From: an uncultured Acidimicrobiales bacterium
Lineage (GTDB): Bacteria > Actinomycetota > Acidimicrobiia > Acidimicrobiales > SHLQ01
DNA: 45,415 nucleotides
Assembly (NCBI GenBank): GCA_938084885.1
Contig: CALKGG010000057.1
Location: 1-45,415, forward strand
Direction of reading: 5' to 3'
A program made the translations under genes and the position numbers. This document shows, piece by piece, positions 1 through 45,415 of the stretch. A model generated the notes under the pieces. The model was not told the origin of the DNA, searched no databases, and saw only the letters and a program-made list of their open reading frames with translations. Each line of letters starts with the position of its first letter. Position 1 is the first letter of the stretch.

Positions 1-29
1 TGAGAGGGCCCCGTTGATTGGTCCAGGGC

Positions 30-890
30 TTATGCGGCTTGTGGTTGTTGTTGGTTGGTCCACTGTAGGTGGAATTCGGTTGGGGTGAGGCCGCCATGTG
101 CGGAGTGGGGCCGGTTGGTGTTGTAGTCGTTGCGCCAGTTCTCGATGATGACTTGGGCTTCGAGTAGCGAATCGAACTGCCACAGGTTCAACAGCTCGTC
201 TCGCATCCGTCCGTTGAAAGACTCGATCCAGGCGTTCTGCCATGGTGACCCGGGGTCGATAAACACCGACCCGGTCGCTGTCGCGTCACACCATTCAGCA
301 ACGGCGAGTGCGGTGAGTTCAGGGCCGTTATCCATCCTGATGAACGCCGGCGCCCGACCACGCTCAGCAACGATCTGGTCGAGCACGATAACGACATCGT
401 CGGCGGTGAACGAGTGATCAACCTCGCAAGCCAACGCGGTGCGATCGAACTCGTCGATCACGTTAAGGATCTTGACCTGGCGTCCATCGATGGTCCGGTC
501 GAACATGAAATCGAGCGCCCAGATCGCGTTCGGTCGGATCGCGCGCATCGCCCCGACATGAGTGCCGATGCCGGTCAGCCGCTTCTTGCGTTTGCGTTGA
601 GGGACCCTCAGGCCCTCTTCTCGCCACAACCGGCGCACCCGTTTGTTGTTGATCTCTCGGCCGTTGCGGCGCAGATGGTTCGCTGCCCGACGCCATCCCC
701 ACCGTGAGCGCTTCTTGGCGAACGCCCGTAACTCGGCACGGATCTGAGCATCATCGGCTGGCGGCGATTTGGGTTGGTGTCGTTGGGTGGACCGGTGCTG
801 GCCGACCACCTTGCAAGCCCGACGTTGCGATACCCCGAACTCGTCCTCAAGCAGCGTCACGGCTTGACGTCGACGGTTCGGGGTCACCAT
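30..890 (-). CDS. IS3-family transposase OrfB (DDE catalytic subunit)
   Basis: The 286-residue protein carries an HTH_21-like N-terminal part followed by an rve integrase core. Catalytic residues are visible as D127 (WALDF), D187 (RMDNGP) and E223 (WIESFNG), with 35 residues between the last two, the D-D(35)E spacing of IS3 transposases. The ATG overlaps the end of orfA in ATGGTGA and has a GGAGG four bases upstream, so it could start by translational coupling; a short A5 run just before it could also support the -1 frameshift usual in this family. It looks intact and is probably functional. Confidence 0.93.
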   Translation of the reverse strand: MVTPNRRRQAVTLLEDEFGVSQRRACKVVGQHRSTQRHQPKSPPADDAQIRAELRAFAKKRSRWGWRRAANHLRRNGREINNKRVRRLWREEGLRVPQRKRKKRLTGIGTHVGAMRAIRPNAIWALDFMFDRTIDGRQVKILNVIDEFDRTALACEVDHSFTADDVVIVLDQIVAERGRAPAFIRMDNGPELTALAVAEWCDATATGSVFIDPGSPWQNAWIESFNGRMRDELLNLWQFDSLLEAQVIIENWRNDYNTNRPHSAHGGLTPTEFHLQWTNQQQPQAA

Positions 891-1165
891 TTTTCCTCCG
901 CAAGCCGTTTCAACATGGCCTTATCAAGTTCGGCCTCGGCCAACAGCTTCTTCAGCTCGGCATTCTCAGACTCAAGGTCCTTGAGCCGCTTCGCGTCTTC
1001 GGCCTTCATTCCGCCGTACTGGGACAGCCATCGTGCCCATGTGGACTCGGCGATCCCGAACTCGCGGCAAACCTCCTCCTCAGTGAGCCCAGAGGCCAGG
1101 AGTTTCTGGCCCTCGGCCAGCTTCTTGATGATCTGTTCTGGTGTGCGTCGACGACGTTTCGCCAT
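884..1165 (-). CDS. IS3-family transposase OrfA (DNA-binding subunit)
   Basis: This 93-residue protein has the HTH of IS3 OrfA: MAKRRRRTPEQIIKKLAEGQ, then a helix-turn-helix (EEEVCREFGIAESTWARW) and a C-terminal leucine-zipper-like helix (LKDLESENAELKKLLAEAEL). OrfA recognises the terminal repeats and in IS3 elements is also made as an OrfAB fusion. It overlaps orfB by 7 bases and ends at TGA immediately after the A5 run. Full family length, no visible damage. Confidence 0.92.
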   Translation of the reverse strand: MAKRRRRTPEQIIKKLAEGQKLLASGLTEEEVCREFGIAESTWARWLSQYGGMKAEDAKRLKDLESENAELKKLLAEAELDKAMLKRLAEEKW

Positions 1166-1368
1166 GACATGGTCCTTTCAACTCCACCCATCATGGCGGA
1201 GCAGGTAAGACCGCATAAGAACCGGACCAATCTCAGGGGCTCATCTCACGGGACCATGTCCCCCAATTCATACTCCACGCATCGATCTCATGATGGGTCG
1301 TGAGCCGGTTCTGTTAGCCGCTCTCGACACGTCCGCATTGCCCACTAGACGACGGCGACCCTTGATCC

Positions 1369-1896
1369 TCAGCAGTTGTTAGCGATTCGCTGTTCTTCCG
1401 ACAGTACGCCAAGTTCACAGGCAGCGCCCGCGACTCCCGCGCCCTCTACCGATGCGAAAGTCCAGGGGCTGATCATCTCGTTGGGATCCTCTGTACAGCC
1501 TGATTCAATGCTGATTGCCACAACGTCGTGCTCAGGGTGGGCCTCAAGAGCGAACACCTCGAAATTCTCGAACAGCGCCTCACCAGATCCGAGAACTTCG
1601 TCGAAGAGAATCGCATCTTCTCGTACTCCGTTGCAGCCTTGCGAGTAGACGCGTCCGTTCAGGAAGAACTCTGCAGCACAGCTGGCATTTTCTGGGCAAG
1701 GAATGTCGGCGACAACTCCCGGAGGCGGTTCAGTGGTGCTGGACACAGGTTCTGGCACATCTTCACTCGTAGCGACAGCAGACGGCTCTGTCGTGGTCGG
1801 TGCGCTGGTTGCAGTTTCTGAGGCCTGGCCGCAAGCAGCCAAAAGGAGAAGGCAACCAAAGGTCAAAACCACGATCTTTGATTGAGGTGTGTCCAT
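1369..1896 (-). CDS. Putative secreted lipoprotein of unknown function
   Basis: A 175-residue protein with a short signal peptide and lipobox (LLLLAAC, Cys about residue 22), followed by a Thr/Ser/Pro-rich linker to about residue 65 and a compact domain with six cysteines (for example DIPCPENASC, SQGC, ESGC, AACEL and the final C), suggesting disulfides outside the cell. An AGGA about ten bases before the ATG supports the start. I do not recognise the domain. It sits just inside the accessory region next to the IS element, with GC content at third positions lower than in the core genes further on. Confidence 0.7.
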   Translation of the reverse strand: MDTPQSKIVVLTFGCLLLLAACGQASETATSAPTTTEPSAVATSEDVPEPVSSTTEPPPGVVADIPCPENASCAAEFFLNGRVYSQGCNGVREDAILFDEVLGSGEALFENFEVFALEAHPEHDVVAISIESGCTEDPNEMISPWTFASVEGAGVAGAACELGVLSEEQRIANNC

Positions 1897-1992
1897 ACAG
1901 GGATTCCTATCTGGGGTCGGCGAGCAAGTTCTTGTCGAGTTATACGGACGAGTTGCAGCAAAGTTCCCGAGAAACCCCGAGGCTCGCCGCCC

Positions 1993-2637
1993 CTAATAGG
2001 CAGCCGCGAACTCCGTTTTGTCAGCAGACTGCAGGGTTCTCATGTATGACGTCCCCTTGGGTAACGTCGAACACATGGTCGGGCGCGAGGTTCCAGAGCA
2101 ACCAGAAGTGATGTGAGCGAACCCTGCAGCGTGACCAAACTCGTGAACGAGCAGGGACCGAAGGTCGTGGCTACCTGACGGGACTGAAGTTGAGGAACTC
2201 ATATGCCAGGTCCTACCTGTCCGATCGACGGTAATTGTACTCGTGACGATTGTCGTACTGGTCGCACAGGTGCTCTCGAGTCCCAGAGGAGAAATTGCGC
2301 CAGTTCCCACCCAGATTTCGCCGGACGGCACCGTAGTGCAGCCGCCCCAAGTTGTGACGCTTTGGTCGTAGCCTCCCCAGTTGAAATCGAACCAAGCTCC
2401 AGAGGTGTTGTCCCAGGGGTTGTCTGCGGATTGTACGGAAGAGTTGAATGAGCTGTTTCTGAATCCGGCGTGACGATGACCGATGTTGAAGGTAGCGTCA
2501 GCATCCCAGGTCTTTGCGAAGAACGACGAGCTGGCTTGCGCAGGCGTGATGTTCATTGAAATCATGAAGACGATCGCGAACAGCATCGTGGCCCAAAAGG
2601 CTATCGTTCGAGAGCTATAGGTGTAGCTGTCCATCAT
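1993..2637 (-). CDS. Secreted matrixin-like zinc metalloprotease
   Basis: A signal peptide or membrane anchor (AFWATMLFAIVFMISMNITPAQA region) is followed by a domain ending in HEFGHAAGFAH, the HExxHxxGxxH zinc site of metzincins (His about 165, 169 and 175 from the chosen start, Glu166), and a downstream PTMC that fits the Met-turn. Fold and spacing resemble small matrixin-type peptidases. The chosen ATG at 2637 overlaps the stop of the preceding small gene in ATGATGG, with a GAGGAAG ribosome site, so the two are probably translationally coupled. A longer frame reaching 2724 exists but would lie inside that gene. Substrate unknown; a bacterial predation, nutrition or immunity-related role is only a guess. 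Confidence 0.8.
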   Translation of the reverse strand: MMDSYTYSSRTIAFWATMLFAIVFMISMNITPAQASSSFFAKTWDADATFNIGHRHAGFRNSSFNSSVQSADNPWDNTSGAWFDFNWGGYDQSVTTWGGCTTVPSGEIWVGTGAISPLGLESTCATSTTIVTSTITVDRTGRTWHMSSSTSVPSGSHDLRSLLVHEFGHAAGFAHITSGCSGTSRPTMCSTLPKGTSYMRTLQSADKTEFAAAY

Positions 2638-2879
2638 CGCTCTTCCTCGAATTCTTCGTTGTCTAGAATTTGCATGTTGACTTCCATCATCGCCTGCCTG
2701 TCGGTTGTAATCGTCTCTACACATCGATGTGACTCTTCAATAAAGTGCAAACCATCTTCCTCATGCACGACTATTCGTGACTCGAGGACGCCGTTGTCAG
2801 CCATCTGATCGAAAAAGACGAGATGGGGATCGTTAGAGGCTTGCTGTCTTCCGGGGTTGAAGTTTAGCGAGGGTGCCAT
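2634..2879 (-). CDS. Small acidic hypothetical protein coupled to the protease gene
   Basis: An 81-residue acidic product ending EEFEEER, with no recognisable domain. Its stop overlaps the ATG of the metalloprotease gene. Upstream of its ATG the same frame stays open to about 3117 and reads as plausible protein (YRADVRQLAREFIEIQ and onward), but it contains no ATG, GTG or TTG, only CTG codons. The gene may therefore be the 3' part of a longer gene whose 5' end was lost when the oppositely oriented toxin cassette arrived. It could act as a chaperone or propeptide-like partner of the protease, but nothing shows this directly. Confidence 0.5.
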   Translation of the reverse strand: MAPSLNFNPGRQQASNDPHLVFFDQMADNGVLESRIVVHEEDGLHFIEESHRCVETITTDRQAMMEVNMQILDNEEFEEER

Positions 2880-3079
2880 GATCTCTCGGAGCTGTCTCCC
2901 GAGAGCCTGAGCATCAACTTGTCCCCGAGTATCTCGACGTGTATCCGTCTGGATCTCGATGAACTCACGCGCTAATTGCCGTACGTCAGCTCTGTAGGCA
3001 GCGACTGCACGGCCGGGAGAGGTGTGCCCCTCATCGTCCTCGGCGTAGGTGAAGTGATGCGGTCGACGGTGCAGCAGAT

Positions 3080-3763
3080 TTGTGCCGTTCGAACAGTTTC
3101 GTGCCCGGCACCGGAGTGCTCATGGCCGATGGCACGACCAAGCCTATCGAGGACATCGAGGTTGGTGACTGGGTGTGGGCTACCGACCCTGAAACCGGAG
3201 AGACCGGCCCGCGCCAGGTCGTGGACTCGATCGTTGGCGATGGGGAGAAGCAGCTCGTTGACATCGGGGTTGGTGGCGACGTACTGACGGCGACGGATCG
3301 TCATCCGTTCTGGGTCGATAACGAAGGGCGTTGGGTCGACGCTGGTGCTCTCGAACCGGGTGATCGACTGTTGTTGGCTGATGGGTCCTCGGCGGCCGTG
3401 ATGGGGGTGGACGATCGGGTTGAGGTTGTGCGGGTTCACAATCTCACCGTGGAAGGAATCCACACCTACTTCGTCGAGGCAGGTGGCGCCGCTGTTCTCG
3501 TTCATAACTGTCGTCGTCCTGTGAGTGCGACGCGGCAGCAGGCCGTTGACAATGCGACCGACTCGTCGGGCGTGCTGCGGTGTACCTACTGCGATGACCC
3601 GCTCACGACGTCGCCGGGCTCTGGGAGTTCTCTCGAGTTCGATCACGTGGTGCCCTATGTGGATGGGGGTGGTCGCGGGATCGACAACATCGTCGCATCG
3701 TGTCGGACGTGCAATCGTTCGAAGGGTGCCAACGATCTCGCTGACTGGCTTGCGGACTTGTAG
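3080..3763 (+). CDS. 5'-truncated polymorphic toxin tip: Hint autoprotease plus HNH nuclease
   Basis: Residues 1-140 form a pretoxin Hint domain: Cys near the start (LCRSNSFVPGTG), VLMADGTTKPIEDIEVGD, TDRHPFW and the terminal VLVHNC where such domains cleave. Residues 150-227 form an HNH nuclease: CTYC, EFDHVVPYVDGG, then DNIV and CRTCNRSKG, giving the two zinc-binding Cys pairs and the DH/N core. In full toxins this tip follows a long RHS, adhesin or secreted N-terminal part. Here the frame is closed by TGA at 3050 and the only nearby start is TTG, so the delivery portion is missing. No immunity gene lies downstream on the same strand. It is probably a displaced orphan cassette, and may be silent. 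Confidence 0.82.
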   Translation: MCRSNSFVPGTGVLMADGTTKPIEDIEVGDWVWATDPETGETGPRQVVDSIVGDGEKQLVDIGVGGDVLTATDRHPFWVDNEGRWVDAGALEPGDRLLLADGSSAAVMGVDDRVEVVRVHNLTVEGIHTYFVEAGGAAVLVHNCRRPVSATRQQAVDNATDSSGVLRCTYCDDPLTTSPGSGSSLEFDHVVPYVDGGGRGIDNIVASCRTCNRSKGANDLADWLADL

Positions 3764-3784
3764 GTCGTTGGTCGCGGTCGCCAG

Positions 3785-4264
3785 CTACATGCTTGCTGCG
3801 AGAGTGCTAAGAACGAGTTCGTGCGGCCATGTCCCGTCGAGTATCTCGTTCATCTTTGGATCAGAGCTGGTGATGACGTAGGGCAATTCGTCGATCTGTC
3901 GGGTCTCTGCTCGTACTGGAAGGCCAGCTGCTTCGGGCCATGGGGGCAGGGCGTTGGCGAGCAGTCCCGAGCAGCTGAACGATCCGTAAGCGGGCGTGTT
4001 CCATATCCGGGCGGCGGCCTCCATCGTTGGACGGTCTACGGCTAACCAGACACCGAACATGAGCGTGTGGTGTTCCGTGAGGTGAATTGGAACGAGCGCT
4101 CGCATGAAGAAGCGATCAGGCTTGACGTGCAGGAAGGTATCGAGACGCGATGTCTTCTCCGTCAGCTCTTGGGCAGTCCAGTCGGCGAGTTCATCGGGGA
4201 GTCGGAAGTTGATGTCACGATCGTGATCTGCGAGCGGCCATGGGCATTGTGGGCATCGATTCAT
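3785..4264 (-). CDS. DUF2199-type protein
   Basis: This 159-residue protein starts with a Cys pair (CPQCPWPLADHD) and then matches my memory of the DUF2199 pattern: FFMRALVPIHL, a GVWLAV strand, a W-x-x-P segment, GSFSCSGLLANALPPWP, and a C-terminal helix region ending near ILDGTWPHELVLSTLAA. The function of DUF2199 is unknown to me. The ATG overlaps the stop of the XRE gene by four bases (ATGA), so the two form a bicistron. It converges on the toxin tip, which makes it a poor candidate for the cognate immunity protein, though this cannot be excluded. Confidence 0.68.
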   Translation of the reverse strand: MNRCPQCPWPLADHDRDINFRLPDELADWTAQELTEKTSRLDTFLHVKPDRFFMRALVPIHLTEHHTLMFGVWLAVDRPTMEAAARIWNTPAYGSFSCSGLLANALPPWPEAAGLPVRAETRQIDELPYVITSSDPKMNEILDGTWPHELVLSTLAASM

Positions 4265-4599
4265 GATGCGTTGGTCCAGCGGCGGGTGTCGTGGCGCAGG
4301 AGGATGGCTTCGATGATGCTGCGAATGGTGGTTTGGTCGTTTTCGTCGAGGTGGTTGATGGCTTCGAGGTGGAGTTTTAGGTCGTTGGTGGGGCCTCGTT
4401 CGTCGTGGTCGAAGAGGAGCGAGTCTGCGCTGGTATTGAGGGCGAGTGCGAGGTTGCGTAGGACGTCGAGGGTGGGGGTGGATGTGCCGGCTTCGTAGCG
4501 GCGGATTTGGGTGACATGGGTGTTTGCGCGTTCGGCGAGGGTCGCTTGGGTGAGGTTGCGTTCTTTGCGGTGGTGTGCGAGTCGGTCGGCGAAGGCCAT
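4261..4599 (-). CDS. XRE-family transcriptional regulator
   Basis: From the ATG at 4599 the product is 112 residues, with a Cro/C1-type helix-turn-helix at residues 5-60 (ADRLAHHRKERNLTQATLAE, THVTQIRRYEAG, TLDVLRNLALALNTSADSLLF) and a C-terminal helical extension that may dimerise. The open frame runs to 4812, but that part crosses the palindrome at 4672-4685 and reads as low-quality protein, so the shorter form is preferred. It overlaps the DUF2199 gene by four bases. Autoregulation through the palindrome about 75 bases upstream is likely. Confidence 0.82.
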   Translation of the reverse strand: MAFADRLAHHRKERNLTQATLAERANTHVTQIRRYEAGTSTPTLDVLRNLALALNTSADSLLFDHDERGPTNDLKLHLEAINHLDENDQTTIRSIIEAILLRHDTRRWTNAS

Positions 4600-4671
4600 G
4601 GCGTCTACCAGGGGGTTGGGTGTTGTGTTGTGACCATAGGTGGGCCTTTCTGAGCGGAATCCTTGGATAGC

Positions 4672-4685
4672 TAGATAGCTATCTA
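4672..4685. promoter_or_regulatory. Palindromic operator candidate upstream of the XRE gene
   Basis: TAGATAGCTATCTA is a perfect 14-bp palindrome, within a stretch where GATAG and CTAG motifs recur (4667-4700). It lies between the XRE gene and the divergent small ORF. Size and position fit a dimeric Cro/C1-type repressor site, probably for the adjacent regulator; this is inference. Confidence 0.55.
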
Positions 4686-5107
4686 TGATAGAGCTTGCTA
4701 GAGTCCCACCTGACCTGCGTTTTCCCTTCCCAGTAGAGCTCCAAAGCTGTGTCGACGGAGACTGCGATGTGCCGATCTCGGTTGGAAACGTTCTATGGTT
4801 GGACAGCGACAATCTTCTTGTCCCCGGACCGGTTCAGGTAGTGGAAGTTCACGAGCATGGTTGGAAGTTTGTGGCAATCGAAGGGCATATTGCCGAGGGC
4901 GGAACGGTCGAGTTCTACATTGCTCCGGGCGCTTACGCCGAGACAGAAAACGTCCACTTGACCGTTCTTGCGACCGGGGTGGAGGGTACTCTAGAGGCGG
5001 CGAACCTCACCCTGGCCGAAGCTTCTGGAAGGTTCCTCTGGTCTCAGATGGCCGCATCAATTTCCTGTGAAGCGCGGCGAGCTCAGAATAGCGTTGTGCG
5101 ATGTTGA
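4685..5107 (+). CDS. Hypothetical protein, possibly a gene fragment
   Basis: An open frame of 140 residues. The central part (HGWKFVAIEGHIAEGGTVEF and HLTVLATGVEGTLEAAN) reads like alternating beta strands, and FLWSQMAASI resembles the end of a domain. I do not recognise a family with confidence. The first ATG is the last base of the palindrome plus two, so the true start may be further downstream. Third-position GC is lower than in the core genes. It overlaps the next small membrane ORF by 7 bases, which supports both being real, but each could be a relic in this decayed stretch. Confidence 0.4.
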   Translation: MIELARVPPDLRFPFPVELQSCVDGDCDVPISVGNVLWLDSDNLLVPGPVQVVEVHEHGWKFVAIEGHIAEGGTVEFYIAPGAYAETENVHLTVLATGVEGTLEAANLTLAEASGRFLWSQMAASISCEARRAQNSVVRC

Positions 5108-5364
5108 GCCGCGTGTTGTCGGTGACGTTATTCACTCTGCAGGGTGTCAGAACTTTGGCAATCTCGACAACGATTTTCTCGACTACAGCAAATACGTCCG
5201 CCAAGAGTTCGTTAGCGTCCCTTGCGGTGTTCCCGCTTCTCCTCGTATCAATTTTCGTGTTCGAGTGGTTCCGCAAGGGTTGGCAGTCCAACGGCTATGT
5301 TCCGGTGCTTATTGGGAGCATCCTTTCACATACTTGGCTGATGTTCGTGTTTGGGTTCGGCTAG
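5101..5364 (+). CDS. Small hypothetical membrane protein
   Basis: This 87-residue frame contains two clear hydrophobic segments (LASLAVFPLLLVSIFVFEWF and VPVLIGSILSHTWLMFVFGF) and a weaker one near the N-terminus. The ATG overlaps the preceding frame in ATGTTGA, consistent with translational coupling. No family is recognised. It is followed directly by insertion-sequence relics, so it may be truncated. Confidence 0.4.
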   Translation: MLSRVLSVTLFTLQGVRTLAISTTIFSTTANTSAKSSLASLAVFPLLLVSIFVFEWFRKGWQSNGYVPVLIGSILSHTWLMFVFGFG

Positions 5365-5400
5365 CAACGTTGGGCTGATACTTGCAGGAATGAGGAGGCT

Positions 5401-5470
5401 GTTAGGGCCCCGTTTGTTGTGCCAGTTGCCGCGAGCCGTTGAGATTGGACCAGATAACGGGGCCCTTTCA
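5401..5470. mobile_element. Miniature remnant with IS3-like ends
   Basis: A 66-bp unit bounded by perfect 11-bp inverted repeats AGGGCCCCGTT (5404-5414) and AACGGGGCCCT (5456-5466). The inner parts also resemble ends of the IS at position 1: GATTGGACCAG is close to the complement of its GGTCCAATC end. It looks like an internally deleted IS or MITE. The hairpin could also stop transcription, although no long T run follows. Confidence 0.55.
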
Positions 5471-5650
5471 CGAGGACTTCATTTAGGATGACACTTATGT
5501 GGATGAAGGCTCGGCAACGTTCATGGTCTCGAATATTGCGGGCAATCTCGCAGTGCTACCGGTAGACGTGAACCCTGCCGGGCGGTTCTACGCAGCGTCG
5601 ACTAACACTTTGAATGCGGGTGTGGATTGCGTCCAGTTCGCTGGTGGTGG

Positions 5651-5740
5651 TGAGAGGGTCCCGTTTGTTGAGCCAGTTGTTGGGCCGGTCTCGGGCGACG
5701 CACTACCGACGGCGTCAACCGCCACCCGACCCGGTCCCCC
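5651..5740 (+). mobile_element. IS3-family 5' remnant
   Basis: TGAGAGGGTCCCGTTTGTTG at 5651 closely matches both the left end of the IS at position 1 and the left arm at 5401. It is followed in one frame by LLGRSRATHYRRRQPPPDPV, the type of sequence found near the start of IS3 OrfB proteins. The frame is lost at about 5740, where similarity switches to an IstB-like sequence in another frame. This is a decayed composite of two element types. Confidence 0.55.
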
Positions 5741-5970
5741 TCCTGGGGCGAGATATTCGACGACACCACCATCGCCGCAGCCATGCTCGACAGACTCCTC
5801 CACCGCAGCGTCGTATTCAACATCACCTGCGACAGCTACCGGATGCGAGCCCACCAAGCACGCAACAAACAATCACAACCAAGGGAAACAACGAGAATTC
5901 ACAACACCACAGGGTGAGGAATTTCGATGAGCAACCCTGGGGAATTTCAGCGAGCGGCGTCAATCAACAC
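5702..5970 (+). pseudogene. C-terminal fragment of an IS21-family IstB ATPase
   Basis: In the frame ending at TGA 5915-5917 the translation includes SWGEIFDDTTIAAAMLDRLL and continues HRSVVFNITCDSYRMRAHQA, the usual C-terminus of IstB helper ATPases (W-G-x-I-F, MLDRLLH, DSYRMR). The AAA+ core with Walker motifs is absent. Bases after the stop (GGAATTTCGATGAGC, then GGGGAATTTCAGCGAGC) look like the untranslated right end of an IS21 element. The fragment is non-functional, and is fused at about 5740 to the IS3 remnant. Confidence 0.65.
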
Positions 5971-6030
5971 GAACGGTACGGGTCCAAATCGCAATCGGCC
6001 AAAACCGGGCATGACGAAGTGAGATCGTCG

Positions 6031-6411
6031 TTACGTGGCGATTGTGTAGGTGACGCCTACGATTTCGGCGAGCGGTCCAATGTCATCGGGGTCGTAGGTG
6101 ATGACGGTACTGCCAGTCTGTTTGGCTGCGATGACGAGTGACGCGTCAACAACATCAGACTTTCCAGCGGCTCCTAAGAGCCTGCCCACCGGCCTGCCGT
6201 CGCCGATGTCATCTATGTCCAACAGGTTGAGTAGTCGGGCGATGTCAGGGTTGCCTTTACCGCGCCATACTTGGGCGATCACTGCCTGTGTAGTCCGTTG
6301 GGGGCTTGCTGCCTGTCCAAGTTTCGTGATGAGGCCTTTGAGGAACGTCCGGTCCCGTTCGGCTTCTATGAACACTCCAGCGTCCAGCATGTATCGCTTT
6401 TCCGGGTCCAT
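6031..6411 (-). CDS. vapC: VapC-family PIN-domain ribonuclease toxin
   Basis: A 126-residue PIN domain. Visible acidic residues are D10 (MLDAGVFIEAE), D86/D89 (SDVVDASLV) and D107 (TYDPDD), with the QAVIAQVWR segment typical of one actinobacterial VapC subgroup. VapC toxins cleave tRNA or rRNA in the presence of Mg2+ and are held inactive by VapB. The ATG shares one base with the stop of the antitoxin gene (TAATG), so translation is coupled. Full length; no damage is seen. Its RNA target cannot be read from sequence. Confidence 0.87.
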   Translation of the reverse strand: MDPEKRYMLDAGVFIEAERDRTFLKGLITKLGQAASPQRTTQAVIAQVWRGKGNPDIARLLNLLDIDDIGDGRPVGRLLGAAGKSDVVDASLVIAAKQTGSTVITYDPDDIGPLAEIVGVTYTIAT

Positions 6412-6644
6412 TAGCTGAACATTCGGTCAAGGCGTTCTTGGGTTTCGGTGTCTGGGTCTGGGACGCCTTCGGCTTCGAGGTCGGCGATGAAACTGGCGCA
6501 CGCTTGCTTGTATTGAAGTTCTAGCGCGGCGAGCTGAATCCCGCGGCGGAGTACGTCGCTGGTGGAGCCGTAGTGCTTGGTGAGAAGCGCGAGAGCTTCT
6601 TGGCTTGTTTCGTCAGGCCGGAAAGAGATGTGTGTTTGAGCCAT
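6411..6644 (-). CDS. vapB: Antitoxin of the VapBC pair (ribbon-helix-helix type)
   Basis: From ATG 6644 the product has 77 residues: a short beta strand (MAQTHISFRPDE) followed by two helices (SQEALALLTKHYG, TSDVLRRGIQLAAL), matching a ribbon-helix-helix DNA-binding fold, and an acidic C-terminal tail (DPDTETQERLDRMF) suited to wrapping the toxin. An upstream ATG at 6671 exists, but the strand-forming MAQTHISF start is more typical. Two short palindromes upstream are probable sites of autorepression. It immediately precedes vapC. Confidence 0.82.
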   Translation of the reverse strand: MAQTHISFRPDETSQEALALLTKHYGSTSDVLRRGIQLAALELQYKQACASFIADLEAEGVPDPDTETQERLDRMFS

Positions 6645-6654
6645 AACCGCATTG

Positions 6655-6692
6655 TACGGACCGTAGCACAAAAAGCCATTTTTGTATTACAA
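6655..6692. promoter_or_regulatory. Twin palindromes upstream of vapBC
   Basis: TACGGACCGTA (6655-6665) and TTGTATTACAA (6682-6692) are each 5-bp inverted repeats around one central base, with centres 27 bp apart. They lie 10-50 bases upstream of the antitoxin ATG, the usual place for VapBC-complex operators. A minus-strand TACAAT (6656-6651) could serve as the -10 box. Confidence 0.45.
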
Positions 6693-6758
6693 GGTGATCT
6701 CGGGGTCTGCCCGGCAAATGGACAAGATGTTGCGCCCTTGTTCAACACAGAGTGGCGA

Positions 6759-6959
6759 GTTGATGCTGCCGCTGCCGCTGCCGCTGCCGCTGCCGCTGCC
6801 GCTGCCGCTGCTGTCGAGCGTGGTGTCTCCGAGGCCGAGTTGATCGCTGAACTAGTCAAGAGTGACCGGCCTCAACCAGCAGGCCGTGACGGCTTTTTGG
6901 GTTGCATGGATTCGGGTGATCCCGACTGGGCCGGAACCGCCGCACTGAACCAACGCTGA
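6759..6959 (+). pseudogene. Antitoxin C-terminal remnant with poly-alanine expansion
   Basis: The frame reads VD, then 17 alanines, then VERGVSEAELIAELV and GRDGFLGCMDSGDPDWAG to a stop at 6959. The non-repeat part resembles the C-terminus of CopG/VapB-type antitoxins (a helix ERGVSEAELI, then a toxin-wrapping tail with a G-x-G/DSG-x-x-D pattern). The N-terminal DNA-binding strand is missing; in its place is a GCTGCC tandem array. Upstream sequence in frame is only the antisense of vapB. No convincing start codon or ribosome site is seen, so this is called a relic rather than a gene. Confidence 0.45.
6765..6812 (+). repeat. (GCTGCC)7-GCTGCT microsatellite
   Basis: Seven perfect copies of GCTGCC followed by GCTGCT, 48 bp. 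In one plus frame it encodes only alanine. Such arrays change length by slipped-strand replication. Confidence 0.95.
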
Positions 6960-6981
6960 CGCCCCGGTCAGCGACGATCAA

Positions 6982-9042
6982 CTAAACGTCCAAGGCAGCA
7001 GCGTCGAACTCATCAGAATTCTTGATGATGTAGTCGCGGCGAACCGACACATCAGAGCCCATCAACACGTCGAACATCGTCTCGGCACGCTTACGTTCCT
7101 TCTCGGCATCATCGATCGTCAAACGACGAAGAATCCGCGTTTGCGGATTCAACGCAGCATGCTCCAACTCGTCAACGTTCATCTCGCCAAGACCCTTAAA
7201 CCGCTGCCACTTAATACTCTCAGCACGACGATTACCCTTCGTCAGCTCAGCGGTGATCTCGTCACGATGCTGCTCACTAAACGCCCGATACGTCTCGCCA
7301 CCGACCTTCGCACTGAACAACGGCGGCTGCGCAGCAAACACCTGCCCAGCCTCAATCAGCGGACGCATGTACTTATACAAAAGCGTCAACACCAGACACC
7401 GGATATGGCTGCCATCAACATCGGCGTCGCACAAGATAACAATACGCCCATACCGAGTCTGGGAAATATCGAAGTCCTTACCCGAACCCCCACCAATCGC
7501 CGTAAACAACGCCTGAGCCTCAGTGTTGTCCAGAACCTGCTTCAGCGTGGCCTTGCCCGCATTCACCACCTTGCCCCGAAGCGGCAGAACCGCCATGTAC
7601 TTCGCATCCCGGCCACGAATCGCCGGACCCGCAGCCGAATCACCCTCCACGATCAAAAGCTCCGACTCCGGGCCATGATCGCGGCAATCGGCCAACTTGC
7701 CCGGCATACCCGTGCTCCCCAGGCTCGCAACCTTCCGCTTGTTATCGAGCGCCTGCTTCGTGCTGACCCGGTTAATGACCGCAGTCGCGATCTTGTCCCG
7801 GATCGCATTGACATGGGTCTTCTTCGAACCCACACCATTAAACCAATCGACCATCCCTTGCTTGACGACGTCATACACAATCTTCTCGACCCCCGGAGTA
7901 CCCAGCTCTTGTTTGGTCTGGCCACGGAACTGCGGCTCGGGAAACGTCACCTTGCAAACCGCAATCAGTCCCTCTTGGACATCATCTTTTTGGGCCTTGT
8001 GCTTGTTGTTCTTTGCGAGCTTCGCCAGCTTTCGCATGTCCTTGAGCAACACATCGTTGACCGCACGATTCAGCGACTTCTCGAATCCCGAAAGGTGCGT
8101 GCCGCCCTCGCCAGTCGGAATCGTGTTCACGAACGTCACAACGTTCGTATCGAAACCATCGACCCAACGCATGGCAATGTCGACAGTGCACTCCCGCTCG
8201 ACGACCTGCATCTTGCCATTGACCGGCACCTTCTCCTCGAACGTATCGATACCCGACAAGGCAATAACGTCGGTAACCGGCGCCTTCTGGCCAACGAGGT
8301 CGTTGACAAGATCCTTCAAACCGCCCCGGCTAATAAACTCGACCGGATCCTTCCTCGACCCCGTCCGCTTATCTTCCAGAACAATCTTGAGACCCGGCAC
8401 GAGGAAACACGCAAGCTTCACCCGTGCAGTGACCTCGTCCCAATCGATCGCAGCTTCCGGATCGAAGATCTCGGTATCAGGCCAGAACCGGATACGGCTC
8501 CCCGTCTTCTTCGTCTTCGCAATCTTTTTGAGCTCGTGACCCTTCTTGAACGACGAACCAGTGAAGTGGCCGGGAACACGTTCGTTGAAATCGAGCGCCC
8601 ACGTGCTGCCCTGGCGATCAACCTCGGCTTTGAGTTTCACCGAAAGTGCATTCACGACCGACGCACCCACGCCATGAAGGCCGCCCGACGACGCATACGC
8701 ACCGCCGCCGAACTTGCCTCCCGCATGAAGCTCGGTAAGAACAACCTCCAACGCCGAAACCTTGCGCTTTGGATGCTTGTCGACAGGAATGCCACGGCCA
8801 TTGTCGGCAACCTCCACCGACCCGTCGCGATGAAAGGTGACAAACACCTTGTTCGCAAAGCCAGCAGCGGCCTCGTCGACAGCATTATCGATCAGCTCCC
8901 ACACAAGGTGCATAAGGCCAGCCGAGCCAGTGCCCCCGATATACATGCCGGGGCGTTTACGGACAGCTTCAAGACCTTCGAGAGTCTCGATAGAAGATGC
9001 GTCGTATTCGGATTGAGAAGCGTTCATTGTGGTGGTTGCCAT
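6982..9042 (-). CDS. parE: DNA topoisomerase IV subunit B (ParE / GyrB-like ATPase)
   Basis: A 686-residue GHKL ATPase subunit of a type IIA topoisomerase. N-terminal ATPase motifs are visible: ELIDNAVDEAAAG (catalytic Glu), DNGRGIPV and GGLHGVGASVVNALS, followed by the transducer domain, the TOPRIM motifs VEGDSAAG and DADVDGSHIR, PLRGKVVNAGKA, and the C-terminal QRFKGLGEMN. The ATG at 9042 (MATTTMNASQ) is preferred over a frame extension to 9123 that overlaps parC; it lies 43 bases after the parC stop. There is no large GyrB-type insertion. ParE drives ATP-dependent strand passage with ParC for chromosome decatenation. Order parC-parE suggests one transcript. Confidence 0.92.
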   Translation of the reverse strand: MATTTMNASQSEYDASSIETLEGLEAVRKRPGMYIGGTGSAGLMHLVWELIDNAVDEAAAGFANKVFVTFHRDGSVEVADNGRGIPVDKHPKRKVSALEVVLTELHAGGKFGGGAYASSGGLHGVGASVVNALSVKLKAEVDRQGSTWALDFNERVPGHFTGSSFKKGHELKKIAKTKKTGSRIRFWPDTEIFDPEAAIDWDEVTARVKLACFLVPGLKIVLEDKRTGSRKDPVEFISRGGLKDLVNDLVGQKAPVTDVIALSGIDTFEEKVPVNGKMQVVERECTVDIAMRWVDGFDTNVVTFVNTIPTGEGGTHLSGFEKSLNRAVNDVLLKDMRKLAKLAKNNKHKAQKDDVQEGLIAVCKVTFPEPQFRGQTKQELGTPGVEKIVYDVVKQGMVDWFNGVGSKKTHVNAIRDKIATAVINRVSTKQALDNKRKVASLGSTGMPGKLADCRDHGPESELLIVEGDSAAGPAIRGRDAKYMAVLPLRGKVVNAGKATLKQVLDNTEAQALFTAIGGGSGKDFDISQTRYGRIVILCDADVDGSHIRCLVLTLLYKYMRPLIEAGQVFAAQPPLFSAKVGGETYRAFSEQHRDEITAELTKGNRRAESIKWQRFKGLGEMNVDELEHAALNPQTRILRRLTIDDAEKERKRAETMFDVLMGSDVSVRRDYIIKNSDEFDAAALDV

Positions 9043-9085
9043 AGGTTCGTCTGCGTCGTGTGAAGAGATGGATAGAGGGTGCGGG

Positions 9086-11521
9086 TCAGAAACGGGACTG
9101 GCCAACAGCGAGGATCGGAACATCGGTTGCAGCGCTCACGAGATCGCGCCTAGTCGGTTCGAGGTCGATCGAAATTGGATCGGGTGCCGGCTTTGTTGGG
9201 TCGTCATCTGCACCAACCACCGCCAGCATGCCGTCGGTTGACCCAACGTGGGCATACACCAGCGCCTTCTCATTAGTGAAGCGGGTGATACGAACCCCAG
9301 CGCCCCCACGACCCTTCGAGTCGAACTCAGACGACGGCGTAAGTTTGGCCGTCCCCTTATCGGTCACGGTCAAGATTGGTTCGTCGGTCAGGATTGCCCC
9401 AGCCGCAATAACCTTTGAGCCATCGCGCAACTTCATCCCAGCAACGCCTCCAGCATTGCGACCCTGGCTACTGATGCCATCGACAGCAGTGCGAAGCACC
9501 TGACCATTGCTTGCAACGATGGCAATGTCTGCACCCGCAGGCGCAGTAAACGCAGCGACAAGCGTGTCCTGCGGTTTCAAACCAATCAGCTTCTGGCCTG
9601 GTCGAGTGCCAGCCACCTCGTCCGGAGTCAGCTGCTTGGCCACACCGTTCTCGGTCACCAGCACAAGATTCTCGGCCCCGTCAGACGTTGGAGCAACGAT
9701 CGTCAGCACCTCCTCGCCCTTGTTTGTGCCAAACAGCTTTCGCGTATCGGTGCCACGCGACCGGCCACCCACCTCGCCAACTTCCAAACCGAGCGCCAAA
9801 CGGGCAAGCCCTTCGTTTGTGACAGCAAAAATCGGCGAACGAGTGCTCGAAATCCGGCTCGCCACGATGACATCGTGCCTGCCAGGAACCGCCCGCTTTG
9901 CTCCCTCGGTCGGCGCCCGACCAACCATGCCACTGGTCGAAAGCGTCACCACACATGGCGTGTCGGCAATCTCGTCGTCGTCATTCTCAAAGGCGGTGAG
10001 ATCGAGCGTGGCGAACTCGTCCTCGGTCGTGATCTGTGTTCGACGATCGACGCCATACTCCTCCACGGCTGCCTTCAGCTCGCTGAGTACAACCGTTCGC
10101 TGCCGCTGCTCAGAGGCCAGAAGCTTCTGCGCATCGAGAATCATCGACTCGAGCTCGCTCGCTTCATCCTCAAGCTTTTGCACCTCGAGCGCAGTGAGGC
10201 GCCGGAGCGGCATATCGAGGATGTGCTTGGCCTGCGTCTCGCTGAGGTCGAGCTCGGCCATCAGCTGGCGTTCGGCCTCCGGGCCATCTTGGCTCGACCG
10301 GATGATCTCAATGACCCGGTCAATATTGTCGAGGGCAATCAGGATGCCGGCCACGATATGCAGGCGAGCTTCCCACTTCGAAAGCCGAAATTCGGTGCGG
10401 CGAACCACGACCTCGAGTCGATGATCGATGTAGTAATTGCACAGATCCCACAAACCAACCGTGGTTGGCACACCATCGACAAGCACCACGTTGTTGATAC
10501 CGAAAGTCTCCTCCAGCGGCGTCATTCGATACAGGTTCGCCAACACCGCCTTGGAACTCGCGCCCGGCCGAAGGTCGATCTGGATGCGAAGCGGATTGTT
10601 CTTGTCCGAGAGGTTCTTTGCGCCCTCACGCTCATCGACCCCAGGAAGCTTGCCCACCGACGCAAGCTCGTTGATCTTCGTGATGACCTTCTCGGGGCCG
10701 ACCATATACGGCAACTCGGTAATGACCAGCGCCTCGCGGCTACGGGTTAGCTTGACCGTCTCGGCCTTGGCACGAATACGAATCGTTCCACGACCGCCCT
10801 CGTAGGCGTCGCGCAAGCCGTCATCGATGAGAATGCCACCGCTCGGGAAATCCGGCCCCGGGAGCACCTCCATCAATTCGTCGACCGTCGGCTTAGGCCG
10901 ACGCTTCTTCATAACAAGCTCGATAGCGTCGGCCACCTCGCGCAGGTTATGTGTCGGCATATTCGTCGCCATACCGACCGCAATACCCGTTGTGCCGTTG
11001 ACTAACAGGTTCGGGATCAGCGCAGGAAGAACCGTTGGTTCTTCTCGCAAGCCATCGAAGGTCGACGTGAAATCGACCGTCTCCTCATCGATCTCGCTCA
11101 CCATGTCCATTGCGGCAGGAGACAACTTGCACTCGGTGTATCGATACGCAGCTGGCGGATGATCGAGCGAACCAAAGTTGCCCTGAGGAGTAATAAAGGT
11201 CAGGCCACGGGAGAAATCCTGGCCCATACGCACCAGCGTCTCGTAGATCGCGCCATCGCCATGCGGGTGAAACTTGCCCATCGTGTCACCAACGACACCA
11301 GCACACTTGCGGAAATCGGCGTTGGGGCGAATTCCCTGCTGGAGCATCGAGAAGAGAATGCGCCGCTGAACAGGCTTAAGGCCGTCCCGGACATCGGGAA
11401 TAGCGCGGGCGGTGATCACCGAAAGCGAGTACGCAAGGAAGCTCTCGCTCATCTCGTCGGCTACTGGCGTGTCGATGACCTCAGCGGCGAAGTCGTTGTT
11501 GAAGAGGCCGGGTTGGTCCAC
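9086..11521 (-). CDS. parC: DNA topoisomerase IV subunit A (ParC / GyrA-like)
   Basis: The breakage-reunion subunit, 811 residues from GTG 11521, chosen because GGGAG lies eight bases upstream; a TTG at 11536 is possible. Motifs: DGLKPVQRRILFSM, HPHGDGAIYETLVRMGQDFS, NFGSLDHPPAAYRYTE (the second Tyr, about 128, is the active-site nucleophile), a long coiled-coil region near residues 430-500, and C-terminal beta-pinwheel repeats (for example SSQGRNAGGVAGMKL). No GyrA box is seen at the start of the pinwheel, favouring ParC over GyrA. The quinolone-pocket residues are Gly90 and Glu94 where gyrases usually have Ser/Ala and Asp. Confidence 0.9.
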   Translation of the reverse strand: MDQPGLFNNDFAAEVIDTPVADEMSESFLAYSLSVITARAIPDVRDGLKPVQRRILFSMLQQGIRPNADFRKCAGVVGDTMGKFHPHGDGAIYETLVRMGQDFSRGLTFITPQGNFGSLDHPPAAYRYTECKLSPAAMDMVSEIDEETVDFTSTFDGLREEPTVLPALIPNLLVNGTTGIAVGMATNMPTHNLREVADAIELVMKKRRPKPTVDELMEVLPGPDFPSGGILIDDGLRDAYEGGRGTIRIRAKAETVKLTRSREALVITELPYMVGPEKVITKINELASVGKLPGVDEREGAKNLSDKNNPLRIQIDLRPGASSKAVLANLYRMTPLEETFGINNVVLVDGVPTTVGLWDLCNYYIDHRLEVVVRRTEFRLSKWEARLHIVAGILIALDNIDRVIEIIRSSQDGPEAERQLMAELDLSETQAKHILDMPLRRLTALEVQKLEDEASELESMILDAQKLLASEQRQRTVVLSELKAAVEEYGVDRRTQITTEDEFATLDLTAFENDDDEIADTPCVVTLSTSGMVGRAPTEGAKRAVPGRHDVIVASRISSTRSPIFAVTNEGLARLALGLEVGEVGGRSRGTDTRKLFGTNKGEEVLTIVAPTSDGAENLVLVTENGVAKQLTPDEVAGTRPGQKLIGLKPQDTLVAAFTAPAGADIAIVASNGQVLRTAVDGISSQGRNAGGVAGMKLRDGSKVIAAGAILTDEPILTVTDKGTAKLTPSSEFDSKGRGGAGVRITRFTNEKALVYAHVGSTDGMLAVVGADDDPTKPAPDPISIDLEPTRRDLVSAATDVPILAVGQSRF

Positions 11522-11705
11522 GGGTACTGCTCCCAAATTCGTTATCGATATGCGGGGGGATCGCTACGTTACGCCTCCGCGAGGTGCGTTCAAGTTCGAA
11601 CGTGCGTTCGCAGCAAATACCCTACCGGATTGACCGTAGCTGGAGCGCAGCGGCGACCGGTGGCACGGCGCAAAGATGACGAAACCGACCATCGGCAGAA
11701 CAGCA

Positions 11706-11935
11706 AAAAGCAAGAAGCCGAATTCAGTGGGAGACCATCCACTGAATTCGACTTCTATGACAGTGACACCCCGCCTGAAGGGACATTCTCGCCGGGGTGT
11801 CAGTTCTGTTGTTACTGCGATTTCGTGGTGTCCCGCAAAGAAGGAGGGGGACCGTGCGGGACACCAGAGCTTGTAGTGTTTCGATTTTTTGACGCCCCGC
11901 CAGCAGGGAGGGGGACTGTGCGGGGCGTCAGACAT
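11706..11935 (-). ncRNA. Candidate structured small RNA with C-rich hairpin loops
   Basis: Four consecutive stem-loops occupy this gap. Minus-strand order: 11930-11890 (11-bp perfect stem; loop carries GTCCCCCTCCC), 11866-11826 (12-bp perfect stem; loop carries GGTCCCCCTCC), 11802-11764 (10-bp perfect stem; loop carries TGTCCC), and 11756-11713 (11-bp stem GAATTCAGTGG extended by AGAAG/CTTCT), followed by TGCTTTTTG. The last resembles an intrinsic terminator on the minus strand. Hairpins with C-rich loops ending in a terminator recall the actinobacterial 6C sRNA, though I cannot confirm homology. No ORF of merit lies here. A leader role for parC is less likely because the terminator lies before it. 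Confidence 0.55.
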
Positions 11936-11971
11936 AGGTGCCGAGCATCGTTGATCGACACCGAGACATGC

Positions 11972-11992
11972 GGGGGTTGGTAGCCAACCCCC
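11972..11992 (-). terminator. Hairpin after the 12002-12247 gene
   Basis: GGGGGTTGG-TAG-CCAACCCCC is a perfect 9-bp stem with a 3-base loop, starting ten bases past the stop of the small minus-strand gene. No T run follows, so it is either a weak terminator or a 3'-end stabiliser separating that gene from the candidate sRNA. Confidence 0.45.
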
Positions 11993-12001
11993 AAGTTCGG
12001 G

Positions 12002-12247
12002 TTATGCGGCTTGGTAAGCGTCCTGCTTTGCGGCCAAGTAATTCTCGATGGACGGGGTGCTTGCGCCGAAGACGAGGGAGACGAGCTCGTCGGTGCGGTG
12101 ACTGGCCTCGCTGAGAAGGCGTTCGGCCCGAAGGCGATCTTCCATCTGCTCGGAGGTGACGGTGATCAACGCAGCGAGGTTGTCGATGCGGTCATTGGTG
12201 AGTTCGGAAATGTCGTTCTGTACTTCGATGTTTGTGTTGGTTTCCAT
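12002..12247 (-). CDS. Small helical hypothetical protein
   Basis: From ATG 12247 the product has 81 residues. AAAGGGA lies about seven bases upstream, which supports this start over the ATG at 12271. It is acidic and predicted almost entirely helical (ISELTNDRIDNLAALI, QMEDRLRAERLLSEASHRTD, PSIENYLAAKQDAYQ), with no cysteine, signal peptide or recognised domain. It is monocistronic and followed by a GC-rich hairpin. The function is unknown. Confidence 0.6.
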   Translation of the reverse strand: METNTNIEVQNDISELTNDRIDNLAALITVTSEQMEDRLRAERLLSEASHRTDELVSLVFGASTPSIENYLAAKQDAYQAA

Positions 12248-12419
12248 GTTGTGGTCCCTTTCGTGAACCATCCGAAGCGCTTGTGGTCTTCGTGCCGGGT
12301 ATTTGTTCCCGGTTCGTGCGCTTGTACTGGATTAAACGCCTAGGTCCCACGAACCATTCCGGAAGCCGTCCCCGTATCGCACTTGTTCATACGGTGGACG
12401 CTTTCTGTTCAGAACTCGG

Positions 12420-12469
12420 CGAATTTCGCGCGTAGACCACTCGATACATCACGTAACGCGCGAATTTCG
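12420..12469. repeat. Near-palindromic repeat in the divergent promoter region
   Basis: The 289-bp gap 12248-12536 separates divergent genes. In it, CGAATTTCGCGCGT (12420-12433) and ACGCGCGAATTTCG (12456-12469) carry CGCGCGT/ACGCGCG inverted arms, while GAATTTCG is repeated directly. This may be a regulator site for the VanZ-like gene about 70 bases downstream. I see nothing else in the gap. Confidence 0.4.
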
Positions 12470-12536
12470 GCACGGGAACAACAACCAGCACCATGACCAT
12501 CGACCGACGGATATCACCGCCCGAGCGAGGTACTGT

Positions 12537-13076
12537 GTGTCAATGGCCCGAAGCACCCTCCAGCGCGGCAAACACGAACAAACAACGACCCCGGCCAAAC
12601 CAACACGGTCCACTGCAGCCCGGTCGATCATCGCCGCGCTCACCGTGCTCGGCGTGGCCCTCGGCGTCGTCGCCGTGCTGTGGCTCAGCCTGTCGGCACG
12701 AGGCTTCGGCGTTGTCAACAACGCCGCCGATCAAGCAGCCGTCGTCGTCCGAGGCGTCGAATCAACCCTCGACACTAACATCATCGACCGCAGCGACATC
12801 CCCTGGGCCGCCGACGAAGTCGCCCACCTCGTTGGATGGGGCAGCGTCACGCTCGTCGCCGGCTTCCTCCTGCGATCTCGACGAAGCGTCGCCGACATCG
12901 CCGTTGGCGCCTTCGCAGCATCGTTCGCCGTCGAAGTGCTCCAAGGCGTCGCCACCACCTCGCGCACAATGTCTGCCGAAGACGTCAGTGCAAACGCCCT
13001 CGGCGTGATCTTGGCGCTAATGGTCCTCGTCGCCGCCGAACGGCTCATCCCAACACGAACCGCTGCCTCACGCTAA
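12537..13076 (+). CDS. VanZ-like membrane protein
   Basis: A 179-residue protein with a basic Thr-rich N-terminus, a first membrane segment at about 30-52 (IIAALTVLGVALGVVAVLWL), then the VanZ-type pattern: DEVAHLVGWGSVTLVAGFLL, FAVEVLQGVATTSRTMSAED and SANALGVILALMVLV, matching the H-x6-G, E-x-x-Q and D-x-x-x-N positions of the family. VanZ proteins are small membrane proteins linked in some species to teicoplanin tolerance; the role here is unknown. GTG 12537 has GCGAGG six bases upstream; ATG 12543 is an alternative. Confidence 0.75.
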   Translation: MSMARSTLQRGKHEQTTTPAKPTRSTAARSIIAALTVLGVALGVVAVLWLSLSARGFGVVNNAADQAAVVVRGVESTLDTNIIDRSDIPWAADEVAHLVGWGSVTLVAGFLLRSRRSVADIAVGAFAASFAVEVLQGVATTSRTMSAEDVSANALGVILALMVLVAAERLIPTRTAASR

Positions 13077-13096
13077 CTCCGCGTCACCGCACGTTG

Positions 13097-13693
13097 CTAG
13101 AGCGGACGTTCAGCGACCAGATCGATAAGCGCAGCGTTCCCAACGTGCGCCGTACCCGAGGTTTGCTCCCGCTCGTAACTCGCCAAACGCAGAATGTTCC
13201 AATCGCCAAACGCCTCAACAAGCATCTCGCGGGTGTACATGTTCTCCGCAACCGGAGGGCCACCAGTGCCACGGCCAACCTGTTCGGGAGTGAAACCGTG
13301 AAGGATCAACCGTCCACCCGGCGCCGTTGCCTTTCGAAGGTCAGCGAACTGGCCAGGACGCTGATCGGGCCCGGTGAACTGCACGAAGATCGCAACCACC
13401 AAATCGAACTGACGAGAAAAGTCCCAATCCGCCCAGTCAGAAACATACGCATCGATACTCACATCTTCTGAAACAGCCAACGCTCGAGAACGCTGAGCAG
13501 CGGTCGGAGAGATATCGAACGACGACACCTCAAACCCACACGTCGCAAGGAACACCGCGTTTCGCCCCTCGCCATCGCCAACACACAGAGCGCTCGTCGC
13601 CCCCGCACGAGCCCACGGATTCTCGCGAAGGATATGTGCAGGCTCCCGTCCAAAAAGATAGTCGTCGTGATTCTTGTACCGGTCTTCCCACAT
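13097..13693 (-). CDS. Class I SAM-dependent methyltransferase
   Basis: From MWEDRYKNHD (ATG 13693) the product has 198 residues. Motif I is ALCVGDGEGRNAVFLA, with an acidic residue after strand 2 (SSFDISPTA); VSDWADWDF and FDLVVAIFVQF follow, then GGRLILHGF. The layout and the WEDRY start resemble TehB/thiopurine-type small-molecule methyltransferases. The frame extends to 13747, but the MWEDRY start is typical of the family. The motif has GDGEG in place of the usual GCGEG. The substrate cannot be told. Confidence 0.82.
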   Translation of the reverse strand: MWEDRYKNHDDYLFGREPAHILRENPWARAGATSALCVGDGEGRNAVFLATCGFEVSSFDISPTAAQRSRALAVSEDVSIDAYVSDWADWDFSRQFDLVVAIFVQFTGPDQRPGQFADLRKATAPGGRLILHGFTPEQVGRGTGGPPVAENMYTREMLVEAFGDWNILRLASYEREQTSGTAHVGNAALIDLVAERPL

Positions 13694-13770
13694 GGGCGAC
13701 ACGCTACCGGTGAGCGCCACCGTCCCTTGCGTCGTGCGGCGTGACAAGAGTCGGCAACACCGCGAACCGT

Positions 13771-14565
13771 CTAACTGCGCTCAAATGTTCGAACCGCAAG
13801 CGTCGCCGCCACCGCAAAGATGCCAGCAATCCACACAAGAGCCCAAAACCACGACGAGCCAAGATCGGTGCCGTTAAAGAGTGCCCGCATCGTGTCGGCC
13901 GTCAGCGTCACGGGTTGGCGCGACGCAAACGCTTGAAGCCACTCGGGCATGTTCTCAACAGGGGCGAAAGTCGACGCCGCAAATACCAGCGGAAACACCG
14001 GAATGAACGCTGCTGCCTGCACCGCTTCAACGTCGCGCACCTTCAACGCCATAAACGTAAAGACCCACGTGAACGCATGAGCAAACGCCACACCGAGTGC
14101 AATCCCCGCAACAAGCGCCAAGACGCCACCACCAGGCCGGAACCCGAGCGCAAACCCCACCGCCACCACAACAACAGCGGTGATCAGCGACCGCACCGCA
14201 TCGGCCAATGTCCGGCCGATCAACACCGCCGACCGTCGCATCGGCAGCGAACGGAAACGATCGATCGCCCCCGACTCGAGGTCTTGGGCCAACCCAATCG
14301 CGGTGTTACTGCCAGCGAATAGCGACGTCTGCACGAGTACACCAGGCACGAGGTAATTGATGTAACTCACCCCCGTCTCGATCGAACCGCCAAACACAAA
14401 GTTGAACAAGAACACGAACATCAGCGGTTGAATCGTCGAAAACACAATGACCTGTGGGGTGCGGCTGAGCCGCAGCAGATTGCGTCGAGTCATCGTTACC
14501 GCGTCACCGAACAGGCTCGGCCGGCTGATCGCTTGCGCCGCATCCGGGCGAATTGCAGTGCTCAT
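13771..14565 (-). CDS. ABC-2 type transporter permease (DrrB-like)
   Basis: A 264-residue integral membrane protein with about six hydrophobic segments and the ABC-2 features of DrrB exporters: RNLLRLSRTPQVIVFSTIQP near the N-terminus and a conserved FAASTFAPVENMPEWLQAFA loop before the last membrane segment. It begins two bases after the stop of the ATPase gene, so the two form one exporter operon. Such pairs export hydrophobic compounds such as antibiotics or lipids; the substrate here is unknown. Confidence 0.88.
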   Translation of the reverse strand: MSTAIRPDAAQAISRPSLFGDAVTMTRRNLLRLSRTPQVIVFSTIQPLMFVFLFNFVFGGSIETGVSYINYLVPGVLVQTSLFAGSNTAIGLAQDLESGAIDRFRSLPMRRSAVLIGRTLADAVRSLITAVVVVAVGFALGFRPGGGVLALVAGIALGVAFAHAFTWVFTFMALKVRDVEAVQAAAFIPVFPLVFAASTFAPVENMPEWLQAFASRQPVTLTADTMRALFNGTDLGSSWFWALVWIAGIFAVAATLAVRTFERS

Positions 14566-14567
14566 CT

Positions 14568-15512
14568 TCAGCTCTCCTCTACGGTTGGCGCATCGCCGGT
14601 GAGCGACAAGAACACATCGTCGAGCGACGGACGCTGAATCGCAATCTCGGCAAGCTCGATCCCGGCACGGTCGAGCTCGGCGGCAACCCGAACCAACGAA
14701 TCGACCTTGTTGTTGACCGGCGCCGACACCGACCCCGAATCGGTAAGGCGGGCTTCATTTCCCGTCACTGTCGCCACGATCTCGCACAACGCAATAAGCG
14801 AGTTCCGATCGACCGGAGCCGCAACAAGCACATCGCCGCCCATTCGCTGTTTCAACTCGTCGGCGGTGCCCTCGGCAATGACACGGCCCGATTCAATGAC
14901 CGAGATCTCATCGGCCAGCTCATCGGCCTCCTCGAGGTATTGCGTTGTTAGCAACACCGTTGCTCCCTCGTCGACGAGCTCACGGAGGAACTCCCACAAC
15001 TCGATACGAGTACGCGGATCAAGACCGGTCGTTGGCTCGTCGAGCACGAGAACTTTCGGACGGCCAACGAGGCTGGCGCCCAAGTCGAGCCGACGGCGCA
15101 TACCCCCCGAATAGGTGCGCACGAGCCGATCGCCAGCGTCGGTCAGCGACAACCGTTCGAGCGCTTCGGAGGCACGCTTCTTCGCAACGGCCTTGGGCAA
15201 CTGGTACAAACGGCCAACAATCTCCAGGTTCTCACGACCCGTCAACAGATTGTCGACCGCGGCATATTGACCAGCGAGCCCAATCCGGCTCCGCACCTCG
15301 TTGGGCTGGTTGCACACGTCAAAGCCATCGATCACGGCGGTCCCGGCAGTCGGCGTAAGCAGCGTCGTCAGGACACTCACCAACGTAGTTTTGCCCGCCC
15401 CATTCGGACCGAGAAGCGCGCGAACCTCACCATCGGCAACCAACAGATCCACCCCATCGAGTGCTTTGACCGAACCAAAGCTGACTTCGATACCGCGGGC
15501 GTGGATCATCAT
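14568..15512 (-). CDS. ABC transporter ATP-binding protein (DrrA-like)
   Basis: A 314-residue ATPase with Walker A GPNGAGKTT, Q-loop RIGLAGQYAAVD, signature YSGGMRRRLDLGASL, Walker B VLVLDEPTTGLD and switch His replaced by Gln in TTQYLEEADELAD, as is usual in the DrrA group. A C-terminal DUF4162-type extension (RPSLDDVFLSLTGD) is present. It powers the adjacent permease. ATG 15512 and ATG 15509 are both possible starts. Confidence 0.92.
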   Translation of the reverse strand: MMIHARGIEVSFGSVKALDGVDLLVADGEVRALLGPNGAGKTTLVSVLTTLLTPTAGTAVIDGFDVCNQPNEVRSRIGLAGQYAAVDNLLTGRENLEIVGRLYQLPKAVAKKRASEALERLSLTDAGDRLVRTYSGGMRRRLDLGASLVGRPKVLVLDEPTTGLDPRTRIELWEFLRELVDEGATVLLTTQYLEEADELADEISVIESGRVIAEGTADELKQRMGGDVLVAAPVDRNSLIALCEIVATVTGNEARLTDSGSVSAPVNNKVDSLVRVAAELDRAGIELAEIAIQRPSLDDVFLSLTGDAPTVEES

Positions 15513-15551
15513 GAGTCCGAACGCTATCTGCCAGCGCCGACAACGAGATTG

Positions 15552-17231
15552 CTAGTTGATCGCGCCAAGTTCTGGAAGCGCACCGCTACCGAGCCACGCA
15601 TCAAAGAAGCCGTCGAGCTCTTCTCCCGAGATCTCCTCGCTGAGCGAAACAAAATCGGCGGTCGATGCAACACCACCGCCGAATCGCACGTTCCACGCTT
15701 TCAGAATCTCGAAGAAATCATCGTCGCCAACCGCGAGCCGCAGCGAATGCAACGTCACCCCGCCTCGACGGTAGACACTGGCATCGAACAATCCGCCAGC
15801 CCCGGGGTCGCCGGGTGCAGGACTGAGCGCGGATTCGGCTCGGGCGAGCAGGCGGGCTTCGAGTTCGCTGAGTTCGCCGCCCCGACCAAACTCGATCCAC
15901 AGATCTTCGGCATAACTCGCAAAGCCCTCGTTCAACCAAATGTCTTGCCACGTGGCCGGGCTGACATTGTTACCGAACCACTGGTGGGCGAGCTCGTGGG
16001 CAACAATGCGCTCGATCGAACCGTCGCCGTCGACAAACGCGCTGCTGAACAAGCTGCGGCCTTGAGTCTCGAGCGCAAATCCAAGTTCGGTGTCGGCAAT
16101 GAGCACACCGTATTCGTCGAATGGATATGGCCCGAAGAGCTCGGTGAAGGTCTCGAGCATTTCGTCGGTGAGTTCGAAATCGCCGACGAATACGTCGGTG
16201 AGCCTGGTCGGCACAGCATCGAACACGTCGATGCCAGCGCCGGGTTCGGATTGCACGAGCGTGAAGTCGCCAATAGCCACTGTGGCCAAATACGACGCCA
16301 TGGGTTGGCGCATCTCCCACGTCGTGAGGCGCCGTCCGTTCTCGACCTCGTTGTTGGTCAGAACCCCGTTGGCGATACCGATGAAGATGTCATCGACGTC
16401 AAGGTTGAACGTATAGGTCGCCTTATCGCTGGGGTGATCGTTGACCGGATACCAGGTTTGCGCGCCGAACGGTTCGCCGACCGAAACACTCACCGCGGGC
16501 GTGTCGTGCCACCCAATGTTGCCAATGCGCGTTCCCGAATCGATCGTCAGCGGTTGGCCCGAGTAGGCAATGGTGACCGTGTGGTCGCTGCCGGCTACGA
16601 GAGACTCGGCGGGGGAGATGCGCAGTTTGTTTGCGGTCTGCTCGAAGGATGCGTCGAGATTGCTGACCTCGACGCTCGACACCGTGAGCGAATCGTCAAA
16701 GTCGAGGGAAAACCGGCTGAGCGTTTCGGTGGTCGTGAGGTCGATCGCGGCGATTGCAGTGACTTGGTCGTCGCCGGGCACTTCGACGGCGAGCGTCAGG
16801 TCGTAGTGGGCAACGTCGTAGCCCGTGTTGCCAATGTTGGGGTAGTACGCATCGCCGATCGACTCGCCCCCGACCACTCCGTCAACCTCGCCGATCGGTT
16901 CGTCGTCATTCTCGTTGGAGGTGCCCGCCGTAGTGTCGCTGGAAGTGTCGTCGGAGTTGTCGCTGGAGGTGCTGTCGCTGGAGGTGTTGTCGCTGGAGGT
17001 GTTGTCGTTTGCGTCGCCGGTGCCGCTGGAATCGGCATCGTCAGCCTGACCGTCTCCGGATGGCTCGCCGACGTTTGCCCTGTCGTCGCTGGCCGATCCG
17101 GTTTGGGACTCGGTGGTGCCAGTGTTGCTGTCAGGGGCCTGCGTTGTCGTCGCTGCCGTGCCACACGCGGCAGCGACGAGCGCACCAGCAAGCGCCAGCG
17201 CGGCGGCTCGAGAGCGAAGTGTGGAGGCCAT
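15552..17231 (-). CDS. M1-family zinc metallopeptidase lipoprotein
   Basis: The lipoprotein signal (ALAGALVAAACG) is followed by about 85 residues of low-complexity Ser/Thr/Asp/Asn linker, with repeated SSDNTSSDS units, then an N-terminal beta domain and a thermolysin-like catalytic domain. The zinc site is HELAHQWFGNNV (His about 411 and 415) plus NEGFASYAE 18 residues later, and a Tyr in SVYRRGG may stabilise the transition state. It probably acts as an exported aminopeptidase tethered to the membrane. ATG 17231 (MASTLRSRAA) is chosen because the longer frame adds a charged segment before the signal. The C-terminal HEAT domain of larger M1 enzymes is absent. Confidence 0.88.
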   Translation of the reverse strand: MASTLRSRAAALALAGALVAAACGTAATTTQAPDSNTGTTESQTGSASDDRANVGEPSGDGQADDADSSGTGDANDNTSSDNTSSDSTSSDNSDDTSSDTTAGTSNENDDEPIGEVDGVVGGESIGDAYYPNIGNTGYDVAHYDLTLAVEVPGDDQVTAIAAIDLTTTETLSRFSLDFDDSLTVSSVEVSNLDASFEQTANKLRISPAESLVAGSDHTVTIAYSGQPLTIDSGTRIGNIGWHDTPAVSVSVGEPFGAQTWYPVNDHPSDKATYTFNLDVDDIFIGIANGVLTNNEVENGRRLTTWEMRQPMASYLATVAIGDFTLVQSEPGAGIDVFDAVPTRLTDVFVGDFELTDEMLETFTELFGPYPFDEYGVLIADTELGFALETQGRSLFSSAFVDGDGSIERIVAHELAHQWFGNNVSPATWQDIWLNEGFASYAEDLWIEFGRGGELSELEARLLARAESALSPAPGDPGAGGLFDASVYRRGGVTLHSLRLAVGDDDFFEILKAWNVRFGGGVASTADFVSLSEEISGEELDGFFDAWLGSGALPELGAIN

Positions 17232-17289
17232 GGCTTCTAGTGTGCAACAGCACCGCCAACGAACAACAGCACCCACCCACGAATCCCGC

Positions 17290-17423
17290 TACCGGTAGAT
17301 TTGGGGTCAGACCCCAAATGTGCCGGTAACCGGTGTGTGGACGCTCTGTTGGCGCCCGGTTGGTGTTGCAGATACGCCCCCCGAGGGCGCTACCGGTAGA
17401 TTTGGGGTCTGACCCCAAATGTG
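17290..17423. repeat. Two copies of a 33-bp palindromic repeat
   Basis: Copies at 17290-17322 and 17391-17423 are identical but for the central base of a 21-nt palindrome: ATTTGGGGTC, then A or T, then GACCCCAAAT. Each begins TACCGGTAG; the first also ends in CCGGTA, giving an outer arm. They lie between the DUF1501 stop and the M1 peptidase start, both on the minus strand, and can form strong hairpins. They resemble REP-type dispersed repeats and may act as a terminator. Confidence 0.85.
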
Positions 17424-17426
17424 TCG

Positions 17427-18851
17427 CTAGGTGGCGATGAGGCCCGCAATTGGGGCGGCTGCGGAATCGAGGACTTCGCTCGACGGGATGCCAAACCACT
17501 GCTCGGCAATGGTCGCGTAGTACTGCTCGAAATCGACCGTCGCAACCAAGTTGCCGTCGTCGAGGTTGGTCAGCGACGGCGCCTCACCGTGCACACCAGT
17601 CGTCACCGGGCCGCTAAGAATCGCCATGCCAGCCTGACCATGATCAGTGCCCGCCTGATTCTGATACACGCGCCGACCAAACTCACTCGTCGTGCACACG
17701 AGCGTCGAATCGGCATGACCCGAGTCGTCAAGATCGGACAAAAACGTGCCCATAGCATCGCCCAACTGTTCGAGAAGATAATCGTGCGTGCCCCGCTGAT
17801 CGCTGTGGGTATCAAATCCGCCGTGCGTGATATGAATAATGCGCAAACCCGAATCCTGCCGGATCAACTCTGCAGCAGCACCGAAATGATCGCCGAGCTC
17901 GGTACGCGGATACCGCTCGTTCACCCGATCTTGATCGACCTCAGCCAGCGTCTCCCCGAAGTTCAACGTGTCAGACAAACCGTTTCGAGCACCGAGCATC
18001 CGTTGGTTCATGCGCTCCCCACCCATGCTCGCCGGCATATCAGCACCGGCCGCCATTGCACTCATTGCCTCACGCAGATTCGAAAAGAACGGATCGTCGC
18101 TGTGCAGAAACCAGCCGGCAGACATATCGCTCAGGCCAATCGTCACGGCGTGATCTGTCCGAAGGGCCGGGCTTGCATTCGAACCAATCGACACTCCCGT
18201 CACCGGCTGGTCGGTCGCGAGCTGATCGCACAGGCGTCCAAAGAACCCCGTGAACGGAATGTCCTGACCCGACGACTTGCCCGCCCACCAACGCCGCTCC
18301 ATTTCGAAGTGGCTGCCGTCGGGAGTAGCGGTCGTTCCAAGTCCCACCACCGCGGCCAGGCCATGGCCGCTAAGACCGGCCAGACTCGGGTTCCAACCAA
18401 ACTCGCTCGTAAAGTCGAGCAATTCTTCGTCGGCGATATGCACATTGCCACGGCGGTCATAGAGAAGGCCGGCGTCTCGAGGAACGAGCGTTGCGAGGCC
18501 ATCGTTGCCTCCCTGAAGCTCAACGACGACAAGAATCCGATTCGCAACATCAGCGCTCGCCGCCAACGGACGAGGACTCGCCATATCTACAGCCCCGCCC
18601 GAACTATCCGCGTTGGGTGCACGCAATGCATTGGCAACCTCGCCATCGCTCCCCAGCAGCTGGCTGCCTCCTCCAACCGCGGCAATTCCGGCCGCAGCAG
18701 CCCCGAGGGTCAGAAAGCGGCGCCGGCTTGTCCGAGGCGTCGAATAGAGCGGCTGGTCGACGGGAACGAGGTCGGTGGTCTCAGAGTCGACGCCCGGCGT
18801 CGCAGCAGAGGAGGGTGACGGTGTTGAAGGGTCGGGGGTGTGATTCTGCAT
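17427..18851 (-). CDS. DUF1501 family secreted protein (Tat signal)
   Basis: The 474-residue protein has a twin-arginine signal (SRRRFLTLGAAAAGIAAVGG at about 42-61) and a sulfatase/phosphatase-like DUF1501 fold: LVVVELQGGNDGLATLVP, LSGHGLAAVVG, RIIHITHGGFDTHSDQ, SEFGRRVYQNQAGTDHGQAG and the C-terminal PSSEVLDSA region. The GGFDTH and GTDHG motifs carry His/Asp residues that could bind metal, by comparison with alkaline-phosphatase-fold enzymes. It follows the DUF1800 gene by eight bases; the two are found together in many planctomycetes, proteobacteria and actinobacteria. The function is not established. Confidence 0.9.
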   Translation of the reverse strand: MQNHTPDPSTPSPSSAATPGVDSETTDLVPVDQPLYSTPRTSRRRFLTLGAAAAGIAAVGGGSQLLGSDGEVANALRAPNADSSGGAVDMASPRPLAASADVANRILVVVELQGGNDGLATLVPRDAGLLYDRRGNVHIADEELLDFTSEFGWNPSLAGLSGHGLAAVVGLGTTATPDGSHFEMERRWWAGKSSGQDIPFTGFFGRLCDQLATDQPVTGVSIGSNASPALRTDHAVTIGLSDMSAGWFLHSDDPFFSNLREAMSAMAAGADMPASMGGERMNQRMLGARNGLSDTLNFGETLAEVDQDRVNERYPRTELGDHFGAAAELIRQDSGLRIIHITHGGFDTHSDQRGTHDYLLEQLGDAMGTFLSDLDDSGHADSTLVCTTSEFGRRVYQNQAGTDHGQAGMAILSGPVTTGVHGEAPSLTNLDDGNLVATVDFEQYYATIAEQWFGIPSSEVLDSAAAPIAGLIAT

Positions 18852-18859
18852 CGAGAGTC

Positions 18860-20101
18860 CTAGATCAGAGAGAATTCGGGCGAAAGAAGGGCGGTCGCCA
18901 TCAGAAGTTCAAGTCCGTTGGCGTATTCGGTTTGCGTGGCGATGGCATGTTCGAGAGCTGCGAACGTGCTGTCGGAAACTTCGGGAATTCCGAGATGGGT
19001 GAGGACCGCCTCACTCGTTGGCGGCAACGAATTGACGATGTTCTCTGGCAGCTCCCAGTTCAAAATGGCGTTGCCGCGGGCCATGATCTGAGTTGCCGAA
19101 CTCCAGCGATCATCATCGGGCCAACCAGCCACGTTTGGCGGAAGATACGGAATCTGGCCGGACGAGTAGATCTGCCACATCTCGAACCCGTGCTCGCCCA
19201 ACTGGTCGATACCAGTCGCAACCGCAGCGGCGACGAACCACTCGACCGGCTGGCGTGTGCGACGCCCTCGAGCTTCGACGAAATCGTCTTGGTGGAGAAT
19301 CTCGGCGAGCAGCGGGCGAATCTCCCAATTGTTGTCGCGCAACGTATTGCCGAGCTCGCGACGTCGTTCGTTGGTGAGTTCGGTCGACACGAGATGATCG
19401 TGAATTCGCGAGGCGACATGGTCGGCGCAGGACTCGTGCCCGAGCACCGCGTCGACATAGTCGTCGATCGTCCACGTCTTGCGGACACCAAGGAACTCAA
19501 CCGGGCGACCGTAATGCGCCTCACGATTGAAGCGCACCTCGCTCGTTTCATACTCGACCTCCCAGCCCGAAAGGATCCGCGCTCCCGCTCGAATGTCGGC
19601 CTCGGTGTAGCCGTTGCCTCGGCCGAGCATGAAGAGCTCGAGGAACTCGCGGCTCAAGTTCTCGTTCGGTGCGTCTCCCCGCGATCCGTCGCCATCGAGA
19701 AACCGCAGCATTGCCCCATCGACCAAAATCTCACGAGCGAACTCTGCGAAGTTGCCAAGGGCATGACGGCGGATCAGGTGATGCTGCCGGGTGACGAGCT
19801 GATCGGTCGCCTTGTTTCTGCTGGTCGTGAAATGGCCATGCCAAAACCACGTCATCCGCTCGTGGAGCCCGGTCTCAGGAGTCAACATTTGATCGATCCA
19901 CTCGCGAGACAACGTGTCCCACTCGACCTCGTCGAAGTTGCGAGCCTCGGCTTCCTCGGCCGACAGCGCCCAGCCGCTATCGGCGATTCGTTCGTCGATC
20001 AGCTCATGGATGTCGAATCTTGACAGCGCGTCGATTTGTCCGGGACGGATCCCGAACCCAGTGCGGCGCAGGAGATGTGCAACCTGTTGAGGAGTAGCCA
20101 T
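18860..20101 (-). CDS. DUF1800 family protein
   Basis: A 413-residue helical protein with the DUF1800 hallmarks: HLLRRTGFGIRPGQIDAL at the N-terminus, RMTWFWHGHFTTS, LRFLDGDGSRGDAPNENLSREFLELFMLG, ARILSGWEV and the C-terminal ATALLSPEFSLI. No signal peptide is visible, so it may be exported with its DUF1501 partner or remain inside. It begins the two-gene unit DUF1800-DUF1501, whose promoter lies in the 86-bp divergent gap that contains the tandem repeat at 20143. Regulation by the adjacent two-component system is plausible. Confidence 0.9.
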   Translation of the reverse strand: MATPQQVAHLLRRTGFGIRPGQIDALSRFDIHELIDERIADSGWALSAEEAEARNFDEVEWDTLSREWIDQMLTPETGLHERMTWFWHGHFTTSRNKATDQLVTRQHHLIRRHALGNFAEFAREILVDGAMLRFLDGDGSRGDAPNENLSREFLELFMLGRGNGYTEADIRAGARILSGWEVEYETSEVRFNREAHYGRPVEFLGVRKTWTIDDYVDAVLGHESCADHVASRIHDHLVSTELTNERRRELGNTLRDNNWEIRPLLAEILHQDDFVEARGRRTRQPVEWFVAAAVATGIDQLGEHGFEMWQIYSSGQIPYLPPNVAGWPDDDRWSSATQIMARGNAILNWELPENIVNSLPPTSEAVLTHLGIPEVSDSTFAALEHAIATQTEYANGLELLMATALLSPEFSLI

Positions 20102-20142
20102 GACGGCGTTCTACCCAAGAGCGAATGAACTCAACGTGAAGA

Positions 20143-20164
20143 GTGTCTTCATGGTGTCTTCATG
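20143..20164 (+). promoter_or_regulatory. Perfect 11-bp tandem repeat, likely OmpR-type operator
   Basis: GTGTCTTCATG occurs twice back to back (20143-20153, 20154-20164). OmpR/PhoB-family regulators bind head-to-tail repeats with an 11-bp period, one helical turn, and PhoB boxes carry a similar TGTCA core. The site is 24 bases before the response regulator ATG and within the divergent promoter region of the DUF1800 gene. Confidence 0.65.
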
Positions 20165-20187
20165 ATTTGTCTGGCACCATTGGGCTC

Positions 20188-20871
20188 ATGCGCATTCTGG
20201 TGGTGGAAGACGACGCGCCTCTGGCAGAAGTGCTGAGGCGTGGACTCACCGAGGACGGTTATGCCACCGACGTCGTTGGCAGGCTCGTCGATGCCACACA
20301 CGCCGTGCAAGTGAACAGCTACGACCTTGTCATTCTCGATCGCGGACTACCCGACGGCGACGGGCGGACGCTGTGCGCCGACATGCGATCGCGGGGCGAC
20401 GGCACTGCAGTGCTCATGCTCACCGCCAGAGACGGATTGGGCGACAAGGTCGAAGGGCTCGATGCCGGAGCCGACGACTACCTCACAAAACCATTCGACT
20501 ACCCCGAGCTCACCGCCCGAATCCGAGCGCTACTCCGCCGTCCTGCAGATTCCCAAACACCTATACTCACCCACGGCGAAATCGAGATGGACCCCGCCAG
20601 CCGACGGGTATCTCGATCATCGATCACCATTCCGCTGACGGCACGAGAATTCGCGCTGCTCGAACGGATGCTTCGAGCGCCAGGCCATACCCATGCCCGT
20701 ACCGACCTGCTCGAAAGCGTGTGGGACGCAAACTACGATGGCCTTTCGAACGTCGTCGATGTGCACATTGCAAATTTACGTCGCAAGCTGGAGTTGCCCG
20801 GCCATGATGACCCCATCGAAACCGTGCGGGGAGTCGGATATCGACTCACCCCAGCCGAGGCATCCACATGA
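20188..20871 (+). CDS. OmpR-family response regulator
   Basis: From ATG 20188 the product has 227 residues. It has a receiver domain with acidic pocket E7-D8-D9, phospho-acceptor D51 (LVILDRGLPDGDG), Thr in MLTARD and Lys in LTKPFDYPEL, then a winged-helix domain (LTAREFALLERMLRAPG, VVDVHIANLRRKL, ETVRGVGYRL). An upstream in-frame start at 20143 falls on the operator repeat and is rejected. The stop overlaps the kinase start by four bases (ATGA). It probably autoregulates through the tandem repeat. The signal is unknown. Confidence 0.92.
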   Translation: MRILVVEDDAPLAEVLRRGLTEDGYATDVVGRLVDATHAVQVNSYDLVILDRGLPDGDGRTLCADMRSRGDGTAVLMLTARDGLGDKVEGLDAGADDYLTKPFDYPELTARIRALLRRPADSQTPILTHGEIEMDPASRRVSRSSITIPLTAREFALLERMLRAPGHTHARTDLLESVWDANYDGLSNVVDVHIANLRRKLELPGHDDPIETVRGVGYRLTPAEAST

Positions 20872-22067
20872 ACCTCCGCAAAATCCGAATCCAGCTGACC
20901 GGCATGTATGCCCTGCTCGCCGCGCTCGCGGTTGGGTTACTCGCGTGGATTGCGATCTCGATCGGCGGTGATCGCATCGTCGAGTCAGCTGAACGCGAGG
21001 CCGAGAACGTCGTGCGAGAGCTCGCCATCATTGGTTTTGACACCAGCGGCGCCGACTTCTCCGAAGATGTCGAACCGTTCAACACGTGGCGTGTCAACCC
21101 GGTCGACGAGTGGGACTTCAACTACGGAACCACCTGGTTTGAGCCACCGCTTCGAACCATGGCAGAAGAGGCGCTGGGAAACAATCGACCGACCTTTATC
21201 GAATTCGAACAAGACGGGCCACTGCTCGCCTACGTCGAGCCAGTCGAGGCGGTCCCGAACGAGGTCGTGGTGACGGTGATCGACCTCAGCCCGTTCGTCC
21301 GAGATCGCCAAGCGTTCCAACGAAACGTGATCCTGGCAGCGGTCGCTGCCATTCTGTCCACGACAGCGGCCGCATGGTTCGTTGCTGGAAGTGCGCTACG
21401 ACCAGCCCGCGAGGCAATGGCCCGGCAACGCGACTTCATTGCCGACGCGGCGCACGAACTTCGGACACCACTTGCGGTCATCCGTGCGTCGGCGAGTCAC
21501 TCGCTGTCGAAAGACCGTCCGGCGGGGGAGTACCAGCGCGCGTTGGCAGAGATCCTCACCGCCACCGAACGTGCTGGATCCGGTGTCGGCGAGCTGCTCG
21601 AACTTGCTCGCCTCGACGCGGGCCAGGCCCAGCCTCGAAAGGCGCCGCTTCGCATTGACCTGCTCATTGAAGAGGTGGCGTCAAGTGTGCGAGTTGACGA
21701 TGCCGACATCGTGGCGAATGTGTCAGAGGCGATTGTGGTCGACGCCGACTACGCCCTGCTCCGCCAGGTCACCGAGAACTTGACCCACAACGCAGCATCC
21801 CGGGCCGAAAACGTCGAACTGGCTGTCATGCGAATGGGTGATCTCGTCACGCTCCAGATTTCCGATGATGGGCCAGGCTTCGACGAGGAGATCCTTCCCC
21901 ACGTGTTCGAACGGTTCCGCCGAGGAGACAATCGCGGATCGACCGGCCTTGGTATGGCCATCGCAAAATCGATTGTGGAAGCACACGGCGGCTCGGTTTC
22001 TGCGGCCAACAGCAGTACTGGCGGCGCCATCGTCAAGCTGCATCTCGAAGCTTCGAAAGACGTCTAG
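20868..22067 (+). CDS. Sensor histidine kinase
   Basis: The 399-residue kinase has two membrane segments (about 13-32 and 153-176) enclosing a 120-residue extracytoplasmic sensor rich in aromatic and acidic residues (FNTWRVNPVDEWDFNY). No clear HAMP domain follows: the second helix passes almost directly into the H-box DAAHELRTPLAVIRAS (H196). The ATPase domain has N-box ENLTHNAASRA, G1 DDGPGF, F-box VFERFRRGD and G2 GLGMAIAK. It is the partner of the preceding regulator, with a four-base overlap. Confidence 0.92.
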   Translation: MNLRKIRIQLTGMYALLAALAVGLLAWIAISIGGDRIVESAEREAENVVRELAIIGFDTSGADFSEDVEPFNTWRVNPVDEWDFNYGTTWFEPPLRTMAEEALGNNRPTFIEFEQDGPLLAYVEPVEAVPNEVVVTVIDLSPFVRDRQAFQRNVILAAVAAILSTTAAAWFVAGSALRPAREAMARQRDFIADAAHELRTPLAVIRASASHSLSKDRPAGEYQRALAEILTATERAGSGVGELLELARLDAGQAQPRKAPLRIDLLIEEVASSVRVDDADIVANVSEAIVVDADYALLRQVTENLTHNAASRAENVELAVMRMGDLVTLQISDDGPGFDEEILPHVFERFRRGDNRGSTGLGMAIAKSIVEAHGGSVSAANSSTGGAIVKLHLEASKDV

Positions 22068-22078
22068 AAACGAACTGT

Positions 22079-22429
22079 TTAGAAGCGAGTTGAATGGTGC
22101 CGTGAGACGGTGCGGCGGCGAGGGCGAGAGAACTGTGCGCGGTGCACAGCCCGAATGATGTTGTCCATGGCGTCGAGCAGGTCGGCGTTGCCTCGGAAGA
22201 CCGCATCGACGTCTGGCCCGTCCCACAACTCGGTCAGCCGGTCGGGCGCAAGGCCAGCGTCGAGCCACGCGGTGGCAATCTGGCGGATCGCCGTATCGAT
22301 CGTTGGGTCGGCGCACTCGACGGCAATACATGCCACCTCGGCGGGGTCGAAACGACCTGCCGTGTACGAGTCCGCCACCATAGCGTTGCGATACCGGAGC
22401 GCCTGCTCGGTGATACGCGCGTGGTTCAT
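22079..22429 (-). CDS. Hypothetical protein at the end of the whiB operon
   Basis: A 116-residue soluble, largely helical protein (DPAEVACIAVECADPTIDTA, RQIATAWLDAG, LLDAMDNIIRAVHRAQF) ending in a basic tail (RPRRRTVSRHH). No family is recognised. It starts 79 bases after the ferrochelatase stop on the same strand and converges on the sensor kinase gene, so it could be the last gene of the whiB operon or be transcribed alone. Confidence 0.6.
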   Translation of the reverse strand: MNHARITEQALRYRNAMVADSYTAGRFDPAEVACIAVECADPTIDTAIRQIATAWLDAGLAPDRLTELWDGPDVDAVFRGNADLLDAMDNIIRAVHRAQFSRPRRRTVSRHHSTRF

Positions 22430-22508
22430 GACTGAAATTTAGGCTGTGACGCCCGTCGATTTGGGGATGCTCGCCGAACGTAAAACCAAGGATGCGGCGA
22501 CGTTCGAT

Positions 22509-23549
22509 CTACGACGTCGGGCGGGCGGGGCGTTGCGGTGCCGGACAACACCCCGGTACGCAGAAATCGGGACGCACCGCGAGGTCACCCAACGCCTTGA
22601 CCGGAGCATCGATTCGACGCTCGTCGATGAGCTCGACAATGGCGGTGATAAAACGCGGATCGGTTCCGACGGTGCGTGCACGGGCGTACGGAAGCTCGAG
22701 GCGTTCGGCGGTGGCGAGCGCCTCGGTGTCGAGGTCGTACATCACTTCCATGTGATCGGAGATGAAGCCGATCGGGACGACCACTACTGCACTGGTGCCA
22801 TCGTCTCGTAGCGATTCGAGATGATCGTTGATGTCGGGCTCGAGCCACGGGACCTGCGGCGGGCCGCTTCGAGACTGCCACACGAGGTCGAAATCGCGGC
22901 GCTGCGAATCGGTGCGGCCTGCCCGGTCGGCGACTAGGCGCGAGGCTTCGTGAAGTTGCGCTTCGTAGTCCGAGGTCGACGACATCGAGATCGGGATCGA
23001 ATGTGCCGTGAACACGAGGCGGGCCGAATCTCCGAGGTTGCCGAGTGCGTCGAGCGAGGCGGCGACGTTGTCGACCATTGGCTCGATGAAGCCCGGGTGG
23101 TCGTAGTACTGGCGAATTTTGTGGACGACGGGGGCGGCTTCGCCGACGTCGGCCCGAGCCCGTTCGATGTCTTCGCGGTACTGGTGACAACCCGAATACG
23201 AGCTGGTCGCTGACGTGACGAACGCAATGGCTTGGGTGATGCCATCGTTAGCCATTTGCTGCATTGTGTCGGTGAGCATTGGGGTCCAGTTGCGGTTGCC
23301 CCAATAGATCGGAAGGTCGATCCCATGCTTGGGAAGCTCGTCCTCAAGCGCGGAAATGAGCGCTCGACACTGATCGTTGATGGGGCTCTTGCCTCCGAAC
23401 AGGTGATAGTGCGCGCCGACTTGTTCGAGTCGCTCGCGTGGGATTCCTCGGCCTCGGGTGACGTTCTCAAGGAACGGAACGACCTCGTCAGGTGCCTCTG
23501 GTCCGCCAAAAGACACGATCAGGATGGCGTCATAATTGTGGGTGCTCAT
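22509..23549 (-). CDS. hemH: Ferrochelatase (coproporphyrin/protoporphyrin)
   Basis: This 346-residue class II chelatase inserts Fe2+ into a porphyrin, the penultimate or last step of haem synthesis. Visible motifs: ILIVSFGGPEAPDEV, YWGNRNWTPMLTD, FVTSATSSYSGCHQY and LVFTAHSIP (catalytic His183), and the acidic PWLEPDINDHLESL. Actinobacterial enzymes often bind a [2Fe-2S] cluster; here Cys121 and the C-terminal C330, C334 and C335 (DFCVPGCCP) could supply ligands, but the spacing differs from the mycobacterial one I recall. Actinobacteria generally use the coproporphyrin route (CpfC). It follows nei by 39 bases. Confidence 0.9.
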   Translation of the reverse strand: MSTHNYDAILIVSFGGPEAPDEVVPFLENVTRGRGIPRERLEQVGAHYHLFGGKSPINDQCRALISALEDELPKHGIDLPIYWGNRNWTPMLTDTMQQMANDGITQAIAFVTSATSSYSGCHQYREDIERARADVGEAAPVVHKIRQYYDHPGFIEPMVDNVAASLDALGNLGDSARLVFTAHSIPISMSSTSDYEAQLHEASRLVADRAGRTDSQRRDFDLVWQSRSGPPQVPWLEPDINDHLESLRDDGTSAVVVVPIGFISDHMEVMYDLDTEALATAERLELPYARARTVGTDPRFITAIVELIDERRIDAPVKALGDLAVRPDFCVPGCCPAPQRPARPTS

Positions 23550-23588
23550 AGGTGCGACCTCATTGGACAGGCGGGAGGGAACGGCGGC

Positions 23589-24380
23589 TTAGGACTGACA
23601 CGTCGGGCAGTACCAGGCTTTGCGCTTTGCAATCTCGGCGAGACGAATCTCGTCGTTGCAGCGATGACAGGGCTGCCCTTCGCGTTTGTACACGTAGAGC
23701 CGTTCATCATTTGGCATTTTGGCTGCGGTGACACCGACCTCGTCGGGATTGCGGGTGACGATGCGGTTCAGTCGAACGCCGAGCTTCAGCTGTGAAGTCG
23801 CCATTTCCCACAACTCGTGCAGCTGGTCAGTGGACAGTTGGTTCGCTGGAGTGTTTGGGTCGATCCCGGCGAGGTAGCAGAATTCGGATCGGTAGACGTT
23901 TCCGATTCCGGCGATGACGCTTTGGTCGAGGAGGGCCGCAGACAATGGGAGCTTCTTGCGTTTCATTCGTGCGGTGAATTGTTCGGGATCAGCGTCTTTG
24001 CGCAGCGGGTCGGGGCCGAGCTTGTCAGTAACTTTCGCTGCATCATCGTCGTCGATCAAGGCACAAATCATGGGCCCGGTCAGGTCCCAGGTGGCCGACT
24101 CGCTGGTCAGGCGAAGACGGATTGCACCGGTCTCTTCAGCGTCGACGGTCTTCTTGCGGAACTTGCCGATCAATCCGAGGTGGATGTGCAGCAGCGGCGC
24201 GCCTTCGAAATCCATGAACAGGTGCTTGCCCCAGGCCTCGGCTGCGTTCAATACCGAACCGTCGAGTTGGGCTGCCTCTGTCTCGAAGCGACCTTGTGGT
24301 GATGTGGCGATGACCGGTGTGGGACGGATCGTCTTGTTGAGATCCTTGGCCAACCGATGAATTGTGTGACCTTCTGGCAT
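23589..24380 (-). CDS. nei: Fpg/Nei-family DNA glycosylase (endonuclease VIII-like)
   Basis: The 263-residue enzyme starts MPEGHTIHRLA: after Met removal, Pro is the Schiff-base nucleophile and Glu3 is catalytic, and the MPEGH (not MPELPE) start places it with Nei. Further motifs are the helix-two-turn-helix LLDQSVIAGIGNVYRSE and a C-terminal zinc finger CHRC...CPTC. Such enzymes remove oxidised pyrimidines and nick abasic sites. It begins nine bases after the B12-binding regulator gene, and its placement in that operon suggests induction by light or oxidative stress. Confidence 0.92.
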   Translation of the reverse strand: MPEGHTIHRLAKDLNKTIRPTPVIATSPQGRFETEAAQLDGSVLNAAEAWGKHLFMDFEGAPLLHIHLGLIGKFRKKTVDAEETGAIRLRLTSESATWDLTGPMICALIDDDDAAKVTDKLGPDPLRKDADPEQFTARMKRKKLPLSAALLDQSVIAGIGNVYRSEFCYLAGIDPNTPANQLSTDQLHELWEMATSQLKLGVRLNRIVTRNPDEVGVTAAKMPNDERLYVYKREGQPCHRCNDEIRLAEIAKRKAWYCPTCQS

Positions 24381-24389
24381 CTGGTTGTT

Positions 24390-25217
24390 TTAGCTCGCTC
24401 GATGTTCTTGGTGAAGCTGCTCGAAGATTCCAAGCGCGTCGCGCGCTGAGGTCGAGGGAATGCAGTCTCCGAGATTTTGGATAGCTTCGACCGTCCCGAA
24501 TGCGCCGCCGCCAACGACGATTGGGGTCGTGGGAAGGAGCTCTCGGATGGCCGAGATCGTGACGCTTGTGATTTCGTCGGCGCCACTAATCGTGGCCGAG
24601 AGGCCAATGGCGACAAGATCGCTCGTCGCTGCGCAGCGTGCGGCGATCGAGTCTGGTGGGGTATTTCCCCCGAGATCATCGACGTCGAAGCCGCGGGCCC
24701 GAAGCAGATCTCGGAGCATCGCGGTTGGGAGGAAGTGATGATCGTCGGCAACGGTGGCGAGCACGATGGTTCCGCGGGCACGCCCGCGCTTTGAGCCAAT
24801 ACGAGAGCCGAGCCGGGCAACGATTCGCATGGCGGTGGCGGTTGCGACGTGCTCGTCGGCGATGTCAATCTTTCCGTCGTGCCATTGCTGGCCAATGTTG
24901 GCGAGGGTCGGTGACAGGAGATCGAGATAGACCTCATCGGCATCAGCTCCGCCGGCCATGGCATTTTCGAGAATCTGGAAGCTGCCGTTCTCGTCGCCAG
25001 CGAGGAGGCGTTCTTCGAGACGGCCCGGAATGACCTCGGGGCGGCTGGTCGTGGTGATCCGGCCCGTTTGAACTTCGGCAAGGTCTTCGACGTTGACGTA
25101 CCATTGTCCGCCACGTTTTTCAGCGGCGAGTCGGCCCGTTCGCACATACCGATACGCGGTCATGTAGTGGACCCCGAGTTTTTCGGATGCTTCGTTTAGC
25201 GAGACCGTTTGGGTCAT
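24390..25217 (-). CDS. CarH-like B12-binding photoreceptor transcription regulator
   Basis: A 275-residue protein with an N-terminal HTH of MerR/excisionase type (SLNEASEKLGVHYMTAYRYV, TGRLAAEKRGGQWYV), a linker, and a helical-bundle plus Rossmann cobalamin domain. W112 and E122-H123 (QWHDGKIDIADEH) form the W-x9-EH signature that caps the adenosyl group in CarH light sensors. The cobalamin-ligand region reads DDHHFLPTAMLRDLLRARGF, matching the E-x-H-x-L-P variant of the B12-binding His motif, followed by DLGGNTP and VVGGGAFG. In CarH, light breaks the Co-C bond, the tetramer falls apart and repression is lifted. It starts three bases after whiB and probably represses its own operon in the dark (inference). 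Confidence 0.85.
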   Translation of the reverse strand: MTQTVSLNEASEKLGVHYMTAYRYVRTGRLAAEKRGGQWYVNVEDLAEVQTGRITTTSRPEVIPGRLEERLLAGDENGSFQILENAMAGGADADEVYLDLLSPTLANIGQQWHDGKIDIADEHVATATAMRIVARLGSRIGSKRGRARGTIVLATVADDHHFLPTAMLRDLLRARGFDVDDLGGNTPPDSIAARCAATSDLVAIGLSATISGADEITSVTISAIRELLPTTPIVVGGGAFGTVEAIQNLGDCIPSTSARDALGIFEQLHQEHRAS

Positions 25218-25220
25218 GTC

Positions 25221-25565
25221 CTAGCCAGCCATCTTCTGTTCGCTGAGCGTGTTTGCTCGTGCGGCGTCTCGGCCCAGTTCGGCGACGGCGCGCCGTGAAG
25301 GGCTTCGTGGAGGATAGCCCAGTTTGGCGCGTTGTTCTTCACTTTCGCCGCCCCAGAATCCGTGCTCTCGGTTGTCCCGGGCCCAGCTGCGACAGGCGAG
25401 CATCACCTGACAGTTGTCGCAGTAGGAGCGGGCGAGTGCCTCGCGCTTGGTGCGTCGGGTTCGACGCTCTCCTGGCGGTGCGAAGAACAAGTCTGCTTTG
25501 TCCTTGCATAGACCGTCTTTGGCCCACTCCCGATTACCGGAAACGGCGAACAGTTCATCCAACAT
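25221..25565 (-). CDS. WhiB-family iron-sulfur regulator
   Basis: A 114-residue WhiB-like protein with four cluster cysteines C20, C49, C52 and C58 (GLCKDK, SYCDNCQVMLAC), the GFWGGESEEQR turn motif and a basic C-terminal region (PPRSPSRRAVAELGR). WhiB proteins hold a [4Fe-4S] cluster that senses oxygen or NO and act through the sigma-A C-terminal domain. GGGAG seven bases upstream fixes ATG 25565. It is the first gene of the whiB-carH-like-nei-hemH run. Which WhiB subclass it belongs to is not clear. Confidence 0.93.
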   Translation of the reverse strand: MLDELFAVSGNREWAKDGLCKDKADLFFAPPGERRTRRTKREALARSYCDNCQVMLACRSWARDNREHGFWGGESEEQRAKLGYPPRSPSRRAVAELGRDAARANTLSEQKMAG

Positions 25566-25592
25566 GTTTCACTCCCGAGTTCATGATTCCAA

Positions 25593-25624
25593 TTTAGCGC
25601 TAAAAGATTCTTTTACTACTAAAA
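25593..25624. promoter_or_regulatory. AT-rich operator region upstream of whiB
   Basis: Two inverted repeats lie in an AT-rich patch: TTTAGCGCTAAA (25593-25604, perfect) and TTTTA-CTAC-TAAAA (25611-25624), spaced about 20 bp centre to centre. The first is centred 33 bases from the whiB ATG, where it would overlap the -10 region. They could be bound by the CarH-like repressor encoded in the operon; this is inference. Confidence 0.5.
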
Positions 25625-25672
25625 CGACCTGAAAGGAGTAAAAGTGAACGAACACATTGGTCAAAAACGACA

Positions 25673-25704
25673 AAATCCCACAGCGAATATTCGCTGTGGG
25701 ATTT
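25673..25704. terminator. 32-bp perfect palindrome, bidirectional terminator
   Basis: Bases 25673-25688 and 25689-25704 are exact reverse complements (core CCCACAGCGAATATTCGCTG). On the minus strand the stem is followed by TTTTGTCGTTTTT, a good intrinsic terminator for the 26061-27707/mycoredoxin unit ending at 25738; on the plus strand only ATTTCGTT follows. Confidence 0.85.
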
Positions 25705-25737
25705 CGTTACTCGAACGCAGATAACGGTGGTGGAGCG

Positions 25738-26064
25738 TCAGCCGCCCAGCCACTTGTTGAGTTTCTTGGCAAAAGCGCCGTTCTCGGGGACATCCACTCC
25801 GTCAGGAATAAGTTCTGGCGCCTGATTCTGGAGCGCCTGCAGCACCTCATTGGGGCTGGGATTGACCATCTTTGCCTTACCAATGACGAGTGTCGGAACC
25901 GTCTCGTTGCCATCGGCGATGGAACGCACAGTCGCCGCGTCGGCCTTGCTCTCCCAGATGTTCTTCTTGTTCAGCGGAAGATTGAGCTTCTTCAGCTTGC
26001 TCTCCAAATTCATGCAGAACGGGCAGCCTGGCCGCCAGTAAAAGTCGATCGTTGTGTCACTCAT
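25738..26064 (-). CDS. Mycoredoxin / glutaredoxin-like protein
   Basis: A 108-residue thioredoxin-fold redoxin with active site C14-P-F-C17 (FYWRPGCPFCMNLE), the cis-Pro TVPTLVIG and a GG-like end. Mycoredoxins reduce mixed disulfides of mycothiol in Actinobacteria; the WRPGCPFC start and length fit Mrx1. A C-terminal extension (PDGVDVPENGAFAKKLNKWL) is longer than in the shortest members. The ATG overlaps the stop of the upstream membrane-protein gene by four bases. Confidence 0.85.
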   Translation of the reverse strand: MSDTTIDFYWRPGCPFCMNLESKLKKLNLPLNKKNIWESKADAATVRSIADGNETVPTLVIGKAKMVNPSPNEVLQALQNQAPELIPDGVDVPENGAFAKKLNKWLGG

Positions 26065-27707
26065 CCAGCTCGTCCAATCAGTGGGGCGTCTTCGTCGAAC
26101 AACAAACAGGTTACGAGGCGGTCAGGGTTTTCTGGCTCGTTCCACGAATCACGGGTGGGCTGGAAGAACTTGAAGTCGATGCCCCGGTCGTCGTCAGCTG
26201 GGATGAGCTCGGCGAGTGACGAGCGGCAAACGTCCTCGGCAAACATCGAAATCGCCGCCTCATCGAACTCGGTAATGGTGTCGTCGATGATGGCCTCTCG
26301 ATACACCTCGAAGTCATGTTCGACCTCGCACTCGACCCGCTCGACCTGCAGCACCTGGCCCGTGATGTCGCCAATGATGCAGTCGCCGGCCCGAAGTGAG
26401 AACACCGAAATGAGATTCGGATTCTCGTCTTCTGCAACCTCGTCCGTCGCTGCTGGCTCGTCTTGTTCTTCGCTCGGCTCAGTGGTGAGCGGACTAGTCT
26501 CGGCGGTATCGCTGCTGCTGTCACCGTTCGAGAAGAGCTGCAGTGCAAGCCAGATAATGGCGCCGATCAGCAGGAGCGATGCAAGGACACCGCCAATGAT
26601 CGACCAATTTGGGCCAGTGCGTTCGACGATTGGCGCAGGCGTGGGTTCAGGAACTGCAAGGTCGACGACATCTCGTGGCGTGGTCGGTAGTGCACCGCCA
26701 CCATTTTGCGCATCGATCGTGGAGGTGCCAGTGGCAGACGGCTTACGCCAGGCGTCGTCGCGTTCGATCGGGGTCGCTGCGGTGCTCGCGGCGTTATGGG
26801 TCTCGTAGGGCTGGAGGGGGATGCCGTTGAGGTCCGGGGTCTCGGGTACCGGCGGAGTCGACACCTCGGGGGTGGTCGTGCTGGCCACTGGAATATCGGG
26901 AACCACCGGCGTCTCGATGACCGGCGTCTCGATGATCGGCACCTCTGCTGCAGGTTGGCTCGCCAACGGCATTTCGGTTTGTGGAACCGACGGTGCAGCT
27001 CCGGTTGCGAACGGCGAGGCCGTTGCTTCGGTGGCGTTGGTCCAACCGTCCCCGGCGAGGTTGTTTCCCGCGTCGACTGCTTGCCAGCCGCCCTGGGGCA
27101 ATGGTGCGTTCTCGACAACTGGTTGGGCAAAGGCGCCGGCCACCGGCGTCTGTGGTTCGGCAGCGACGATTGGTTCGACGACCGGAGTCTGGTCGAAGCC
27201 AACCGGTTCTGGCGCGACGATTGGCTCGGCAGCGACGATTGGCTCGGCGGCAATCGGTTCGACGACGGGCGCTGGTTCGAACACGATTGGTTCGGCAGCG
27301 ACAACCGGCTCGACGACAACTGCTTCGGCAGCGACGATTGGTTCAGCAGCGACGATTGGTTCGACGACAACCGGCTCGGCGGCAATTGGTTCGACGACGG
27401 GCGCTGGTTCGAACACGATTGGCTCGGCAGCGACAACCGGCTCGACGACAACTGGTTCGGCGGCGACGATAGGTTCGGCAGTGATAGCTGGTTCAACGGC
27501 CACTGGTTCAACGACTACTGGATCAGCAACAATTGGCACCGAAGAGGCAATAGGCGCCGCGGCGACAGGGTTAGCCGCCGGCGCAGAAGTCTCGGTTGTC
27601 GCTCCGGTGATTTCGCCCTCGTATACGGCGCCGGACTCCGCATCTGCGGGGTACCACTTGCCGTCCGAGGCCAACCACCAGCCAGGTCCTTGCCATACGT
27701 CACTCAC
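26061..27707 (-). CDS. Repeat-rich membrane protein with septum-formation domain
   Basis: From GTG 27707 the product has 548 residues. The N-terminus SDVWQGPGWWLASDGKWYPAD resembles a DUF2510-type motif common in Acidimicrobiia. Next comes about 150 residues of EP-rich repeats (VVEPVVAAEPIVFEPAPVVE), a disordered Pro/Thr region, one membrane helix (IIGGVLASLLLIGAIIWLAL) and an outer C-terminal domain with LRAGDCI, VERVECEVEHDFEV and VCRSSLAEL, matching the septum-formation domain (PF13845). Cys residues probably pair outside the cell. The true start is chosen because upstream residues are not protein-like; GGAG lies close before GTG. Role in division is inferred from the domain name only. Confidence 0.75.
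   Translation of the reverse strand: MSDVWQGPGWWLASDGKWYPADAESGAVYEGEITGATTETSAPAANPVAAAPIASSVPIVADPVVVEPVAVEPAITAEPIVAAEPVVVEPVVAAEPIVFEPAPVVEPIAAEPVVVEPIVAAEPIVAAEAVVVEPVVAAEPIVFEPAPVVEPIAAEPIVAAEPIVAPEPVGFDQTPVVEPIVAAEPQTPVAGAFAQPVVENAPLPQGGWQAVDAGNNLAGDGWTNATEATASPFATGAAPSVPQTEMPLASQPAAEVPIIETPVIETPVVPDIPVASTTTPEVSTPPVPETPDLNGIPLQPYETHNAASTAATPIERDDAWRKPSATGTSTIDAQNGGGALPTTPRDVVDLAVPEPTPAPIVERTGPNWSIIGGVLASLLLIGAIIWLALQLFSNGDSSSDTAETSPLTTEPSEEQDEPAATDEVAEDENPNLISVFSLRAGDCIIGDITGQVLQVERVECEVEHDFEVYREAIIDDTITEFDEAAISMFAEDVCRSSLAELIPADDDRGIDFKFFQPTRDSWNEPENPDRLVTCLLFDEDAPLIGRAG
27238..27463. repeat. Long in-frame tandem repeat in the 26061-27707 gene
   Basis: About 94 bp at 27238-27331 recur almost unchanged at 27370-27463, offset 132 bp (44 codons), within a larger field of shorter EP-coding repeats (27160-27530). 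The offset keeps the frame, so unequal recombination would change repeat number without disrupting the protein. Confidence 0.85.
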
Positions 27708-27855
27708 ATCTCCAGCGTATCCGTCCTCCCGCGCAGGTGTGAATCGACACGACAGTTTTTGCGACCGCGCGTGGTTGGCCAACCTCAATCCGCGCGTCCG
27801 AGCCGCGCGGTTTCTAACGAGAGGGGGACGCCACAATGCTGACTAGCCTCGACCC

Positions 27856-29616
27856 GTGATCCTCGTCGATGCAACCAACGTCACCATGGCGCGTCCAGGC
27901 CGCGACCTCTTCCGAGACGTGTCCGTCACGATCTCGACCGGCGACCGGCTCGGCATTGTGGGACTCAACGGCACCGGCAAGTCATCGCTCATCGACGTCC
28001 TTATTGGCAACCGCGAGCCAGAATCAGGCACCGTGCGCCGAGGCCGAGACGTGAGGATCGCCGCCCTCGACCAAAACCCAGACCTCGGAACCGGCACGGT
28101 TCGCGATGCCGTCGACCACGTCGACGGCGAATCGTGGGAGATCGACGCCGTGCTCGGCAAGCTCGGCATGGACGGACGCTCAGAAACCCCCGTTGCCCAA
28201 CTCTCGGGCGGCGAGGCAAAACGAGTCGCCCTCGCACGTGCACTCGTTCACCCGAGCGACCTGCTGATCCTCGATGAGCCGACCAACCATCTCGACGTCG
28301 ACGCCATCGAATGGCTCGAGGCCCGCTTGGCGTCGTACAAGGGCGGGCTCATTTTGGTCACCCACGATCGGCACGTCCTCGACCGAGTCACGAACCGAGT
28401 GCTCGAGCTCGACCGCGGCAGCGCCTTCACCCACGAAGGCGGCTACGACGCATACCTCGAAGGCCGAGCACTCCGAGAGGCACAGGCCGAACAGTCCGAA
28501 AAAGTTCGAGCCAACCTCGCCCGCACCGAACTCGCATGGCTTCGCCGCGGTGCCCCGGCACGAACAAGCAAAGCCAAGGCCCGAATTCGAACCGCCACCG
28601 AGCTCGTCAACACCCGCCCAGACGCCCCCGCCCGAGAAGGCTCACTCGACCTACATTTCGGCACACCACGCCTCGGCAACGATGTCATCGAGCTGCGCAA
28701 CGTCAGCTTTGCTCACCCCGGCCACGACCCGCTCTTCTCATTGGTCGACCTGGCAATTGACCCGCGCGAACGCCTCGGCATTGTCGGCTCGAACGGCACA
28801 GGCAAGTCGACACTGCTCGATGTGATCTCCCGAAAGCGCAAACCCACGTCGGGTTCGGTCGAGCTGGGGTCGACAGTCAAAATGGAGCTCTTCGATCAGC
28901 GAGGTATCGAGCTCAACCCGCAGAGCCGAGTGTGGGAGGCAATCGTTGACGCGCCGAAACCCGAGTGGCAAGACGTTGCGTTGATGGAGAGCTTCTGGTT
29001 CGACAGCGATGCCCAGTACGCGCCGATCGAACTGCTCAGCGGTGGCGAGCGTCGTCGACTGCAGCTACTCATCACCTTGGCGAAAAAGCCCAACGTGTTG
29101 CTACTCGACGAGCCAACTAACGACCTCGACCTCGATACGTTGCGGGTCCTCGAAGATTTCCTCGAGAACTATCCAGGTGCGGTCATCGTCGTCAGCCACG
29201 ATCGAGCATTTCTCGAGCGCACCGTGGACGACGTCATCGTCTTTGACGGAGGCGGTTCGGTTAGTCGTTTGCCCGGCGGCTACGAGGCGTACGACCAGCT
29301 GCGCAAGTCCGGCAAGGGCGCCACGAAAGCATCGGGCGGCAACCTCGAACAGACCGCACCGAAGAACTCATCGACCAGCGGACCAAAGGCATCTGTAGGT
29401 CGCTCGCACAGCACTATCCGACACGAGCTCAAAGCGAACGAAAAAGAGATGGCCAAGCTCGACAAGCGTCAAGCGGCGCTGACACTCGAGCTCGAGGCGG
29501 CCGGCACCGATCATGATGCATTGTCGCGAATCGGTGGAGAGCTCGGCGAGGTAACGGGACGAATTAGCGAGCTCGAAGAGCAATGGCTTGCACTGAGCGA
29601 AGAGCTCGAAAGTTAA
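27856..29616 (+). CDS. ABC-F family ATPase (Uup/EttA-like)
   Basis: The 586-residue soluble protein holds two ABC domains in one chain: Walker A GLNGTGKSS and GSNGTGKST, signatures LSGGEAKRVALARAL and LSGGERRRLQLLITL, Walker B LLILDEPTNHLD and LLLDEPTNDLD, and His switches THDRHVLD and SHDRAFLE. The inter-domain linker (ALREAQAEQSEKVRANLART onward) is the P-site-facing segment of ABC-F translation factors. A C-terminal coiled coil (about 515-585) follows, as in Uup. No membrane segment. It starts at GTG 27856 and diverges from the repeat-rich membrane-protein gene. It probably acts on ribosomes. Confidence 0.9.
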   Translation: MILVDATNVTMARPGRDLFRDVSVTISTGDRLGIVGLNGTGKSSLIDVLIGNREPESGTVRRGRDVRIAALDQNPDLGTGTVRDAVDHVDGESWEIDAVLGKLGMDGRSETPVAQLSGGEAKRVALARALVHPSDLLILDEPTNHLDVDAIEWLEARLASYKGGLILVTHDRHVLDRVTNRVLELDRGSAFTHEGGYDAYLEGRALREAQAEQSEKVRANLARTELAWLRRGAPARTSKAKARIRTATELVNTRPDAPAREGSLDLHFGTPRLGNDVIELRNVSFAHPGHDPLFSLVDLAIDPRERLGIVGSNGTGKSTLLDVISRKRKPTSGSVELGSTVKMELFDQRGIELNPQSRVWEAIVDAPKPEWQDVALMESFWFDSDAQYAPIELLSGGERRRLQLLITLAKKPNVLLLDEPTNDLDLDTLRVLEDFLENYPGAVIVVSHDRAFLERTVDDVIVFDGGGSVSRLPGGYEAYDQLRKSGKGATKASGGNLEQTAPKNSSTSGPKASVGRSHSTIRHELKANEKEMAKLDKRQAALTLELEAAGTDHDALSRIGGELGEVTGRISELEEQWLALSEELES

Positions 29617-29726
29617 CTAGCGAGCCGACCCGCCGAGGGCACCTGGAGTTGACTGCAAGAAAATCTCGAGTCGAGATTTCGGCCGTTCGACTGGAATCTT
29701 CTGTGATCGAACGTACCCTGAGCGCC

Positions 29727-30452
29727 ATGAGTGATTCGACCACCGAGACGACCGACAACGCTGGCGAAGACGCAGCTGCTGAGGTCACCGACCCAGACAC
29801 GGCAACGTCCGACGATGCCAACAGTGCCTCGACCAGCGCGGAGGGAGACGGCCTTGTCCTGAGCGTCACCGACGCCGCCATGGTGAAGGTCCTTGAAATC
29901 CGTGATGGCGAAGACGACGCCGAGAACACCGGCCTACGCGTCATGATCGTTGGCACCCGGGGTGTTGAGTTTGACTATGACCTGTCCCTCGAGACGATCA
30001 GCGAAGCTGACGACGACGCGCTCGTCTACAAGATCGACGACCTATCGATCATCATCCCGGCCGACAGCGTCGACGACATGGCCGGCTCGACCCTCGACAT
30101 CCCGTCGAACCCCATGCAGGGCGGCCTCGTCATCCGAAACCCGAACCGGCCTCCCGTGCTCGCCCCCGAAGATGTCGAACTCACCGGAACGATCGCAGAA
30201 AAGGTCACGCAACTTCTCGACCTCAGCATCAACCCGGCGCTCGCAGCTCACGGTGGCTTTGCCAGCCTGGTCAAGGTCGAAGCCGACACGATCGTGCACG
30301 TCCTCATGGGCGGCGGCTGCCAGGGATGTTCGATGAGCGCAATGACCCTTACCGAAGGCATCAAGACCGCAATCGTCGATGCAATCCCCGAGGTGACCGA
30401 AGTAATCGACGCCACCGATCACAGCCAAGGCGAAAACCCCTTCTACAGCTAG
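29727..30452 (+). CDS. NfuA-like iron-sulfur cluster carrier
   Basis: From ATG 29727 the product has 241 residues: an acidic leader of about 45 residues, an A-type (HesB-like) fold (LVLSVTDAAMVKVLEIR, GVEFDYDLSLE, IIIPADSVDDMAGSTLDI) lacking the cluster cysteines, and a C-terminal NifU domain with GGCQGCSMSAMTL. The C-x2-C pair of two subunits would hold one cluster, as in NfuA. Such proteins deliver Fe-S clusters to client enzymes. The long frame reaching 29583 is rejected because it begins inside the ABC-F gene and is poor in quality. Confidence 0.82.
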   Translation: MSDSTTETTDNAGEDAAAEVTDPDTATSDDANSASTSAEGDGLVLSVTDAAMVKVLEIRDGEDDAENTGLRVMIVGTRGVEFDYDLSLETISEADDDALVYKIDDLSIIIPADSVDDMAGSTLDIPSNPMQGGLVIRNPNRPPVLAPEDVELTGTIAEKVTQLLDLSINPALAAHGGFASLVKVEADTIVHVLMGGGCQGCSMSAMTLTEGIKTAIVDAIPEVTEVIDATDHSQGENPFYS

Positions 30453-30510
30453 CGCAACGCCCTCACGCGTCGAGTTGAGCCCGGAAATTGCCGGAAAAAC
30501 TGACGTGTTC

Positions 30511-30538
30511 CTCAGGAATCATGGGCAGGCTTCAGGAA
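30511..30538 (+). promoter_or_regulatory. Direct repeats upstream of the second response regulator
   Basis: CTCAGGAA (30511-30518) and TTCAGGAA (30531-30538) are spaced 20 bp, with GGCAGG between them, 31 bases before the regulator ATG. Direct repeats in two helical turns suit an OmpR-type dimer site, most simply for autoregulation by the adjacent gene. Confidence 0.4.
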
Positions 30539-30568
30539 GCTCTAACTTCGGGTCGTTAGTGTCTGCAT

Positions 30569-31309
30569 ATGTCAATGCGCGCGCCCGCCGGTGAAACCAG
30601 CCAAGGTCCTTCCTTGCTCGTAGTCGAAGACGACCGCGGCGTCCGCGAGTCGTTACAGGTGGTCTTACAGGTGCAGGGTTACGACGTCGTCGGAGTCGAA
30701 ACCGGCGAGGAAGCGTTGCGCCTGCTCGCCGACCGGTCGACTATCGGAACCCCGATCGACCTCATCATCCTCGACATCAACCTCCCCGGAATCGACGGGG
30801 TTGAAACCTGTACCCGGATGCGCGCCAGCGGCCACGCCGGGCCCGTGCTCATGTTGACTGCTCGCCAAGAGGTCGCCGACAAGATCAAAGGGCTCGACGC
30901 TGGCGCAGACGACTACCTACCAAAACCCTTCGCCCTCGACGAACTCCTCGCACGGGTACGGGCACTGCTACGAGCGTTCTCTGTCGAGACGACCACGACA
31001 GCCGACCACCAATCCATGCTGGGCGATCTTGTGCTCGATCAGAAAACCCGCCAAGCAATGCGAGGCGAGCTCGAAATTGAGCTCACCAAAATCGAGTTCG
31101 ACCTGCTCACCTACCTAGTCGAAAACGAGGACCGTGTCTTGACCCGCGACGACATCATGATGGAGATCTGGGGCTACGAAGAAGACGTTTCGTCGAACAC
31201 CCTCGAAGTGTTCATCTCCAGCCTCCGCAAGAAACTCGAAACCAGCGGCGGAGATCGATTGATCCACACCAAACGCGGCGTTGGCTACGTGGCTCGGGTT
31301 CCACGATGA
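30569..31309 (+). CDS. OmpR-family response regulator (MprA-like)
   Basis: A 246-residue regulator: receiver with E20-D21-D22, phospho-acceptor D69 (LIILDINLPGIDGVE), MLTARQE and LPKPFALDELL, then a winged helix (LTKIEFDLLTYLVENEDRVL, NTLEVFISSLRKKLE, HTKRGVGYVAR). ATG 30569 and ATG 30575 are both possible; the first adds two residues to a disordered N-terminus. It overlaps the kinase gene by four bases. Similarity to MprA-type envelope-stress regulators is impression only. Confidence 0.92.
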   Translation: MSMRAPAGETSQGPSLLVVEDDRGVRESLQVVLQVQGYDVVGVETGEEALRLLADRSTIGTPIDLIILDINLPGIDGVETCTRMRASGHAGPVLMLTARQEVADKIKGLDAGADDYLPKPFALDELLARVRALLRAFSVETTTTADHQSMLGDLVLDQKTRQAMRGELEIELTKIEFDLLTYLVENEDRVLTRDDIMMEIWGYEEDVSSNTLEVFISSLRKKLETSGGDRLIHTKRGVGYVARVPR

Positions 31310-32652
31310 GGCTGCAAGCCCGGCTCGCAATCACGGTGGCGCTCGCGGCGGCGCTCGCAATCTTGGTCATGGCTGCCGCGTTCTGGGTGCTCGGCGCACG
31401 TCAGCAACGCCAAGTCATCGACGACCAGTTGCTCGCCACGATCTCCGAACCCCGTCAACTCCTTCCCGAGGTCAACAACCGCGGCGGTCAACGTCGAGGG
31501 TTCGGTGGAGTATTTGAAGATGACGGTGCAACGGCCAACCGGCTCTTCACCCGAATTCGTCTCGTTGCCCCCGATGGCGAAGTGCTTCTCGACGACGGTC
31601 TTCCCGAACTGCGCCTCAGCAACATCTCCGGTGCGCAGCTCTCCACCGTCGAAATCGACGGCGAACGATTCCGCATGGCTGCCTCGGCGCTGCCCGTTCG
31701 CGGCAACCGAAACGATGCGCTCCTGCAGATCGCCATCAACATCGAAGACAGAGAAGCAGGACTCGCCCGCTTTCGGGTTCAGCTCATCGTTGCGAGTGTG
31801 CTGGGCATTGCGCTGGCCGCGATCCTTGGTTCGCTCGTCGCCCGACGTTTGAGCTCACCGATTACGACGGTGGCCGCAGCCGCCCGAGAGATGGCAAACA
31901 GTCGCCAGCTTCCCCTGCCCATCGACATCGACCGAACCGATGAAGTCGGAGACCTCGCAACATCGTTCAACGCCATGCTGTCCGCCCTCGAACTCAGCCG
32001 CGAGCAGCAACATCGACTGGTCGCCGACGCAAGCCACGAGCTGCGCACACCGCTCACGAGCCTTCGACTCAAGATCGACCTACTCGATTCGACCCCCGAC
32101 CTCGACGAGGCACAACGGCGAGCGCTCCTTTCGAACTCGGCATCAGAAGTCGAACAACTCGGCGACTTGGTCACCGAACTCGTCGACCTAGCAACGGACC
32201 CGACCGGCGTCGACGAACAGCCCGTGTCAGCCTCGCTGCTTCAGCTCGCATCCAACGTGGCAACGATCCAACAACGCAGAAGCGGACGCCAGATCAACGT
32301 GGTCGCCAGCAAAGACGGCACCTTCCTGCTCCGCGAGCACATGGTGACCAGAGCAATCTCCAACATCATTGACAACGCCATCAAATATTCACCAGACGAC
32401 ACGGCGGTCACCGTCGTCGTCGACGGCGCGCGCATCGAAGCGCAGGACAACGGGGCAGGCATCGCCCCAGAAGACCTACCGCATGTGTTCGATCGCTTCT
32501 ACCGCTCGGCCACCGCGCGCACCCGTCCCGGAAACGGCATTGGATTAGCGATCGTGCGCCGAGTCGCCGAGGTTCACGGCGGTCAGGTGTGGGCCAAGAA
32601 CACAGATGACGGATCTGGCGCCATCGTTGGATTCTCCGTCGCCGAGAGCTGA
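31306..32652 (+). CDS. Sensor histidine kinase with HAMP (MprB-like)
   Basis: This 448-residue kinase has membrane segments at about 8-29 and 159-178 with a 130-residue outer sensor, a HAMP domain (about 179-232: RRLSSPITTVAAAAREMANS), H-box DASHELRTPLTSLRLKID (H244), N-box NIIDNAIKYSP, G1 QDNGAGI, F-box VFDRFYRS and G2 GNGIGLAIVRR. It is the partner of the preceding regulator. Unlike the kinase at 20868 it has a clear HAMP, so the two systems are not recent duplicates. Confidence 0.93.
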   Translation: MRLQARLAITVALAAALAILVMAAAFWVLGARQQRQVIDDQLLATISEPRQLLPEVNNRGGQRRGFGGVFEDDGATANRLFTRIRLVAPDGEVLLDDGLPELRLSNISGAQLSTVEIDGERFRMAASALPVRGNRNDALLQIAINIEDREAGLARFRVQLIVASVLGIALAAILGSLVARRLSSPITTVAAAAREMANSRQLPLPIDIDRTDEVGDLATSFNAMLSALELSREQQHRLVADASHELRTPLTSLRLKIDLLDSTPDLDEAQRRALLSNSASEVEQLGDLVTELVDLATDPTGVDEQPVSASLLQLASNVATIQQRRSGRQINVVASKDGTFLLREHMVTRAISNIIDNAIKYSPDDTAVTVVVDGARIEAQDNGAGIAPEDLPHVFDRFYRSATARTRPGNGIGLAIVRRVAEVHGGQVWAKNTDDGSGAIVGFSVAES

Positions 32653-32733
32653 CGACAGCCAAAAGCCCGTTCAGTGGGCATAGACAGGCAATCTTTGGGT
32701 TGACTGTAAGGAGTCCCAACCGAAGGCCTGCAC

Positions 32734-34338
32734 ATGAGCGTTCTCGACACTCTCGATTTCGACAACCGTTTCACCAATCAGTTGGAAGCCGATGCGGTGA
32801 CCGCCAACGTGCCGCGACAGGTTCGAGGAGCGCTGTTTAGCCGGGTCGAACCCACGCCAACAGCAGCACCGAGCCTCGTGGCGGTTTCCAACGAAATGTT
32901 GGAACTGCTCGGCATCAGCGAGGAGCAGGCATCGTCGGCAGAGTTCCTCGACATGGTCAGCGGCAACCTCGTGCTTGCGGACATGGACAGCTTCGCAATG
33001 CGCTACGGCGGTCACCAGTTCGGCAACTGGGCAGGGCAGCTGGGCGACGGTCGAGCCATCAACTTGGGTGAACTGCGAACCTCGAACAACGAGCGTCAAA
33101 CCCTCCAACTCAAGGGCGCTGGACCCACCCCGTATTCGCGCACAGCCGACGGCTTGGCGGTCTTGAGATCGTCGGTGCGCGAGTTTCTTTGCTCGGAAGC
33201 AATGTTCCACCTCGGCGTACCAACCACCCGCGCCTTGTCTCTGGCCTTGACTGGAGACCAGGTGATGCGCGACATGCTCTACGACGGCAACCCAGCGCTC
33301 GAACCCGGCGCTGTGGTGTGCCGCGTTGCCCCCAACTTCATCCGATTCGGCAGCTTCGAGCTCCCATCGTTCCTCGGAGAGGTCGAGGTGTTGCGCTCCC
33401 TCACCGACTTCACCATTCGTGAGTATTACCCGGAACTGTGGCCCCAAACCGGCGAGGCCACCCCCGACACCTACGCGGCGTTCCTGGCCGAAGTCGTGCG
33501 CCGAACATCAGACATGATCGTCCACTGGCAGCGGGTTGGTTTTGTCCATGGCGTAATGAACACCGACAACCTGTCGATCCTGGGCCTGACGATCGACTAC
33601 GGACCCTACGGCTGGCTCGAGGACTACGACCCCGACTGGACACCCAACACGACCGATAGGCACGGCAAGCGATACCGCTTTGCGAACCAGGCTGGCATTG
33701 GCCACTGGAACTTGATGAAGCTCGCAAACGCCCTCGTGCCGCTCGTTGGAGACCCGGAAATTCTCCAGGACGCATTCGACCAGTACGTCACCTACTTCCG
33801 TGACGGCCATCAACACATGTTCGCAGGCAAACTCGGTTTAGCCGAGTGGGATGCCGATCGGGACGATCAGCTCATGCTCGACCTGCTCGATCTGCTGCAG
33901 GCAGCCGAAACCGACATGACGCTGTTCTTCCGAGGCCTCGCCGAGGTCAGCACCGACGACGCGGTTGCTAGCGACGCTCGCTTCGAACCGTTGCAACGGG
34001 CGTTCTACCTTCCGGATGAACAGCTGACGAACGAACTGCGCGCAGGCTGGGATGGGTGGCTCGACCGCTATGTCGCTCGGGTTCGCAGCGACGGCACAAG
34101 TGACGGCTCCCGGCGCGAGCAGATGAACGCCGTGAACCCGCTCTATGTGATGCGCAACTATCTCGCTCAGCTCGCCATCGACGCGTCGACCAAGGGCGAT
34201 CACACCGAGGTCGCCGCGTTGCTCGATGTCATGGGCTCCCCATATACCGAACAACCGGGCAAGGAACGGTTCGCCGAGAAACGCCCCGACTGGGCCCGCA
34301 CTCGGGTTGGTTGCAGCATGCTTTCCTGCAGTAGCTAG
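32734..34338 (+). CDS. selO: SelO/YdiU protein adenylyltransferase
   Basis: The 534-residue pseudokinase-fold enzyme transfers AMP from ATP to Ser, Thr or Tyr of target proteins; it was shown in other organisms to act in redox homeostasis. Family motifs: YGGHQFGNWAGQLGDGRA, LQLKGAGPTPYSRTADG, LRSSVREFLCSEAMFHLGVP, VHGVMNTDNLSILGLTIDYGP and LYVMRNYLAQLAI. The C-terminus ends GCSMLSCSS: Cys532 is third from the end, where animal SelO has selenocysteine. Standalone, 81 bases after the kinase gene. The only TAA/TAG/TGA near the end is the true stop, so no Sec readthrough is implied. Confidence 0.95.
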   Translation: MSVLDTLDFDNRFTNQLEADAVTANVPRQVRGALFSRVEPTPTAAPSLVAVSNEMLELLGISEEQASSAEFLDMVSGNLVLADMDSFAMRYGGHQFGNWAGQLGDGRAINLGELRTSNNERQTLQLKGAGPTPYSRTADGLAVLRSSVREFLCSEAMFHLGVPTTRALSLALTGDQVMRDMLYDGNPALEPGAVVCRVAPNFIRFGSFELPSFLGEVEVLRSLTDFTIREYYPELWPQTGEATPDTYAAFLAEVVRRTSDMIVHWQRVGFVHGVMNTDNLSILGLTIDYGPYGWLEDYDPDWTPNTTDRHGKRYRFANQAGIGHWNLMKLANALVPLVGDPEILQDAFDQYVTYFRDGHQHMFAGKLGLAEWDADRDDQLMLDLLDLLQAAETDMTLFFRGLAEVSTDDAVASDARFEPLQRAFYLPDEQLTNELRAGWDGWLDRYVARVRSDGTSDGSRREQMNAVNPLYVMRNYLAQLAIDASTKGDHTEVAALLDVMGSPYTEQPGKERFAEKRPDWARTRVGCSMLSCSS

Positions 34339-34410
34339 CGCGAGTCCGGCGATGGCGTTGCGCGAATGATCGTGTCGAATGCAGATTGACGTGCCCGACC
34401 TGCGATTGCT

Positions 34411-35958
34411 TTAGCGGCTGGTGGCGACGGCGGTGTAGCACATCTCGTCGGCGGTGCCTTCGGCCCACACGATATAGCGGCTCTCCTCGCCCGCTGGCCA
34501 CAATGCACGATCCCAGCCGCATTCGAGTCGAAGCCGATCGCCGGGTTGAAAGACCAGCTCCTCGTCGGGGTAATAGCCGAGTTGCCATTCGAAGTTCCAG
34601 CGATCCATATCGATAAGCACGCGCTCGCCGGGAGTGTCCGGATTCAGCGTGAGTCGATACGTGGTGCCGAGCTCGTGCATATGTGGCCAGATCGAGACGA
34701 CGTCGCCAGCGGGTGCGGAAATGTCGCACGACGACTGTGCAACCCCATTGGTGAACTGGGCGAAATCTTCGGGCTCCACCCCGCATTGGCCGTTGATGAA
34801 CGCCGGGATGAAGGTTGATTCGAAACCGAACTCTCGGCCGACCCGCTCGATAGCGACGTCGCGGTCGCAGCCCGGGCCCTCTTCAAACGACGCACATGGA
34901 ATCTCGACCGGGCCGAGAAGGATCTCGGTATTGACCGACCCGAGCGTGCCACCGGCATCTTGGATTTCCTGATCGTTCGCAAACTCGAGCGCAAGACCCG
35001 AATTGTCGGGGAGCGGTTCGCCGTCGTAGTGGTAGTGCCACTGAATGATGAAGAAGTCATCGGCGTTTGTTCGCAAGCCCGAACCTTCAGGAAACGTGAT
35101 CGGCCCGGTTCCGGGCGCCCACGCAGCCACCTGGTTCGCGAACCCCTCAGAGAGTCGAGGGATGGTCTGGCATTGCCAGCCCGGAAGGTCGTCTTGGGCA
35201 GACAACCCATCGACGATGTCGCGGTCGGCCGCCGTGCCCAGAAAGACCACACCGTGATGCAGCACGCGAGTTTCGTCGGGGCGAACTTCGAGCGCCGTAA
35301 CCCATTGATCCTCGGTCTGGCCAGTTTCGATAACCCTGCACCGGTAGTCGTCTCGAAGCTCACCAGTGCCCGTGTAGGACTCATCTGGTTGGAGCACGAC
35401 GTCTTCATCGATCGGCGGGAAGGCCTGGTTTGTGGCGGTGAGCGGCGTCGACGGGTCGACGTCAAGAACTCCGCCCTGGGCAGCCCAGTCGCTGATCACC
35501 TGGCGATCTTCAGTGGTCATCGAAAGGTCGTATTGGAACGCAACTTCAGCCAGCCCAGTCAGCGGCCATGGGGGCATCTCACCCTCCTCGACCCGAAACG
35601 CAGCGAACTCGGCAATCGTGGCAATTTCCTCGACGGTGTCCATGACGAGATGGGTTGTTCCCGGGCCGGTCCCCGAATGGCACGACACACAGTTCTGTTC
35701 AAGGATGGGCTGAACGTCGTTCGCAAACGAGATCGGCACCGCTCCGCTCTCAGCGTCACCGTTACCGGTACCGGCAGCATTTGTCGTCGCCCCAGAGTCG
35801 TCGATGCCTGACGCAGTTGCAGCGGGCTCGACCGTGTTGGTCGCCGCCTCATCGACCGAACTGCTACACGCAACGAACAACAACGCCCCCAGTGCAGCGC
35901 TACCCGCGAGCGCCTTCACATTGAAGCGATCCGCCAGCGTAAAACTCGCAAAGGTCAT
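34411..35958 (-). CDS. Lipoprotein: cytochrome c fused to PHM-type copper monooxygenase fold
   Basis: After a lipobox (LLFVAC, Cys31) and an Ala/Thr-rich linker comes a c-type haem site C90-x2-C93-H94 (NCVSCHSG) with GEMPPWP (Met128, possible axial ligand). The next 350 residues resemble the two-domain peptidylglycine hydroxylating monooxygenase: H234-H235 (RVLHHGVV) and H308 or H310 (IIQWHYHY) for one copper, and H426-x-H428 (WPHMHEL) with M506 (DEMCYT) for the other, with spacings like those of PHM. Several Cys pairs suggest disulfides. The haem could feed electrons to copper in place of ascorbate. Substrate unknown. Monocistronic. Confidence 0.8.
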   Translation of the reverse strand: MTFASFTLADRFNVKALAGSAALGALLFVACSSSVDEAATNTVEPAATASGIDDSGATTNAAGTGNGDAESGAVPISFANDVQPILEQNCVSCHSGTGPGTTHLVMDTVEEIATIAEFAAFRVEEGEMPPWPLTGLAEVAFQYDLSMTTEDRQVISDWAAQGGVLDVDPSTPLTATNQAFPPIDEDVVLQPDESYTGTGELRDDYRCRVIETGQTEDQWVTALEVRPDETRVLHHGVVFLGTAADRDIVDGLSAQDDLPGWQCQTIPRLSEGFANQVAAWAPGTGPITFPEGSGLRTNADDFFIIQWHYHYDGEPLPDNSGLALEFANDQEIQDAGGTLGSVNTEILLGPVEIPCASFEEGPGCDRDVAIERVGREFGFESTFIPAFINGQCGVEPEDFAQFTNGVAQSSCDISAPAGDVVSIWPHMHELGTTYRLTLNPDTPGERVLIDMDRWNFEWQLGYYPDEELVFQPGDRLRLECGWDRALWPAGEESRYIVWAEGTADEMCYTAVATSR

Positions 35959-36001
35959 AGCCCCATCTTAGGTTCTCGAACCACGACGGCCGACGCGGCA
36001 C

Positions 36002-36703
36002 TCATCTGAGCAGAAGTTCGATCACGTCTGCTGGGGTTACCGCAATCGCATCGGCATTCGCTCCAATGAGCTCCTCTACCGAACCAAACCCCCATGCCGC
36101 ACCGACAAAGGTCGCGCCGACCGCTTTCGCTGCCTCAACGTCGGTGCCACGGTCGGCAATAACCGCAATCCCAGAAGGCTTCGGATCTACCGTCGACAGG
36201 AGGTGGCGAACGACCTGTGTTTTCGAGGTTCGGGTGCGTTCTCGATCAGATCCACACACGCCGACGAACCGGTCGGCGATGCCGAGCCGGTCGAGCATCC
36301 GCACCGCAACCGCGTCGAGTTGACTGGTCGCAAGTCCAATGCGCCAGCCAGCGTTCGCCAGCGACGTGAGCAACAGATCGATACCCGGGTAGAGAGCATC
36401 GTCAAGGCCGGCGAGCGGCCGTCGCTCCCGGTAGTGCTGCTCGGCATCGTCAGACACCGCCGCCGGCACGCCGATTGCCTCGTGGACGGTCGCCACCGGC
36501 GACCGGACGAGTTCGATTTGGTCGGCGCCACTCGCGTCGACCAGCGCATCAAAATCGAGTCCAACCCGATCAAGGGCATACCGATGACATGTGAGCAGCC
36601 CCGGCACCGGGTCGGTGAGGGTTCCGTCGAGATCGAAGATCGCAAGCGGGCTCGCGGCGGGGTCGATCGGGGGAGTCCCTTCGTGTGCGTTGGGCATGGC
36701 CAT
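36002..36703 (-). CDS. HAD-superfamily phosphatase (phosphoglycolate phosphatase-like)
   Basis: A 233-residue HAD hydrolase with motif I AIFDLDGTLTDPVPG (nucleophile and acid/base Asp), motif II IGLATS, a Lys in TSKTQVVRHLL, and motif III IADRGTDVEAAKAVGA. The cap domain lies between about 40 and 100. Motif III has DRGTD where most have GD-x-x-x-D. The length and the C-terminal GFGSVEELI fit the Gph-like group. ATG 36703 and ATG 36697 are both possible. It diverges from the CoA-transferase gene. Confidence 0.88.
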   Translation of the reverse strand: MAMPNAHEGTPPIDPAASPLAIFDLDGTLTDPVPGLLTCHRYALDRVGLDFDALVDASGADQIELVRSPVATVHEAIGVPAAVSDDAEQHYRERRPLAGLDDALYPGIDLLLTSLANAGWRIGLATSQLDAVAVRMLDRLGIADRFVGVCGSDRERTRTSKTQVVRHLLSTVDPKPSGIAVIADRGTDVEAAKAVGATFVGAAWGFGSVEELIGANADAIAVTPADVIELLLR

Positions 36704-36764
36704 CGGGCCAGCCTACGAGTCTGTTCGCTCAGCGCTGGGGAGACCGGCAGATAGCCTTGCCGGT

Positions 36765-38030
36765 ATGACTGCCAAAGACGCTGGCCCGACCAATGCGAAT
36801 GCAACGCCGGTCGGCGCGCTCGCTGGGATCCGGGTGCTCGACCTCTCGCGAGTACTGGCCGGCCCGCTGTGCACACAAATTCTCGCCGACCTCGGCGCCG
36901 ACGTCATCAAAGTTGAGCGGCCGGGGACAGGCGACGACACAAGAACGTGGGGGCCGCCGTGGCTGCTCGACGCGAACGGCAACGAGACCTCCGAGGCGTC
37001 GTATTATCTGTCGACGAATCGGGGCAAGCGGTCGATCACCGTCGACATCACCACACCGGCCGGGCTAGAGGTCGTCCGGTCGCTTGCGCTGCGCAGCGAC
37101 GTAATCGTCGAGAACTTCAAGGTGGGAGGGCTTGCCAAACGCGGCCTCGACTACGAAAGCATCTCCGCACTAAAGCCCGACATTGTGTACGCATCGATTA
37201 CCGGATTTGGTCAGGACGGGCCAATGGCCGATCAACCTGGCTACGACTATCTCGCCCAAGCCATGAGCGGGTTGATGAGCGTCACGGGGCGGGCCGACGG
37301 CGAACCCGGGGCTGGCCCGCTGCGCACCGGGGTGGCCATCACCGATCAAGCATCCGGGCTCTTCACCGCGGTCGGTGTGCTCGCCGCCCTCTTTCATCGG
37401 GAACAGAACGGCGCTGGCCAACATGTCGACATCTCGCTGCTCGACTCGGGTCTTGCACTGTTGATCAATCAAGCGCTCAGCTATTTCGTTGGGGGTCACG
37501 TTCCGCAACGCACAGGCGAATGGCATCCAAGCTTGGCGCCATACCAGCCGTTCGACACGATCGACGGTCGAGTCGTGATCGCTGTGGGCAACAACGGTCA
37601 ATTTGCCGAGCTTTGCGATTGGCTCGACGCCCCCGAACTACCAACCGATCCCCGCTTTGCGGACAACCCCGATCGGAACGCACACCGGCTCGAGCTCGCT
37701 GGACTCTTGCAGGCGAAACTGCGGTCGAAGACGCAAACCGACGTGCTCGCCGCCTTACCTGCCCGCGGGGTTCCCACCGCAAAGATCAACGACATTGCTG
37801 AGGCCTTCGACGAGCCGCAGGCCAAGCACAGGGGTGGCCGAATCGACCTGCCGCACTCGCTCGCCGAAACCGTTCCGGGAATCGCCAATCCCATCCACTT
37901 GTCGCAGACCCCGGTGACGTATCGAAACGGGCCACCAACGCTCGGCGAACACACCAACGAAGTCCTCACCGAGGTGCTCGCAATGACCGCTACCGACATC
38001 GCTGCGCTGCGAGAGGCCGGAGCCCTCTAG
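36765..38030 (+). CDS. Class III CoA-transferase (CaiB/BaiF family)
   Basis: From ATG 36765 the product has 421 residues. Family features: GIRVLDLSRVLAGPLCTQIL, ADLGADVIKVERPGTGDDTR, YYLSTNRGKRSITVD, VIVENFKVGGLAKRGLDY, SITGFGQDGPMADQPGYDYL, followed by GEHTNEVLTE at the C-terminus. The Asp in the DQPGYD region is the likely covalent catalytic residue. Such enzymes move CoA between organic acids, for example in carnitine, bile acid or aromatic acid breakdown. No pathway genes flank it, so the substrate is open. The upstream frame to 36591 overlaps the HAD gene and is rejected. Confidence 0.92.
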   Translation: MTAKDAGPTNANATPVGALAGIRVLDLSRVLAGPLCTQILADLGADVIKVERPGTGDDTRTWGPPWLLDANGNETSEASYYLSTNRGKRSITVDITTPAGLEVVRSLALRSDVIVENFKVGGLAKRGLDYESISALKPDIVYASITGFGQDGPMADQPGYDYLAQAMSGLMSVTGRADGEPGAGPLRTGVAITDQASGLFTAVGVLAALFHREQNGAGQHVDISLLDSGLALLINQALSYFVGGHVPQRTGEWHPSLAPYQPFDTIDGRVVIAVGNNGQFAELCDWLDAPELPTDPRFADNPDRNAHRLELAGLLQAKLRSKTQTDVLAALPARGVPTAKINDIAEAFDEPQAKHRGGRIDLPHSLAETVPGIANPIHLSQTPVTYRNGPPTLGEHTNEVLTEVLAMTATDIAALREAGAL

Positions 38031-38086
38031 CCCAGAGTCGTGCAAGGGTGGCTGGCTAGTTGCACCATGACCGCTACGTTTGAACC

Positions 38087-39361
38087 ATGGTTGGGACGGG
38101 TCGCAACGTGGTGTTCACGGCGTTCGGTTCCTTCGTGGTGCTTGCTGTTCTGAGCGTCGTGTTCGTCCGTGCCGTCCCCGATCCGGGCGGACCAACAACG
38201 GTGGACGCTGTCGCCGAATCCAACGAAACCCGCGTTCGCCTCGTCGGAATCCCGTCAGCGAATAGCGACCCGTCAGAGGTGTTTCGGCCACGCAACCTCG
38301 CTGCACCATCGAACGACACGCGTTCGGCGTTGCTTGCCTTCACTGGTGACACGCTCGCGCACGGTGCGGTCGTTCGTCAGGCCGCAGCGAACGCATCGGG
38401 CTCGGACGCCGACTATGACTTTGCGCCGATGTTCGCCCACATCGCGCCATATCTGTCGACCGCCGACCTTGCGATCTGTCACCTCGAAACGCCGCTCTCA
38501 CCGGACAATACCGATCTCAGCGGATTCCCGACATTCAACGTGCCCGGCAACATGGCCGACGGGCTCCGCTCATCGGGATATGACGGCTGCACGACCGCAT
38601 CAAATCACAGCCTCGACCGCCGAACCGAGGGTGTTATTGCCACGCTCGAAGTGCTCGACGATGCCGGTCTTGGCCACAGCGGGATGGCCCGAGATCAGGC
38701 CGAGTACGACGACATCACCCTGTACGACGCGAACGGGATCACGGTGGCCAGCCTGTCTTACAGCTATTGGTTCAACGGGTTTCGCGAGCCCGAGGAAACG
38801 CCGTGGCTCGTCAACGAAATTGATGTTGAGGAGATCGCGGCTGAAGCGGTGCGTGCCCGGGAGGAGGGTGCCGATTTTGTGGTGCTGTCGTTGCATTGGG
38901 GCGACGAGTATCGCCATGAGCCGAACCAGTATCAGCTCGACCATGCCGAGGCGCTGGCCGCGGATGCCGATATCGACCTCATCATTGGCCACCATGCTCA
39001 CGTCGTGCAGCCGGTGGATGTGGTGGACGGCGTGCCCGTTGTTTACGGACTCGGAAACATCCTCTCGAACCAAAGCGCCGCCTGTTGTGCTGCGGGTGCC
39101 CCCGACGGGGTCGTCATGTTGGTCGAGGTGACTGAATCAATCGTGAACGGACGGTCGGTTTTCGACACGTCGTTTGGTTATGTCCCAACCAGGGTCGACC
39201 GCACCGACTTCACCATCGTCCCAGTGATCGACATCGTCGCCGATGCCGAACTCACCGCAAGCACCCGCGAGGTCTATGTTGCGTCACGACAACGCACCGC
39301 GGATGCAATCACGCTCTTCGGCAACGACATTGGCATCGTCGAGGTCAGCCACACCCGCTAA
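38087..39361 (+). CDS. CapA-family metallophosphatase-like protein
   Basis: The 424-residue protein begins with a single membrane segment or uncleaved signal (VVFTAFGSFVVLAVLSVVFV), so the domain faces outside. The PGA_cap fold is seen in LLAFTGDTLAHG, DLAICHLETPLS, TASNHSLDR, LSLHWGDEY and IIGHHAHVVQPVDVVDGVPV, with metal ligands D, E, N/H, H and HxH, then YGLGNILSNQ. CapA relatives act in poly-gamma-glutamate synthesis, but single members in actinobacteria have no proven role. It is followed by dispersed repeats. Confidence 0.9.
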   Translation: MVGTGRNVVFTAFGSFVVLAVLSVVFVRAVPDPGGPTTVDAVAESNETRVRLVGIPSANSDPSEVFRPRNLAAPSNDTRSALLAFTGDTLAHGAVVRQAAANASGSDADYDFAPMFAHIAPYLSTADLAICHLETPLSPDNTDLSGFPTFNVPGNMADGLRSSGYDGCTTASNHSLDRRTEGVIATLEVLDDAGLGHSGMARDQAEYDDITLYDANGITVASLSYSYWFNGFREPEETPWLVNEIDVEEIAAEAVRAREEGADFVVLSLHWGDEYRHEPNQYQLDHAEALAADADIDLIIGHHAHVVQPVDVVDGVPVVYGLGNILSNQSAACCAAGAPDGVVMLVEVTESIVNGRSVFDTSFGYVPTRVDRTDFTIVPVIDIVADAELTASTREVYVASRQRTADAITLFGNDIGIVEVSHTR

Positions 39362-39367
39362 CCCCCG

Positions 39368-39464
39368 TGGGGTCAGGTCTCATTCATAACCCGCGCGGTG
39401 GGCGTCCTGGCCTGTCGATCACGCCGAACCCCATTGGGGTCAGGTCTCATTCATAACCCGCGCG
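39368..39464 (+). repeat. Two copies of a 30-bp dispersed repeat
   Basis: TGGGGTCAGGTCTCATTCAT followed by AACCCGCGCG is identical at 39368-39397 and 39435-39464, 67 bp apart, with partial similarity (CTGTCGATC) in the tails. An inverted copy is at 45392-45415. The gap 39362-39510 holds no gene. Repeats of this type are known near REP-associated transposases in other bacteria. Confidence 0.85.
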
Positions 39465-39510
39465 ATAGGGCCTCTTGCGCTGTCGATCGCGCTGGCGCGA
39501 CCCTTCGCAG

Positions 39511-40452
39511 CTACCAGCGAGCATTCACAAACGCAGCGATCCTGTCGACCGCATCCTGGCTTGCATCACATACACCGACCTGGGTGAAGAACGTGTGAAT
39601 CTGTCCGCCGTAATCGACATAGTCGACCTCAACCCCAGCGGCGCGAAGCTCGTCGGCGTAGGCCTTCCCTTCGTCGCGCAGCGGGTCGTATTCGGCGGTG
39701 ATCACAATGGCTGGCGGTTGGCCGGCGTGATCGGCGAGAAGGGGAGAACACCTTGGGTCGCGAAGCTGCGATTGGTCTTGGGCGTACTGGTTGTAGAACC
39801 ATCGCATTCCCGCAGAGGTGAGCAAATAACCGTCGGCGTGGTCGACGAGTGAACCGGTCTCCTCACGGGTTGCATCGACCGCCGGGTAGACGAGTGCTTG
39901 CGCGCTGATTCTTGGTCCATCAACACAATCGAGCGCAACCACCGCGGCCAGGTTGCCGCCAGCGCTATCGCCGCACACCGCAATTTGGCTGCCGTCGACG
40001 CCTATCTGCGCACCGTTGATGGCGACCCACTTCGTGGCTGCAGTGCAGTCGTCGGGAGCGGAGGGGAAGGGGTGTTCGGGTGCAAGCCGGTAATCGACCG
40101 ACACGACCGTGGCCGAGGTGGCTTCGCATAGAGCGCGGCACACCACGTCGTGGGTCTCGATCGTGCCGATCACCCAACCACCGCCGTGGAAGAACATCAG
40201 GGCAGGCGTGAGGATGCCGTCGGGTGAAGCTGAGCCAACGCCATCCGGGCGATAGATGCGAATCAGTAATTCGCCGTCGAGACCCGGAATCGTACGGTCG
40301 GAAACCTCGCCGATTACCGGGTTAGCTGGAAGCTCCGCCGAGCGCTGGTTGTAATGGCGCCGAGCTTCCTCGAACGAGAGCCCTTCAATCGGGGGCAGCT
40401 CGGCTGCTGCCGCAGCTGCGATCAGAAGTTCAGCTTGCGGATGAAGAGGCAT
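39511..40452 (-). CDS. Alpha/beta hydrolase, hormone-sensitive-lipase type esterase
   Basis: The 313-residue enzyme has the oxyanion-hole motif FFHGGGWVIG and the nucleophile elbow GDSAGGN (Ser of G-D-S-A-G), with VDYRLAPEHPFPSA between; the catalytic Asp is probably in EYDPLRDEGKAYAD and the His in GQIHTFFT. This is the full family IV (HSL) set. It hydrolyses short acyl esters or related xenobiotics. No signal peptide; cytoplasmic. It diverges from purU with a 142-bp gap. Confidence 0.93.
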   Translation of the reverse strand: MPLHPQAELLIAAAAAAELPPIEGLSFEEARRHYNQRSAELPANPVIGEVSDRTIPGLDGELLIRIYRPDGVGSASPDGILTPALMFFHGGGWVIGTIETHDVVCRALCEATSATVVSVDYRLAPEHPFPSAPDDCTAATKWVAINGAQIGVDGSQIAVCGDSAGGNLAAVVALDCVDGPRISAQALVYPAVDATREETGSLVDHADGYLLTSAGMRWFYNQYAQDQSQLRDPRCSPLLADHAGQPPAIVITAEYDPLRDEGKAYADELRAAGVEVDYVDYGGQIHTFFTQVGVCDASQDAVDRIAAFVNARW

Positions 40453-40594
40453 AGGCCAGGTTTACTGCGTGCAACCGCCGCGGAGCAAAGCCAAAGGGTG
40501 GAGACACACGTGATGCTCTGCCAGCGTCGACATCGAGCCGAGCACGGCTCACAACGGCGGGTGATAGCGGTCGCTCCCTAGGTAGCGTGAACGA

Positions 40595-41485
40595 GTGACA
40601 TTGACCCCCGACAATCACCCTTCCTCCTCCCACATTCTCACTCTGAAGTGTCCCGATGCCCCCGGGATTGTTCACACGGTGTCGGGAGCGCTTCTCGAAG
40701 TCGGTGGCAACATTGTTGAGAACGCACAGTTCAGCGAACCCGAGACGAATACGTTCTGTCTGCGGACCGAGTTTGAGAGCAACGTCGCTGACCCCAAAGC
40801 CATTAAGGACGCCATTGAGCAACGGCTCATGGACGAACGAGGCATCGGCATCGACAGCGCCGAGTTAGCCGTCCACACAATCGACTACCGGCCTCGCATC
40901 ATGATTCTTGTGTCGAAGTTCGATCACTGTCTCGTCGACCTTTTGTACCGCTGGCGCAACGGCGGGCTGAAGGTCGACATTCCCGTCATTGCCTCGAACC
41001 ACACCAATGCCGCCGAAGTAGCCGAACGCTACGGCGTCCCATTTGTGCACCTGCCGATCACCAAGGAAACAAAGGCCGAACAAGAGGCGCAGATCAAGGC
41101 GCTGATGGAAGAACACGACATTGACCTACTGGTCCTTGCCCGGTACATGCAGATTTTGAGCAACGACTTGTGTGCATACCTCGGTGGTCGTGCAATCAAC
41201 ATTCACCACTCGTTTCTGCCCGGCTTCAAGGGCGCAAAGCCGTACCACCAAGCCCACACCCGTGGTGTCAAGCTCGTTGGGGCAACAGCGCACTTCGTTA
41301 CTGCCGACCTCGACGAAGGGCCGATTATCGAACAAGACGTAGCCCGTGTCGGCCACGAGAAGACTGCCGAACAATTGGTCGAGCTTGGACAAGACACCGA
41401 ACGCCTCGTCCTGTCACGTGCGGTTCGCCACTGGGCCGAGCATCGGGTGTTCCTCGTCGGTGAAAAGACCGTTGTCTTCGACTGA
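40595..41485 (+). CDS. purU: Formyltetrahydrofolate deformylase
   Basis: The 296-residue PurU has an N-terminal ACT domain (LTLKCPDAPGIVHTVSGALL) and a formyltransferase-type catalytic domain with LVSKFDHCLVDLLYRW, IPVIASNH, LARYMQILS, NIHHSFLPGFKGAKPYHQA (catalytic Asn and His) and DLDEGPIIEQD (Asp). It releases formate from 10-formyl-THF, feeding PurT or balancing one-carbon pools. It starts at GTG 40595. It is followed, 38 bases on, by a DUF1444-like gene. Confidence 0.95.
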   Translation: MTLTPDNHPSSSHILTLKCPDAPGIVHTVSGALLEVGGNIVENAQFSEPETNTFCLRTEFESNVADPKAIKDAIEQRLMDERGIGIDSAELAVHTIDYRPRIMILVSKFDHCLVDLLYRWRNGGLKVDIPVIASNHTNAAEVAERYGVPFVHLPITKETKAEQEAQIKALMEEHDIDLLVLARYMQILSNDLCAYLGGRAINIHHSFLPGFKGAKPYHQAHTRGVKLVGATAHFVTADLDEGPIIEQDVARVGHEKTAEQLVELGQDTERLVLSRAVRHWAEHRVFLVGEKTVVFD

Positions 41486-41523
41486 CTAACTTTCTCGAGC
41501 GACCCCGGAAGTACGATGACCGG

Positions 41524-42108
41524 GTGGTTAGCTCAGACAACCTTGCATTCGTGAACAGCTCGATTGCCTTCCTCAAGCGCATCGAGTCCGAGGATCGGTC
41601 GCTCGCACCGGCGGGCACGTTTCTGTCGCTCGCCGCGGGAGATGACGACACCATTCCAGTTCAGCTGTTTAGCTACGAGGTAGCCGCCTTCTACGTCTAC
41701 GACGACGGCAACACGTTCACCTACGTCACCGATGCAATGCGGGAGGAGGCCGGGATGACCAGAGAGCAGTTGCACGAGATTGGGTTGTCGAACCTCGCCG
41801 AACGCTTTGGCGACATGGAGTTGCATCAAGGCGGCGGAATGCTGGTGCTGACCGGCGACGGCAATTTCGAGGCGAGCATGATCTTGCTCGACACGGTGTG
41901 GGACCAGCTCTCGCACCATTTCCCGAATGGTCCGGTCGTTGCGCTGCCAGCTCGCGATGTGATTGGGCTGGCCGACGCCCAAGATAACTCTGCGGTCAAT
42001 CGGCTTCGGGCGACCGCCCAGAAACTGTGGGATGACGATGCTGATCACCTTCTCGCGAAGGACTTGTACCGCCGAGATTCTGCTGGCACTTGGGTTCCTG
42101 TCCATTAG
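41524..42108 (+). CDS. DUF1444-like protein
   Basis: A 194-residue protein that matches the C-terminal half of YtpQ-like DUF1444 proteins in pattern: FTYVTDAMREEAGMTREQLH, GNFEASMILLDTVWDQLSHH, VVALPARDVIGLAD and a C-terminal KDLYRRDSAGTWVPV. It is soluble with no cysteines. Starts at GTG 41524, 38 bases after purU, so co-transcription is likely. No role is known for the family, to my knowledge. Confidence 0.7.
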   Translation: MVSSDNLAFVNSSIAFLKRIESEDRSLAPAGTFLSLAAGDDDTIPVQLFSYEVAAFYVYDDGNTFTYVTDAMREEAGMTREQLHEIGLSNLAERFGDMELHQGGGMLVLTGDGNFEASMILLDTVWDQLSHHFPNGPVVALPARDVIGLADAQDNSAVNRLRATAQKLWDDDADHLLAKDLYRRDSAGTWVPVH

Positions 42109-42504
42109 GCGCTCATCGATTGTGACTCCGGTGAGCTCGTTACCTACGAACCATCGCTGAGCCGTCCGAGGGCAGTGGCCGGCGTGGTTCTCGAACGTGT
42201 GAGCCGCCCGGTGGGTCGTCGTCCAAAGCGGCAACATTGCGATCAGCTGAAGGCGTTGCATCCACCTGATGCGAGGAGGGGAATTCGATTGGGCGATCTG
42301 CTTCCAATCTTCCCACCTAAACCGCTGCAACGAATCGCCGTTGCGTTGGGTAAGTCGCACGAGTATCGCTTTGCGAGATTTTGGGTGACGTTGAGCCAAT
42401 CGTGACTACCCACCATGCATGGTCGAATACCGTTCTGTTGGATCGTTGAGCTGCGTGTCTGAATACCGCTCGTGAATTGTGCGTGTGGCTGCGAGACTGC
42501 GGAG
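42109..42504. other. 396-bp gap with no convincing gene
   Basis: Several frames of 57-85 residues are open on both strands, but none has a ribosome site plus protein-like composition. One plus frame (42175-42405) contains LPIFPPKPLQRIAVALGKSH, which might be a decayed relic, but I cannot name a family. No inverted repeat, T-rich terminator or RNA gene was seen. The right part must hold the promoter of the EamA gene. Confidence 0.5.
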
Positions 42505-43428
42505 GTGACGCAATCCAAGTCCATGTTCACCGCAGCCCAAGCCGCAAACGACGAATCATTCGCGAACGCCGACTGGGGCCTGTTCATTGGCGTTTCCCTC
42601 ATTTGGGGCTCGAGTTTCCTACTGATCGCCGAGGCTCTCGAGGGGCTCACGCCGGGCACTGTCACACTCGGCCGTGTCGGCATTGGTGCGATCACGCTGC
42701 TCGTCATCAGAGCACTCCGTGGTGGCGGCAAGGCAATCGAGCGCGAGGACTACGGCTCGGTCTTGCTGCTCTCACTGTTATGGGTGGCCATACCGTTCAC
42801 GCTCTTCCCGCTGGCCCAAGAACACATCAACTCAGCCGTCACCGGCCTGCTCAATGGGGCCACGCCAGTCTTTGCGGGCATCGTGTCGGCGGTGTTGGTA
42901 AAGGTGGCGCCCAAGGGAACCCACCTGGTGGGCATCGCAGCAGGATTCGTAGGCATCGTGTTGATCAGCCTCGGTTCGAGCGGCGGCGGATCGACCCAAG
43001 CGCGTGGCGTGCTCATGGTGCTCGCCGCCACTGTTTGCTACGGCTTTGCCGTCAACCTTGCCTCTCCGCTCCAAGCCAAGTACGGACCGATCAACATCAT
43101 GGCAACCATGCTGGGGCTCGCCACGCTGTGGGTACTGCCCTTTGGCCTGTTCACGATCGGTGAGAACGAATGGTCACTCGGGCCTGTCGCTGCGGTGGTG
43201 TTCTTGGGCGCAATCGGAACCGGCACCGCCTACTGGATTATGGCAACACTCGTTGGTCGAGTGGGCAGCGTGCGGGCATCGTTCATCACCTATTTGATCC
43301 CTGTCGTGTCACTCACACTCGGCGTGTTGATCCGAGACGACACGGTTACCGCTCTGGCCATCATTGGAGCAATCATCACTATCGGCGGAGCGTTCATGGC
43401 CTCACGAGCCAACGCCAAATCTGGCTAA
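42505..43428 (+). CDS. EamA/DMT-family transporter
   Basis: A roughly 307-residue membrane protein with ten hydrophobic segments in two EamA repeats (LFIGVSLIWGSSFLLIAEAL and LMVLAATVCYGFAVNLASPL starts; GNE-like INSAVTGLLNGATPVFAGIV). The family exports amino acids, nucleobases or other metabolites. The start is uncertain: GTG 42505 with GGAG just upstream, ATG 42523, or GTG 42472. The stop overlaps the end of the converging ATPase gene by four bases, leaving no room for a terminator between them. Confidence 0.9.
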   Translation: MTQSKSMFTAAQAANDESFANADWGLFIGVSLIWGSSFLLIAEALEGLTPGTVTLGRVGIGAITLLVIRALRGGGKAIEREDYGSVLLLSLLWVAIPFTLFPLAQEHINSAVTGLLNGATPVFAGIVSAVLVKVAPKGTHLVGIAAGFVGIVLISLGSSGGGSTQARGVLMVLAATVCYGFAVNLASPLQAKYGPINIMATMLGLATLWVLPFGLFTIGENEWSLGPVAAVVFLGAIGTGTAYWIMATLVGRVGSVRASFITYLIPVVSLTLGVLIRDDTVTALAIIGAIITIGGAFMASRANAKSG

Positions 43429-43964
43429 CTGGCGAGCGCCGCTCGCACGAATGCGAGCCGACCTTCCGGGCTCAGTTCCGGGACAGCAATCGGTTCGTAG
43501 CCACGCTCTCGGTACACGTCGAACATGTGCTGGTGAACAGCCTTTTGATACTGCTCGTCCTCGACACGCTCGGCGTCGTTCTGCCAGCCAACAGGCTCAA
43601 GGATGAACACTGCCGCATAGCAATGAGCCAGCGCAGCTTCGGCCAGCCCTTCGACTAGCGGCAACGACTCAGTCCGGTGGAACGCAATATTGCAGGGAAG
43701 TCCGTACTCGAGGAACACGACCTCGTTCGGATGCAACCGCTGCTCGGCGGCCAACATTGCCTCGAGCACCCGAGGTTGGAAATCGTCGGCGAATCGGAAC
43801 TCCTCGGCGTCACGGCCACCAGCGACGACATCGGCGATGAGTTGCCGTGTGCTGTCGCCCGAGATGTGCTCACCGTCCGCGGCTAGTAGCTCGAGCAGCG
43901 TCGTCTTTCCAGATGATGGGGGACCGGTAATCACGATCCAGTTGGTCTCGATGGGTGCGGTCAC
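43425..43964 (-). CDS. P-loop ATPase (AAA_28-like)
   Basis: This 179-residue protein has Walker A GPPSSGKTTLLE near the N-terminus, a probable Walker B in EVVFLEYGLP, and further family-like features SGDSTRQLIADVV and a final helix SPEGRLAFVRAAL. It resembles small AAA_28 ATP-binding proteins and NadR-like kinases. The exact reaction is unknown. The ATG overlaps the stop of the M20 peptidase gene by four bases, so the two are coupled. Confidence 0.78.
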   Translation of the reverse strand: MTAPIETNWIVITGPPSSGKTTLLELLAADGEHISGDSTRQLIADVVAGGRDAEEFRFADDFQPRVLEAMLAAEQRLHPNEVVFLEYGLPCNIAFHRTESLPLVEGLAEAALAHCYAAVFILEPVGWQNDAERVEDEQYQKAVHQHMFDVYRERGYEPIAVPELSPEGRLAFVRAALAS

Positions 43965-45340
43965 GATGTGGAACCTCCGCCGAAGTCTCGCACCGTGTCG
44001 ATGAAGAACTGAGTGGTCAGGGCCATCGATTCGATGTCGATGCGTTCGTCGTTGCCATGGAAGCGGTCGCTGTAGCTGATTGCATCGAGCGACGGGCTAA
44101 AGAGGCCAGCCCCGTAGGCAATCTTGCCCCGCTCCCGGTAGATGCGGCTATCGGTGAAGCCAACAATGAGATGCGGCGCGACATCGGCGCTCGGGAAGGG
44201 TTTGGCCACCGCCCGCTCTATCGAGTCCCACAGAGGAGTGGTGGTAGGGCTCATCGACGACGGATATGCGAGCAGCGTCTCGACTTCGACCGCATCGGCC
44301 AAATCGCCCAGCGCAGCACGCAGATGAGCGTCGACGTCTTCGGTCCCTTCTCCAGGGAGCGTGCGGATGTCGACATCGATCTCGATCAGGTCAGGGATGA
44401 TGTTCGACTTCTGCTCGCCAGGCGCGTTGATGACATTCGGAGACATCGTCGTGTGCGTGCAACTGTAGAAATGGCTCGCAACTCCCGGAAAGGGAAACTC
44501 TTCGAGGTAGTCGGTGATTGCTCCGGGGTCGAGAAGCGCAGCGGTTGTCTCCTCGTCGAATCCAAACGATGCCACCTGCCCTCGCCAGAGTTCGGAGAAG
44601 TTCGGTTGCGGTCGGTATTCGGCTAGCCGTTGCACGACGGCGGCGGCTCGAACCAAAGCGTTGTCGCTGCGGAACGGGCGAGAGCCATGGCCCGGCGTGC
44701 CGCGCACTCGGATGCGCCGCCACTCGATGCCCTTTTCTCCGACGTTCATCATGATCGAGGGTGTTTCGGAGTTGCCGAGGTGGATGCCGCCGCTTTCGGT
44801 CAGCACGTAGTCGGCTTCGATGGCATCCCATTCGTTTTGGGCGAACCATTCGGCGCCGACGGTCGAGCCCGCTTCCTCGTCAGCGACGCCGAAGAAGATG
44901 ATGTCGCCCTTGGGGGTGAAGTTCGTGTCGGCAAGGTGACGAAATGCGACGGCCATCGACGATGTGATGTTCAACATGTCGACTGCGCCTCGACCCCAAA
45001 CTTCGCCATCGATTATCTCGGCGCCGAACGGGTCGTGGGTCCAGCCGTCGGGGTTGACCGGCACAACATCGGTGTGGCCCATGAGGCAGAGGCTGGGCGC
45101 ATTGGGGTCTGAGCCTTCGATTCGAGCAACCACCGAGGCGCGGTCGGGGTATGGCTCGTAGGTTTCGATATCGAGACCCGTGCCTTCGAGTGCTTGGCGG
45201 AGCACGTCGGCGTTGCGCGTCTCGTGGCCAGTGTCCTCGGTGCCGTCGTTGACGCACCCGTTGCGGATCATGACCTGCAACAGCTCGACCGACTCTCGGG
45301 TGAGCGTGGATTCGCCGTTGAGGTCGTCGCTGTGAGCCAT
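43961..45340 (-). CDS. M20-family metallopeptidase (carboxypeptidase/deacylase)
   Basis: The 459-residue enzyme has the M20 motifs: LCLMGHTDVVPVNPDGW (zinc His and catalytic Asp), EVWGRGAVDMLN (bridging Asp), ADEEAGSTVGAEW (general base Glu and zinc ligand), a dimerisation domain including VRGTPGHGSRP, and a C-terminal His in DRFHGNDERI. The FHG-x-N/D-E end and length match the dipeptidase/ArgE-like actinobacterial group, so a role in releasing amino acids from N-acyl or dipeptide substrates is probable. It heads a two-gene unit with the P-loop ATPase. Confidence 0.93.
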   Translation of the reverse strand: MAHSDDLNGESTLTRESVELLQVMIRNGCVNDGTEDTGHETRNADVLRQALEGTGLDIETYEPYPDRASVVARIEGSDPNAPSLCLMGHTDVVPVNPDGWTHDPFGAEIIDGEVWGRGAVDMLNITSSMAVAFRHLADTNFTPKGDIIFFGVADEEAGSTVGAEWFAQNEWDAIEADYVLTESGGIHLGNSETPSIMMNVGEKGIEWRRIRVRGTPGHGSRPFRSDNALVRAAAVVQRLAEYRPQPNFSELWRGQVASFGFDEETTAALLDPGAITDYLEEFPFPGVASHFYSCTHTTMSPNVINAPGEQKSNIIPDLIEIDVDIRTLPGEGTEDVDAHLRAALGDLADAVEVETLLAYPSSMSPTTTPLWDSIERAVAKPFPSADVAPHLIVGFTDSRIYRERGKIAYGAGLFSPSLDAISYSDRFHGNDERIDIESMALTTQFFIDTVRDFGGGSTS

Positions 45341-45391
45341 GAGTCGAAGCTACTGCTTCACGTGGAGCGAGTCTGATTCGCGGCCAGGAGG

Positions 45392-45415
45392 GGGTTATGA
45401 ATGAGACCTGACCCC
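45392..45415 (-). repeat. Inverted third copy of the GGGGTCAGGTCTC repeat
   Basis: The last 24 bases of the window are the reverse complement of the core of the repeats at 39368 and 39435 (GGGGTCAGGTCTCATTCATA then ACCC). The window stops inside the repeat. Together the copies bracket the 6-kb block from the hydrolase to the M20 peptidase in inverted orientation. Confidence 0.85.

Follow-up and report, generated by a model that had tools for sequence, protein, structure and literature searches.

The window (the whole 45,415-nucleotide stretch of DNA that was analysed) contains four consecutive open reading frames on the minus strand, whiB, a regulator gene, nei and hemH, which are separated by gaps of 3, 9 and 39 bp. 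This arrangement, the coordinates and the first two gaps agree with the first-pass annotation, to which the nei–hemH gap is added here. All four proteins exceed the curated Pfam cut-offs. The features of the locus are as follows.

25565-25221, minus strand: whiB, most likely the first gene of the operon (114 aa; Pfam WhiB, 48 bits)
25217-24390, minus strand: CarH-like regulator with HTH_17 and cobalamin domains (275 aa; Pfam, Wx9EH, DxHxxP and PDB relatives)
24380-23589, minus strand: nei/fpg-like DNA glycosylase (263 aa; Pfam H2TH, Fapy and zf-FPG; solved Fpg/Nei relatives)
23549-22509, minus strand: hemH, ferrochelatase (346 aa; Pfam Ferrochelatase, 289 bits)
25593-25604, no strand: whiB-proximal candidate operator palindrome TTTAGCGCTAAA, conserved before whiB in the family
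25612-25623, no strand: second candidate operator palindrome TTTACTACTAAA, with one mismatch; two copies are present in most family genomes
25707-25670, minus strand: intrinsic terminator in the interval between the glutaredoxin gene and whiB (17-pair stem and T tail)
22079-22429, minus strand: 116-aa ORF after hemH, a conserved neighbour that matches no Pfam family

The operon most likely begins at whiB because a strong terminator (25670-25707, folding z-score -8.0) lies 3' of the upstream glutaredoxin gene. A simple scan of positions 22000-26100 picked up no terminator inside the operon and no sigma-70-like promoter, either within the operon or before whiB. The orientation of the 116-aa ORF is flipped in two relatives (L047 and L050), and this ORF is therefore not a core member of the operon. 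Elsewhere in the window, the glutaredoxin gene has as its neighbour, here as in the family, the gene of a protein (26061-27836) that contains long repeats of the VEPVVAAEPIV type and weakly matches Septum_form. Judged from their sequences, an ORF at 3080-3763 seems to encode a Hint-type (intein-like) domain and, after it, an HNH-type nuclease, and an IS3-type transposase-like ORF (30-890) is located close to the contig end.

The WhiB protein has the family hallmarks C20, C49, C52 and C58 together with a GFWGG turn, and its nearest solved relatives are WhiB3 and WhiB1. The best solved relative of HemH is the coproporphyrin III ferrochelatase 28wn (293 bits, with the next matches at about 130 bits), and the predicted substrate is probably coproporphyrin III. 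As this is the only ferrochelatase copy found in the genome of the window, hemH would need basal expression, and its complete repression in the dark is not feasible. In E. coli, ferrochelatase mutants (visA) are described in references listed in PMC6664582 as building up protoporphyrin and being light-sensitive, and deletion of hemH in M. xanthus boosts light-induced carotenogenesis (PMC8156234). Phytoene synthase was not found in ten family genomes, with the genome of the window included in this reading, in agreement with the earlier remark that no carotenoid genes are seen here.

In the regulator, Pfam places HTH_17 at residues 6-50, B12-binding_2 at 66-136 and B12-binding at 150-258. Both sensor motifs named in the first-pass annotation are present in the sequence: the Wx9EH motif consists of W112, E122 and H123, and the cobalamin motif DHHFLP spans residues 159-164 (D159-x-H161-x2-P164). 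Together, Wx9EH and a DxHxxP-type cobalamin motif define CarH homologs (PMC8156234, PMC9304148). The extended motif D/ExHx2G/P-x41-SxT/V-x22-27-GG can be counted as present, with a spacing of 42 instead of 41 residues to SAT (207-209) and with GG at 236-237; the Ser is often replaced among the family homologs. Wx9EH is kept in 16 of 16 family and 59 of 61 class homologs and the lower-ligand histidine H161 in all 77 homologs of family and class, such that W112, E122, H123 and H161 are nearly invariant. The Pfam domains, the two motifs and their conservation support the view that the operon encodes a cobalamin sensor resembling CarH. Two features were overlooked in the first reading, the operator pair upstream of whiB and a histidine (H113) beside the tryptophan. 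In T. thermophilus CarH, the equivalent of H113 becomes the upper ligand of cobalt upon exposure to light (PMC8156234); a histidine occupies this position in eight of the 16 family and nine of the 61 class homologs. Of the SignatureFinder signatures of light-responsive cobalamin domains, GxxW (G109xxW112), EH (E122H123) and GxxxP (G183xxxP187) are present and GxxH reads DxxH, with D158 in place of the glycine before H161.

A sequence search of the PDB returns the cobalamin-binding proteins 8j2w and 8j2x as the closest solved proteins, followed further down by CarH (3whp and 5c8d), the alignments of which start only at residue 55-57. The MerR model does not match the regulator, and its HTH_17 DNA-binding domain alone has no convincing match among solved proteins. 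Against the NCBIfam CarH equivalog the regulator scores 59.7 bits, below the cut-off of 400. A single-sequence structure model is poor (mean pLDDT 54), with only the DNA-binding domain reaching about 80.

Alignment of the regions upstream of whiB reveals the palindrome ATTTAGYRCTAAAT. Most family genomes have two copies of it, spaced 16-25 bp from each other, and the rest have one. Palindromes of the type TTTAG-YR-CTAAA are located directly upstream of whiB in 16 of 16 regulator-carrying family genomes. In the 3.37 Mb genome of the window the strict form WTTTAGNNCTAAAW occurs upstream of whiB only, while exact TTTAGYRCTAAA has one further copy (G000:C19:42507-42518, L153) that sits between convergent genes and was taken as a chance occurrence. 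Nearly all exact sites in 14 family genomes are likewise found at whiB, and two genomes of the genus (G010 and G013; L146 and L148) have an extra copy before a DUF4397 gene that is followed by a sortase-like gene. The photolyase gene of the window's genome was dismissed as a target, as no operator is present there even with up to two mismatches allowed. From its sequence and position, the conserved element is a candidate operator for the regulator at the whiB promoter.

This assignment is supported by the distribution of the motif across the class. With the AT-rich family f34 (42 genomes) removed from the 395 class genomes, 353 remain, and the motif is found in 52 of the 91 that encode a strong regulator homolog, as against 14 of the 262 that do not (Fisher p = 1e-24, a value that serves only as a guide since related genomes are not independent). 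A reversed control pattern shows no association with the regulator (p = 0.96). The exact motif is absent from the other 39 of the 91 regulator-carrying genomes. Of the 46 regulator loci that do not belong to the whiB–hemH, bio or imuAB contexts, 25 have a site with no more than one mismatch in the interval from -300 to +50 relative to the start of the regulator gene, compared with at most one of 46 for each of 19 permuted palindromes. No operator was found within flanks of up to 1.5 kb per side of regulator homologs at 15 further loci, 14 from other classes of the phylum and one (L227) from the same order.

These counts also bear on the possibility that the palindrome is bound by WhiB or by another dimeric regulator, with the CarH-like protein merely travelling along. 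Such a binder would account for the position of the operator in the window, before whiB and not directly before the regulator gene, and for nine genomes (f4 and f2) in which it precedes whiB far from the regulator gene. It is nevertheless an unlikely explanation: in the 25 loci mentioned above the site lies before the regulator gene or genes next to it, and outside the whiB–hemH context no WhiB match is found near those loci. In addition, a 12-bp site with twofold symmetry that is often doubled is more in keeping with binding by a dimeric HTH protein than by WhiB. The repression proposed in the first-pass annotation gains support from an operator whose distribution follows that of the regulator and which is located just before the first gene; the DNA-binding domain and the operator itself are unlike those of CarH.

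Relatives of the regulator were detected in 107 of the 395 class genomes at an E value of 1e-15, mostly with 36-47% identity outside the family. The survey of gene order suggested in the first-pass annotation finds grx–whiB–regulator–hemH in 15 of 15 other regulator-carrying family genomes, with nei between the regulator and hemH in 13. A 15 kb block is syntenic across the family anyway, and strong synteny was for this reason rejected as proof of function. In G007, nei and hemH stay together in the absence of the regulator, and nei is missing from L047, L048 and L085. The last of these belongs to a genome of another family (G291), where the regulator, two operator-like sites, whiB and hemH are found in a row. 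In the regulator tree the 16 family proteins cluster together and L085 is placed apart. It is conceivable, if rather doubtful, that only whiB and the regulator are under light control and that nei and hemH are bystanders of an old synteny, as the 15 kb block, the arrangement in G007 and the three loci without nei would allow. Against this speak a second family in which hemH also comes after whiB and the operators, the short distances between the genes (9 and 39 bp), and the lack of a promoter-like site inside the operon in our scan.

Outside the family, apart from loci such as L085, the regulator is located in gene surroundings other than whiB–hemH. Some of the class regulators lie beside genes for ECF sigma factors, RskA-type anti-sigma factors, photolyase, amine oxidase, DUF1365, CMAS, SRPBCC and SDR proteins. 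In family f4 (L080, L083, L087, L091 and L093) the regulator follows genes that resemble bioF and bioD, named from sequence only, and the operator is not nearby. As a separate observation, the regulator adjoins a gene for an ImuB-like Y-family polymerase (a mutagenesis cassette) at nine loci of families f2 and f18 (L084, L095, L101, L104, L105, L110, L114, L129 and L130), with no TTTAG operator nearby; this may possibly reflect light-linked mutagenesis.

The operator is also found at other genes of the class. The f4 genomes with bio-associated regulators have it before a whiB gene next to photolyase, far from the regulator gene, and the exact palindrome precedes such a photolyase-adjacent whiB in six f4 records from five genomes (loci L179-L184; G163 has two). 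It is likewise found before whiB in three f2 genomes, and the regulators of these f4 and f2 genomes sit in bio or imuAB clusters that have no operator nearby. It is also present in clusters of the furan-fatty-acid/photolyase type. In G325 the operator lies between an SDR gene and amine oxidase–DUF1365–CMAS genes, and in G307 between amine oxidase–DUF1365 and SRPBCC–SDR–photolyase genes. In one relative (G053) it is found at carotenoid genes, the classical CarH target, between polyprenyl synthetase and lycopene cyclase domains. Further copies precede secreted fasciclin-domain proteins in three genomes (L174, L187 and L189), a glycosyltransferase in one, a sigma-70-family factor in one and some ECF sigma genes. 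Beside hemH, no operator was found in nine other-family genomes or in the two family members without the regulator, and hemH was rejected as a class-wide target. Among the predicted targets, whiB is the most widely shared, hemH is common to two families and nei is local to one. On this point, the joint control of whiB, nei and hemH that was first proposed needs correction. What the DNA itself shows is how the operon is built, which sensor motifs the regulator has, where the operator lies, that it is linked to the regulator, and what kinds of genes it precedes in relatives.

Photolyase, CfaS, SDR and fasciclin proteins are members of the singlet-oxygen regulon of R. sphaeroides (PMC7074977), and the Pseudomonas LitR region contains photolyase, SDR, FAD oxidoreductase and furan-fatty-acid synthase genes (PMC9758184). 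The operator targets match these known light and singlet-oxygen regulon genes; the operator therefore appears to mark a photo-oxidative-stress regulon, which supports light as the signal. A methylmalonyl-CoA mutase above the NCBIfam cut-off is encoded in the genome of the window and the cell therefore uses AdoCbl, while no PduO-type adenosyltransferase was found in the genus. The latter, together with the variability of H113 and the fact that cobalamin domains also work in proteins that do not respond to light, would fit a regulator that acts on this operator but senses cobalamin supply or redox state. We consider such a signal improbable given that Wx9EH, the motif that separates CarH from MetH (PMC8156234), is nearly invariant and that photolyase-type clusters and carotenoid genes are among the other targets.

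Compared with CarH and the class I LitR proteins of Thermus, Bacillus megaterium and Myxococcus, the regulator shares the cobalamin domains, Wx9EH, D/ExHx2G/P, the likely control of its own operon and a photo-oxidative theme. The differences are an HTH_17 domain instead of a MerR winged helix, an operator that has the form of the palindrome TTTAGYRCTAAA and not of 11-bp direct repeats (nAnnTnnACAn), and whiB, nei and hemH instead of carotenoid genes as targets. Because it lacks the MerR domain and the direct-repeat operator and stays below the equivalog cut-off despite having both sensor motifs, we set the regulator apart from CarH proper. It is likely to be a distinct variant that combines a CarH-type sensor with a DNA-binding domain of the HTH_17 family and that has an operator and a regulon of its own.

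CtMerR and photocobilin-type photoreceptors provide the best PDB matches to the cobalamin domains (8j2w and 8j2x), with GxxW, EH and GxxxP in common (PMC11796333, PMC10979010). CtMerR is a light-responsive regulator whose DNA-binding domain has also diverged. The present regulator differs from these proteins in having no biliverdin domain and in reading DxxH at the GxxH signature. HTH fusions of light-responsive cobalamin domains are known in general terms (PMC11796333), and neither the operator nor whiB or hemH targets were found in the accessible literature on these proteins. Class II LitR proteins (Pseudomonas PplR/PmlR) resemble the class-level relatives through their linkage to photolyase, furan-fatty-acid synthase, SDR and FAD oxidoreductase genes, but they are without a full cobalamin domain, work together with LOV proteins and bind TGTACA-N12-TGTACA (PMC9758184). 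The RpoE–ChrR regulon of Rhodobacter overlaps with the operator targets in photolyase, cyclopropane-type synthase, SDR and fasciclin genes (PMC7074977); it is run by an ECF sigma factor, whereas here it is some of the ECF sigma genes of class relatives that bear the operator. In the open-access literature searched, neither this operator nor a whiB or hemH target was found, and no paper there was found to name WhiB together with CarH.

Taken together, we consider it likely that an AdoCbl photoreceptor represses whiB–regulator–nei–hemH in the dark and that light releases this repression; that the protein binds cobalamin and represses in the dark, that light ends this state, and what the operon is for in the cell are what we infer from sequence. 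In the dark, the AdoCbl-bound HTH_17 repressor of CarH type would occupy both TTTAG-YR-CTAAA palindromes of the whiB promoter, which would shut down the operon, the repressor gene included. The two palindromes, and thus four half-sites, would most likely hold two dimers or one tetramer. Light would cleave the Co–C bond, the protein would leave the DNA and the operon would be induced. HemH would then insert metal into a photosensitising porphyrin, which is probably coproporphyrin III, oxidised bases would be excised by the Nei/Fpg enzyme and WhiB would tune the transcription of further genes. Several points count against this model: the B12 motif spacing of 42, the variable Ser, the occurrence of H113 in only half of the family, the PduO-type enzyme not found, the 39 of 91 genomes without the exact motif, the 15 homologs with none nearby and the basal requirement for hemH.

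The characterised CarH proteins mainly turn on carotenoids, and the WhiB family has been studied mostly for its redox, nitric oxide and antibiotic responses. Here, a CarH-type sensor seems to govern the removal of the photosensitiser itself, the porphyrin, together with a WhiB protein. If this is true, green light could serve as a switch that acts through a short palindrome, a kind of site that differs from the CarH operator. The operator is a directly testable DNA target, and lets the light regulon of many actinobacterial genomes be read from sequence. Light-induced porphyrin metallation would reduce the photosensitiser in cells for which quenching of singlet oxygen by carotenoids does not seem to be an option. 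On a wider scale, it is about as likely as not that the class possesses a cobalamin light regulon of its own in which an HTH_17 AdoCbl photoreceptor acts on a palindromic operator and an iron-sulfur regulator of the WhiB family, as its most widely shared target, provides a second-tier response; in the present family this regulon would have shrunk to about one operon, with light-inducible porphyrin metallation replacing carotenoids.
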